Source: an uncultured Clostridia bacterium (GTDB lineage Bacteria; Bacillota; Clostridia; Lutisporales; Lutisporaceae). From it: a stretch of DNA of 44,905 bases. The stretch is taken from the NCBI GenBank assembly GCA_937930535.1, contig CALGKJ010000045.1:1-44905 (forward strand), given 5' to 3'. This document shows positions 1-44,905 of the stretch, in pieces. How positions within the stretch are numbered: position 1 is the stretch's first letter; every line of letters begins with the position of its first letter. Position numbers and translations under genes: made by a program. A model generated the notes under the pieces. It saw nothing but the letters and a program-made list of their open reading frames with translations. It had not been told where the DNA came from and did no database searches.

Positions 1-1
1 T

Positions 2-577
2 ATAAATGAATTAGACAAAATTGTAAAATCAGCAATAGAGAAGAGTATAGACGTAAACCTTTTACAGGACTTTCTGCCTAATAATAATTGGTCTCGCTAT
101 TTTCAGTCTCATATTGAATCGACTCCACAGCAACTTCAATCATATTGGGAGGAGCTATACGACCTAAGAAATAAAGTAGCACATAATAGAGGCGTTACAA
201 AGAATGACTATGAGAAGATAAGAAAATATTCAGAATTAATTAATACTCTTTCGGAAGCCATAGAAAAAATAGAGGCAGGTTCAATAATTCTATCTGAAGA
301 GCAAAAAGAAGAGATTAAAGTAAACATTGATAATGAATCTTTAATATTATCTTTGCTCAATGACTCTTGTAAATGGCTTAAGGAGCAGAATAAGATTCGA
401 CCTAACTCGTTTATTGGTCTAAGCTATTTTATTAATAAATGTATTGACCGAGGAGTTGAAAAGGATAGGGTTGTAGAAATAATTAACAAGCTTGAGCGCG
501 AAGGTAAGATCAAAGTGTACACACATTACCGATCAAGTTTAGATTATGGAATTACTGCAATACAAGTAGAATTATAA
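2..577 (+). CDS. HEPN-motif protein, 5' truncated by window edge
   Basis: The frame is open from base 2 to the stop at 577, so only the C-terminal 191 residues are present; the start lies outside the window. It carries the hexamer RNKVAH (Arg codon 167-169, His codon 182-184), a match to the R-x4-6-H motif of HEPN domains, within a mostly helical, charged segment. Known HEPN proteins are often RNases in toxin-antitoxin or defence systems, or non-catalytic partners. The last 70 residues (from about 353) look like a separate small helical, possibly winged-helix, domain. No function can be fixed without the N-terminus. A terminator-like hairpin follows the stop. The neighbours (PBECR4-type gene, transposase scrap, intron end, toxin-antitoxin pair) suggest an accessory or defence context; this is inference. 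Confidence 0.6.
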   Translation: MNELDKIVKSAIEKSIDVNLLQDFLPNNNWSRYFQSHIESTPQQLQSYWEELYDLRNKVAHNRGVTKNDYEKIRKYSELINTLSEAIEKIEAGSIILSEEQKEEIKVNIDNESLILSLLNDSCKWLKEQNKIRPNSFIGLSYFINKCIDRGVEKDRVVEIINKLEREGKIKVYTHYRSSLDYGITAIQVEL

Positions 578-588
578 GTTTAGTTTTT

Positions 589-634
589 AAAAACGAGATT
601 TTCTAAAGTTAATATTTTGAGGCTCTCGGTTTTT
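589..634 (+). terminator. Probable terminator after HEPN gene
   Basis: AAAAACGAGA (589-598) pairs with TCTCGGTTTTT (624-634) with one bulge, and the 3' arm ends in a T run. The loop is long (25 nt), so efficiency is uncertain. Confidence 0.5.
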
Positions 635-885
635 GTTTCAAAGTTAGGTTCATAATATTGAAGGGAAAGGTTCAGCTATTTTTTATTTAAAAGTTATATA
701 ATAGAATTATCATATTAATTTATAAATACAAAAAATAGTAATAGTTTTTATGAAAAAAATACATATACTAATATTGCAAGAGCCAAAGCAAATGCTTTGA
801 CACTCAGCGTTTATTGTATTACAATTATATTATAAGGTGATAGGAATACCTATCGAGTGGGCTGACACTTAAAATCTGAAATATT

Positions 886-978
886 TGTCAGACGAATGTG
901 CTGACGGTTGGCGAGCAACGAAAAAACTCGAAAGGTATGTCAGACGAATGTGCTGGCGGTTGGCAGACAACAAAAAAA
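886..978. repeat. Imperfect direct repeat, two ~41-bp units
   Basis: Unit 1 starts at 886 and unit 2 at 938. Both begin TGTCAGACGAATGTGCTG, continue as (A/G)CGGTTGGC, and end in an A-rich run after CAAC. They differ at only a few positions and are separated by about 11 bp. A further partial match (GGGCTGACAC) lies at 859. The repeat ends just before the 986-1030 hairpin. Confidence 0.75.
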
Positions 979-985
979 TCAGCCA

Positions 986-1030
986 TTAAAGGAGAGTAGA
1001 TAGTGCTGCGGTACTGTTACTCTCCTTTAA
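986..1030 (+). promoter_or_regulatory. 13-bp perfect hairpin in the leader of the PBECR4-type gene
   Basis: TTAAAGGAGAGTA (986-998) is perfectly complementary to TACTCTCCTTTAA (1018-1030), with a 19-nt loop. The arm contains an AAGGAG-like stretch, and the real start codon is 15 bp further on. There is no T run after the stem, so it is not a standard terminator. It may control translation or mark an element end. Confidence 0.6.
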
Positions 1031-1044
1031 AATATGGGGGAAAG

Positions 1045-1674
1045 ATGAAAAAAACAGAAATTTTAAAAACAATTCTAAAATCAGCAAAGCTATATTCCGA
1101 AAATTTAGAGAATAAGAATTTAATATTCATATTTAATAACGAGAATAACGAAACGAATTATTTCGAAGTGCTATTTGAGCCAAGACACTTTCATCATCTT
1201 ACAGGCACTAGAATAGTAAATCCAAGTATCAAATCTAAAGTAGAATTCTATAATATGTGTTTAGAAAATAATATAAGTGAAAAGGACTTTGATTTAGCTA
1301 CAGATGGGACAACCTCATTAAAGATGCAAATACTACCTTCTCTAATGAAGCTTCATAGATTAGCGAAAATGGTTGGTGATTATAATAGTCATAAACCTAA
1401 GCTATACACTGAAAAACTGGCAGGAAACATAGTGTGCTGTATGGGTTTTACAAAAGAGGAGAGATTTTATGTGCCTAATACAATTCTAAAAGAAGACATC
1501 AGAGATATAACCCCAAAAGTTAATAAGCTGATAGCAGTATATTCTAAAAAAACAAAGGATATACACTACACTTCTCTTTGCTATCTAGCAAAAGGAATAT
1601 CCATAGATAATATTAAGTTGCCACAGCATATAAACGGAAAAATCGATAATATTAACCTTAAGATTGAGTTTTAA
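1045..1674 (+). CDS. PBECR4-domain protein (putative nuclease-like)
   Basis: The product is 209 residues. The frame is open from GTG 1003, but that codon lies inside the leader hairpin loop; ATG 1045 follows GGGGGAAAG and is preferred. The sequence resembles the PBECR4 family (phage-Barnase-EndoU-ColicinE5/RelE-like), named for predicted nuclease-fold domains in phage and toxin contexts. Family-like segments are FEVLFEPRHFHHLTG near residue 43, a middle stretch with DDGTT-like ATDGTTSLKM, the block KLYTEKLAGNIVCCMGF, and FYVPNTILKEDIRD. The H-x-LTG patch is a candidate active-site region, but catalysis has not been shown for this family as far as I know. It stands alone, without an obvious immunity partner. 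The family call is from memory of the pattern, moderately sure. Confidence 0.65.
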   Translation: MKKTEILKTILKSAKLYSENLENKNLIFIFNNENNETNYFEVLFEPRHFHHLTGTRIVNPSIKSKVEFYNMCLENNISEKDFDLATDGTTSLKMQILPSLMKLHRLAKMVGDYNSHKPKLYTEKLAGNIVCCMGFTKEERFYVPNTILKEDIRDITPKVNKLIAVYSKKTKDIHYTSLCYLAKGISIDNIKLPQHINGKIDNINLKIEF

Positions 1675-1746
1675 CAAATATTTTATACTAATCATAATAA
1701 TTCCACAAAAACTGTTCGAGTTTTTGTGTCTACTATATTGACTTAA

Positions 1747-1911
1747 GTCCAAAGTATAGTTGAGCACCCATTTGGGACAATTAAGCGGCATTTTGGGTAT
1801 ACATATTTCTTAAATAGAGGTCTTCTCTCAGTTAACGCCGAAGGAAGTTTTATTTGCTTTGCCTATAACTTTAAAAGATTAATAAATATATTAGGGACAG
1901 AGAATTGGTAA
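1747..1911 (+). pseudogene. C-terminal remnant of a transposase (IS1182-like)
   Basis: A frame from 1747 to the TAA at 1909-1911 encodes 54 residues and has no start; TAA at 1744 closes it upstream. It contains EHPFGTIKRHFGYTYFLNRG followed by a segment ending FAYNFKRLINILG. This is the typical end of DDE transposases of the IS1182 type: the catalytic Glu lies in (V)EHPFG, followed by a K-R rich helix and a terminal AYN-x-KR helix. Everything upstream of the last helix-rich part is missing, so the element is dead. The IS family is assigned from pattern only. Confidence 0.75.
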
Positions 1912-2024
1912 AGCTATTTCGATAAGAAATAGGTATGCTAATTTCTTATATCCACCTATTAGGTAGCAGACCCTTCAAAAAACATGTTTATTTTACAGGT
2001 ATCTACTGTTTTTTTGTTATTGTT

Positions 2025-2090
2025 GAACAGACTCACGTACGGTGGTGTGAGAGGTCGGGGAAATTATTTAATTTCCCCTCCTACTCGATT
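2025..2090 (+). mobile_element. 3' end of a group II intron (domain V/VI-like remnant)
   Basis: The stretch has ACGTACGGTGGTGTGAGAGG (2035-2054), matching the 3' half of a bacterial group II intron domain V and its linker. It is followed by GGGGAAAT...ATTTCCCC (2057-2077), a domain-VI-like stem, then CTCCTACTCGATT, like an intron 3' end. No reverse transcriptase/maturase gene and no 5' end are in the window, so this is a remnant. Confidence 0.55.
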
Positions 2091-2157
2091 TGCTTATAAA
2101 TTGGGCTGTTGACCACATTTTAACCAATGATAACATATAGTTTTATAGAGAGCTATG

Positions 2158-2198
2158 TAACACAATATATTGATATTGTACATAAATTGTGTTATAAT
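2158..2198 (+). promoter_or_regulatory. Toxin-antitoxin promoter with palindromic operator
   Basis: TTGATA (2170-2175) and TATAAT (2193-2198) are separated by 17 bp. A perfect inverted repeat, TAACACAAT (2158-2166) and ATTGTGTTA (2186-2194), flanks the -35 box and runs into the -10 box. This is where a ribbon-helix-helix antitoxin would bind to repress its own operon; autoregulation is inferred from the family. Confidence 0.75.
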
Positions 2199-2229
2199 GT
2201 ATATAATAATAGCAAAAGGAGTTGTTATA

Positions 2230-2499
2230 ATGGCAAATTCAATAAATGTAAATATTCGTATGGATGAAGAGTTAAAAAAACAGGCAGAACAGCTCTACGC
2301 TGAATTAGGAATGAACATGACTACTGCAATAAATGTATTTGTTCGACAGTGTATTAATTATGGAGGTATTCCATTTGAAATTATTCGTCGAGACGATTTT
2401 TTTAGCGACTACAATCAGCAGATACTAAAAAAATCTATCAGCCAGCTTGAAGCTGGAAAAGGAAAAAAACATGAGTTGATAGAGGCAGCTGATGAATAA
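2230..2499 (+). CDS. RelB/DinJ-family antitoxin
   Basis: The product is 89 residues. ATG 2230 is chosen because AAAGGAG (2215-2221) lies at the right distance; an earlier in-frame ATG has no ribosome site. The N-terminus (NVNIRMDEELKKQAEQLYAE) is a ribbon-helix-helix DNA-binding arm, followed by the LGMNMTTAINVFVRQ helix and the GGIPFEI motif typical of RelB/DinJ antitoxins. The C-terminal third is charged and would wrap the toxin. Its gene overlaps the toxin gene by 8 bp, as expected for translational coupling. The protein should neutralise the YoeB-like toxin and repress the operon through the palindrome at 2158-2194. The RelB/DinJ type of antitoxin with a YoeB/Txe toxin is a slightly mixed pairing but is known. 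Confidence 0.88.
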   Translation: MANSINVNIRMDEELKKQAEQLYAELGMNMTTAINVFVRQCINYGGIPFEIIRRDDFFSDYNQQILKKSISQLEAGKGKKHELIEAADE

Positions 2500-2755
2500 G
2501 ATTTGGTCAGATGAAGCATGGGAAGATTATCTTTACTGGCAGACCCAAGATAAAAAGACACTTAAACGCATCAACCAGCTTATCAAGGATATAGACCGAA
2601 ACTGGTATGAAGGTATTGGTAAACCAGAGCCTTTAGGTGAGAATCTTTCAGGTTTTTGGAGTAGACGCATTGACGATAAGAATAGATTTGTTTATAGAAT
2701 AAGCAATGGCAATATTGAAATTGCTCAATGCAGAACGCATTATAAAGATAAGTAG
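2492..2755 (+). CDS. YoeB/Txe-family mRNA interferase toxin
   Basis: The product is 87 residues, the usual YoeB length. YoeB toxins bind the ribosome and cut mRNA in the A site. The residues reported as catalytic in E. coli YoeB fall at the same numbers here: Glu46, Arg65, His83 and Tyr84, in PEPLG, KNRFVYRI and CRTHY. The N-terminal helix (WSDEAWEDYLYWQ) and the LSGFWSRRID strand are also family-typical. It is translated from ATG 2492 inside the antitoxin gene. The toxin looks intact and probably active. No second copy of the pair is seen in the window. Confidence 0.92.
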   Translation: MNKIWSDEAWEDYLYWQTQDKKTLKRINQLIKDIDRNWYEGIGKPEPLGENLSGFWSRRIDDKNRFVYRISNGNIEIAQCRTHYKDK

Positions 2756-3109
2756 CCTTATATAGCTTGGCAGGATAAAACAACAATTTAATCGTGGACT
2801 ACAGGCTTGACTCTTGTTATCATGCTGCTGTTAAAAACTCTCAACATCTGACTATGCTGGAATTTTTAAAGGACAATTTAAAATTCTATACAACATTAAG
2901 AAGATGATTTCTGTATTGAATAGGAATCATCTTTTAAAATTTCCACTTATTATATGCTACCACATAACTCACAACTAAAATTATATTTGTACAGTAACAG
3001 CAGTAACAAAGGATAATTAAGGCATAGTCAAATTTTTTTGTTAAACATGAACCAATAAGCCCCCGCCTACATATTCTATATAAGTATCATATAAAAGGAG
3101 CGATTGGTT
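2756..3109. other. Intergenic stretch after the toxin gene
   Basis: No convincing gene. A 37-codon open stretch from GTG 2794 lacks a ribosome binding site and is not recognised. A terminator-like hairpin lies at 2901-2937. The rest up to the ribosome site at 3094 is AT-rich with no clear promoter. Confidence 0.4.
2901..2937 (+). terminator. Terminator-like hairpin downstream of the toxin
   Basis: AAGATGATT (2901-2909) pairs with AATCATCTT (2925-2933) and is followed by a mixed T/A run. It could end toxin-antitoxin transcripts, but it is 145 bp past the toxin stop. Confidence 0.5.
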
Positions 3110-3523
3110 ATGGAGCAATTTAACGATAAACAGGATTTTTATGAGTATAGAGGCTATGATGAACAACTGCAAATGGGCGGATACCCATATATGGGTAGTC
3201 CATATCCTTACTACAGAATGGCAGATGCTTACAGGCAATCAAGAGCCAACGGAAACTGGGGCATGGGTGCCATGGATATTGATTGGAATGTATCCTTTAA
3301 TAGTATAAAGGTAGAGGTAAGACTGGCAGGAACTATAATAGCACAGGGAATACTTACACCATCAAATGCAGTGCTGTCCATTGCTGGCAGTGCCGGAGGC
3401 TTTAGCGTAAGGGCGGCTTTGAGAGCAGATTTTACAGCAATGAAGCTTGTATTAAGCGGTAAGCTTTGCGGACCAGTCATTGGCTGTGTAGAGTTCAACA
3501 GCAGGCAGGTAACTGCATGGTAA
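3110..3523 (+). CDS. Conserved-looking hypothetical protein, 137 aa
   Basis: Not recognised. AAAGGAG (3094-3100) fits ATG 3110; a TTG six bases earlier would be too close. The first 50 residues are rich in Tyr, Gly, Pro and Met (for example MGGYPYMGSPYPYY), like a flexible spore-coat or adhesive tail. The remainder is a compact alternating hydrophobic domain starting near NVSFNSIKVEV, with two Cys residues near the end (KLCGPVIGCVEF), ending VTAW. There is no signal peptide and no membrane segment. It has its own terminator and seems monocistronic. A spore-coat role is only a guess from composition. Confidence 0.6.
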   Translation: MEQFNDKQDFYEYRGYDEQLQMGGYPYMGSPYPYYRMADAYRQSRANGNWGMGAMDIDWNVSFNSIKVEVRLAGTIIAQGILTPSNAVLSIAGSAGGFSVRAALRADFTAMKLVLSGKLCGPVIGCVEFNSRQVTAW

Positions 3524-3562
3524 GCATATAATCGTGCCTAGGTAATATGCTGTCTTATCACA

Positions 3563-3603
3563 AAAACAGCTCAGACTTATAGTTTGATGCTGTTTTGTTT
3601 TTT
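3563..3603 (+). terminator. Intrinsic terminator
   Basis: AAAACAGC (3563-3570) pairs with GCTGTTTT (3589-3596), followed by GTTTTTT. It ends the 3110-3523 transcript. Confidence 0.8.
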
Positions 3604-3638
3604 ATTGCAGCTTATAATGTTTTATCAGAATGCTCGCA

Positions 3639-3666
3639 TTGACACTTGTACCAGTTATATAATAAA
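3639..3666 (+). promoter_or_regulatory. Possible promoter before the ArsR-type gene
   Basis: TTGACA at 3639-3644 is followed by TATAAT at 3658-3663, only 13 bp apart, or TAATAA at 3660-3665, 15 bp apart. The -35 is perfect but the spacing is short. The first palindromic repeat copy follows and would lie in the 5' leader. Confidence 0.4.
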
Positions 3667-3682
3667 ATTGCATTGAGTATGT

Positions 3683-3729
3683 TATAGAGAAACAACTTCA
3701 AAATTTAATATTCCAGTTGTTTATCTATA
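3683..3729 (+). repeat. Palindromic repeat, copy A
   Basis: TATAGAGAAACAACT (3683-3697) pairs with AGTTGTTTATCTATA (3715-3729) with one mismatch in 15. The loop begins TCAAAAT. It is one of three copies in the window (others at 4707 and 44438) and lies in the leader of the ArsR-type regulator gene. Confidence 0.85.
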
Positions 3730-3785
3730 TATATCAAAAAACTGTTTTATATATAACATCCAAGATGATGATTGGAGGCACTTAT

Positions 3786-4706
3786 ATGTCTAAAGAGATT
3801 GAGCTTAGCATAGAGAGGCCTGATGAGCTTTATTCCATTGCCAAGGCACTGGCATCCGAGGTAAGAATAGAGATTATCAAGCTGCTTAACTATAACAGTC
3901 TGAATGTAAATGAAATTTCCGAATGTTTAAATATACCTGCTTCTACGGCAGCCGTTAACGTAAAGGTTTTAGAGGAAGCAGGGCTTATTCATACCGAGTT
4001 GCAGCCGGGAGCCCGTGGCTCTATGAAGCTTTGCAGCAGGAAGCGGGATATTATAAGAATGGTACTAAAATCCTACAGCAGCTCTCATGATAATTCACAT
4101 TTTATTAATATGCCCATTGGCAGCTATGTTGATTGCAAGGCAGCTCCAACCTGCGGTCTGGCAAGTGAAAAAGGCTATATTGATACAGAGGATGAACCAA
4201 GGGGCTTTTATAACCCCGGCAGATGGCAGGCACAGTTGATATGGTTTCATAAGGGATATTTGGAATACAGATTTCCCAATACAGTGCTGGAAGGTACAAA
4301 GGCAAAGCTGGTTGAGGTATCCTTGGAGCTATGTTCGGAAGCTCCTAACTATCAGAACGATTGGCCCTCGGATATTACGATGTGGATAAATGGTCATGAC
4401 TGCGGAACATGGACAAGTCCGGGGGATTTTGGGGGAAGAAGGGGCAAACTTAACCCTCCTTGGTGGTCTGATGGATCTACGCAGTTTGGCAAGCTGAAAA
4501 CATGGAGAGTAAACAAAACGGGCGCATATATAGACGAAAAGAAAAGTGCAGAAATAAACGTCAATACACTGGAATTAGAAAAAAATGATTATATAACCGT
4601 TAGAATAGGAATCAAGGAGGATGCTAATAACATAGGGGGTATAAATATATTCGGAGACAAGTTTGGGGACTATTCTCAGCATATTGTAATGAGGTTGGAT
4701 TATTAA
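3786..4706 (+). CDS. ArsR-type HTH regulator with large C-terminal domain
   Basis: The product is 306 residues; ATG 3786 follows TTGGAGGC. Residues about 15-90 form a winged helix of ArsR type: ALASEVRIEIIKLLNYNSLNVNEI, then IPASTAAVNVKVLEEAGLI as recognition helix and wing. The remaining ~200 residues are Trp/Gly/Asp-rich and beta-strand-like (GFYNPGRWQAQLIWFHKGYL, LNPPWWSDGSTQFGKLKTWR), far longer than a metal-sensing ArsR. It resembles the predicted regulators grouped in COG4189 and may bind a carbohydrate there. There are no clustered Cys metal sites typical of ArsR. The gene is directly upstream of and co-oriented with a sugar import and glycosidase operon, so it probably controls it. 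Copies of the palindromic repeat flank it on both sides. Confidence 0.75.
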   Translation: MSKEIELSIERPDELYSIAKALASEVRIEIIKLLNYNSLNVNEISECLNIPASTAAVNVKVLEEAGLIHTELQPGARGSMKLCSRKRDIIRMVLKSYSSSHDNSHFINMPIGSYVDCKAAPTCGLASEKGYIDTEDEPRGFYNPGRWQAQLIWFHKGYLEYRFPNTVLEGTKAKLVEVSLELCSEAPNYQNDWPSDITMWINGHDCGTWTSPGDFGGRRGKLNPPWWSDGSTQFGKLKTWRVNKTGAYIDEKKSAEINVNTLELEKNDYITVRIGIKEDANNIGGINIFGDKFGDYSQHIVMRLDY

Positions 4707-4750
4707 AGAGAAACAACTTCAAAATTAAATTCAGCCAGTTGTTTCTCTAT
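4707..4750 (+). repeat. Palindromic repeat, copy B
   Basis: AGAGAAACAACT (4707-4718) and AGTTGTTTCTCT (4737-4748) form a perfect 12-bp stem with a loop again starting TCAAAAT. It starts one base after the stop of the regulator gene. It could act as its terminator and lies immediately before a strong promoter. Confidence 0.85.
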
Positions 4751-4752
4751 AC

Positions 4753-4781
4753 TTGACACATAAAGCTGTAAGTAATATAAT
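4753..4781 (+). promoter_or_regulatory. Strong sigma-A promoter of the glycan operon
   Basis: Perfect TTGACA (4753-4758) and TATAAT (4776-4781) with the ideal 17-bp spacer. It leaves a leader of about 310 nt before the binding-protein start. Confidence 0.8.
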
Positions 4782-5100
4782 GAAATTGAAATAATGAACA
4801 AAAAACTTGTTTTAAATCAATAATTTTGAATCATATCTATGTTTCATTTTTTTTACGAATTACAACAACATTTTTGTTATAAAACAAAATAGATGTTTGT
4901 TTTGTGTAAATGTGATATTCATAACCTGTTAGATAATTACATGAGTGTGCCTGAAGGCAGTGAATAATAAATGTTTACAAAATTTAGCAATCCGCACTTT
5001 TAACTTTTCATGGTTTTATTATCGTTTATAAGTGACATTAAAGCATAAGATGTCATTTATATAATAAATAAATTATGTACTATTAGGGGAGGGCGAACTT
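4782..5100. promoter_or_regulatory. Long leader of the sugar ABC operon with an operator-like repeat
   Basis: No gene. AAGTGACAT (5030-5038) and ATGTCATTT (5050-5058) form an inverted repeat with one mismatch, next to TATAAT at 5060-5065. It may be the operator of a second promoter close to the start codon. The rest is AT-rich with only weak stems and no recognised riboswitch. The ribosome site AGGGGAGGG lies at 5085-5093. Confidence 0.45.
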
Positions 5101-6381
5101 ATGTACAAAAAAATATCAAAGGTATTGGCACTAATGCTTGTATTTGCATTACTGCTTACAGCAGTGGCGTGTTCAGCTAAGACAGCTACTTCTACAGGAA
5201 ACGATACTTCAACAGAAAACAAAAGCACAAAGGCAGCAAAGGAAATCGAGTTTTGGACAGTTTTCACAGGACCAGACGGCGAAAACATGGTAAAAATGAT
5301 AGACGAGTACAATAAAACAAATCCCAAAATCAAAGTAAAGCACATACCTATTCAAGCAGATGAAATGTATCAGAAAATACCTACAGCAGTTAAGTCAGGT
5401 CAAAACGTTCCAGATTTATCTATAGTTCATGTAGAAAGATTACAAGGCTTTGTTGACAATGATTTATTACAACCATTAAATGAATATATGACTGCTAACG
5501 GAAAAATAAAGGGTGAAAACTATGTTAAAGCAGCATGGGAAAGAGGCGAAATAAACGGCAAGCACTACAGTGTTCCGCTGGACGTTCACTCATTTGTTAC
5601 ATATTATAATAAGGACTTAGTACAAAAATACGGACCAACAGTATTGGATGACGGAGTAATAACCTTTGACGAAGTGAAGCAGGTTGGTGAAGCTGCAAAG
5701 AAGGATAAAGTACTAGGAATGGGCATCACTTGGATGCGTGTTAAATTCCTTTCATGGTATGACCAGCTTGGCGGAGTGCTTTCAGCGGATGGAAACAATC
5801 CAAGCTTTGCAAATGAAAAAGGTGAAAAGGCATTAAATGCAGTAAGAGAATTACATGATGCTGGTATTACTAACCTTGACGGTGAAGACCCAGTTCAAAT
5901 GTTCAGAGCAGGTCAGGTTGTATTCTTACCAGAAGGAATCTGGATGAAAAACTCCTTTGAAACAATTAACACACTTAACTTCGATATGACACACATGATA
6001 ACATTTGACCCTGCAAAAAAATCAAACTGGACTTCTTCTCACCAAATGGTAATGTTTAAGAATAAAAATATGGATGCAGAAAGAGCAGCCGCTATTATGG
6101 ACTTTGTAGCATGGGTTGGCGAAAACTCCCTTGAGTGGGCAAAAGCAGGTCAGGTTCCAGCATCCTTAAAGATAATGGAAAATGCTGAGTTTAAGCAAAT
6201 GAAGCAATCCTTCTTACTACAAGAACCAGATACTTTAAAGATATTTGATTACAAGTATTTCGGATATGCTGTAGAATCCTTAGATAAGATAGTATGGGAA
6301 GTTGCCTTCAGTAGAATGGGAGCAAAAGAGGCACTTGAACAGGCACAGAAGGAAACCATTGATAGAATCAACGCAAAATAA
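5101..6381 (+). CDS. Sugar ABC transporter substrate-binding lipoprotein
   Basis: The product is 426 residues, a normal length for family-1 sugar-binding proteins. It has a lipoprotein signal peptide: Lys-rich start, hydrophobic core LALMLVFALLLTAVAC, and lipobox Cys24. After a Ser/Thr-rich linker the mature domain starts EIEFWTVFTGPDGENMVKMI, the classic first strand and helix of extracytoplasmic sugar-binding proteins. The motif NVPDLSIVHVERL and the later Trp-rich stretches fit the same fold. It should sit on the outer face of the membrane and deliver oligosaccharides to the two permeases downstream. The substrate is probably an arabinose- or galactose-containing oligosaccharide, inferred from the neighbouring GH43 and GH2 genes. 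Confidence 0.92.
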   Translation: MYKKISKVLALMLVFALLLTAVACSAKTATSTGNDTSTENKSTKAAKEIEFWTVFTGPDGENMVKMIDEYNKTNPKIKVKHIPIQADEMYQKIPTAVKSGQNVPDLSIVHVERLQGFVDNDLLQPLNEYMTANGKIKGENYVKAAWERGEINGKHYSVPLDVHSFVTYYNKDLVQKYGPTVLDDGVITFDEVKQVGEAAKKDKVLGMGITWMRVKFLSWYDQLGGVLSADGNNPSFANEKGEKALNAVRELHDAGITNLDGEDPVQMFRAGQVVFLPEGIWMKNSFETINTLNFDMTHMITFDPAKKSNWTSSHQMVMFKNKNMDAERAAAIMDFVAWVGENSLEWAKAGQVPASLKIMENAEFKQMKQSFLLQEPDTLKIFDYKYFGYAVESLDKIVWEVAFSRMGAKEALEQAQKETIDRINAK

Positions 6382-6409
6382 AACTAGATCTATAGAAACT
6401 TACTCACAA

Positions 6410-6492
6410 GCTGTATAAGCGGTACTTCACTCCTTATGCAGCCCCCCTTCTAAAAATTAAATGGAACAGCACTATTGTGTTGTTCCATTTTT
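6410..6492 (+). promoter_or_regulatory. Two intercistronic hairpins between binding protein and permease
   Basis: GCTGTATAAG (6410-6419) pairs with CTTATGCAGC (6433-6442) with one wobble. AAATGGAACA (6459-6468) pairs perfectly with TGTTCCATTT (6481-6490), followed by TT and the next ribosome site. Such hairpins commonly stabilise the binding-protein mRNA and reduce downstream expression; that role is inferred. Confidence 0.65.
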
Positions 6493-6510
6493 AAAAAGAG
6501 GTGTAAAAGT

Positions 6511-7446
6511 ATGAAAAACTTGCAAACTGTGCCTTCTTCTATTGGAAGTCCTATTAAAAAGGGAACGGCAAAAAGCGGCAGAGGCAACAAGCTGGTACCG
6601 TATTTGTTTATTGCCCCCCACCTTATAATATTTTTAATATTCTTTGCTATACCTGCCGTGTCAGGTATATACGTAGCCTTTACAAAATGGAATCTTTATT
6701 CAGCACCTCAATGGGTGGGATTAACGAACTTTTATGAGATACTCGCAAACAAAGACTCAACTTTCTATTTCCAGCTTCATAATGGTTTATTTAATACAAT
6801 AAAGTTTGTGTGCTTTAGTGTGCCATTTTTTATAATTATACCTTTACTGCTGGCAGTAGCATTAAATACGAAAACCTATGGAAGCAAGATATTTCAGTCT
6901 ATTTTCTACATGCCCACCTTACTGTCAATATCCTCGGTTATTCTTACATGGGTATTTATGTTTCACAGAAACCTTGGACCTATCAATAATATACTGGGTC
7001 TTAGGACTAACTGGTTCGGACAGCAGCCATTTACTTGGATGGCTATAGTAATTATTACTCTTTGGTGGGGAATCGGGGGCAACATGATTATCTACCTTGC
7101 AGCATTAAACAGTATAGACAGATCACTATATGAAGCCGCTGAAATTGACGGAGCCAATGCGATCCAAAGATTTTTCAAGGTTACAATTCCGGGCTTAAAA
7201 AACCAACTGGCATATACAGTGGTATTAACAACGATAGCTCAATTTAATATATATGGTCAGCCCCTTATGTTTTCAAAGGGAGGACCAAAGGAGTCAACAA
7301 GAGTGTTGATGATGTACATAAGAGAGCTTGCTTTCGGGTCAGGAGAGTCTATAGCGGGTCTTGCCTCTGCAATGGCTGTTATTCTGGGCTTATGTATAAT
7401 GGCAGTCTCAGTAATACAATTTGTGCTTATGCGCAATAAAGATTAG
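6511..7446 (+). CDS. Sugar ABC transporter permease (MalF type)
   Basis: The product is 311 residues. ATG 6511 follows AAAGAGGTG; the frame extends further upstream into the hairpin, without a ribosome site there. Six membrane helices can be followed, from LVPYLFIAPHLIIFLIFFAI to the last helix near the C-terminus. The cytoplasmic EAA loop (EAAEIDGANAIQRFFKVTIP, from Glu208) is the docking site for the ATPase subunit. It forms the first half of the membrane channel. No ATPase gene is in this operon, so the system probably uses a shared MsmK/MalK-type ATPase encoded elsewhere, as is common for such importers in Firmicutes. Confidence 0.93.
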   Translation: MKNLQTVPSSIGSPIKKGTAKSGRGNKLVPYLFIAPHLIIFLIFFAIPAVSGIYVAFTKWNLYSAPQWVGLTNFYEILANKDSTFYFQLHNGLFNTIKFVCFSVPFFIIIPLLLAVALNTKTYGSKIFQSIFYMPTLLSISSVILTWVFMFHRNLGPINNILGLRTNWFGQQPFTWMAIVIITLWWGIGGNMIIYLAALNSIDRSLYEAAEIDGANAIQRFFKVTIPGLKNQLAYTVVLTTIAQFNIYGQPLMFSKGGPKESTRVLMMYIRELAFGSGESIAGLASAMAVILGLCIMAVSVIQFVLMRNKD

Positions 7447-7462
7447 CAAGGGGGAATGGGAA

Positions 7463-8305
7463 ATGAGAAAGCTTAAAAAGAAGCTGCCAAAATTAACGGC
7501 TTTTGGATTTTTGATTATATTTGGAATTATATTTTTAATTCCTTTGCTATGGGCACTGCTTACATCCTTTAAGCCAGAGGTTGAGATACAAACTCTTGGC
7601 TATAGGTTTTTTCCAGTAAAATGGACTTTCCAGAATTTTAAGGAGGCTTTGTTTGGCAATTCAGCAGCCCCTATTGGAAGATGGTTCTTCAACTCAATGT
7701 TTATCTCTACTGTTCATACGGTTTTAGCATTAATAATAGTGTCTATGTCAGCTTATGCATATGCTAAGCTTGAATTTAAAGGGAAAAACTTTATATTTTG
7801 GGCTCTTATGACAACTATGATGTTTCCATCAGTTATAAATTTGATTCCGCTGTATAAGATAGTGCAGACCTTGGGCTGGATTGATAATCCTCTAGCCTTG
7901 ATTGTTCCGGGGCTTGGAGGAGTATTTAATATTTATCTTGTGCGGCAGTTTATGCTTGGTATACCCAAGGAGTTCAGTGAAGCGGCAAGAATAGACGGTG
8001 CCAATGAATGGCAGATTTTTACCAGAGTCATAATCCCTCTTTCAAGACCTGTGCTGACGGTTGTAGCACTGTTTGCTTTTACAGGCTCATGGAATGACTT
8101 TTTATGGCCTTCCATTGTAATGAATACTATTGAAAAAATGCCTCTAACTCCTGGCTTAAGGATATTACAGGGTGTATATGATATAGAAATTGCCCATTTG
8201 ATGTCATCGGCAATAATCTCAATTATTCCAACCTTTGTACTATACTTGTTTGCGCAGAAGTATTTCTTAAACGGATTGGCTTTATCCTCAGGGGTTAAGG
8301 GCTAA
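7463..8305 (+). CDS. Sugar ABC transporter permease (MalG type)
   Basis: The product is 280 residues; ATG 7463 is preceded by AAGGGGG and lies 17 bp after the stop of the first permease. It starts with a basic patch (MRKLKKKLPK), then a first membrane helix, and has the EAA loop EAARIDGANEWQIFTRVIIP from Glu173. The C-terminus LNGLALSSGVKG is the typical end of MalG-like permeases. It pairs with the previous gene to form the channel for the binding protein at 5101. Translation is likely coupled. Confidence 0.93.
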   Translation: MRKLKKKLPKLTAFGFLIIFGIIFLIPLLWALLTSFKPEVEIQTLGYRFFPVKWTFQNFKEALFGNSAAPIGRWFFNSMFISTVHTVLALIIVSMSAYAYAKLEFKGKNFIFWALMTTMMFPSVINLIPLYKIVQTLGWIDNPLALIVPGLGGVFNIYLVRQFMLGIPKEFSEAARIDGANEWQIFTRVIIPLSRPVLTVVALFAFTGSWNDFLWPSIVMNTIEKMPLTPGLRILQGVYDIEIAHLMSSAIISIIPTFVLYLFAQKYFLNGLALSSGVKG

Positions 8306-8339
8306 TAATAGAAGATTAATTGTACTAGGAGGTATTAAG

Positions 8340-10130
8340 TTGAATAAACAACTACCAAGACCAGAATACCCTCGTCCACAGTTTGAAAGAGACTGCTGGG
8401 TGAACCTAAATGGCCAATGGGAATTTACGTTTGACGATAAAAACATAGGAATTAAAAACAAATGGTACAAAGCTCCAAGCTTTGAACAGAAAATAATCGT
8501 ACCCTTTACATACCAGACAAAGCTTTCGGGAATTAATTCCGAAGATATACATGATTTAGTTTGGTACTCCAGAAAATTTGATTTAACAGAAGAATTAAAG
8601 GGAAAAAGAATATTTCTTCATTTTGGTGCAGTTGATTATAAAGCAGACGTTTGGGTTAATGGGGAGCATTTGATCACTCACTGCGGAGGGCATGTACCCT
8701 TTAGTGTGGAGATTACGGATGTAGTTAAGGAAAATGAAAATATAGTTACCGTAAGGGTAGAGGACTATACTACAGATTTAGAGCTGCCAAGAGGAAAACA
8801 ATTTTGGAAAAATGACTCTGATGCAATTACCCGGAGCATATTCTATACACGCACCACAGGCATATGGCAGACAGTATGGCTGGAGGGGGTGGCAGAAACC
8901 TACTTAAAAAAGGTTTGGTTTACTCCCAATCTTGATGAAAAAAAGATAAGTGTTCAGTATGAAATAGATGGAGACTGCAAGGATGCCAGCATGAATGTTA
9001 TAATTAGGCTTAAGGATAAAGTTCTGATTGAAGACAGTCTAAAGGTATTTAATGGCAGGGGCAAAAGAGATTTCTGGCTGGATCAGGAGATTACCTTGGA
9101 TTGGAATCATCAGGAATCATGGGTATGGACTCCGTCAAATCCAGTATTGTTTGATATTGAATTTAAGCTTGCTTCTGGAAGTACTCCCATAGATGAAGTA
9201 AAGTCTTATTTTGGTATGCGAAAAATTTCAGTAGTAGACGGAAGATTTATGCTGAATAACAGACCCTTCTATCAAAAAATGCTGCTGGATCAAGGCTACT
9301 GGGAGGAATCCCTGCTGACTGCTCCTAGTGATGAAGCCTTTGTAAAGGATATAGAGCTTTGCAAGAGAATGGGCTTTAACGGAGTACGCAAGCACCAGAA
9401 GGTAGAGGATCCAAGATTCTTATACCATGCTGATAAAATGGGCTTTTTAGTATGGGGTGAAATGGCAAGTGCATATACATATTCCAGAAAGTATGTAAAA
9501 AGGTTTACTCAGGAATGGATAGAAATGATTGAACGTGACTATAACCATCCGTGCATTGTTGTTTGGACGCCACTTAATGAGTCCTGGGGTGTTGACTGCA
9601 TAATGAACAACTGTGATGAACAGGCTCACTCTGCTTCCATGTACTGGCTGACAAAGTCCATTGACCAGACAAGGCTGGTTATATCTAATGATGGATGGGA
9701 TCATACCAAGTCAGATTTGCTTACAATTCATGACTATGAATGGAAAAAGGATGTTCTCAAGGAACGCTATTCTACAATAGAGAATATACTAAGCAGTCGG
9801 CATACCGGGCGTGGAATGTATGCTAAAGGCTGGAATCACGAGGAACAACCTGTAATCGTATCCGAGTTTGGCGGAATATCCTATGAAAAAGGAAGCTGGA
9901 AGGGCTGGGGCTATTCATCAGCAGAATCCGAGGAAGACTTTGTACGCCGATACTATGAGGTAGTTTCCGCTATGCTGGAATCTCCAAAGATACAAGGCTT
10001 CGTATATACACAGATTACAGATGTTGAACAGGAAATAAACGGACTAATGACATATGATCGCAGACCAAAGGCTGACCCTGATGTTATACGTCTTATAAAT
10101 GAAGGCAAATGGAAGCCTAGCTGCAAATAG
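8340..10130 (+). CDS. Glycoside hydrolase family 2 enzyme
   Basis: The product is 596 residues, starting at TTG 8340 behind a perfect AGGAGG (8327-8332). The layout is that of GH2: an N-terminal sugar-binding jelly roll (residues about 1-175, with VWVNGEHLITHCGGHVPFS), an immunoglobulin-like domain (about 180-290), and a TIM barrel. The acid/base is Glu414 in PLNESWG; the nucleophile is Glu509 in VSEFGG. There is no signal peptide, so it acts in the cytoplasm on imported oligosaccharides. GH2 includes beta-galactosidases, beta-glucuronidases and beta-mannosidases; the specificity cannot be read safely here. It is shorter than LacZ and lacks its C-terminal domains. Confidence 0.9.
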   Translation: MNKQLPRPEYPRPQFERDCWVNLNGQWEFTFDDKNIGIKNKWYKAPSFEQKIIVPFTYQTKLSGINSEDIHDLVWYSRKFDLTEELKGKRIFLHFGAVDYKADVWVNGEHLITHCGGHVPFSVEITDVVKENENIVTVRVEDYTTDLELPRGKQFWKNDSDAITRSIFYTRTTGIWQTVWLEGVAETYLKKVWFTPNLDEKKISVQYEIDGDCKDASMNVIIRLKDKVLIEDSLKVFNGRGKRDFWLDQEITLDWNHQESWVWTPSNPVLFDIEFKLASGSTPIDEVKSYFGMRKISVVDGRFMLNNRPFYQKMLLDQGYWEESLLTAPSDEAFVKDIELCKRMGFNGVRKHQKVEDPRFLYHADKMGFLVWGEMASAYTYSRKYVKRFTQEWIEMIERDYNHPCIVVWTPLNESWGVDCIMNNCDEQAHSASMYWLTKSIDQTRLVISNDGWDHTKSDLLTIHDYEWKKDVLKERYSTIENILSSRHTGRGMYAKGWNHEEQPVIVSEFGGISYEKGSWKGWGYSSAESEEDFVRRYYEVVSAMLESPKIQGFVYTQITDVEQEINGLMTYDRRPKADPDVIRLINEGKWKPSCK

Positions 10131-10327
10131 CATAATAAGCTGTATTGTAACCTATCTGATCTAAAATCAATAAATATTATGTGGTCAATGACATGCTGTA
10201 ATTATATACACGTTTTATGTACTTTCTTATGGTCAGGTACAATATATCAGCAGAAGGGTCATTGACCATTTTTTATGTTGGTAATACAGAAACTATGGGT
10301 AATATATCTAAAAGTGAGGTTTTATAT

Positions 10328-11830
10328 ATGGGAAAATCAAAGAAAAGCAGTATAATAATATTATTATTAGTTATTATACTGCTTAGCGGCTATGGTGTTT
10401 GGAGGATTACAAATATGCAGGAAAAAGAAATTGTATTGTTTAATGAACAAGACGTTGAAGACAGATTCTACAAAAATCCTGTAGGCGACATCACTGATAT
10501 AGGAGACCCCTTTGTTATTAAGGCATCCGACGGAAAATACTACTGCTATCCCACCTCATGGAATATGGGCTTTAAGGCATGGGAATCAGCAGATATGGTT
10601 AACTGGTATGATTTGGGACCTGTTTATAAGGGGTATACCTCATGGGCATCCTCTGATTACTGGGCTCCCGAGGTTGTTGAGCATGAAGGCAAGTATTATA
10701 TGTACTACACTGGCAGGTGGACAGAAAAGCGAAGTCTCAGAATAGGAGTTGCAGTAAGCGACTCTCCAAAGGGACCTTTCACAGATGTATATGATCATCC
10801 CATGTTTGATTTTGGGTATGCTGTTATAGATGCTAATATACTTATAGACGATGACGGAAGAAAATATATGTATTTTTCCAGAGATTGCTCTGAAAACAGG
10901 GTAAGCGGCAGAAATGAAAGTCATATCTATGGAATAGAGCTTAATGACGATATGATTTCTGTGAAAGGTGAGCCGGTACTGCTTACAAAGCCAGATCAGG
11001 AGTGGGAAAAGTTTTCAGGTGACTGGCGATGGAATGAAGGTGCTACAGTTTTTAAACGCAACGGAAAGTACTACATGATGTACTCTGCCAACTGCTACGC
11101 CAGCAAGCTGTATTCCATAGGCTATGCAACCTCTGACAGCCCGCTGGGTACGTATACTAAGTATGAGAAAAATCCTATAGTGGAAGCGGAAATCACCTGG
11201 GATAATGTATCAGGTCCGGGACACAACAGCATTACTACCTCCCCAGACAATTCTGAATGGTTTATTGTATATCATACACATACCGATCCGGTTCAGGGCG
11301 GGGGCAACCGTCAGATTTTTATAGATCGTATGGGCTTCAGAGCTGATGGAAGCATATATGTAAATGGTCCCACCCTAACAGAGCAGCCTATGCCGTCAGG
11401 GGTAACAGAATATGTTAATATTGCGGCGGATGCAGTTATTACTGTAGGCTCTGAAAAGGCGGGCTTCAAAAAAGAAGCACTAAATGACGGAGAAATCGGG
11501 ATTTACCGTAAGAATAAAGACTATGACTGGGTCAGCGATAAAACTATGGAAAAAGACTGGGTTAAGCTGGAATGGAATGAGAATAGAAAAATATCAAGCG
11601 TGCTTATATATGGAAGTCCTATAAGAGACAGAAGAATAACAAGCTGCAAGCTTATTTTCAGCAACGGAAAAGTTGTAAGCAGGCTGGAATTTGCAGAGAC
11701 ACCTGGGGCTGCTGCAATTGCAAGCTTCCCTGAAACAGAAGTAAAATGGATAAAAATAGAGCTTGATAAAGCGGCAATGGAAGGCGAGGAAATCGGTCTG
11801 TCGGAAATATTTGTACTTGGAAAGAAATAG
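10328..11830 (+). CDS. Membrane-anchored GH43 glycosidase with C-terminal F5/8C-like module
   Basis: The product is 500 residues from ATG 10328. The frame is open from 10217, but the first 37 codons lack a ribosome site and precede a clean signal anchor (KKSSIIILLLVIILLSGYG). The five-bladed propeller of GH43 follows, with general base Asp60 in IGDPFVI, pKa-tuning Asp168 in VIDANIL, and acid Glu237 in NEGATVF. Family 43 enzymes release arabinose or xylose from plant glycans. Residues about 390-500 form a discoidin/CBM32-like beta sandwich (VNIAADAVITVGSEKAG to VKWIKIELD). The enzyme is likely tethered outside the cell, upstream of import. The start is 200 bp after the GH2 stop, with no clear terminator between. 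Confidence 0.88.
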   Translation: MGKSKKSSIIILLLVIILLSGYGVWRITNMQEKEIVLFNEQDVEDRFYKNPVGDITDIGDPFVIKASDGKYYCYPTSWNMGFKAWESADMVNWYDLGPVYKGYTSWASSDYWAPEVVEHEGKYYMYYTGRWTEKRSLRIGVAVSDSPKGPFTDVYDHPMFDFGYAVIDANILIDDDGRKYMYFSRDCSENRVSGRNESHIYGIELNDDMISVKGEPVLLTKPDQEWEKFSGDWRWNEGATVFKRNGKYYMMYSANCYASKLYSIGYATSDSPLGTYTKYEKNPIVEAEITWDNVSGPGHNSITTSPDNSEWFIVYHTHTDPVQGGGNRQIFIDRMGFRADGSIYVNGPTLTEQPMPSGVTEYVNIAADAVITVGSEKAGFKKEALNDGEIGIYRKNKDYDWVSDKTMEKDWVKLEWNENRKISSVLIYGSPIRDRRITSCKLIFSNGKVVSRLEFAETPGAAAIASFPETEVKWIKIELDKAAMEGEEIGLSEIFVLGKK

Positions 11831-11847
11831 CATAAGGTGGGATTTAT

Positions 11848-12888
11848 ATGAACATTAAAAAGACTTATTTTGGACAAACCCCTGATAAAGAGGATGTATT
11901 TGAGTACCAGCTGTCAAATGATACAGGCTTTAGTGTAAAGGTAATAAATTACGGCGGTATTATTACTGAGATAATGACACCTGACAAAGCTGGGACTCTG
12001 GAAAATGTAGTACTTGGCTTTGACAGCATAGAGCAGTATATAGATAATGATGCATATTTTGGTGCATTAACAGGACGTACAGCAGGAAGGTTCTTTAATG
12101 CCTGCTTTGAGCTAAATGGAGTAAAGTATCAACTGGCAAAGAATAATAAGGGAAATAATCTGCATGGAGGAGAAAAGGGCTTCAGCAGAAGGATATGGGA
12201 TGTAAAAGAAATACTAACTAAAAACACAGCAGGCATATGCTTGTCTTATAGAAGCAAGGATATGGAGGAGGGCTTCCCCGGCAATCTGGATGTGGAAGCT
12301 ATTTATACTATTGATAGAGAAAACAGATTAACCATAAGCTATAGATGTACTTCTGACAAAGATACTCTTGCAATTCTAACCAATCATAGTTATTTTAATC
12401 TTTCCGGCAATGTAAAAAGAAGTGCATTGGAACAAAGCTTAAAAATCAATGCATCAAAGTACGTAACAGTTGATCCGTACATAATCCCTATAGAAACCTG
12501 CTCTGTTGAAGGTACTCCCTTTGATTTGAGGACAGGCAGAGTTATAAAGGAAGCTATGGATTTTGATAACGAGCAAATCAAAAATGGAAAGGGTTATGAT
12601 CACGTATTTGTATTAGAGGAAGCTGATTCAATAGTACTAAAGGACGAGGAAAGCGGCAGGCAGTTGGATATAGAAACTACAGAGCCCTGTGTTGTTTTTT
12701 ATGCAGGAGGCTACATAGGGGATGAGTGGGTATTCAGAGGTAAAATAAAATCTAAGGATTATGACGGAATCTGTCTTGAGACTCAGTGGTATACTGATGC
12801 AATGAATGGCGATTTTCCAAAAAGAATATTAAAAGCAGGGGAAGTATTTGAAAGCCAGACAAAATACACCTTTAGGACAATAAAATAA
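11848..12888 (+). CDS. galM: Aldose 1-epimerase (mutarotase)
   Basis: The product is 346 residues, a typical GalM length, with ATG 11848 behind AAGGTGGG, 17 bp after the GH43 stop. It interconverts alpha and beta anomers of free aldoses such as galactose, speeding entry into catabolism. Active-site residues seen: His106 in NLHGGEKGF, His180 in LTNHSYFNLSG (the acid), and Glu311 in CLETQW (the base). It is the last gene of the operon, followed by a strong terminator. Its presence fits release of beta-sugars by the retaining GH2 and GH43 inverting enzymes. No kinase or isomerase gene for the sugar is in the operon. Confidence 0.93.
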   Translation: MNIKKTYFGQTPDKEDVFEYQLSNDTGFSVKVINYGGIITEIMTPDKAGTLENVVLGFDSIEQYIDNDAYFGALTGRTAGRFFNACFELNGVKYQLAKNNKGNNLHGGEKGFSRRIWDVKEILTKNTAGICLSYRSKDMEEGFPGNLDVEAIYTIDRENRLTISYRCTSDKDTLAILTNHSYFNLSGNVKRSALEQSLKINASKYVTVDPYIIPIETCSVEGTPFDLRTGRVIKEAMDFDNEQIKNGKGYDHVFVLEEADSIVLKDEESGRQLDIETTEPCVVFYAGGYIGDEWVFRGKIKSKDYDGICLETQWYTDAMNGDFPKRILKAGEVFESQTKYTFRTIK

Positions 12889-12898
12889 AATTCAGAAT

Positions 12899-12950
12899 AA
12901 CTATGACATAGGAGTATGGGAGCAATCACATGCACTGTGTCATAGTTTTC
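12899..12950 (+). terminator. Terminator of the glycan operon
   Basis: AACTATGACA (12899-12908) pairs perfectly with TGTCATAGTT (12938-12947), then TTC and an AT-rich tail; the loop is long. Confidence 0.7.
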
Positions 12951-13186
12951 ATATTTATCAAGGAACAGGAAATAAAATGTTAAGCTGGTTCAACAATAGG
13001 ATTTGCCTTTATTAATCCCAATACAATAATTTTTAACGATGTATAATTATATAGACAGATGCATAAAAAATGTATATATGGAAGGAATTTTGTAATAAAT
13101 GTTGAAATTATATATATTATAAAACTTAATATATATAATTTATTGAGTTAATATTATAATAAATGTATTCGGAGGGAGCGGATTTT

Positions 13187-15247
13187 ATGAAAAGGGCTTT
13201 CAGATTTAAAAGCGTTAGGACTCTTATTATTGTAACAGTCTTACCCCTCATTCTGATATCCTTGGGTGCGCTTACATATTTAAGCTATTACTACTCCAAG
13301 GGTATTGTGAACAATGAAATTGATAGTAAAATGCTTACACAACTGAATGAAATCAGAAACAGCCTGGAAACGGGGCTTGCAAAGCATAAGAGTATCCCGC
13401 TGGTACTGGCGAAGGTGGTAGAAACATCATCAAATGTAATGGCAAAGGATAACTTTGCTGAACTTTTAAAGCAATCCATAAAGGAAAATCCTGATACCTT
13501 TGGAGCAGGCATTTTCTATGAGCCCTTTAAGTACAAGGAGGATATTGAGTTTTTTGGACCTTATGCTTATAAGGAAAATGGTGACTCTGTATATACAGAC
13601 GATTTAAGTGATCCAGAGTATAATTATCACGGCTGGGATTGGTATTTGGAGGGTAAGAATGCAAAGGAAAAGGTAGTATGGTCAAAGCCCTATGTTGATC
13701 CTGCTACAAATATAGCTATGGTAACATCAACAGTACCCTTCTATGATGCAGATAATAACTTTTTGGGAGTAGCAACAGGGGATGTTGATTTTACGGCATT
13801 ACAAAATATGGTTACAAATGTTAAGGTAGGAAAAAGTGGTCATGCCTTTATGATAGATGATACGGGGTTATATATAGCCGATAAGGATTCAGAGAAAATG
13901 ATGGCAAAGCTGATTACAGAGGATCCAAATACCAGCTTGGCTAAGGTTGGAAACGATATACTGACAAATAAGCAGGGCAAGACAAGCTATGGAGATGAAA
14001 AGGGAAAGCATTTTATTTACTATACACCAGTTACAGAAACTGGTTGGATACTAGCATTATCCATACCCGAGAGTGAATTGCTTGCACCTATTAGAGCACT
14101 ATTGACAAAAATGATACCCATTGTAATCATTGTGATTATTTTTGTATTTATAATAATCTGGTTGTTTGCGAGATATATACGAAAACAGGTAAGCAAGGTA
14201 AACGATTTGGCGACAGTCATATCAGAGGGAGACTTGACTCAGAGCATAAAGGTTGAATCAAGAGACGAGCTGGGAAATATGAGTGCTAAGCTTAATGAAA
14301 TGGCAAGCAAGCTGAGAGAGACAGTAAGTAAAATATCAACTAACCTAAATGATGTAGTTATTACATCAAGAGGGCTTTCAGAAGGCGCAAACCAAACACA
14401 GCAGGCGGCAGATAGAATATCAGAAGCTATTTGTTATGTGGCAACAGGAGCTGACAGGCAAACAGATATTACCAGAGAAACTGAAGATGTAGTTAAGAAT
14501 ATAAATGCAGGTATGGAAAACATTGCTAGCAATGTACAAACTGTGGTAAATTCCTCAATGGCAGCATCAAAAAGAGCAGAGGGCGGTACCCAGGTAATTA
14601 ACAAGGCTATAGCTCAAATGAACTCCATTAGTGAAAGGGTTAGGATTTCAACAGAGGTAGTAGATGTACTGGGTAAAAAGTCTGGAGAAATAGGTCAGAT
14701 AGTATCACTTATAACCTCTGTTTCGGAGCAAACCAATATGCTGGCACTAAATGCGGCAATAGAGGCGGCAAGAGCGGGTGAACAAGGACGGGGCTTTGCT
14801 GTTGTTGCTGATGAGGTTAGGAAGCTGGCAGAGCAGTCATCTGGTGCAGCCAAGCAGATAGGCGGATTAATATATCATATTCAAGCAGAGATTGAAAATG
14901 CAGTAGCAGCAATGTCAGAGGGAACCAGTGCCGTAGAAGATGGAAAATCAATGGTAGGAAATGCAGGTGAAGCCTTCTACAGCATACTAAAGGATATTGA
15001 AGCAGTGTCAACGCAAATGCAGGACATCTCCGCTGTAATACAGGAAATATATGCAGGAACTCAGACAATGGTAGATTCAGTGGAAAAAATCAGTGTAATA
15101 TCAAAAGAATCCTCAGACAGTGCAGAAAATGTTGCAGCAGCAGCAAGCGAACAAACTGAATTAATGAAGGACATATATGATTCAGCACAACAGCTTTATA
15201 CTATGGCATCAAACTTAAAGAATGATATTGATAGTTTTAAAATATAA
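13187..15247 (+). CDS. Methyl-accepting chemotaxis protein with Cache domain
   Basis: The product is 686 residues; ATG 13187 follows GGAGGGAG, better than the in-frame ATG 13163. Layout: a first membrane helix ([20 protein letters not shown]), an extracellular double-Cache-like sensor (about 35-290, including [19 protein letters not shown] and the [10 protein letters not shown] motif), a second membrane helix ([20 protein letters not shown]), HAMP (about 322-375) and a long MCP signalling coil. The tip has the conserved [20 protein letters not shown] and [15 protein letters not shown] that contact CheA and CheW. The [19 protein letters not shown] part is typical of amino-acid or small-acid sensing Cache domains, but the ligand is unknown. 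No che genes are adjacent; a strong terminator follows. Confidence 0.94.
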
Positions 15248-15268
15248 TTTTCTGAGTATAATAAATAT

Positions 15269-15320
15269 AGTTGCAGAGTTTTGAAGCAAAAGCTTTAAAA
15301 CTCTGCAACTGTATTTGTAT
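15269..15320 (+). terminator. Intrinsic terminator of the chemoreceptor gene
   Basis: AGTTGCAGAGTTTT (15269-15282) pairs perfectly with AAAACTCTGCAACT (15297-15310), with an inner AAGC/GCTT pair, followed by a T-rich tail. Confidence 0.9.
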
Positions 15321-15389
15321 TTATTGTAAATATTAAATAGAAGCTCATAATTACAATTAAAATAATCTATCAGATAAGGAGTAGTTATT

Positions 15390-15770
15390 TTGACTGAAAA
15401 CATGGAAAATAACCTTCAAACAAAGGAAATGCGTAAAAGCAAACGAATAGAGTATTACTCCAAGATACAGTGCATAAAATACTTTTTCAATGGCAGTGAA
15501 TTTGAAGTGGATATACCAATAGAAGTCATGCTTATCAATATATCAGTAACAGGCTTAGGCATCATCTCAGATAGAAAATTCGAAGACAATACTATTTTAG
15601 TTTTAAATATGGCATTAGAGGATGTTTTGTACGAAAATATATCAGCCAAGGTTATATGGAGTGCAAAAACAGGAAGTACATATCGTCATGGTTTACAAAT
15701 ATGTCGTTTATCAGGCAGACTTTTTTCACATCTAAGCAAGCTGGACAACAGTGTTATTACACATATCTAA
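15390..15770 (+). CDS. PilZ-domain protein (c-di-GMP receptor)
   Basis: The product is 126 residues. TTG 15390 is preferred because AAGGAG (15376-15381) is 8 bases upstream. PilZ domains bind cyclic di-GMP through R-x3-R and (D/N)-x-S-x-x-G motifs; both are visible as RKSKR near residues 15-19 and NISVTGLG near residue 50. The rest is a six-stranded barrel pattern ending in a C-terminal helix (LSGRLFSHLSKLD). It is a single-domain receptor, which usually acts on a protein partner in motility or envelope functions. It lies downstream of the chemoreceptor but behind that gene's terminator, so it is a separate unit. A TetR remnant follows. Confidence 0.88.
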   Translation: MTENMENNLQTKEMRKSKRIEYYSKIQCIKYFFNGSEFEVDIPIEVMLINISVTGLGIISDRKFEDNTILVLNMALEDVLYENISAKVIWSAKTGSTYRHGLQICRLSGRLFSHLSKLDNSVITHI

Positions 15771-15774
15771 ATAG

Positions 15775-15933
15775 TCAGCAGTAATATCAGGACTTTTTAG
15801 AGCATTGTTTACGATTACTTTCCACAAAAAGGAAATGGGTGAAGCTGAATACAAGGGTACTGTGGAGCTGTTGATAGAACTAATGGCTAATAAGCTTATA
15901 GCAGAAGGGGGAGCGGAAAATGATAGAGGTTAA
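15775..15933 (+). pseudogene. C-terminal remnant of a TetR-family regulator
   Basis: A 52-codon frame without a start runs from 15775 to TAA 15931-15933. It encodes ISGLFRALFTITFHKKEMGE followed by a segment with TVELLIELMANKLIAEGG, the kind of helices that close TetR-family regulators next to ABC exporter genes. The HTH domain and most of the ligand domain are missing. Its last codons overlap the start of the ABC ATPase gene by 14 bp, so it is the relic of the operon's own regulator. The family call is from the helical pattern and position. Confidence 0.55.
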
Positions 15934-16774
15934 CAATCTCCAGTTTACTTATCCAGGGAACAGTGAAGAAACCATAAAAGGTCTAAACTTTACAATAAAT
16001 CAAGGCGAGATATTCGGATTTCTCGGGCCCTCTGGAGCTGGAAAAAGCACTACACAAAAGATAATGATAGGTATACTAAAAAGCTATGAAGGCAGTGTAA
16101 AGATAATGGGAAAGGAACTGCACAACACCAAATCAGAGTATTATGAAAAAATCGGTGTATCCTTTGAGCTGCCGAACCTTTATACAAAATTTACAGCCCT
16201 TGAAAACCTTAACTTTTTTAAATCACTATACTCTGGGGATACGGAAGACCCTCTTAAGCTGCTTGCTATGGTGGGGCTTGAAGATGCTAAAAATACCAGA
16301 GTTTCAGATTTTTCCAAAGGTATGAAGATGCGGCTTAACTTTTGCAGAGCACTGCTTAATAAGCCGGATATAATATTTTTGGACGAACCCACCTCAGGCT
16401 TGGATCCGGTTAACGCAAAAAAGATAAAAGACATAATAATGCAGAAAAAGTCGGAGGGAAAGACTATATTTTTGACCACTCATAATATGAATGTTGCAGA
16501 GGATTTATGTGATAGAGTTGCATTCATTGTAAACGGTGAGATAAACCTTATAGACTCACCAAGGCAGCTAAAAATAAATAAGGGGAAAAAAGTACTGAAG
16601 GTGGAGTACAATGAAAATGGAAATATCAAATCAAAGGAATTTGAGCTTAAGGGCATCGGCAGCACACAGGAGTTTTTGGATATATTGAAAAACAAGGAAA
16701 TAGAGACAGTGCATACGCTGGAAGCAACCTTGGAGGATATATTTATAGAAGTGACAGGAAGGAGTCTGTTATGA
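15920..16774 (+). CDS. ABC transporter ATPase subunit (exporter type)
   Basis: The product is 284 residues; ATG 15920 is preceded by AGGGGGAGCGG. Walker A is GPSGAGKST (36-44), the Walker B strand is IIFLDEPTSGLD, followed by a switch His in LTTHN. The signature reads FSKGMKMR, a known variant of LSGGQ in drug and lantibiotic exporters. The C-terminal ~70 residues form a small accessory domain. With two small permeases in overlapping genes, it makes an ABC-2-type exporter, like fluoroquinolone or bacteriocin-resistance exporters. The substrate is unknown. A TetR relic overlaps its start. Confidence 0.93.
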   Translation: MIEVNNLQFTYPGNSEETIKGLNFTINQGEIFGFLGPSGAGKSTTQKIMIGILKSYEGSVKIMGKELHNTKSEYYEKIGVSFELPNLYTKFTALENLNFFKSLYSGDTEDPLKLLAMVGLEDAKNTRVSDFSKGMKMRLNFCRALLNKPDIIFLDEPTSGLDPVNAKKIKDIIMQKKSEGKTIFLTTHNMNVAEDLCDRVAFIVNGEINLIDSPRQLKINKGKKVLKVEYNENGNIKSKEFELKGIGSTQEFLDILKNKEIETVHTLEATLEDIFIEVTGRSLL

Positions 16775-17478
16775 GGTTATGGTCAGCCGTTAAATATGAT
16801 ATAAGATTTCAGATACGTCATGGCTTCTACTATGCTTATGCCTTGGTAAGCTTGCTGTATATACTGCTTTTAAGGTTAATGCCTGCGGGCATAAAGGAAT
16901 ACACAGCCACCTTTATAATATTCAGCGATCCGTCAGCCCTTGGTTTCTTTTTTATAGGTGGAATCATACTTATGGAAAAAAGCCAGAATATATTCGAGAG
17001 CTTGTTTGTAACACCCTTTAGAGCTTGGGAATATCTGGTTTCCAAGCTTATATCCCTTACACTTTTAGCAGTTGTATCAAGCACCTTAATAGTGGCATTA
17101 TCAATAGGCTTTAAAATAAACTTTATTGCATTTATATCTGGTGTAGTATTAAGCTCTGTTTTTTTTACACTTCTGGGCTTTACACTGGCTTTTTTGGCGA
17201 AATCAATAAACCAGTATTTAATTTTATCAGTAGTATATGTTCCTGTGTTTATGCTTCCGCTTTTAGAGTTCTTTGACATATATAAAAACCCTATATTCAG
17301 TATATTACCAGCAAAACCATCCCTTGTTCTTATTAAGGGAGCTTTTAGTGCCTTGACGGGGATTGATTATTTCTATTCTATTTCTGTGCTGATATTATGG
17401 ATATGTATTGCATATATATGGGCAGAAAGCTGGTTTAGAAAATATGTTATTCTCAGAATAGGGGGTGGAGGAAAATGA
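16771..17478 (+). CDS. ABC-2 type transporter permease
   Basis: The product is 235 residues with six likely membrane helices, beginning after a short amphipathic N-terminus (SAVKYDIRFQIRHGFYY). Its start overlaps the ATPase stop in ATGA, and its own stop overlaps the next start, so the three are translationally coupled. The sequence (EKSQNIFESLFVTPFRAWEY) matches the conserved loop of ABC-2 permeases that docks to the ATPase. No ligand clue is visible. Confidence 0.88.
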   Translation: MRLWSAVKYDIRFQIRHGFYYAYALVSLLYILLLRLMPAGIKEYTATFIIFSDPSALGFFFIGGIILMEKSQNIFESLFVTPFRAWEYLVSKLISLTLLAVVSSTLIVALSIGFKINFIAFISGVVLSSVFFTLLGFTLAFLAKSINQYLILSVVYVPVFMLPLLEFFDIYKNPIFSILPAKPSLVLIKGAFSALTGIDYFYSISVLILWICIAYIWAESWFRKYVILRIGGGGK

Positions 17479-18200
17479 GAAGAGTTAAAGCATTGCTGTT
17501 AGGTGATCTAAAAAACATCAGCAGAGATCCGATTTTACTTGTATCAATAATAGCTCCCCTTTTAACTGCCATTGTCATGAGATTAGGTCTGCCCTTTGCA
17601 GCAGAAATGCTTTGGCAGAAGCTGCAATTTGATTTAACCCCATATTATAATCTGATAATCAGCATAATGCTTCTTATATGCCCATTTATGCTGGGAATGC
17701 TGGCAGGCTTTATAATACTGGATGAGAGGGACGAAAATATACTGATGTTCTTTACAGTAACTCCTTTGACCAAGACTGGCTATTTGGCATATAGAATGTT
17801 AAGTCCCATAATATGCTGTTTTATAATGTCCTTTGTAATGGTATATATAATTGGATTAGTAAGCATAGATTTTACAAGGCTTTTAGCTGTAGCTATAGTT
17901 GCTTCCTTGGAAGCACCCATGGTAGCACTCTTTATGGGAGCCTTTGCAGCCAACAAGGTGGAGGGTCTTGCTTTTTCCAAGGCGTTGGGGATTTTGTTTA
18001 TTGCACCTGCGGTTGGGTATTTTGTAAAATCCGGCTGGCAGCTATTAGCTGGAATAGCACCAACCTACTGGGTTTCCAAGGTATTTATTTATGGGATACA
18101 GGGCAGCAGCTTGTATTGGGTTTATGCAATAGTCGGGGTGCTGGTACATTTGTTGTTTATGTATGCTTTGTATAGGAAATTTGAAAATAAGGCTTTATGA
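17475..18200 (+). CDS. ABC-2 type transporter permease
   Basis: The product is 241 residues, six likely membrane helices, overlapping the previous gene by 4 bp. The cytosolic DERDENILMFFTVTPLTKTG stretch is the same ATPase-docking loop as in its partner, showing the two permeases are paralogues that form a heterodimeric channel. A strong terminator lies right after the stop and ends the operon. Confidence 0.88.
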   Translation: MRRVKALLLGDLKNISRDPILLVSIIAPLLTAIVMRLGLPFAAEMLWQKLQFDLTPYYNLIISIMLLICPFMLGMLAGFIILDERDENILMFFTVTPLTKTGYLAYRMLSPIICCFIMSFVMVYIIGLVSIDFTRLLAVAIVASLEAPMVALFMGAFAANKVEGLAFSKALGILFIAPAVGYFVKSGWQLLAGIAPTYWVSKVFIYGIQGSSLYWVYAIVGVLVHLLFMYALYRKFENKAL

Positions 18201-18201
18201 T

Positions 18202-18238
18202 AAAGGAGAATCTATATGAGGATTCTCCTTTGGTTTTT
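18202..18238 (+). terminator. Intrinsic terminator of the ABC exporter operon
   Basis: AAAGGAGAATC (18202-18212) pairs perfectly with GATTCTCCTTT (18221-18231), followed by GGTTTTTT. Confidence 0.95.
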
Positions 18239-18376
18239 TATACAACAAGACTTTACTTGCAATACATTGATTAATACTATATTTTGATATAATATTAACT
18301 TAATGAATGGAAATAATGGGAGATAGTTAATAAGATATCCCAATATAACAAACTAAGCTGTCATAGGGGTGATAAA

Positions 18377-19063
18377 ATGGATACCAAAGCAAAGGTATTA
18401 GTAGTAGATGATGATTATAATATAGCTGACCTTATACGGATGTATCTTGAAAAGGAACAATACGAAATAAAGGTCGCTTATGGTGGTAAGTCTGCTCTGG
18501 ATATATACTATTCATGGACACCTGACCTTATATTGCTGGACTTGATGCTTCCCGAAATAGATGGATGGGAGGTATGCAAGCAAATCAGAAAAACCAGCAG
18601 TATTCCGATTATTATGCTTACTGCCAGAGGTGAAACCTTTGACAAGGTGCTGGGCTTGGAGCTTGGAGCTGATGACTATATGGTCAAGCCCTTTGAGCCA
18701 AAGGAGCTGCTTGCAAGAGTAAAGGCAGTACTAAGAAGAACCATGAAAATAGATCAGATAAAAGAGGAAGTAGTTTATCCAAATCTGACCATAAATAAAA
18801 GTAATTATAGCATAATATACAAAGAAAGCAAAATGGAGATACCTCCTAAGGAGCTGGAGCTTTTATTTTATTTAGCCACTCATCCCAATCAGGTATTTAC
18901 CAGAGAACAGTTGCTCGAAAAAATATGGGGCTATGACTTTATGGGAGACTCAAGAACAGTTGATGTGCATATAAAAAGGCTGAGAGAAAAATTCAATGAT
19001 CAGCAGAAACGTTGGGAAATCAAAACTGTCTGGGGTGTAGGCTATAAGTTTGAGGTGAGATAA
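18377..19063 (+). CDS. OmpR-family response regulator
   Basis: The product is 228 residues; ATG 18377 follows AGGGGTG. The receiver has the acidic pocket (VDDDY, residues 10-14), phospho-acceptor Asp55 in LLDLMLPEIDGW, the Thr of MLTARGE and the Lys of VKPFEPKEL. The C-terminal winged helix has the OmpR/PhoB pattern (PPKELELLFYLATHPNQVFT, then SRTVDVHIKRLREK). It is a DNA-binding output partner of the histidine kinase that overlaps its stop. It follows an ABC exporter operon after a terminator, a frequent arrangement for envelope-stress or antibiotic sensing; the HtrA-like gene downstream would fit such a regulon. The target is inferred only. Confidence 0.94.
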   Translation: MDTKAKVLVVDDDYNIADLIRMYLEKEQYEIKVAYGGKSALDIYYSWTPDLILLDLMLPEIDGWEVCKQIRKTSSIPIIMLTARGETFDKVLGLELGADDYMVKPFEPKELLARVKAVLRRTMKIDQIKEEVVYPNLTINKSNYSIIYKESKMEIPPKELELLFYLATHPNQVFTREQLLEKIWGYDFMGDSRTVDVHIKRLREKFNDQQKRWEIKTVWGVGYKFEVR

Positions 19064-20487
19064 TGAAGCAATACAAACCAAATAAGACGTTATTCAGCAA
19101 GCTGCTTACAACTTACGGAATAACAATAATCATAAGCTTTACAATATTGGCAGTACTGCTTATGAATATTTTTGACAGATATTTTATAGGAAGCAAGCAG
19201 GAGCTTTTAATAGAACAGGCTGAGAAGATATCCCATGAAATATCCATGTCATATTTTGTTGGCGTAATGGATTGGCAGCGTTTGATTGAGGATGTAAAGC
19301 TGTTGGATAAATTTTTAGATGCCAGGATATGGCTTATTGATGAAAACGGAACGGTACTGATGGCATCAGGGGCAGACAGAACCGCAAACTTAAACCAGAC
19401 TATAGACAGAAAGCGGCTTAGTACACTATACAGAGGCTATTATATAAATGAAAGAGGAAATTTCGGAGGAAGGCTTAGGGAACATTCTTTAACTATTGGC
19501 TATCCTATATTTTATGGTGACTCCTTTAAGGGAGGGGTACTTATACATGCCTCCTTGCCAGAGCTTAAAAAGACTTTGAGAAATCTATATGCTACAACTG
19601 CCATTGTTGTACTCCTATCAATGTTTTTCGCTTATATAGGCTTATATTTTCATATAAAGAGAATATCCAATCCTATTAAGGAGATAAGTGAAGCCGCTAA
19701 AAGGATAGCTTCAGGAGAGTTTCAGAAAAGACTGGAGATAGATACCAATGACGAAATAGAGGAGTTAAGCAGAAGCTTTAACCATATGGCAGAGTCTCTG
19801 GAAAAAATCGAGGAAAACAGGGCAAACCTTATAGCTAATATATCCCATGACTTGAGAACACCAATGACCTCTATTATCGGATTTATTGAAGGAATTTTAG
19901 ATGGAACAATACCACAGCAAAGCCATAATAAGTATCTGAACATAGCACTTGGAGAAAGCAGACGGCTGGTAAAGATAACAAATGACATAATGGAGCTAAG
20001 CAATATGCAGCAGGGGGTTATATCTGTTAATAAAGGCGATTTTGATTTAAGTGAGACTATCAGAAGAAAACTGCTGTCCTTTGAAAAAAAGATAACAGAG
20101 AAGGAATTGGAAGTTTCTTTGATACTGGAAAATGAAAAAAATATTGTAAGCTCAGACCAGACCTTGATTGATAGAATACTATTAAATCTGTTGGATAACG
20201 CTGTGAAATTTACACCGCTAGGGGGAGAAATACTGATAAAGACCTATGATGATGCTGATAAAACCTTGGTGGAGATTGTAAATATGGGAGTATCTATAAA
20301 TCAGGAGGAGCTGAAAAAAATCTGGGATAGATTTCATAAAGGAGATGCCTCAAGAGGAAGACACCGAAGCGGCTTTGGACTGGGGCTGGCAATAGTAAAG
20401 GAAATAATACACCTTTTGGATGAAGAAATCAGAGTAGACAGCGGAAAGGATTTTGTGAAATTTGTTTTTACAATAACAAAAAAATAA
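19063..20487 (+). CDS. Sensor histidine kinase with HAMP domain
   Basis: The product is 474 residues; its ATG shares one base with the regulator stop (TAATG). It has a membrane helix near residues 13-33, an extracellular region of ~130 residues, a second helix (ATTAIVVLLSMFFAYIGLYF), HAMP (ISNPIKEISEAAKRIASGEF), a DHp helix with phospho-acceptor His262 in NISHDLRTPMTSI, and an ATPase domain with N box (LLNLLDNAVKFT), and a glycine-rich lid (GFGLGLAIVKEI). All kinase boxes look intact. The sensor region has no recognised named domain. It should phosphorylate the regulator at 18377. Confidence 0.94.
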   Translation: MKQYKPNKTLFSKLLTTYGITIIISFTILAVLLMNIFDRYFIGSKQELLIEQAEKISHEISMSYFVGVMDWQRLIEDVKLLDKFLDARIWLIDENGTVLMASGADRTANLNQTIDRKRLSTLYRGYYINERGNFGGRLREHSLTIGYPIFYGDSFKGGVLIHASLPELKKTLRNLYATTAIVVLLSMFFAYIGLYFHIKRISNPIKEISEAAKRIASGEFQKRLEIDTNDEIEELSRSFNHMAESLEKIEENRANLIANISHDLRTPMTSIIGFIEGILDGTIPQQSHNKYLNIALGESRRLVKITNDIMELSNMQQGVISVNKGDFDLSETIRRKLLSFEKKITEKELEVSLILENEKNIVSSDQTLIDRILLNLLDNAVKFTPLGGEILIKTYDDADKTLVEIVNMGVSINQEELKKIWDRFHKGDASRGRHRSGFGLGLAIVKEIIHLLDEEIRVDSGKDFVKFVFTITKK

Positions 20488-20715
20488 ATTATAGCCTTTA
20501 TTAGTGATTCAATAACGTTAGTCAAAAATTTTCTATATAGAAAGCGATAATGTTTTTACGTTCAAGTACTATAAACGTGGGAGTGTAATAAATTAGGCTG
20601 ATAGGATATTTATATAGATTATAGAGTGCAACGTACTTTCGACTAATTTAATTTTCTATACCTATTGTATTTAGGATTATAATTACTATTAATTATATAC
20701 TTTAAGGAGGTATTA

Positions 20716-21036
20716 ATGAGAATAACAAAAAATACTTTAATTATAATAATAGCATTTTTTATTTCAGGTACAATTTTTTATTCGTTTAGTACCGATTTAG
20801 TAACATCAATTTTGGGTAGTACAGTAAATACAATTGCTGCATATATTATTTTTAATATGTTTAATGTTAGAAAAACATATTTACAAATTCTCGTAATAAT
20901 AATTGGCGGAGTTGCAGCTTCAATCTCTCACCAAATAGTATATGAAAATCTCACATTACTCGGAGTAATATTTTATTTCATTGTAATAATGGGGTTATAT
21001 ATATACACAAAGAGAAAAGTAGAAGTTCAGAAATGA
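20716..21036 (+). CDS. Small integral membrane protein, 106 aa
   Basis: Not recognised. ATG 20716 lies 7 bases after AAGGAGG. Nearly the whole protein is membrane-embedded, with four hydrophobic segments starting at TLIIIIAFFISGTIFY, LGSTVNTIAAYIIFNMF, LQILVIIIGGVAASI and LTLLGVIFYFIVIMGLYIY, and a basic tail (TKRKVEVQK). It is monocistronic, with a 230-bp upstream gap that is AT-rich and has only weak promoter-like boxes. Base composition is even more AT-rich than its neighbours, which could reflect later acquisition. Confidence 0.7.
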   Translation: MRITKNTLIIIIAFFISGTIFYSFSTDLVTSILGSTVNTIAAYIIFNMFNVRKTYLQILVIIIGGVAASISHQIVYENLTLLGVIFYFIVIMGLYIYTKRKVEVQK

Positions 21037-21107
21037 TTGAATAGCTGAATGTATGATATAAAATAACTTTTTAATTATAACTATAATGTTTACAAATTGT
21101 TCATATT

Positions 21108-21180
21108 TTGTTCAAAATATCGGGTTATATTATAAATATACAAACGGTAATAAACAAATCCAAGCTGTGAAATACCGTTT
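21108..21180 (+). promoter_or_regulatory. htrA-like gene promoter and inverted repeat
   Basis: TTGTTC (21108-21113) and TATAAA (21131-21136) are 17 bp apart. Just after the expected start point, AAACGGTA (21142-21149) and TACCGTTT (21173-21180) form a perfect 8-bp inverted repeat, an operator or leader hairpin. Confidence 0.6.
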
Positions 21181-21232
21181 ATACTTCAAAAGTAATGTAT
21201 TTTTATAAAATAAACAGAAGGAGGAACTAAAT

Positions 21233-22537
21233 ATGGACAATTTTTTTAACGAAAACAAGGAAAGAGAAGAAAACGAAATGGATAAGACACAAAACCAGCC
21301 AATAATAATGAATGAAATCCAAGAGGAACATCAGCAAGCTGATGAATACACTTATCAATCTAATAAATATGAGACTGCACAGGAGAGTACCGCTGATGAA
21401 AACAACAAGCCAGGCTTTTACAGAGAAGTTATTGAAAAAAAAACCAAAACCTCAAAGCTGCTAATAGCATCGGTGCTTTCGGCGGGACTTATGCTGGGAA
21501 CAATAGTAGGATATACCGTAGATAATTATTTTCTTGCTAACTATAAGTCTTCCAGAGAAACTAGCGGCATACTAACTCAAACAAATATTACCAGCAATAC
21601 TCCACCTCAATACCTGCTGGCACAAGGAACAGTCTCTATTGAGTGGATAGCTGAAAAGGTATCTCCAGCGGTGGTATCCATTCAAACCAAGGCGGTAGTT
21701 AATGACTTTTTCTTTGGAAGCTTTGAAAACGAAGGAATAGGATCCGGTGTTATAATAAGCAGTGAAGGGCTTATAGTTACCAATAACCATGTAATAAGCA
21801 ATGCCAATGACATAAAGGTAATACTAAGTGATGGCAGAAAGTTTGATGCAAGACTGGTAAATAGAGATGCAGAGTATGATCTTGCAATACTGAAAATAGA
21901 AGGAAAGAATCTTCCATATGCCGAATTTGCTGACTCATCAACTCTCAAGGTGGGACAATTGGCAGTAGCAATAGGAAACCCATTGGGGCAGGAATATGCA
22001 GGGACTGTAACTGCTGGTATAATAAGCGGACTTGATAGAGAATTTAAAAATCAAGGCAAAACACTAAAGCTCATACAAACAGATGCAGCGATAAATCCGG
22101 GTAACAGCGGTGGTGCACTGGTTAACACAGAAGGAAAGGTAATAGGTATTAATACCCTTAAGGTAGCAGAAACAAAGGTTGAGGGAATGGGCTTTGCGAT
22201 ACCATCAAGTGAAGTAAAGACAATAATAGATGAGCTTATAAATAGACCATTGATGGGAATAGAAGGCAGAACCATTACTAAGGAAGAATCAGAAAGATAC
22301 AGTGTACCACAAGGGGTATATATATCTAGGGTGACTCCCTTCGGTGGAGCAGATAGAGCAGGTATAAAAGCAGGCGATATAATAACAGCAATAGATGGGA
22401 AAAAAATCACTACTATAGAAGAATTAGTAGAAACAGTTAAGAAGCATAAGGCTGAAGATATAATAGAAGTAGAGTTATTAAATCAATTAAACAGAAAATC
22501 AACAGTTAAAGTTAAATTATCCAACAATGCAGAGTAA
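21233..22537 (+). CDS. HtrA/DegP-like membrane-anchored serine protease with PDZ domain
   Basis: The product is 434 residues; ATG 21233 follows AAGGAGGAAC. HtrA proteases degrade misfolded envelope proteins. A ~75-residue cytoplasmic Gln/Glu-rich tail precedes one membrane helix (LLIASVLSAGLMLGTIVGYT). The protease domain has His186 (TNNHVIS), Asp216 (EYDLAIL) and Ser292 (NPGNSGGALV), the complete triad. One PDZ domain closes the protein (GVYISRVTPFGGADRAGIKA). Two-component control is common for this family; a kinase/regulator pair sits 750 bp upstream. The promoter carries an inverted repeat. A very strong terminator follows. Confidence 0.94.
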   Translation: MDNFFNENKEREENEMDKTQNQPIIMNEIQEEHQQADEYTYQSNKYETAQESTADENNKPGFYREVIEKKTKTSKLLIASVLSAGLMLGTIVGYTVDNYFLANYKSSRETSGILTQTNITSNTPPQYLLAQGTVSIEWIAEKVSPAVVSIQTKAVVNDFFFGSFENEGIGSGVIISSEGLIVTNNHVISNANDIKVILSDGRKFDARLVNRDAEYDLAILKIEGKNLPYAEFADSSTLKVGQLAVAIGNPLGQEYAGTVTAGIISGLDREFKNQGKTLKLIQTDAAINPGNSGGALVNTEGKVIGINTLKVAETKVEGMGFAIPSSEVKTIIDELINRPLMGIEGRTITKEESERYSVPQGVYISRVTPFGGADRAGIKAGDIITAIDGKKITTIEELVETVKKHKAEDIIEVELLNQLNRKSTVKVKLSNNAE

Positions 22538-22565
22538 CATCTGCTTGATGTATAGATATCCCCTC

Positions 22566-22613
22566 AAAGATGATTGGCACAGCATTAAAAAAGCATGTGC
22601 CAATCATCTTTTT
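22566..22613 (+). terminator. Intrinsic terminator after the HtrA-like gene
   Basis: AAAGATGATTGGCACA (22566-22581) pairs perfectly with TGTGCCAATCATCTTT (22596-22611), followed by TTC. The 16-bp stem is among the strongest in the window. Confidence 0.95.
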
Positions 22614-22627
22614 CTTGGAGATATATG

Positions 22628-22654
22628 GCAACGTATGTTCGGTAGTGGTATAAT
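22628..22654 (+). promoter_or_regulatory. LexA-like SOS box and -10 of the dinB-type gene
   Basis: GCAACGTATGTTCG (22628-22641) matches the Gram-positive SOS consensus CGAAC-N4-GTTCG at all but the first two bases. It lies just ahead of TATAAT (22649-22654) and would cover the -35 region. LexA repression of this Y-family polymerase is therefore likely. Confidence 0.6.
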
Positions 22655-22747
22655 ATAGATTAGCAACTCCAAAACTCAAGATACTTTTCGTTAAGAGCTG
22701 CTAATCTCTTTGTGAGAAAAAAGCTGTAAATAGTTAGGGTGATAAAC

Positions 22748-23956
22748 GTGAGAAGAACCATATTCCTTGTGGATATGAATGCATTTTATATAAGCTGCGA
22801 AATGGCAAAAAACCCCGAGCTTAAGGGCAAGCCTGCTGCTGTGGCAGGAGACCCTGAGTATCGATCGGGTATAATACTTGCCGCCAATTATGAAGCTAGA
22901 AAATACAAGATCAAAACCACTATGGTTATACATGAAGCAAAGAAGCTGTGTCCTCAGCTTATATTAGTACCGCCAAATGGAAAGCTGTATTCTGACAATT
23001 CAAAAGAGGTTATGAAAATATTAGGCAGATATACTCCTGTAATACAGCAAAACAGTATAGATGAAGCCTGGATGGACTTGACCGGCTGTGAAAAGCTGTT
23101 TGGCAAGCCAAGGGAAATCGCACAAAGCATAATGGACACTATTATAAAGGAGCTGGATCTTTGGTGCTCCATAGGAATATCAGAAAATAAATTTCTTGCA
23201 AAAATGGCATCAGAGCTGAAAAAACCCCTTGGTATCTCGGAGCTTTGGAAGTCAGAAATAGATCAGAAGCTTTGGAAGCTGCCTGTACGGGATATGTACG
23301 GCATAGGAGCGCAGACAGAGAAAAGACTTCAAAAGCTGGCCATGTATACAATAGGAGATATAGCAAAATGTAAGGTGGAGGTACTCAAAAAGGTTTTCGG
23401 CAAGTATGGTGATGAGCTTTACAGATTAGCAAATGGAATAGACAACTCAGCAGTAGATGAAAACCCCCTGAGAGGCAGTAAATCCATGAGCCGCTCCATA
23501 ACCTTATCAAAGGATTCTACAAATATCGAATATGCTAAGAATGTATTACTTAAATTAGCAGAAGAAATAGGTACAGAAGCGAGAAAAAGCGACAGCAAAG
23601 GCAAAACAGTTTCTATAGCTATAAAATATAGTGATTTTAACTCTATTACACGACAGCAGACTATTAAACCTACATACCTTACAAAGGAAATTTTTGAAGC
23701 AGGCGTGGAGCTGCTTGAGCGCAACTGGAGTATCCACAAGCCCGTTCGCTTGCTTGGCATAGGCTTAAGCGGCTTTGAGGAAGAAAGCGTAGAGCAGCTA
23801 TCTATATTTGACCTGCCTCAGGCAGAGGATTTGAGCACCGCCAGTCAAAGAGAGGAAAAGCTTGAAAGGGCAATGGATGTTATCAGGGAAAAATTCGGTG
23901 CGGACAAAATAAAGAGAGCTAGGGTACTGGATACAAATAGCACTTTAAAACAATAG
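22748..23956 (+). CDS. dinB: Y-family DNA polymerase (Pol IV/UmuC type)
   Basis: The product is 402 residues. GTG 22748 is preferred: TTAGGG (22734-22739) gives normal spacing, whereas GTG 22739 overlaps it. These polymerases copy past DNA lesions. The palm carries Asp9 in FLVDMNAFY (with the steric-gate aromatic after it) and Asp105-Glu106 in SIDEAW, the metal ligands. The helix-hairpin-helix region (DMYGIGAQTEKRLQKL) and little-finger domain are present. There is no clear C-terminal clamp-binding motif, although QLSIFDLPQ near the end is an excellent match to the QLxLF-type beta-clamp peptide. The SOS-like box upstream supports damage-inducible expression. Confidence 0.9.
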   Translation: MRRTIFLVDMNAFYISCEMAKNPELKGKPAAVAGDPEYRSGIILAANYEARKYKIKTTMVIHEAKKLCPQLILVPPNGKLYSDNSKEVMKILGRYTPVIQQNSIDEAWMDLTGCEKLFGKPREIAQSIMDTIIKELDLWCSIGISENKFLAKMASELKKPLGISELWKSEIDQKLWKLPVRDMYGIGAQTEKRLQKLAMYTIGDIAKCKVEVLKKVFGKYGDELYRLANGIDNSAVDENPLRGSKSMSRSITLSKDSTNIEYAKNVLLKLAEEIGTEARKSDSKGKTVSIAIKYSDFNSITRQQTIKPTYLTKEIFEAGVELLERNWSIHKPVRLLGIGLSGFEEESVEQLSIFDLPQAEDLSTASQREEKLERAMDVIREKFGADKIKRARVLDTNSTLKQ

Positions 23957-23987
23957 GAATGTTTTTTGTAAAAAATTTTAAATAATA

Positions 23988-24024
23988 AAAATTCGATATA
24001 CTTTCCCTGTATATCGAATTTTTT
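23988..24024. terminator. Bidirectional terminator between convergent genes
   Basis: AAAATTCGATATA (23988-24000) pairs with TATATCGAATTTT (24010-24022), flanked by A and T runs. It serves both the polymerase gene (+) and the DUF1904 gene (-). Confidence 0.9.
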
Positions 24025-24027
24025 CAG

Positions 24028-24354
24028 TTAGAAATGAGTGCCATTTTCATAGTAGTTATTTTTCAAGAGAGGTATAAAGTATACATCTACATTTTTATAG
24101 CTTTCTGTTTGTACGTATCTGGTAATAATACTAGCTGTCTTATCCTGCAGCTCCTGTCCCCTGTCAAACCAAGACACCTCAATCATAGGAAAGCCTGAAT
24201 CCCTAGAACCATCCTTGATATATACAGCTTCCACGTACTCTATAGTGAAATATTCTCTTGGAACCTGTAAAAGTGCTTGAAGCTCATCAACCATAGGCTT
24301 GCTTATAAAAAGAATATGGTTAAGCTCTGCACCTTTTATTTTTATCTGCGGCAT
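24028..24354 (-). CDS. DUF1904 family protein
   Basis: The product is 108 residues, read on the minus strand with a GGAGG site just upstream of its ATG. It matches the DUF1904 pattern: an N-terminal strand (MPQIKIKGAE), then PREYFTIEYVEAVYI, the signature EVSWFDRGQELQDKTASIITRYV and a final strand. The family resembles the tautomerase/MIF-like fold in length and layout, but lacks a proven activity. No signal peptide. It is monocistronic. The function is unknown. Confidence 0.75.
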   Translation of the reverse strand: MPQIKIKGAELNHILFISKPMVDELQALLQVPREYFTIEYVEAVYIKDGSRDSGFPMIEVSWFDRGQELQDKTASIITRYVQTESYKNVDVYFIPLLKNNYYENGTHF

Positions 24355-24504
24355 AAATCCACCTCCAAGTATATTTTATTATTCCTACACTTCTTTTGTA
24401 AAGTGTTTAGTGATAGCTGAGAATCATTTCTTACAGTTAGTTTCAAATTGTGAACTAAAATACATTTATTTTTCACTTTCAGCATACTGAATTTTCAGAA
24501 AATA

Positions 24505-24533
24505 TTAACATGTTGAACTTATAATGGTATTAT
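24505..24533 (+). promoter_or_regulatory. Promoter of the moxR operon
   Basis: TTAACA (24505-24510) and TATTAT (24528-24533) with a 17-bp spacer, about 40 bp before the moxR ATG. Confidence 0.5.
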
Positions 24534-24575
24534 AGTAAAGTCGAAATATAAAGGTACATAAAGGAGAGAAGCTAT

Positions 24576-25520
24576 ATGTCATATAATAAAACAATAAAAA
24601 ATATAAAAGACAACGTAAGTAAGGTTATATTAGGTAAAAATGAAATAATAGATTTGTTGCTTACATCCCTTATATGCTCAGGTCATATACTGCTTGAGGA
24701 TGTACCCGGAACGGGCAAAACTACTATAGCAAAGGCACTTTCAAAATCAATAAGCTGTGATTTTCGCAGAATACAGTTTACCCCTGACCTTTTGCCCTCA
24801 GATCTGACAGGTATAAACTTTTATAATCAAAAGAAAGGTGAATTCGAGTTTAAAAAAGGGCCGCTGTTTACAAATATACTTTTAGCTGACGAAATAAATA
24901 GAGCAACTCCAAGGACACAGTCCAGTTTGCTTGAATGTATGGAAGAACGACAAATCACTGTAGACGGAGACACATACAGACTGGAGAAGCCATTTATTGT
25001 TATAGCAACTCAAAACCCTGTAGAAAACTATGGAACCTTTCCACTGCCGGAAGCACAATTGGACAGATTTTTAATGAAAATAAAGATAGGATATCCACAA
25101 AGAAATGAAGAAGAAAAAATATTAGAAATATTTGACAAGCAAAACCCATTAGAGGAAATATCATCAGTATGCAGCAAAGAGGAAGTAACAGCTATGCAGC
25201 AGCAGCTATCCAATGTTTTTGTGGACAAGGACATCGCCAAGTATATCATTGATATTGTTGAAGCCACAAGAAACAACGAAAATATAGATCTAGGCATAAG
25301 CCCCAGAGGCAGCATTGCACTCTATAAAGCCTCCCAAGCCTATGCAATGGTACAAGGAAGAGGCTTTGTAAAGCCCGATGATATAATATATATTGCTCCA
25401 TTTGTATTAGCCCACAGAATAGTACTTAAAGGTCTTAGCAAATATAAAAAGTCAGATGCTGTATCAATGCTTAAAGATATAATAGCTCAGATACAAGTAC
25501 CAGTAGAAAAAGTTAAGTAG
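24576..25520 (+). CDS. MoxR-family AAA+ ATPase
   Basis: The product is 314 residues; ATG 24576 follows AAGGAGAG. MoxR ATPases act as chaperones that assemble or activate partner complexes, usually encoded next to DUF58 proteins as here. Walker A is DVPGTGKTT (42-50), Walker B is LLADEINRA, sensor 1 is ATQNPVE, and the LDRFLMKI segment and C-terminal lid (GISPRGSIALYKASQAYA) are typical. It is the first of a three-gene operon, with 11 bp to the DUF58 gene. Confidence 0.93.
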   Translation: MSYNKTIKNIKDNVSKVILGKNEIIDLLLTSLICSGHILLEDVPGTGKTTIAKALSKSISCDFRRIQFTPDLLPSDLTGINFYNQKKGEFEFKKGPLFTNILLADEINRATPRTQSSLLECMEERQITVDGDTYRLEKPFIVIATQNPVENYGTFPLPEAQLDRFLMKIKIGYPQRNEEEKILEIFDKQNPLEEISSVCSKEEVTAMQQQLSNVFVDKDIAKYIIDIVEATRNNENIDLGISPRGSIALYKASQAYAMVQGRGFVKPDDIIYIAPFVLAHRIVLKGLSKYKKSDAVSMLKDIIAQIQVPVEKVK

Positions 25521-25531
25521 GGGATAAGAAT

Positions 25532-26668
25532 ATGAATGCATTATGGTTCATAATAGTTATACTTGCTTTTATTCTTGTACAAAACAGGCTTTATGAAAAG
25601 AACATATTTAATAAGCTTTTCATAAGCAGAGAGTTTGAGTCCAAAGGGGTTTTTCCCGGGGAAACGGTGACATATAAATTTTCTGTTATAAACAAAAAGA
25701 CACTGCCTATGACGTGGCTGGAAATACAAGAGAAGCTTCCGATACAGCTCCAGTTTGATGCTGAGGAAAAAGTAGAAGTGTATAGTGATGCCAGCGTACT
25801 TCATTATCTGACCTTTTCCATACTGCCTTATCAGAGGATTAATAGAAGGTATACCATCAAATGCCTAAAAAGAGGCTACTATGAGCTGCGTGATATGGCA
25901 CTAAGCTCAACCAATCTTTTAGGATCTAAAACATATACTCAGGAAAGAGAAGTACCTGCGGCAATAGCTGTATATCCAAATATAAGAGATTTAGGAGACG
26001 AATTTATACCTGCCAACACAATGATGGGTGATTTTTCAGTTAATAGATGGATTATTGATGATCCCATGATGATAATAGGCATAAGAGACTACCAAAGCAC
26101 TGACAGCTTTAAGAGTGTTAACTGGAAGCTGACTGCAAGAAATCAAAAAATGCTGGTTAATAAATATGATCGTACAGCAGATAAAAAAATAATGATAATA
26201 TTTAACACCGAGAAGTCAGAGTATACAATGGAAGTCACGGATATTGAGCTGATCGAAGCTGGCATAGAAATAGCAGCTTCAATAGCAGTAAAGTTAGTTG
26301 AAAATGGGATTCCCACCGGACTAGCCACAAATGCGGTATGCATTGGACAAAACTCCACAGGCTTAGTACAGCCTAGCACTGGGAGCACTCATATTAATGA
26401 GCTGTTAACAACCTTTTCACAAATAAGCAACTTTAAAAAGCTTCACTCAAGGGAGCTGTTAAAGCTGCTTATTAAGGATTTTTCCTGGGGAACAGAAATA
26501 ATAATTGTAACCTTATCAGTTAATAATGAATTAATGGAAGATTTGCAGGATATAGGTGACACCAAAACCACTGTAATTGCCTTAAAGGACGGAAAGGTAG
26601 ACTATATACCGTCCAATGTAAGCTTATTCTATTACAGCAAGGAAGGTGAGAAATATGAAGCAATATAG
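25532..26668 (+). CDS. DUF58 domain protein
   Basis: The product is 378 residues. DUF58 proteins have a von Willebrand A-like fold and accompany MoxR ATPases. A short membrane segment opens the protein (ALWFIIVILAFILVQN), followed by a beta-rich domain and the DUF58 signature GIRDYQSTDSFKSVNWKLTA near residue 180. The following strand is KIMIIFNTEK, where a metal-binding DxSxS motif of true vWA domains is replaced (FNTEKSEY), so metal binding is doubtful. It overlaps the next gene by 14 bp. Its role may be in envelope assembly; inference from family only. Confidence 0.88.
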   Translation: MNALWFIIVILAFILVQNRLYEKNIFNKLFISREFESKGVFPGETVTYKFSVINKKTLPMTWLEIQEKLPIQLQFDAEEKVEVYSDASVLHYLTFSILPYQRINRRYTIKCLKRGYYELRDMALSSTNLLGSKTYTQEREVPAAIAVYPNIRDLGDEFIPANTMMGDFSVNRWIIDDPMMIIGIRDYQSTDSFKSVNWKLTARNQKMLVNKYDRTADKKIMIIFNTEKSEYTMEVTDIELIEAGIEIAASIAVKLVENGIPTGLATNAVCIGQNSTGLVQPSTGSTHINELLTTFSQISNFKKLHSRELLKLLIKDFSWGTEIIIVTLSVNNELMEDLQDIGDTKTTVIALKDGKVDYIPSNVSLFYYSKEGEKYEAI

Positions 26669-28001
26669 ACTTCAAGAAGCACTGCTGCGTACGCTTTCCA
26701 CAATGCTTGGTGCTTTTGCATTACATATAGGATACATGTTTCTTTCGCCTTGGACTGCTGCACCAAATATACCCTTTGCATATATTTTTGTAACAGCTTT
26801 ACTAGGATTGGCAATAAACATCTATGAACCAAAGTGTATAAAAACCAATGCTAGATCAATAATCATAATTGCTGTTGGGATTATTATATCAGCATTAGCA
26901 GCGATTTTATTCAGCAGAGGTTTTAATGTAATAGAAATATTATTAATATTTGTTTTGTTCCTATTAGTATGGAATAGAGCAGCAAAGTACTTCTATATAG
27001 ATATGGAATTTCTTTATACAATAGGGCAGTTTTATTTCAATATGGGTCTATTGCTAGTACTAAACACTTTTACAGCATATTCACAGCAATTTTCATATTT
27101 AAAGTCAGACATAGGAAGATATACTATTATATATACAGTTGCAGCCATATTTTTACTAATAGAAATCAGAAATATAAAATTCTTAAAAAATACAGAAAAG
27201 AAAAAGTCTATATTAGATATAATATTTATACTAAGTATACTGACAGCTACCTTTGCTTTATCAACTCAAAAGGCTTTAGAAATAATCAGCTCAATAATAA
27301 AGGCTGTATATGGATTTATTAATCCTATTGTTGCAGCAGTGGTGACTACTATATCTGCGCCCTTTGTATATGTACTAAACCTATTATTCAGCAGACTTAA
27401 GCTCTTAGTAGGAAAGGCTTTTGAAAAGCTTACCGGAGCTGCTGAAAATATAGAAAAGCTTAATCCAGAGAAATACCAAGAGCTGACAGGAAACAGTAGT
27501 CCTGTATTTGACTACGTTATGAAGTTTATAACCTCAGGTATAATTATTATACTGGTTTTACTTGTTATTTATTTCTTATATATCTATATTGATAAAGCCG
27601 TAAGGAAAAAGAGTAAAGGCAGCTATGAAGAGGATAGAGAATTCGTTGTAGATGTTGGAATTAACAGACTTTCCAAGCTTACTGGCAAGGCAGTAAACAA
27701 GCTGACGGACGTATACAAGATGGCAGCCTTTAGCATAACTGCGGATACCAGAGAAAAGTTGAGACACGAATATAAAACCTTTCTTCAAAAGCTTTATGCT
27801 AAAAAAGCTATTAACGCTGAAAATATAACTGCTTGGGAGGTTTACGAAGTGCTAAATCCTAATTATCCAGCAATAGATAAAGTCCTAAAGGATATTACCA
27901 AGCTATACGAAGAAGTAAGATACGGAGAAAAGCTGCCCCAACGCGATGAATTAAAAGCCTTTAAAATAAAAGTAAAGGATATATTAAAAGCAATCAATTG
28001 A
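26655..28001 (+). CDS. Multi-pass membrane protein of the moxR/DUF58 operon
   Basis: The product is 448 residues; ATG 26655 lies 8 bases after GGAAGG, better than GTG 26646. About seven to nine membrane helices fill residues 1-325, ending at ITSGIIIILVLLVIYFLYIY. The ~115-residue cytosolic tail is helical and basic (RRxDREF-like start, then EKLRHEYKTFLQKLYAKKAI), resembling the DUF4129 C-terminal domain. In related loci this position is often held by a transglutaminase-like protein; no Cys-His-Asp triad domain is present here, so this is the membrane frame without the enzyme domain. It is the third gene of the operon and probably works with MoxR and DUF58. Confidence 0.75.
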   Translation: MKQYRLQEALLRTLSTMLGAFALHIGYMFLSPWTAAPNIPFAYIFVTALLGLAINIYEPKCIKTNARSIIIIAVGIIISALAAILFSRGFNVIEILLIFVLFLLVWNRAAKYFYIDMEFLYTIGQFYFNMGLLLVLNTFTAYSQQFSYLKSDIGRYTIIYTVAAIFLLIEIRNIKFLKNTEKKKSILDIIFILSILTATFALSTQKALEIISSIIKAVYGFINPIVAAVVTTISAPFVYVLNLLFSRLKLLVGKAFEKLTGAAENIEKLNPEKYQELTGNSSPVFDYVMKFITSGIIIILVLLVIYFLYIYIDKAVRKKSKGSYEEDREFVVDVGINRLSKLTGKAVNKLTDVYKMAAFSITADTREKLRHEYKTFLQKLYAKKAINAENITAWEVYEVLNPNYPAIDKVLKDITKLYEEVRYGEKLPQRDELKAFKIKVKDILKAIN

Positions 28002-28012
28002 TAGTTATGATA

Positions 28013-28045
28013 AAATGCAGGTAGAGAGTATATCTGCATTTTTAT
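28013..28045 (+). terminator. Terminator of the moxR operon
   Basis: AAATGCAG (28013-28020) pairs with CTGCATTT (28034-28041), followed by a T-rich tail. Confidence 0.85.
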
Positions 28046-28098
28046 TTTTATAAAAATTATTTTGTGGAATTATATGTATATTATACTTTTATATATTA

Positions 28099-28127
28099 TT
28101 GACACAATAAACGTAAAGTGATAATAT
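28099..28127 (+). promoter_or_regulatory. Promoter of tadA
   Basis: Perfect TTGACA (28099-28104) and TAATAT (28122-28127) with a 17-bp spacer, 67 bp before the ATG. Confidence 0.7.
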
Positions 28128-28194
28128 ATTTTAGTAAAACAATATCAATAAATGGCTGATTTATAGCACAATATTGATAGTCAGGGATATAAAT

Positions 28195-28638
28195 ATGAAA
28201 GAATTTTTTATGCAGAAAGCCTTGGAACAAGCACAAAAAGCCTACGACATGGATGAAGTGCCTGTGGGAGCAGTAATAGTTAGAAATGGTGAGATTATAG
28301 CCTCGGGGTTTAATCTGAGAGAAGCGTCAAAGGACGCAACAGCTCATGCTGAAATAATAGCTATTAAAGAAGCCTGCAAAACCTTAAAGGGCTGGAGACT
28401 CATAAACTGTGAAATCTACGTAACCTTAGAGCCATGTGCCATGTGCTGCGGAGCTATAATACAATCAAGAATAGAAAAGCTATATGTAGGAACAATGGAT
28501 CCAAAAGGCGGAGCGGCAGGCTCACTGCTAAATCTATTAAGCGATTACCACTTTAACCACAAGGTTGAGGTAGAGTATGGTATACTAAAAGATGAATGCA
28601 GTAAAATCCTAAAGGATTTTTTCAAACAAAAAAGATAA
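28195..28638 (+). CDS. tadA: tRNA-specific adenosine deaminase
   Basis: The product is 147 residues; ATG 28195 starts the normal family N-terminus, whereas the upstream open codons have no ribosome site. TadA converts A34 of tRNA-Arg(ACG) to inosine in the anticodon. The zinc site is complete: His51-Ala-Glu53 (TAHAEIIAI) and Cys81/Cys84 (EPCAMCCGA). The C-terminal FNHKVEVEYGILKDECSKIL helix is present. A tRNA-Ser gene follows 10 bp after the stop, so they may be co-transcribed. Confidence 0.94.
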   Translation: MKEFFMQKALEQAQKAYDMDEVPVGAVIVRNGEIIASGFNLREASKDATAHAEIIAIKEACKTLKGWRLINCEIYVTLEPCAMCCGAIIQSRIEKLYVGTMDPKGGAAGSLLNLLSDYHFNHKVEVEYGILKDECSKILKDFFKQKR

Positions 28639-28648
28639 AAAATACTAC

Positions 28649-28738
28649 GGAGGGGTGTCCGAGAGGTCGAAGGTCACTGACTCGAAATCAGTCGTACGTG
28701 AAAGCGTACCAAGGGTTCGAATCCCTTCCCCTCCGCCA
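28649..28738 (+). tRNA. tRNA-Ser(CGA)
   Basis: A 90-nt class II tRNA. The acceptor arm GGAGGGG (28649-28655) pairs with CCCCTCC (28728-28734), followed by G and an encoded CCA. The anticodon stem ACTGA/TCAGT encloses CTCGAAA, giving anticodon CGA (reads UCG). The long variable arm (CGTACGTGAAAGCGTACC) is typical for serine, and GGTTCGAATC is the T loop. Confidence 0.97.
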
Positions 28739-28779
28739 TTGAAATATAGTAGTTGTAATAGACTACAGATGCATATATT

Positions 28780-28809
28780 AAAGGGCTTGTCTGCGGACAA
28801 GTCCTTTTT
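28780..28809 (+). terminator. Terminator after tRNA-Ser
   Basis: AAAGGGCTTGTC (28780-28791) pairs with GACAAGTCCTTT (28796-28807) around TGCG, followed by T residues. Confidence 0.93.
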
Positions 28810-28852
28810 AAACTTCTTTAACTTTAAAATAATTTTCTATTAAAGAAGACAT

Positions 28853-29173
28853 TTATTTGACCCTTTTAATGATAACTTCTTCATGCTTTGCAACCTCAGA
28901 TTCTATTCGGTCAAGCTTATCCGAATTTTGCTTATACCCATCAAATAGAGCTTCTAGCTTAGGTTTAATTTCATTTTCTATAGTAATATTCATTTTTGAA
29001 ACATCATTTTTTAGAACTATTACGTCGCCTTTTAATTCAGATACGTCAGTTTTAAGCTCGGCCACATCGGATTTTAATTCAGATACGTCAGTTTTAAGCT
29101 CTGATATATCAGTTTTTATTCCCTTAACTTCAATATACATTTTTTCCATAAGTTCAAACATTTTATCTTCCAA
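28853..29173 (-). CDS. Small coiled-coil protein with heptad repeats
   Basis: The product is 106 residues. TTG 29173 is the likely start, with GGGGAGAG 8-10 bases before it; ATG 29161 is an alternative. No enzyme domain is present. The core repeats a seven-residue unit (xSELKTDV) about five times, a strong coiled coil with Leu and Val at core positions, and the DNA of these units is near-identical, showing recent tandem duplication. The ends are charged helices. Such proteins are widespread in Clostridia and may be structural or linkers; the function is not known. Its stop is convergent with the tRNA unit. Confidence 0.7.
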   Translation of the reverse strand: MEDKMFELMEKMYIEVKGIKTDISELKTDVSELKSDVAELKTDVSELKGDVIVLKNDVSKMNITIENEIKPKLEALFDGYKQNSDKLDRIESEVAKHEEVIIKRVK

Positions 29174-29587
29174 TACACTCTCTCCCCTTATTTATAAGTC
29201 TTACATTCAAAATATAAGCGATGTCTACTACTTACATAAATTGCAATAAATATATCATGATATTTGTATTTGATAGAAAGCAAAGGAAAGTATTTGAGCA
29301 ATACAAATTATCTACTGCTTTCTATATAGATTGTCATTTGTATTTATTCTATACGAGATATTTAAATAAGACAATGTAATTTTTTTAGCCTTATTATTAA
29401 AATAAGAAAGCAGGAAAATCAAGGCTTTTAGTGATAGGCAGTCTTAGAAAAAAATTGCAAAATTGTTATACTAAATAATGGAATATTTATTTCATAAAGG
29501 ATAGATGTAAATAATTTGTAATACAAGAAGGAATTTTACAGATATAATAGAATAAGTAATCTAGTATTTTACAAAGGAGGAATATTA
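29174..29587. other. Intergenic stretch with a nested hairpin
   Basis: No gene. GATAGAAAGCA (29272-29282) pairs with TGCTTTCTAT (29316-29325), and within it GTATT (29290-29294) pairs with AATAC (29300-29304), a nested stem-loop of about 54 nt. The remainder is AT-rich. The ribosome site AAAGGAGG lies at 29574-29581. Confidence 0.45.
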
Positions 29588-30295
29588 ATGAGAAAACGTT
29601 TAGTTATGGCTATTGTTATGATAATAATATTTAATATCATTAATTTGCTGCCTGCATTTGCACTTACGTATCATAACAGTTCAAACAACAATGAAATACT
29701 AATCCAAAAACAAATTGATAATGCTGTTAGTTACTACAAGAACAATTATTCAAAGGAAAGTATAATTTCATTGCAAAGCCGTTTGAATGAGCTGGGGTTT
29801 AGTTGCGGCAAAGCGGATGGTATTATTGGCAAGCGTACTGTTATAGCAGTTGCTGAATTTTAGAAATCCCAAAATGTTACAGCGGAAGGTATTGCAGGAA
29901 AAGCAACAAGGACGCTGCTGGGTCTAGAGAATAGTACGTCTAGCAAGAGCACAGCAGGAACTTACATAGTTAAATTTAAAAACGCATACTTGGATTATAA
30001 CAATAGTGTTGGTAATGACTGGAGTATAGCTGCATCAATTGATAATAAAAAAATATACATAGGGGATTCCATAGAAATAAGCGGCAAAAACAAAATAACA
30101 ATAAAAGCAGAAGCTGTTGAAAATGATAAGTATTCTGACTATGGTTCTAAAACAACAAGTGTAAACCTATCAGACGTATCGACAAATAAAAGTAAGATAG
30201 TTACACTATCAGTAACGGTTACAGAAAATAGGGGAAGATATTCGGGCAATACAGCAAAATGGATTTTTGAGTTTGAAATCTCAAAAAATAATTAA
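29588..30295 (+). pseudogene. Secreted peptidoglycan-binding protein gene interrupted by an amber codon
   Basis: One reading frame of 235 codons runs from ATG 29588 (after AAAGGAGG) to 30295, broken only by TAG at 29861-29863. It has a signal peptide (KRLVMAIVMIIIFNIINLLPAFA) and a PG_binding_1 domain: IISLQSRLNELGFSCGKADG, then IIGKRTVIAVAEF[TAG]KSQNVTAEGIAG. The stop sits exactly where the family has a conserved Gln (AVxxFQK), so a single C-to-T change of CAG explains it. After the stop the domain ends and a ~100-residue beta-rich domain of unknown type follows (YIVKFKNAYLDYNNSVGND). The first part would make a truncated 91-residue product. A sequencing error, readthrough or recent mutation are all possible. 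Confidence 0.8.
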
Positions 30296-30333
30296 AAATA
30301 TAACACCTAATTTTTTAACCCTAAGTTTTTATA

Positions 30334-30380
30334 CAAAACAAAGTATCTGCCTTAATGCATAGGACAGATACTTTGTTTTG
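30334..30380 (+). terminator. Terminator, possibly bidirectional
   Basis: CAAAACAAAGTATCTG (30334-30349) pairs perfectly with CAGATACTTTGTTTTG (30365-30380). It lies between the convergent 29588 (+) and 30448 (-) genes. Confidence 0.85.
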
Positions 30381-30447
30381 TATGTGGATTTATAATAAAT
30401 AGAAAAGCATATTAAACGCTAAATCACAATATTAGACTAAATACCTG

Positions 30448-30627
30448 CTACCCATCATGCCTTTTAGACAAACGAGACGCTATCAAATACAAAAACAGCG
30501 TAAACAAAGGTACGGGAAGAGCCGCACTAAAGCTTTCTGTTAATGTCATACCCCATAAAAATTTAAATACAAGTGTAATTATACCTATTAAAGCCAATGT
30601 GAATATAAAAATACTTTTCTTTCTCAT
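30448..30627 (-). CDS. Small membrane protein, 59 aa
   Basis: A small gene of 59 codons plus stop, translated from the minus strand: ATG at 30627-30625 with AGGAGGT a few bases upstream. It starts MRKKSIFIFTLALIGIITLV and contains two hydrophobic segments (the second near PLFTLFLYLIA) separated by KFLWGMTLTESFSAA, ending SRLSKRHDG. It has no recognised domain. The perfect ribosome site, positive-inside ends and clean hydrophobic pattern support a real gene. Confidence 0.75.
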   Translation of the reverse strand: MRKKSIFIFTLALIGIITLVFKFLWGMTLTESFSAALPVPLFTLFLYLIASRLSKRHDG

Positions 30628-30804
30628 CTCAGACCTCCTGCAAATTCAATGCAAATTATAGGGAAGAAACAATAAAGCTTAACTTATTCATTAGCTAGTT
30701 ATTGCTTCCGATCTAGGTTTTTAGCCTATAGTCCTTATTAAATTTTATTATAATAAACAAACTAAATCAAATTATTGTTGAAATAAAGAGAAATAAAGTT
30801 TTTC
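30628..30804. other. Intergenic between divergent units
   Basis: No gene is seen. AT-rich; it should hold the promoter of the minus-strand 59-residue protein gene. No strong boxes were picked out. Confidence 0.3.
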
Positions 30805-30833
30805 TTCACATGCGAACATATGTTTGGTATAAT
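30805..30833 (+). promoter_or_regulatory. SOS-type promoter with LexA-like box
   Basis: TTCACA (30805-30810) and TATAAT (30828-30833) are 17 bp apart. CGAACATATGTTTG (30813-30826) lies in the spacer and matches CGAAC-N4-GTTCG with one mismatch. It is followed by GAGGTGATAAG and a GTG-started frame of only 14 codons (30851-30895). This looks like the front of a lost SOS gene, or a leader for the regulator gene at 31074. Confidence 0.7.
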
Positions 30834-30972
30834 ATATACGAGGTGATAAGGTGACATACAAATCATATGCGTTATTTTTGACAATTCCTTTTTAATTTCT
30901 AATGTATGAGTAACATTATTTTAGAATTAACAGCATTTCTAACTTGCATTAAACTATTTCAAATAAAAAACT

Positions 30973-31013
30973 ATTTTATTTTACAAAATTTACCCAAGTT
31001 GGTAAAATAAAAT
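30973..31013 (+). promoter_or_regulatory. Inverted-repeat operator and likely promoter of the TPR regulator
   Basis: ATTTTATTTTAC (30973-30984) is perfectly complementary to GTAAAATAAAAT (31002-31013). A nested TTTACC/GGTAAA stem with a 6-nt loop competes with it. TTACAA (30981-30986) with TAAAAT (31003-31008) at 16 bp forms a plausible promoter inside the repeat, so this could be a self-regulated operator. Confidence 0.5.
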
Positions 31014-31073
31014 TACTCATTGCCGATATTATTATAAAAGGAAATTGTTGCTAATCATACAAGGAGTGTTAAT

Positions 31074-32336
31074 ATGCATAAATTAACTTTATCAGATATT
31101 AAGATTAAAAAGCCCGGAAAACAGCTGGAAGAAGTTATTATAAAGACATATGGAAGCGTAGAAAATTTTGCACAGCTAATAAATAGATATCCAGAATCAA
31201 TAAGCAGCTATTTAAGGGATAAAAATTGCGGTTCAAATAAATTTAAGACTACATTACTAGGTATGCTTAACAAATCCTATGATGATATAGTCAAAACAGG
31301 AAAGCAGCAGATTAAAGAGATGGTAGAAGCTGTATCGTGCAATATTAAACTATATGACAGCCCAAAGGATATAGCCATATTAGAGAGGCTGAAAGATTTA
31401 TGTATAAAAGAAGGTATGGAAAAAGAAACTGCGATGATGCTATTTAATATTGCAGTATACAATCGCAGAAGGGCAAACACGAGGGTTGCAGTTGAGCTTT
31501 TAAAGCATGCGGTCAGCATAATGGATAACATAGAAGAATTAGAATATACAGTAAAAATATTATCGGAGCTAGGTCTCGCATATTATCTTGAGCATGCGTA
31601 TGAAAAAGCTAAAGCAGCATTTCAAGAAGCTGAGAGCAATCTGGAGAAAATATCAGTTGATAACAATACTAGGTTTTTACTTTATTATAGAATAGGAATT
31701 TTATTGAACAATATTTCTCTGCATTCACAGGCTAGAGAAAGGTTTGCTGATGCAATCAAATATTCAGATAACGATACAGATACTGCAAATGCAACAATGA
31801 ATATAGGTTTAACCTATAAAAAAGAACAAAATTATACGAAGGCAATAGAATTTTTTAATACTGCACTGAAAATATTTAATCCTGATAATAAAGACGAAAT
31901 CGGCAAGACCTATAACAATTTGGCAGAAGTATATAGAAGCATGAAAGATTATACTAATGCATTAGAATATATAGAAAAGGCTTTAAAAATAGAAAAAAAT
32001 ACTGATATGAGGCACCTGTCTATAAAAGTACAAACATACATACAAATTAGGATTGATATGAAAGAACCTGATAATGCAATTGAGAAGCTGTTAGACTTAC
32101 TTGAGAATTCCGGCGAAAGCTATAGCGATAAAAAATATATTGCCAGTGGAATCGAAATACTGACAAAACACGCTGTACAAAGCAAGGATATTAAAAATAT
32201 AGACAAAGTAAAAAAGCTCATAATGAATATTATTGAGAAAAACCAGCTTCAAGACAGCATTATAAAAGAGCTGAAAATATGTATGGGTGAAATTAGTTTA
32301 GCCCTGTTAGAGGGAGGTGATGAAAATGAAGGATAA
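31074..32336 (+). CDS. HTH-TPR regulator, RRNPP-like peptide receptor
   Basis: The product is 420 residues; ATG 31074 follows AAGGAGTG. Residues about 15-75 fit a small XRE-type HTH (KTYGSVENFAQLINRYPESI, then SYLRDKNCGS and TTLLGMLNKSYDDIV). Residues 95-400 are a string of tetratricopeptide repeats, e.g. AMMLFNIAVYNRRRANTRVA, SELGLAYYLEHAYEKAKAAF, MNIGLTYKKEQNYTKAIEFF and NNLAEVYRSMKDYTNALEYI. This HTH plus TPR layout and length is that of RRNPP quorum-sensing receptors (Rap, Rgg, NprR, PlcR, PrgX), which bind short imported peptides. A secreted-peptide gene overlaps its stop, the standard receptor-pheromone order. The receptor call is by architecture; the sequence is not close to a named subfamily that I can recognise. 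Confidence 0.75.
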   Translation: MHKLTLSDIKIKKPGKQLEEVIIKTYGSVENFAQLINRYPESISSYLRDKNCGSNKFKTTLLGMLNKSYDDIVKTGKQQIKEMVEAVSCNIKLYDSPKDIAILERLKDLCIKEGMEKETAMMLFNIAVYNRRRANTRVAVELLKHAVSIMDNIEELEYTVKILSELGLAYYLEHAYEKAKAAFQEAESNLEKISVDNNTRFLLYYRIGILLNNISLHSQARERFADAIKYSDNDTDTANATMNIGLTYKKEQNYTKAIEFFNTALKIFNPDNKDEIGKTYNNLAEVYRSMKDYTNALEYIEKALKIEKNTDMRHLSIKVQTYIQIRIDMKEPDNAIEKLLDLLENSGESYSDKKYIASGIEILTKHAVQSKDIKNIDKVKKLIMNIIEKNQLQDSIIKELKICMGEISLALLEGGDENEG

Positions 32337-32466
32337 GCTGATTATTATAATAGTTATCACAGCCGTAGTCCTAAGCTTAGCAGTAGGTAAGCCTAAGATG
32401 GATGATGATAACCCTTACGGTAAGCATGTATCCAATCCAGTAAGCTGCAGCATATTATATAGATGA
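32326..32466 (+). CDS. Candidate Phr-like secreted signalling peptide, 46 aa
   Basis: A 46-codon gene starting at ATG 32326, 6 bases after GGAGGTG (32313-32319) and overlapping the receptor stop by 11 bp. It begins MKDKLIIIIVITAVVLSLAV, a short basic start and a hydrophobic export segment, followed by a hydrophilic tail DDDNPYGKHVSNPVSCSILY and a final Arg. This is the shape of Phr/NprX-type propeptides, in which the exported C-terminal piece is cut to a pentapeptide or so and re-imported by an oligopeptide permease. It is too short for automatic gene finders. The mature peptide cannot be predicted. Confidence 0.65.
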   Translation: MKDKLIIIIVITAVVLSLAVGKPKMDDDNPYGKHVSNPVSCSILYR

Positions 32467-32604
32467 TACTTGAAAGGTAAATATCACAGCTTTATAGTAT
32501 TTTTCAGACAAAGCGGTGAAATATTATTAAAATTTTAATTCAGACATTTGTCCAGATATTGCGTTTATATAAACAGTAACAGTTTTAAAGGAAGGTGTCT
32601 GACA

Positions 32605-32766
32605 ATGAGGGAAAAATTCGGATTATCCAATATTATATCAATATTTATAGGTATTATAGCATTTTTAGTATTATTAAAAATTTTAAAATTTATTTTTGCT
32701 GTTTTCGGGGCAGTAATTATTATTCTGATTATTTTGGGTCTTATAAAGTCAGTCAGAAGATACTAA
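32605..32766 (+). CDS. Small hydrophobic membrane peptide, 53 aa
   Basis: Not recognised. ATG 32605 follows AAGGAAGGTG (32588-32597). One long or two short membrane helices run through IISIFIGIIAFLVLLKIL and IFAVFGAVIIILIILGLIK, ending in a basic SVRRY. It lies 138 bp after the peptide gene and ahead of a terminator, so it may belong to the receptor-peptide transcript and could be its output or an immunity-type protein; this is a guess. Confidence 0.6.
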   Translation: MREKFGLSNIISIFIGIIAFLVLLKILKFIFAVFGAVIIILIILGLIKSVRRY

Positions 32767-32788
32767 TACATAGCAAATAACTCCTCTT

Positions 32789-32824
32789 GCCATAGAAGTT
32801 TAACTATCTATGGCTATTTTATTT
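32789..32824 (+). terminator. Terminator
   Basis: GCCATAGA (32789-32796) pairs with TCTATGGC (32807-32814), followed by TATTTTATTT. Confidence 0.85.
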
Positions 32825-32974
32825 ACTTTAGAGTAATTATCCCCAGTAAAATAATAAAAGCTCTTGTACAGAAAAAATAAGGGGAATTTCGGTTATGTAT
32901 AATAAAACAAAGAATTGCAATAATTATAATATTAAGATGGAACGACAATAAATAATACTAAGACATGTAAAATA

Positions 32975-33003
32975 TTGCAATTTTGTTTGGTTTCCGTTAT
33001 AAT
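32975..33003 (+). promoter_or_regulatory. Promoter of the small lipoprotein gene
   Basis: TTGCAA (32975-32980) and perfect TATAAT (32998-33003) with a 17-bp spacer. Confidence 0.7.
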
Positions 33004-33061
33004 GTACTTTGTTATGTGTATAGTTCTGAAAACAGGATTACTATATAAGGAGGAGTAACGA

Positions 33062-33418
33062 TTGAACAAAAGCCAAATTATGAATAGGTTATTAGTAATA
33101 TTATTAGTTTTATTATTGGTCTTTGTATTTGCAGCATGCAATACAATAAACAAAAAAGAACCTGTACAGGATCCTTTAACACAATTCCACAATGAAGTTT
33201 TGAAGCAGGATCCCGATATAATAGATTCTAAATTGACAATGACTGATGACACTGTTGAGTGTACTATCGAGGTAAAAGAAGCTGCTACAAATGAATTTGC
33301 TAACCAGATTGGGAAGGATCACGCAGAGCAGCTAGCTAAGAGACTTCCGGGAAAAACAATTAAGATGAAGATTATGAAAAACGGAAATATTATTGGTGAT
33401 TTTTCTACTAAAAAGTAA
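33062..33418 (+). CDS. Small lipoprotein, 118 aa
   Basis: Not recognised beyond its signal. TTG 33062 follows AAGGAGGAG. The signal peptide (LLVILLVLLLVFVFAAC) ends in lipobox Cys26. The mature part has a two-strand/helix pattern (DIIDSKLTMTDDTVECTIEV, then NEFANQIGKDHAEQLAKRLP and GKTIKMKIMKNGNIIGDFST). The protein should sit on the outer membrane face. It has its own promoter and terminator, so it is monocistronic. Confidence 0.75.
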   Translation: MNKSQIMNRLLVILLVLLLVFVFAACNTINKKEPVQDPLTQFHNEVLKQDPDIIDSKLTMTDDTVECTIEVKEAATNEFANQIGKDHAEQLAKRLPGKTIKMKIMKNGNIIGDFSTKK

Positions 33419-33421
33419 TGT

Positions 33422-33478
33422 AAAAGGGGTTGTATTATATTAGAAATCGAATTTTTAATATAATACAACCCCTTTTTA
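33422..33478 (+). terminator. Very strong terminator
   Basis: A 20-bp perfect stem (33422-33441 with 33457-33476), starting AAAAGGGGTTGTATTATATT and its complement, then T residues. Confidence 0.95.
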
Positions 33479-33567
33479 TAAAAGTAAGCTAAGTGCCATA
33501 AATTGCCGGGATAAAAAATTTCAATAAGCCAAAAATAATACTAATTAAAAAATTCAGGAGGTAGGCT

Positions 33568-33762
33568 ATGCGTGAAGGATTAATACCAACAATTTTAGGC
33601 ACTGGGGTTACTGCCGCAGCTGCTGTTATGAAAATGCGTAACAAGCAAGGTAGAATGATGAGAAGCAAAAATGTGATTCCTGTGGCGCAATCAGCACTGC
33701 TAGGCTTCGGTTTAGCACATATCGTTCTAGGAACTATAGATATGGTACAGCACAGAAAATAA
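33568..33762 (+). CDS. Small hydrophobic protein, 64 aa
   Basis: Not recognised. ATG 33568 follows AGGAGGTAGG. It has two short hydrophobic stretches (LIPTILGTGVTAAAAVM and SALLGFGLAHIVLGTIDMV) joined by a basic loop (KMRNKQGRMMRSKN), so a membrane-associated helix hairpin with a positive loop. It has its own terminator. The neat ribosome site and flanking terminators support it being real. Confidence 0.65.
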   Translation: MREGLIPTILGTGVTAAAAVMKMRNKQGRMMRSKNVIPVAQSALLGFGLAHIVLGTIDMVQHRK

Positions 33763-33820
33763 TAACAAAAAAGAAGTATGGAGAAAGCACATGCTTGATA
33801 TATACTTCTTTTTTTGTTAT
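33762..33820 (+). terminator. Terminator between convergent genes
   Basis: ATAACAAAAAAGAAGTAT (33762-33779) pairs with ATACTTCTTTTTTTGTTAT (33802-33820), one T longer on the 3' arm. Confidence 0.9.
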
Positions 33821-33827
33821 ATGAATA

Positions 33828-34217
33828 TTAGGGTGAAAACGGTGAATTTTGAGATTCATTCCAAATGGCAAATACAAAATTATAGAAATCACTAGCTGTT
33901 TTATTTTTTATTAAAATAGTATGCTTTATATTAGTTTCTGGTAAAAATATATCAGCATATATTATGCCGTTCTTAAATATGGGAACCTTCATACTGTTCA
34001 AATTAATTAATATGCAAGGCTTAGCAATTAATTCCTGACTGCTATCATCCAATAACATCCTATCCTTTGGCTTTTTCATATATGAAACACAAACTACATG
34101 TTGTTCCCCATCTAATGTAAAATAAATTTCATTATTAGCAACAATACATTCAGTAGTACTTTCAATTATGTTGAGCATAACACGCTCATCATCGTAAGTT
34201 AGTTGTCCCCAAAACAT
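33828..34217 (-). CDS. Hypothetical protein, 129 aa
   Basis: Not recognised. Minus strand; ATG 34217 has GGAGGGT just upstream. No signal peptide or membrane segment. It is mostly beta-strand-like, with strands such as NNEIYFTLDGEQHVVCVSY, ILINLNSMKVPIF and GIIYADIFLPETN, and ends in the helix SDFYNFVFAIWNESQN. It may be a cytoplasmic adaptor. It is a single gene convergent with 33568. Confidence 0.6.
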   Translation of the reverse strand: MFWGQLTYDDERVMLNIIESTTECIVANNEIYFTLDGEQHVVCVSYMKKPKDRMLLDDSSQELIAKPCILINLNSMKVPIFKNGIIYADIFLPETNIKHTILIKNKTASDFYNFVFAIWNESQNSPFSP

Positions 34218-34465
34218 AAATACCCTCCAAAGTCAGAATTATTATTACAGCAATCTATATATATTTTAATAACATGATATGTAGAACTCACTAATATGAT
34301 TTAATATGGATTGTTATGTAAAAGCAGAAATATTTTAAAAATATACAAAAAAAATAAAATAACCCTCGAACTATATATACATAAATGGTACAAGTTATAC
34401 AAAAGTCAGCATTGGGTTAACTGTATAAAAACAAATAGAGAATATTTTTTAGGGAGGGACTGTTT

Positions 34466-35674
34466 ATGAAAAAAGCAAAGAAAGTAATAGCAATGATATT
34501 GGTGTTATCACTATTATTCACGCTTACTTTAGGAGTTATCGCTTTTGCAGAAGGCGAGGGAGACGGCGGTGGTGGCAATGGTGGCGGAGGCAAAGGCGGC
34601 GGAACCAATGGAGGCAAGGGCAATGGAGGCAATGGCAACGGCAATGGCGGCAGCAATGGAGAAGGCAAGGAAAAAGGAAAAAATGGAGAGCAATCAGATG
34701 TTCAGACAGACAGTGTTCAATCTACGCAAAACGATGGAACTGAAAATGAATCAGTAGAGGAAACACAGGGCAAGGGTAAAGGTAAGGAGAAAAAGGATAG
34801 TAAAGCTGAGCTGGAAACAATGAAAGACGAGTTAAAAGCCCAAAGGAATGAATTTGAGCAAAAGAAAGATGAACTTGAAAAGCAATATGAAGAGCTGAAC
34901 ACAAGTGGAGATTTAGAGGCTGCTGCCCTGCTTATGGAGCAAATTAAGGCAATAAAAGCAGAGGTTAATTCTCTGAAGGTTCAAATAAAGGAAGTAAAAG
35001 AACAGGTGAAGGCTGAGATTAAAGCACAGTATAGCAAAGAAGAATTGAAAGCTCTTGATGCAGCAGCAGCAGCGATAAAAGGTTCAGGTGAGAATTTGAC
35101 AGTATTACCAGTAGAAAGTGTAGTTATTAAAGGAAAAAAGGTGAAGTTTGATACTCCGCCAGTTATAAAGGATGGCAGAATACTTATTCCTGTCAGAGCA
35201 TTATCTGAAGCCTTTGGAGCTGAAGTTGCATGGAATGGTGAAGAAAGAACAGTAACTATAACAAAAGGTGACACAGAAATAATACTAAAGCTTGACAGCA
35301 ATAAAGTTCTATTAAATGGTGAAGAAATAGAAATAGATGTACCTGCAAAGTCCATAAATGGAAGAACAGTAGTGCCCCTAAGATTTATAGTTGAAAGCCT
35401 TGGATTAAAAGTAGAATGGGACTCTGAGACAGGAACAGCAGAAATTGAAGACGAAGATACAGAGGAAGATGAAAACACAGACGAAGAAAACACAGACGAA
35501 AAAGCCACAGACGAGGAAACTGATGCGGTTACGGAAGAGAATGAAGTAGTAGAGGACAACTCTGGAGAAACAACAGATGAGACTGAAACAAATGATACAG
35601 GAGAAAATCAAGAAGCTGTAAACGATGAAACAGCAGAAACTTCCGATAATTCAGACCCTACAACCAGCAATTAA
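34466..35674 (+). CDS. Secreted stalk-domain protein with Gly-rich linker, coiled coil and acidic tail
   Basis: The product is 402 residues; ATG 34466 follows AGGGAGGG. Signal peptide KKVIAMILVLSLLFTLTLGV, cleaved near FAEGEG. Residues ~30-65 are a Gly/Asn/Lys-rich low-complexity segment, followed by a Gln/Ser linker, and a coiled coil at about 112-190 (KAELETMKDELKAQRNEFEQ). Residues 215-327 are two copper-amine-oxidase N-terminal-like stalk repeats: RILIPVRALSEAFGAEVAWN and RTVVPLRFIVESLGLKVEWD, each followed by a TxxIE strand. A ~70-residue tail is Glu/Asp/Thr-rich. The stalk module is common in clostridial cell-surface proteins. No enzyme domain or S-layer anchor is visible. The function is probably structural or adhesive at the cell surface. 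Confidence 0.8.
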   Translation: MKKAKKVIAMILVLSLLFTLTLGVIAFAEGEGDGGGGNGGGGKGGGTNGGKGNGGNGNGNGGSNGEGKEKGKNGEQSDVQTDSVQSTQNDGTENESVEETQGKGKGKEKKDSKAELETMKDELKAQRNEFEQKKDELEKQYEELNTSGDLEAAALLMEQIKAIKAEVNSLKVQIKEVKEQVKAEIKAQYSKEELKALDAAAAAIKGSGENLTVLPVESVVIKGKKVKFDTPPVIKDGRILIPVRALSEAFGAEVAWNGEERTVTITKGDTEIILKLDSNKVLLNGEEIEIDVPAKSINGRTVVPLRFIVESLGLKVEWDSETGTAEIEDEDTEEDENTDEENTDEKATDEETDAVTEENEVVEDNSGETTDETETNDTGENQEAVNDETAETSDNSDPTTSN

Positions 35675-35688
35675 TCATAAACAAGACG

Positions 35689-35714
35689 AAAAAAGAGCCG
35701 AAAGGCTCTTTTTT
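35689..35714. terminator. Bidirectional terminator
   Basis: AAAAAAGAGCC (35689-35699), loop GAAA, GGCTCTTTTTT (35704-35714). It ends both the stalk-domain gene (+) and the DMT transporter gene (-). Confidence 0.97.
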
Positions 35715-35716
35715 CA

Positions 35717-36670
35717 TTATATACGTACATTATCAACAGGTTTTAATAACGTCTTGCTTTCAAGCTTCTGCCTGTCAAAGTAATTAGTTCCGAATACACC
35801 AGCAAGGATTAATACTCCCCCAACTGCCTGATACCAGTAAAAGGACTCATGCTTAATAAATATACCTGCCAATATGGAAACCACCGTTGTAAGGTTGGAA
35901 AAAACCCCTGCCCTAGCTGCTGAAAGCCTTGAAAGCATGTAGTTAACCATAAAAAAAGCACATATAGATGAAATTATACCAAGATATAATATAGAAAACA
36001 GTGCCGGCAGTGAAGAAAAACCAGAAAAATGATTACTCAAGCTTCCTGTTAAAATGCTTTGGAAAACTGCAATTATGTTAAATACTATAGCACCAACCCA
36101 CATCATTACAAAGGTTATTTCTATAGAAGTATAGTTTTTGGAAAGCTTTCTTGATAGTATATTGTAAATGGCCGCTGATGAAACAGCACCTAATAGCGAT
36201 AGAAGTCCTGCTAAATGTCCGTCAAATTTTAAATTGCCTGACATTATAAATATTAGAAATACACCTGAAACTGAAGTTAATATAAACAATACTTGAATAA
36301 AGGACGGCTTTTCCTTTAGAAAGGGCACTGCTAGTATTGTTACTACAATGGGTATCAATGCAATCATCATTCCTGCCTGTGAAGAAGACGTCAATTTAAC
36401 ACCAATGGTTTCAGATATAAAATACAGCACAGGCTGAAATGCAGTAAGCAGCAGCAGCTCCTTGATAGGCTTGCCCTTTAGCTGGAGCTTGACAATATTA
36501 AACATAGCCAATACACTTAATACAATAGCTGCTAGTAAAAATCTAAAAGACAGCAGATGAATAGGTGAAAATACGTCAAGGGCTTGCTTGGTAAACATAA
36601 AGGATAATCCAAAAATCAAGGAAATTGCCAGACCTGCTCCATATGGCAGGTATTCTCTATAGCTTTTCAA
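35717..36670 (-). CDS. EamA/DMT-family transporter
   Basis: The product is 317 residues on the minus strand. TTG 36670 is preferred: GGGGAG lies 8 bases upstream, while a GTG at 36685 would overlap that site. Ten membrane helices in two tandem EamA halves can be traced, e.g. LAISLIFGLSFMFTKQALDV, LLAAIVLSVLAMFNIVKL, and the second half from LSLLGAVSSAAIYNIL. Members of this drug/metabolite family export amino acids or metabolites. Its substrate is unknown. No regulator is adjacent. Confidence 0.88.
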   Translation of the reverse strand: MKSYREYLPYGAGLAISLIFGLSFMFTKQALDVFSPIHLLSFRFLLAAIVLSVLAMFNIVKLQLKGKPIKELLLLTAFQPVLYFISETIGVKLTSSSQAGMMIALIPIVVTILAVPFLKEKPSFIQVLFILTSVSGVFLIFIMSGNLKFDGHLAGLLSLLGAVSSAAIYNILSRKLSKNYTSIEITFVMMWVGAIVFNIIAVFQSILTGSLSNHFSGFSSLPALFSILYLGIISSICAFFMVNYMLSRLSAARAGVFSNLTTVVSILAGIFIKHESFYWYQAVGGVLILAGVFGTNYFDRQKLESKTLLKPVDNVRI

Positions 36671-37071
36671 AATAACACTCCCCACTCAAATAATTATATA
36701 TTTAAGGCTATTTTAGCAGATTGTATAAGGACTGTCTATTTATCTGACAGAAGGTATATTATTCTATGGCATAAGTCAGGTTGTTTTTATCCCTACCCAA
36801 AAGCCCACGTTGTAGACTTATTTATGATACAATTACCACATGTTAAAGGAAAGTATGGTGCAATAATAGAATATTATTATATTACGATGTATTTGAGAAG
36901 TATAAAAGCTAATACAAATATCTGAGACAGAAATGGATATACTAAAATTGGTTGGTGAGGTATGTCCAATAAGAAAATATCAAATAAGCTTGTTGTTTGA
37001 AAAGCTGGATCTGATAGAAGGAAAACGCTTATAATGTATAATACAAAAGCAAAATAATAAGAGGTGATAAA
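36671..37071. other. Intergenic stretch between divergent transporters
   Basis: No convincing gene or riboswitch. A 33-codon frame (36933-37034) with GEVCPI resembles the start of a TusA-type sulfurtransferase but has no ribosome site and ends early. The region must contain promoters of both flanking transporter genes; no good -35/-10 pair was picked out. Confidence 0.35.
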
Positions 37072-38253
37072 TTGTTTTCAAATTTGCTGATTAGAATATT
37101 CGTAAAAGATAAAGAAAACATAAAAGATAAAAATGTACGTCAGGCATACGGCTATCTAGGGGGAATAGTAGGGATTGCTGCAAATGCACTGCTTTTTACA
37201 GTAAAGCTCATAATAGGACTTGCAATAAACAGTATTGCGGTTATGGCGGACTCTTTTAACAATCTATCAGATGCGGCATCTTCTATAATTACTTTAGTAG
37301 GCTTTAAAATAACAAATAAGCCTGCTGATAGAGAACACCCCTTTGGACATGGAAGAATAGAATATATATCTGCTTTAATAGTATCCTTTATGGTTATACT
37401 GGTAGGCTTTGAATTTATAAAAAGCTCCATAGAGAGGATATTGCATCCAGAAGCTGTAAAATTTGAGTGGCTTACACTTATTATTCTGCTGTTTTCTATA
37501 GGAGTAAAGGTATGGCTGAGTATTTTCAATAGAACCATAGGTAAAAGAATAGGCAGTAAAGCTATGGAAGCCTCTGCATTGGACAGCATAAGTGACGTTA
37601 TAAGCACATCGGTTGTAGTATTTTCTCTGATTGTATCCAGATGGGTTGCCTTCCCTATAGACGGATATATTGGTGTTGCTGTAGCTTTATTTATTATGTA
37701 CTCAGGAGTATCACTGACAAAGGAAACCTTGAATCCTCTTTTGGGAGAAGCCCCGGAAGCGGAATTTGTAGATGAAATAATCAAAAGAATATTATCCTAT
37801 GAAGGTATAATAGGTGTGCATGATATAATAGTGCATAACTACGGTCCTACCAATACAGTCGTTTCTTTACACGCTGAAATACCCTCCTGTACAGACATAA
37901 TGGTGGCACATGACATCATTGATGATGCAGAAAAGGAAATATCCCAAGAAATGAACATGCATCTGGTAATACATATGGATCCTATTAATACAAACGATAA
38001 GGTGGTTCAAAAAACCCAGGAGGAAGTAATAGAGATATTAAATGAATTTTCCATGGACTTATCAATCCATGACTTTAGAATAGTAGGGGACGGAGAGCAC
38101 AAAAACCTAATATTCGATATGGTAGTTCCCCATGAGGTTTTAGATAAGGATGAAAATGAGCTGGTAGAATCAGTAAAAAGTGCAATAAAGCATAAGCATC
38201 CCAGATATGAAGCTATTATAACTGTGGATAGGAGCTATGCGATATTGAGGTAA
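37072..38253 (+). CDS. Cation diffusion facilitator (CDF) transporter
   Basis: The product is 393 residues; TTG 37072 lies 7 bases after AAGAGGTG. CDF proteins export divalent metals by proton antiport. The metal-binding helix II motif reads ADSFNNLSDAASS and helix V reads ALDSISDVIS; the histidine-rich HPFGHGRIEYI loop follows helix II. Six membrane helices precede two tandem cytosolic ferredoxin-like dimerisation domains (VHDIIVHNYGPTNTVVSLHA and IHDFRIVGDGEHKNLIFDMV), which makes the protein longer than standard 300-residue CDFs. Zn, Mn or Fe could be the substrate. It is monocistronic, with a 17-bp stem terminator. Confidence 0.9.
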   Translation: MFSNLLIRIFVKDKENIKDKNVRQAYGYLGGIVGIAANALLFTVKLIIGLAINSIAVMADSFNNLSDAASSIITLVGFKITNKPADREHPFGHGRIEYISALIVSFMVILVGFEFIKSSIERILHPEAVKFEWLTLIILLFSIGVKVWLSIFNRTIGKRIGSKAMEASALDSISDVISTSVVVFSLIVSRWVAFPIDGYIGVAVALFIMYSGVSLTKETLNPLLGEAPEAEFVDEIIKRILSYEGIIGVHDIIVHNYGPTNTVVSLHAEIPSCTDIMVAHDIIDDAEKEISQEMNMHLVIHMDPINTNDKVVQKTQEEVIEILNEFSMDLSIHDFRIVGDGEHKNLIFDMVVPHEVLDKDENELVESVKSAIKHKHPRYEAIITVDRSYAILR

Positions 38254-38255
38254 TA

Positions 38256-38310
38256 AATAGAAGCATATATCAAGACTGATAGTAGTTCAGCTATGATATA
38301 TGCTTCTATT
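38256..38310 (+). terminator. Terminator of the CDF gene
   Basis: A perfect 17-bp stem: AATAGAAGCATATATCA (38256-38272) with TGATATATGCTTCTATT (38294-38310), then TGTTG. It lies between convergent genes. Confidence 0.85.
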
Positions 38311-38341
38311 TGTTGATATGGGTTAAAATACATATTTCAAG

Positions 38342-38803
38342 CTACAGTTTGATTTTTAAATAATTGCCTAGGGGATATATCTGTTTATAGGTTGTGCCAT
38401 TTTGCTTTGTAAAAGTAATTTCGATGTCGCTATTTTTAAAAATACTAATCATAGTATCTTTATTGAATCCAGTAGGATCTATTTGTATAGTACTTGTTAG
38501 AGCAACAAAATCTTGGCTAGTAGCATCTGTAGAGGTCTGAGAGCTACTAATAATACATTCTTTTAAACTAGTTTTTGTTAAATCAGGTAATTCTATATTT
38601 ATAGAACTATATTGATTATGATTTTCAACACTTACACTTATTAATAGTTCATAGTAATGGTGTTTGTTATTTGGAGAGTTAGGATTAATATAGTTTTTAA
38701 GTTCAGCTTTAATACTCATTGGAAGATTACCGCAACTTGTACACAAAATTATAAGTGATGTAACAAAAACTAATAATCTGAAGGAGATAATTTTTCTTTC
38801 CAT
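38342..38803 (-). CDS. Lipoprotein, 153 aa, unknown
   Basis: Not recognised. Minus strand; ATG 38803 is preceded by AAGGAAGGA. Signal peptide FRLLVFVTSLIILCTSC with lipobox Cys24. The mature part is rich in Ser/Thr/Asn with beta-strand pattern (YYELLISVSVENHNQYSSIN, IEITFTKQNGTTYKQIYPLG), resembling an immunoglobulin-like or DUF-type extracytoplasmic domain. It is divergent from the frameshifted secreted-protein gene at 38949, about 145 bp away, and may share a regulatory region with it. Confidence 0.7.
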   Translation of the reverse strand: MERKIISFRLLVFVTSLIILCTSCGNLPMSIKAELKNYINPNSPNNKHHYYELLISVSVENHNQYSSINIELPDLTKTSLKECIISSSQTSTDATSQDFVALTSTIQIDPTGFNKDTMISIFKNSDIEITFTKQNGTTYKQIYPLGNYLKIKL

Positions 38804-38871
38804 TACTAGAAATCCTTCCTTATATAGAAATATAATGATATTATAGAATATTTATTATATAAAGTAAACTA

Positions 38872-38900
38872 TTTACATGAATGCATTGGAATGGTATAAT
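38872..38900 (+). promoter_or_regulatory. Promoter of the 38949 secreted-protein gene
   Basis: TTTACA (38872-38877) and perfect TATAAT (38895-38900), 17-bp spacer. Confidence 0.65.
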
Positions 38901-38948
38901 TCTACAAGCATATCAGCACTTACCAAGATACTAAGTGGAGGAAAAAAC

Positions 38949-39492
38949 ATGAAAGAACTAATAATAGCAACATTGTTACTGGGGATATTTTTTTGTTCCG
39001 TAGTTTTGCAGAGCCAATTGACAAAATCGGAGATGAATTTAAGGATTATGATATTTCATATTCAGAAAATCTATTATTTGTAGTTGACAGTGAAATATAT
39101 ATTGATGGTAAATTATTCACTTCTGATTCTATATTATTGCTAGAGTACAATGGCAAGAGACTTGGTATGTAAATGAGAATGGAGTGAAAATATCTTTAGA
39201 GTCAAAATCTCTTCCAGCAATAATCGATGCAACTAATGAATACTTTTCAATTCCATCATATACAGTTTGGAGAACGAGTTTTACTATAAATTCAAATTAC
39301 GCAAGAACAGATGGTAAAGTAGATTCGACAAAAGGCGGAACTCAATCATATACACATACATTTACAGCAAGGTACAAATATGTTGAAATATACAATATGT
39401 TTGGGAATTTACATACGCATTATTTTGTTAATGTCAAAGCATATATATTAACGAAAAATGATACTGCTATAGTTATTGAGCTTACTTCATAG
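38949..39492 (+). pseudogene. Secreted-protein gene broken by two frameshifts
   Basis: ATG 38949 has GGAGG at 38937-38941 and starts MKELIIATLLLGIFF. Frame 1 then ends early (39083). Adding one T in the T7 run at 38988-38994 restores a proper signal-peptide end and mature start, RSFAEPIDKIGDEFKDYDIS, which continues to YIDGKLFTSDSILLLEY and stops at 39172. A second shift near 39145-39155 joins to QWQETWYVNENGVKISLESK, open to 39492 and ending IVIELTS. The three pieces make one ~180-residue secreted protein. The function is not recognised. Sequencing errors in homopolymers could also cause this. Confidence 0.65.
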
Positions 39493-39598
39493 CAGCCGCT
39501 TTTTATGCTATACTGATTAAAGCTGGGACGCTTTAAAGTTGAAAATATTTCAACTAAAAGTCTCTAAGCTATAAGTCATAGCACAAAATTTGGCTGCT
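39491..39598 (+). ncRNA. Candidate structured RNA element, ~108 nt
   Basis: A long, multi-segment imperfect hairpin: AGCAGCC (39491-39497) with GGCTGCT (39592-39598) at the base, TGCTAT with ATAGCA (39579-39584), AGCT-GGAC with GTCTC-AGCT in the middle, and GTTGAAA/TTTCAAC near the tip. The 3' arm is followed by ATTTTTATA, so it can act as a terminator. It precedes the O-antigen-ligase-like gene by 35 bp. No known riboswitch class was recognised. Confidence 0.45.
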
Positions 39599-39633
39599 AT
39601 TTTTATAACCAACATATAAACGGAGATGATCAC

Positions 39634-42048
39634 ATGAAATCAAAAGCAAAAGTCAGGGCAATAAATAAGGAAAACTATAAGCTGGACTATTTACTGCTCA
39701 TACTGCTTACGTTATTTATAGTTTTTTCTCAATTATTCGGAGGACTGTATTTCAGAAGCAGCTTCATACCGGGAATAATCTGCATGGGGCTTATATTTAT
39801 TTTAACTGCAGTACTTATTTATAAGAAAAAGTATTACAGTAAAATAAATAATTTATCAGTAATGGGTTTGATTGGACTTTTCATAGCTTACATATTATCT
39901 TTTTTTGTATCTTTATCTCCTATGGAAGCTCTTGATAGTGCCTTTAAACAGTTTTCTATACTGACAACCTTTATTACTGCTTTCTATATCTCTGCAAGAA
40001 TAAAAGATAAAGATATATTTGAATATGGAATCATATTAATGGGATTTACTCTTTCAATTATTTCATTGCTGAATGCAGCAGGTGTTATGAATACCAATGG
40101 TGTAATAAGCAAAGCAGAGAGGCTGGGTGGGGTATATCAATATCCAAATACAAATGCAATAATAATGGGAGCAGTTATGCTGTTTTTGCTATGTCAGCTA
40201 TTAGACTGTAAAAGCATATACAAAAGACTTACTGTTATATCCGTATTATATCTGTCCTCATGGGCATTTTGGGCATCGGAATCCAGAGGGGCATTAATAA
40301 CAATACTTTTTTTGTGGATGCTCAATATTTTATTTGTTGGACACAGCCACAGGCTCCAATTTTTACTATATGGTGGGTTCTTCCTAGGGGCAGGTGCAAT
40401 ATTATATACCCTTTACGGTATTTCTAACAAAAGCATAAATCACATATACTTTTGTATAATCATTTTCGCTGGTATTTTTGTATTCACATGGATATCCGCA
40501 TTGCTTGATAAAGAAATCTCAAAAATTAAGCCCAAAATAATAAATCTCATGGTATTAACGCTTTTCACAGCAGCACTGGCATTAATAATAATATCTGTCA
40601 GCCTTACAAAACCCCTGCAAATAACGAGCAATGATATACCCAAGGTATATTCCACCTATAAAATTAAACCATCTGCAAATTACTATCTGGAGCTTGAAGT
40701 GTCGGGTAATGCCCATGAGCAAGCAGAGCTTCTTGTATCAGTAAGCAGTATTGATGATAAAAATAATATTACTGATTTAGTATCAGAATCTATATTTGAT
40801 GACGTTAATACGAGAAAAATAAGTTTCGCTACTATTGCAAGCACAAGAAACATAAATATCAGCTTTACCAAAAAAGGCGGTAATCAGAGTTTAAAGCTTC
40901 ATAGATGTGCTATAGTAGAGTGGGAGAGTGCCAAGGTCACAGAAGTAATAAAGCTGGATTTTGTTCTGCTTCCTGACTCAATAGCTAAAAGGGTGAGGAG
41001 CATGAGCCTCAGCTCAGGAACTTTTGCAGAAAGAATAGTATTTATGAAGGATGCACTTAAGGTCTTAAAGGATCACCTTTTGCTAGGTACTGGGGGAGGC
41101 GGCTGGAGATACTCCTACACAAAATATCAATCCTATGGATATATATCAGCCCAGGTTCATAATCATTATCTGCAAACTGCCGTAGAAACAGGACTGATAG
41201 GAATTTTAGCAATGCTGGTGGTTTTTTTAGGTATATTTGTACCAGTGTTCAGACATATATTTGTGTATAAAGTATACAACAACAGACAACTGTCGCTGCT
41301 TGCACTATGTCTTGCTTTGCTGCTGCATTCCGCACTGGACTTTAATTTCTCGATACAAGGGGTCGCATTATTGTTTTGGGCAGTCTTGGGAATGCTTTTG
41401 GGTGAGCTGATGGATAAAAATACTAATATTAACGAGCGTAAATATGACAAATATTTATTTTCAGGTATAGCCATTACCAATATATGTATTATTATTTCAA
41501 CATTTATTATATACAGCGGAATTTCTTATACCTCAATGGGAGATGAATTAGCAGATGATAAACCAATTTTGGCTAAAAACTATTACAAAGCAGCTATGAG
41601 CAGGGATTTTTACAATACCGAGCCTATTATAAAATACGCTGAAATGCTTGCCTTAGAAGCTGATTCTATTCAAAGTAAGGAAGCTTTAGAAAAATCAAAG
41701 CTTTATTATGAGAAGGCACTTAGTATGGAGCCAAATAAAATAAACAATTATCAGTATATGCTTGATTTCTATATGATGCATGGCTTCTATAAAGAAGCGT
41801 CTGAGTTGGTAGATAGGCTTATAAGCATACAGCCGTTGTCTGCTTCAAATTATGAATTAAAAACTGAGGTGAATCTGCATATCTATGAAGCATATATTGA
41901 ACAAAAAAGCAACTTGGAGGCAGAGCACTACAAAGCTAAAATATTAGAGGTTGAGGAGCAATATAATAAGCTTAGACAAAGAAAGAATATTGGCTTTAAG
42001 CTGACTGATAGGACGCTAGATAACCTAGCGCAAATAAGAAGTCGGTAA
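39634..42048 (+). CDS. O-antigen ligase/polymerase-like membrane protein with TPR tail
   Basis: The product is 804 residues; ATG 39634 follows GGAGATG. The N-terminal two thirds are a polytopic membrane protein of the Wzy/WaaL type with at least ten helices. The large external loop (about 335-470) is beta-rich (YYLELEVSGNAHEQAELLVS). The Wzy_C region holds LLLGTGGGGWRYSYTKYQ and the hallmark QVHNHYLQTAVETGLIG. The last ~150 residues form TPR helices (YYKAAMSRDFYNTEPIIKYA and later), a layout found in Gram-positive proteins of this family. It may polymerise or transfer a cell-surface glycan. No glycosyltransferase cluster is adjacent. Confidence 0.85.
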   Translation: MKSKAKVRAINKENYKLDYLLLILLTLFIVFSQLFGGLYFRSSFIPGIICMGLIFILTAVLIYKKKYYSKINNLSVMGLIGLFIAYILSFFVSLSPMEALDSAFKQFSILTTFITAFYISARIKDKDIFEYGIILMGFTLSIISLLNAAGVMNTNGVISKAERLGGVYQYPNTNAIIMGAVMLFLLCQLLDCKSIYKRLTVISVLYLSSWAFWASESRGALITILFLWMLNILFVGHSHRLQFLLYGGFFLGAGAILYTLYGISNKSINHIYFCIIIFAGIFVFTWISALLDKEISKIKPKIINLMVLTLFTAALALIIISVSLTKPLQITSNDIPKVYSTYKIKPSANYYLELEVSGNAHEQAELLVSVSSIDDKNNITDLVSESIFDDVNTRKISFATIASTRNINISFTKKGGNQSLKLHRCAIVEWESAKVTEVIKLDFVLLPDSIAKRVRSMSLSSGTFAERIVFMKDALKVLKDHLLLGTGGGGWRYSYTKYQSYGYISAQVHNHYLQTAVETGLIGILAMLVVFLGIFVPVFRHIFVYKVYNNRQLSLLALCLALLLHSALDFNFSIQGVALLFWAVLGMLLGELMDKNTNINERKYDKYLFSGIAITNICIIISTFIIYSGISYTSMGDELADDKPILAKNYYKAAMSRDFYNTEPIIKYAEMLALEADSIQSKEALEKSKLYYEKALSMEPNKINNYQYMLDFYMMHGFYKEASELVDRLISIQPLSASNYELKTEVNLHIYEAYIEQKSNLEAEHYKAKILEVEEQYNKLRQRKNIGFKLTDRTLDNLAQIRSR

Positions 42049-42157
42049 ACAAGCTGTTGAAGGACAGTTCAAATTGTACTATAATTAAAAACATGCCAAC
42101 CACAATATTAACAGGTCATTAATAAGCTGCAAACATTGTTCTAAAGAATACGGTCAT

Positions 42158-42232
42158 TTTTAACGAATGGTCAGAAGGAAGTCCTCCACTTCTATAAGTG
42201 GGGGTATAAATCCCCTTCTGAACTCGTTAAAA
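42158..42232. repeat. Three-tier nested palindrome (IS605-end-like)
   Basis: Outer arms TTTTAACGA (42158-42166) and TCGTTAAAA (42224-42232), middle arms TCAGAAGG (42171-42178) and CCTTCTGA (42214-42221), inner arms CCTCCACTT (42183-42191) and AAGTGGGGG (42196-42204, one wobble). GGGGTATAAATCCCC (42201-42215) offers a competing stem. The inner part resembles the right-end hairpin of IS200/IS605-type elements, but no tnpA or tnpB gene is near. Confidence 0.6.
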
Positions 42233-42265
42233 GCACGATATTGCAACGTAGTTGTAATATCGTGC
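42233..42265 (+). terminator. Hairpin, possible terminator
   Basis: GCACGATATTGCAAC (42233-42247) pairs with GTTGTAATATCGTGC (42251-42265) with one mismatch and a 3-nt loop, then TTTAA. It directly abuts the nested palindrome. A third hairpin, AAAAGGT/ACCTTTT, is at 42296-42321. Confidence 0.55.
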
Positions 42266-42363
42266 TTTAATACTATTTAGAAAGGATTAATACATAAAAG
42301 GTCGAAATACTGATACCTTTTAATATTAGGGTCGCAAGATTATATGAGGGGATGAAAAACGAT

Positions 42364-44433
42364 ATGAAAAAGACAATTTCACTTGCTATTGTTTTTGCTA
42401 TTATTTTTAATTTTCTAGGAATGATTTCAAATAGCACCGTTTATGCAGATAGCGGAATAACAATGGAGTCAATAAACAGCTTTAAGGGGGCAAAGCTATA
42501 TAATATAGCATATAATGAAAAAAATACATATGTGGCGTTAGGAACGGGAAACTATGCCAAGGTATCAAAGGACGGCAAGGCATGGACTACTGTAAGTTTG
42601 GATGCTTACTACAACATTAATGCTGTAGCATGGAATGAGGGTAAATTTGTTGCGGTAGGAGCTAATAATATATTAACCTCCAAGGATGGCAAGGCATGGA
42701 AGAAAACTGTAAGCTTTGACACTTATGAGCTGGACAGCGTTGTTTATGCTGGGGGAAAATTCTTTTCCTATGGCTATGATTATATGCTGGTTTCAGAAGA
42801 AGGTGATGTTTGGAAGGAAGCTGAAATAGTAAATGATGAGTATAATTTCTATTTAGCTGATAATATTTTATGGAATGGAAATAAATACTACTGCTACACT
42901 CCTGATGCTATACTATCATCAGCAGATGGCATTGAATGGACTTTAGTACAGGATGAGATTTCATATAATACTAGCAGTGCAGGTATATATAATAATAAAG
43001 TATATGCAACGGTGGTTGAACACTACGATAAAAAAAGCAGCTCCTACTCCTTGCGTGTAACAGAGGATGGAGAAAAATGGAGCAAAATTGGTTCCAACTT
43101 TGATGGCTATATCAATAAGATGATATATGACAATAATAAATATGCACTATTAGGTGCAGCTCTTTATAAAGATGGAAGCAAGCTTTATACATCAAGCAAC
43201 GGCAAGATATGGAATACCTATACGTTTACAAATTATATCAGCGATATCGCCATAAATAGCAGAAGATATGTTGTGGTAGGAGATGATGGATATATAGCCT
43301 CATCTATAGATGGAAAGAAGTGGACGCAAGCCGCTATTGACACTACCTGCGAGTTTTACAAGGTTATTTGGAATGGCAGCAGCTTTATAGCATTGGCAAA
43401 CTATGAAGCATACTATTCAAAAGATGGTTTAAAATGGACAAAATTAACTGATATAAATCCCAGAAATACATATTTATATGAAACGAAACTAGATAAAATA
43501 GGAGACAACACATTCATATGCTATGATGATGTAATCATAACTATTGATAAGAACAATAAAATATCTACATATGATGAAATATCAGAGTATTTCTATAGCA
43601 TAAAAAATATTAACAATAAATATATAGCTGTAGGTGAAAGAAATGTAGCAGTATCAGAGGACGGACTTAACTGGAACTATAATACTACTGATTTGGATGT
43701 ATATACTTCCTTTGTGGATGTTGTTTGGTTAAAGGATAAATATGTTGCAGTAGGGCGACGCATTGAGGGAGACAGCTTACATACAGTTTATGCACATTCA
43801 CAAGATGGTCTAAACTGGAATAAAGATTACTCAGATATACTTTACCTCATGATTTCAATGGCAGCAAATGAGAAGGCAGCGGTAGCAGCAGATTATCTTG
43901 GCAGTATACTTTATACTGAGGACGGCATTGATTGGGAAGAGGTATATACCGGTGAAGCAAGTATCAATGCAGTAAGGTATGTAAATAATAGATTTGTCGC
44001 CTTGAGCGAATCAGGCAGTCTGCTAATATCAACCGACGGTAAAAAATGGACTTCTTCTAGCGTAAAATCAAATGCATTTTTATTAGATATTATCTGGACC
44101 GGAAGTGAATATCGAATATATGGATTTGTAGATGGTAGATTTACAGCTTACACATCAAAGGATTTGAAAAGCTGGTTAACACAAAAGCTAAGTCTCACCT
44201 TTAAGGATAAGAATACTGATTATGCAGGTTATTATTACATGAACCAGATAAACTTTGATGGTGTCAAATATTTAGCTGTAGGCAGCCATATATTTATATC
44301 AACAGACGGCATTAAATGGGAAGCTTATGGAGCTGGCGGAGACACCATGTTCAACAGTTTTGTAAAGAGCAACGAGGAATATATAACTGTAGGCAATAAT
44401 GGCTGTATATTTAAAATTAAGCTTAAGAAGTAA
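42364..44433 (+). CDS. Secreted beta-propeller-like repeat protein (14 S-x-D-G-x-x-W repeats)
   Basis: The product is 689 residues from ATG 42364; ATG 42352 is in frame but abuts the GAGGGG site, so it is less likely. Signal peptide KKTISLAIVFAIIFNFLGMI, cleaved after VYA (residue 28). About fourteen copies of an S-x-D/E-G-x-x-W motif are spread through it, e.g. VSKDGKAWTTV, TSSNGKIWNTY, YSKDGLKWTKL, YTEDGIDWEEV and ISTDGIKWEAY, each in a ~45-residue unit also containing VxWxxxxFVAVG. This is the BNR/sialidase-type blade pattern; no catalytic residues of sialidases are seen. It is probably a carbohydrate- or protein-binding surface protein. The last unit ends YITVGNNGCIFKIKLKK. Confidence 0.75.
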   Translation: MKKTISLAIVFAIIFNFLGMISNSTVYADSGITMESINSFKGAKLYNIAYNEKNTYVALGTGNYAKVSKDGKAWTTVSLDAYYNINAVAWNEGKFVAVGANNILTSKDGKAWKKTVSFDTYELDSVVYAGGKFFSYGYDYMLVSEEGDVWKEAEIVNDEYNFYLADNILWNGNKYYCYTPDAILSSADGIEWTLVQDEISYNTSSAGIYNNKVYATVVEHYDKKSSSYSLRVTEDGEKWSKIGSNFDGYINKMIYDNNKYALLGAALYKDGSKLYTSSNGKIWNTYTFTNYISDIAINSRRYVVVGDDGYIASSIDGKKWTQAAIDTTCEFYKVIWNGSSFIALANYEAYYSKDGLKWTKLTDINPRNTYLYETKLDKIGDNTFICYDDVIITIDKNNKISTYDEISEYFYSIKNINNKYIAVGERNVAVSEDGLNWNYNTTDLDVYTSFVDVVWLKDKYVAVGRRIEGDSLHTVYAHSQDGLNWNKDYSDILYLMISMAANEKAAVAADYLGSILYTEDGIDWEEVYTGEASINAVRYVNNRFVALSESGSLLISTDGKKWTSSSVKSNAFLLDIIWTGSEYRIYGFVDGRFTAYTSKDLKSWLTQKLSLTFKDKNTDYAGYYYMNQINFDGVKYLAVGSHIFISTDGIKWEAYGAGGDTMFNSFVKSNEEYITVGNNGCIFKIKLKK

Positions 44434-44437
44434 ACAT

Positions 44438-44485
44438 TATAGATAACCAACTGAATAAATTTTATTTTGAAGTTGTTTCTCTATA
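44438..44485 (-). repeat. Palindromic repeat, copy C
   Basis: TATAGATAACCAACT (44438-44452) and AGTTGTTTCTCTATA (44471-44485) pair with two mismatches. On the minus strand its loop begins TCAAAAT, like copies A and B. It lies right after the propeller-protein stop. Confidence 0.8.
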
Positions 44486-44488
44486 GCC

Positions 44489-44517
44489 TTGACATATTGT
44501 GGTTAATAATATAAAAT
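44489..44517 (+). promoter_or_regulatory. Promoter of the T-box transcript
   Basis: Perfect TTGACA (44489-44494) and TAAAAT (44512-44517) with a 17-bp spacer, directly after palindromic repeat copy C. Confidence 0.7.
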
Positions 44518-44551
44518 ACTTAAGTATATCAACATATATAGACTTAAAAGC

Positions 44552-44809
44552 TAGGAAATGGACAGTAGCTTAAGCAATTGCTTTTAGAGAAATAATCATT
44601 TGGTGAAAGATTATTACAATGGCTTTTGTGAAGATCACCATGGAGCTTGGCAGCCGAACTGCATAACTATAGTAGGCCGTCACGCAGGCATGCGTTATAT
44701 GCTTTGAGTGATTGGTGGATTTAAAGCTCTTAAATCCATTGATAAATTGGGTGGTACCACGGTTAATCGTCCCTGTTTGCAATATATTGCGACAGGGACT
44801 TTATTTTTT
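44552..44809 (+). promoter_or_regulatory. T-box leader, probable Ile specifier (AUC)
   Basis: T-box leaders read uncharged tRNA to allow transcription of amino-acid genes. The core TGGGTGGTACCACGG is at 44748-44762. The 5' part has GGACAGTA (44560-44567) and AGAGAAA of Stem I, and then GTGAAGATCACCATGGAGC. Aligning to the usual NNN-A specifier layout gives ATC followed by A, i.e. isoleucine; GAT (Asp) is the less likely alternative. The terminator is GTCCCTGT (44769-44776) with ACAGGGAC (44792-44799) and TTTATTTTTT. Confidence 0.88.
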
Positions 44810-44810
44810 A

Positions 44811-44856
44811 TAGGGTTTTTAGCTTGAAACTTAGATTATTCTAAGCCAAAAACCTA
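44811..44856 (+). promoter_or_regulatory. Hairpin downstream of the T-box terminator
   Basis: TAGGGTTTTTAGCTTG (44811-44826) pairs with CTAAGCCAAAAACCTA (44841-44856) with small bulges. There is no T run. It lies in the 5' leader of the regulated gene. Confidence 0.5.
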
Positions 44857-44878
44857 GAAGGGAAGCAATAATTAGCAC

Positions 44879-44905
44879 ATGAATAAATTAAGTTTTATGG
44901 TTGCT
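44879..44905 (+). CDS. Possible start of the T-box-regulated gene (partial)
   Basis: ATG 44879 opens a frame (MNKLSFMVA) that runs off the window end. GGGAAG at 44860-44865 is a rather distant ribosome site, so the start is uncertain. An Ile T-box usually controls ileS, branched-chain biosynthesis genes or a transporter; nine residues do not tell which. Confidence 0.25.

Follow-up and report, generated by a model that had tools for sequence, protein, structure and literature searches.

The window analysed here, a stretch of 44,905 nucleotides of contig CALGKJ010000045.1 of an uncultured Clostridia bacterium, carries on its forward strand a gene for a TPR protein whose 3' end overlaps a very small open reading frame, and the question raised by this locus is whether the two genes constitute a peptide quorum-sensing module and, if so, which part of the small product is the signal. 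RRNPP systems govern sporulation, competence, virulence, conjugation and phage lysogeny; most of those known come from cultured Bacillota with complete genomes. Draft and metagenome-assembled genomes are still to be mined, as the authors of the largest survey have pointed out (PMC10075063). We consider it probable, at roughly 0.78, that the two genes form an RRNPP-type quorum-sensing module belonging to an undescribed subfamily, that its pheromone is most likely a segment of the form xDxxDPxG and that DNA binding by the receptor is controlled by this peptide. The RRNPP kind itself is known, and precedents exist for large expansion (Alo), for loss of the HTH (Rap) and for a pheromone lying beside the signal-peptidase site (Phr3T); what is new here is the subfamily, the shared xDxxDPxG code and the scale reached in this lineage.

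The receptor gene and its predicted fold

The receptor gene (P0001, 31074..32336, forward strand) starts with ATG behind the ribosome binding site AAGGAG and encodes 420 residues. In an AlphaFold2 (AF2) model built from an alignment of 26 paralogs (A1) these form five short helices at residues 14-72 followed by about nine TPRs, with a pLDDT of 90.3 and a pTM of 0.82. The earlier note on this DNA had proposed an HTH-TPR receptor of the RRNPP type and had made that proposal depend on the presence of an HTH and of a peptide groove; the model bears this out, since it combines an XRE-type HTH with an RRNPP-like TPR superhelix. The HTH domain (31113..31289, forward strand) is assigned to the Cro/cI-XRE fold from the model and from fold matches, VIA-align of the domain predicted alone giving ImmR with Z 8.6 and an rmsd of 2.2 over 65 residues, and furthermore SinR (Z 7.7), CylR2 (Z 7.5) and ComR (Z 6.8). 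It is clear in the predicted structure though the Pfam and NCBIfam models miss it: Pfam returned only TPR matches for the receptor, a sequence-level HTH search of the same protein against Pfam, NCBIfam and PDB sequences gave no convincing match, and Pfam HTH families reached only noise level among the 26 paralogs, with HTH_3 appearing in one member at E 0.16. An N-terminal HTH of the XRE type is in any case optional for RRNPP proteins, having been lost in Rap.

The TPR part (residues 76-415; 31299..32318, forward strand), which holds the predicted peptide-binding groove, is modelled as a right-handed superhelix of the RRNPP type. Its top structural match is the eukaryotic protein LGN, a generic TPR superhelix, and the TPR fold by itself is therefore not diagnostic; directly after LGN comes the best bacterial match, NprR (5dbk, Z 22.8), and then phi3T Rap (Z 21.8) and RapI (Z 21.6). 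With NprR the receptor shares the architecture of an HTH and nine TPRs, but no close sequence relationship to NprR-NprX was seen and the peptide is a different one. The likeness to RstA of Clostridioides difficile, likewise an HTH-TPR regulator and one of the RRNPP type, extends to profile level, where hhalign found the receptor family collinear with RstA over 328 columns at a probability of 97.6%, although identity is just 20% and RstA has been described as an orphan regulator (PMC7376267). A comparison of AimR with A1 gave a weak and partial match, and a fold search of BFVD returned giant-virus TPR proteins alone and was uninformative. Among curated models (Pfam, NCBIfam, PHROGs) nothing beyond generic TPR was found for the receptor, in agreement with the earlier note, which recognised no named subfamily, and the genome accordingly adds a subfamily that such models see only as generic TPR.

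A more specific feature is the asparagine in helix A that anchors the peptide backbone in RapF (N227) and RapJ (N225) and also in PlcR and PrgX (PMC3601992). The candidate for this role is Asn243 (codon at 31800..31802, forward strand), which is kept in 24 of the 26 paralogs and which, in a single hhalign alignment of 76% probability, falls on the Asn of 'LYNLGL' in phi3T Rap (position 226), a residue that we take from its position to be the peptide-anchoring one. The helix-A asparagines of the next repeat, Asn281 and Asn282 (31914..31919, forward strand), are near-invariant (25/26 and 24/26 paralogs, respectively), and the columns of K249/K250 and of R207 are mostly basic. The TPR fold and the aligned anchor Asn are thus shared with phi3T Rap, but Rap lacks the HTH that the window receptor possesses, which sets the latter apart from the Rap phosphatases, and the Rap aspartate that pairs with Phr Arg2, D194 in RapF (PMC3601992), aligns here with the variable column 213.

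The signal motif and the predicted position of the pheromone

The propeptide gene (P0002, 32326..32466, forward strand) starts with ATG behind the ribosome binding site GAGGGAGG and encodes 46 residues, or 49 if an alternative GTG start at 32317 were used. The earlier note had described a 46-codon ORF overlapping the receptor gene by 11 bp, and indeed both ORFs are present with this overlap, each with its own ribosome binding site; a propeptide gene overlapping its receptor gene by 11 bp is likewise found in Rap-Phr of phi3T. The export-signal shape and polar tail ascribed to the product are also seen, in the form of a basic N-terminus, a hydrophobic stretch and a polar tail. While signal sequences were generally called from hydrophobicity and an AxA-type site, that of the window propeptide, MKDKLIIIIVITAVVLSLAVG (32326..32388, forward strand), rests on hydrophobicity and on alignment with those of 34 related peptides. 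Pfam, NCBIfam and PHROGs gave no match to the propeptide, and genes as short as these are easily overlooked in routine annotation.

In an ungapped alignment of the 35 propeptides anchored on the cleavage site, alanine occupies position -1 in 34 of them and is followed at a fixed distance by xDxxDPxG, with D2 in 24, D5 in 30, P6 in 34 and G8 in 24 sequences; positions 1, 3, 4 and 7 are variable and the tail is weakly conserved. The same gradient is apparent from the mean pairwise identity of the 19 paired peptides, which amounts to 0.47 over positions 1-8, 0.17 at 9-12 and 0.12 at 13-18. The predicted pheromone core of the window propeptide, MDDDNPYG (32398..32421, forward strand), is assigned from this motif and from the conservation and duplications in related propeptides. 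It is atypical in that D5 is replaced by N and in that VGKPK precedes the core instead of the FA^ cleavage site.

Three genes furthermore contain the core twice within one propeptide, the copies differing mainly by synonymous changes. In G003a (...VFA^VDDVGL...PM VDDVGL-stop) the copies are separated by three synonymous changes and no others, in G003b (...VFA^VHDTTPD...VL VHDTDPD-stop) by four synonymous changes and one replaced codon, and in C210 DPYN is repeated with two synonymous changes. A repeat like that of G003a arose in 1 of 5000 shufflings, and the exact repeat of G003b, taken alone, is weaker (124/5000). The first copies in two of the three genes begin exactly at the predicted signal-peptidase site and the second copies lie away from it, and the motif is therefore not merely part of that site. 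The layout is that of phi3T Phr (QEA RRGHTA, spacer, SRGHTS), which also has its pheromone, RRGHTA, at the signal-peptidase site and a second copy at the C-terminus, and whose internal copy was shown to bind and to be matured (PMC11343458). Core conservation, internal repeats and the phi3T Phr layout together point to the beginning of the exported fragment as the site of the pheromone, and judged from sequence the signal is probably this core, here about MDDDNPYG, and not the C-terminal tail. The RGHT signal is however basic and the one proposed here acidic, and conserved acidic peptide residues facing conserved basic groove residues would, if our inference holds, be the reverse of the pairing of Phr Arg with Rap Asp.

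The earlier note had instead sought the signal in the C-terminal 5-10 residues, and conservation and duplications make the segment behind the signal sequence the likelier place. A module of the same RRNPP type whose active pheromone is the C-terminus (e.g. SCSILYR), the DxDP part being a processing signal, nevertheless retains some plausibility, though we regard it as rather unlikely. The C-terminus is the usual position in known systems and holds for most Phr and Qsp peptides (PMC11343458, PMC10075063), and conserved tails are seen in the C134 pair, in C39 and in the C10/C146 pair. C134.1 and C134.2 have IYIPIQGVIR in common in their tails although three of the eight core positions differ between them; the tail may therefore matter as well, and the active signal may extend beyond the core or be located elsewhere. 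Against a C-terminal pheromone speaks the fact that, by the identities given above, no part of the propeptides is less conserved than the tail, and likewise that the units duplicated in G003a, G003b and C210 are DxDP-type cores with second copies off the signal-peptidase site. An N-terminal core also distinguishes the peptides from AloP13, which acts as the C-terminal hexapeptide SHGRGG, since the conserved and duplicated part is here the N-terminal xDxxDPxG (Alo was compared by description only). The Qsp peptides have Leu, Pro and Trp in common near their C-terminus (PMC7376267), a feature absent from all 35 peptides of this set. A literature search for the motif strings returned no such peptide; it did not extend to the supplement of the RRNPP_detector survey, where the family may figure as an unnamed cluster.

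Paralogous modules, their distribution and a proposed mechanism

The genome, whose 252 contigs add up to 4.69 Mb, encodes Spo0A and four OppA-type binding proteins and contains 33 receptor loci, four of which are cut by a contig end. The earlier note had staked its proposal on small ORFs also lying behind homologous receptors, and a signal-sequence ORF is indeed found downstream of 24 of the 29 loci that have downstream sequence; no recognisable peptide gene was seen behind the remaining five receptors (C229, C110, C120 and two on C11). A fixed scripted rule, requiring an own ribosome binding site, a hydrophobic stretch, a length of 35-80 residues and a start between -40 and +65 nt from the stop, detects such an ORF behind 21 of 28 paralogous receptors but, among the 239 other ORFs of the same DNA, behind a single one (Fisher p = 3e-24); if the D..DP motif is required as well, the counts are 18/28 and 0/239. 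Two tandem peptide genes occur in several operons (C10, C146, C230, C134, C57, C72), and decayed extra propeptide copies lie behind intact ones in L076 around 7575 (C72) and on contig C134 at 5893-5982. In Alo, too, peptide genes are occasionally missing, degenerate or doubled (PMC7425212).

It is improbable in light of this pairing that the TPR protein is an HTH regulator acting independently of the small ORF, with the peptide employed otherwise, for instance as a bacteriocin or in a toxin-antitoxin-like manner. Orphan receptors do exist, and two damaged receptors of the genome, L096 (C40) and L093 (C61), which carry an in-frame stop or lack the N-terminus, are followed by apparently intact peptide genes that look like senders without a receiver. 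Independent roles are however in poor agreement with a tight pairing repeated over 24 loci and several genera, with a motif at fixed spacing whose core is duplicated internally, and with a predicted RRNPP fold bearing the anchor Asn.

Returning to the reading as a quorum-sensing module, an HTH-TPR receptor gene with a small signal-sequence ORF behind it, present in very many paralogs per genome, is also the arrangement of AloR-AloP in Paenibacillus, where the type strain has 16 paralogs and some species more than 25 pairs (PMC7425212), and the present set is among the larger ones reported for RRNPP-type systems. Within the Clostridia, Qsr-Qsp of Clostridium acetobutylicum similarly combines an XRE HTH and TPRs with an unannotated small ORF downstream and several paralogs (PMC7376267). 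Receptor divergence correlates with peptide divergence, which would also be expected from simple co-inheritance. Excess substitution in the groove helices was sought between the closest receptors, C10 and C146, and no clear groove signal emerged, because the differences hit both helix types and the HTH is identical. Many receptor loci lie at contig ends (C9, C165, C170, C80, C52, C68, C40 and C151 of this genome), as if near-identical copies had broken the assembly there, which makes the true copy number uncertain; the receptors at the ends of C151 and C165 are identical over one stretch and may be parts of a single gene that was split.

Of 391 genomes sampled from the whole class, five yielded receptors of the A1 type, and each of these belongs to the GTDB family of the window: the window genome itself, one genome of the same genus (2 copies), G003, G005 and G009. 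The pairing of receptor and peptide gene recurs in G001, G003 and G005, and most receptors from the genomes of relatives also have a signal-sequence peptide with an xDxxDPxG-type motif. A search of GTDB contigs with P0001 gave no close relative in named genomes, and a G005 receptor used as query matched only its own record; IMG/VR yielded no relative, nor did phage and plasmid records under strict thresholds, where relaxing E to 1 brought up only generic TPR or weak matches with RstA among them. Genome G005 is JAJGRE01, which GenBank labels Calditrichales bacterium MX18-03; for the record of locus L108 (JAJGRE010000002.1) this label is probably wrong, since by GTDB it shares its family with a Spo0A-bearing genome.

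In the receptor tree one supported clade (100/99) comprises 22 receptors, 21 of them from the window genome, and much of the expansion is therefore lineage-specific. Four relatives in G003, G005 and G009 lack the HTH; the receptors of this kind, L037, L042, L038 and L044, have about 354-398 residues. They occupy two separate supported places in the tree, one formed by G003a and G009, whose sister is an HTH-bearing receptor, and the other by G003b and G005 C9, and the HTH was therefore lost at least twice. L037 and L038 retain the N-terminal KLTADNI...QQI and continue just past the HTH, like a clean in-frame excision.

By analogy with the known family, the propeptide would be exported by Sec, whereupon signal peptidase, together with one or more further proteases, would free a short peptide, most likely the xDxxDPxG segment (about MDDDNPYG in the window). 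After import by an oligopeptide permease this peptide would sit in the TPR groove of the receptor and alter DNA binding through the N-terminal HTH, and the approximately 30 diverged copies of the module would probably serve as parallel, partly private channels. More tentatively, at a little short of even odds, one uncultured spore-former may operate some 30 parallel channels in a single octapeptide code, in which signal peptidase sets the N-terminus, D2, D5, P6 and G8 are common anchors, perhaps to conserved Lys/Arg and Asn residues in the groove, while specificity is conferred by positions 1, 3, 4 and 7; the receptors without an HTH would then act on proteins and not on DNA. As the signal motif is explicit, cross-talk among the approximately 30 related channels is directly testable with cheap synthetic octapeptides.

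The 53-residue ORF and other features of the window

The next ORF downstream (P0003, 32605..32766, forward strand) encodes a membrane peptide of 53 residues, which the earlier note had suggested as an output of the module. That it is a regulated output, in the way of aimX in arbitrium, appears highly improbable to us, even if it has a ribosome binding site and the first strong hairpin lies behind it, at 32789-32814, such that co-transcription is possible. The peptide is single-copy in the genome, 22 genomes of the GTDB family yielded no relative, Pfam, NCBIfam and PHROGs gave no match to it, and no comparable gene stands behind the other modules, where a hairpin-plus-T terminator follows the peptide gene directly in many sister operons. 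Nor was a common output gene found among the clustered neighbours of the paralogs, the sampled neighbours being diverse from locus to locus, and the 53-residue peptide is probably not part of the module. That the 46-codon ORF itself, short and AT-rich as it is, arose by chance has next to no likelihood given the enrichment behind receptors (p about 3e-24) and a motif held in common with 34 other peptides.

Elsewhere in the window a tRNA-Ser (CGA) gene lies at 28649-28738, and the short ORFs listed there are artefacts. Beyond the 53-residue ORF, at 33062-33472, a small lipoprotein-like ORF (118 residues, TTG start) is followed by a 20-bp hairpin with a T run (33426-33472).
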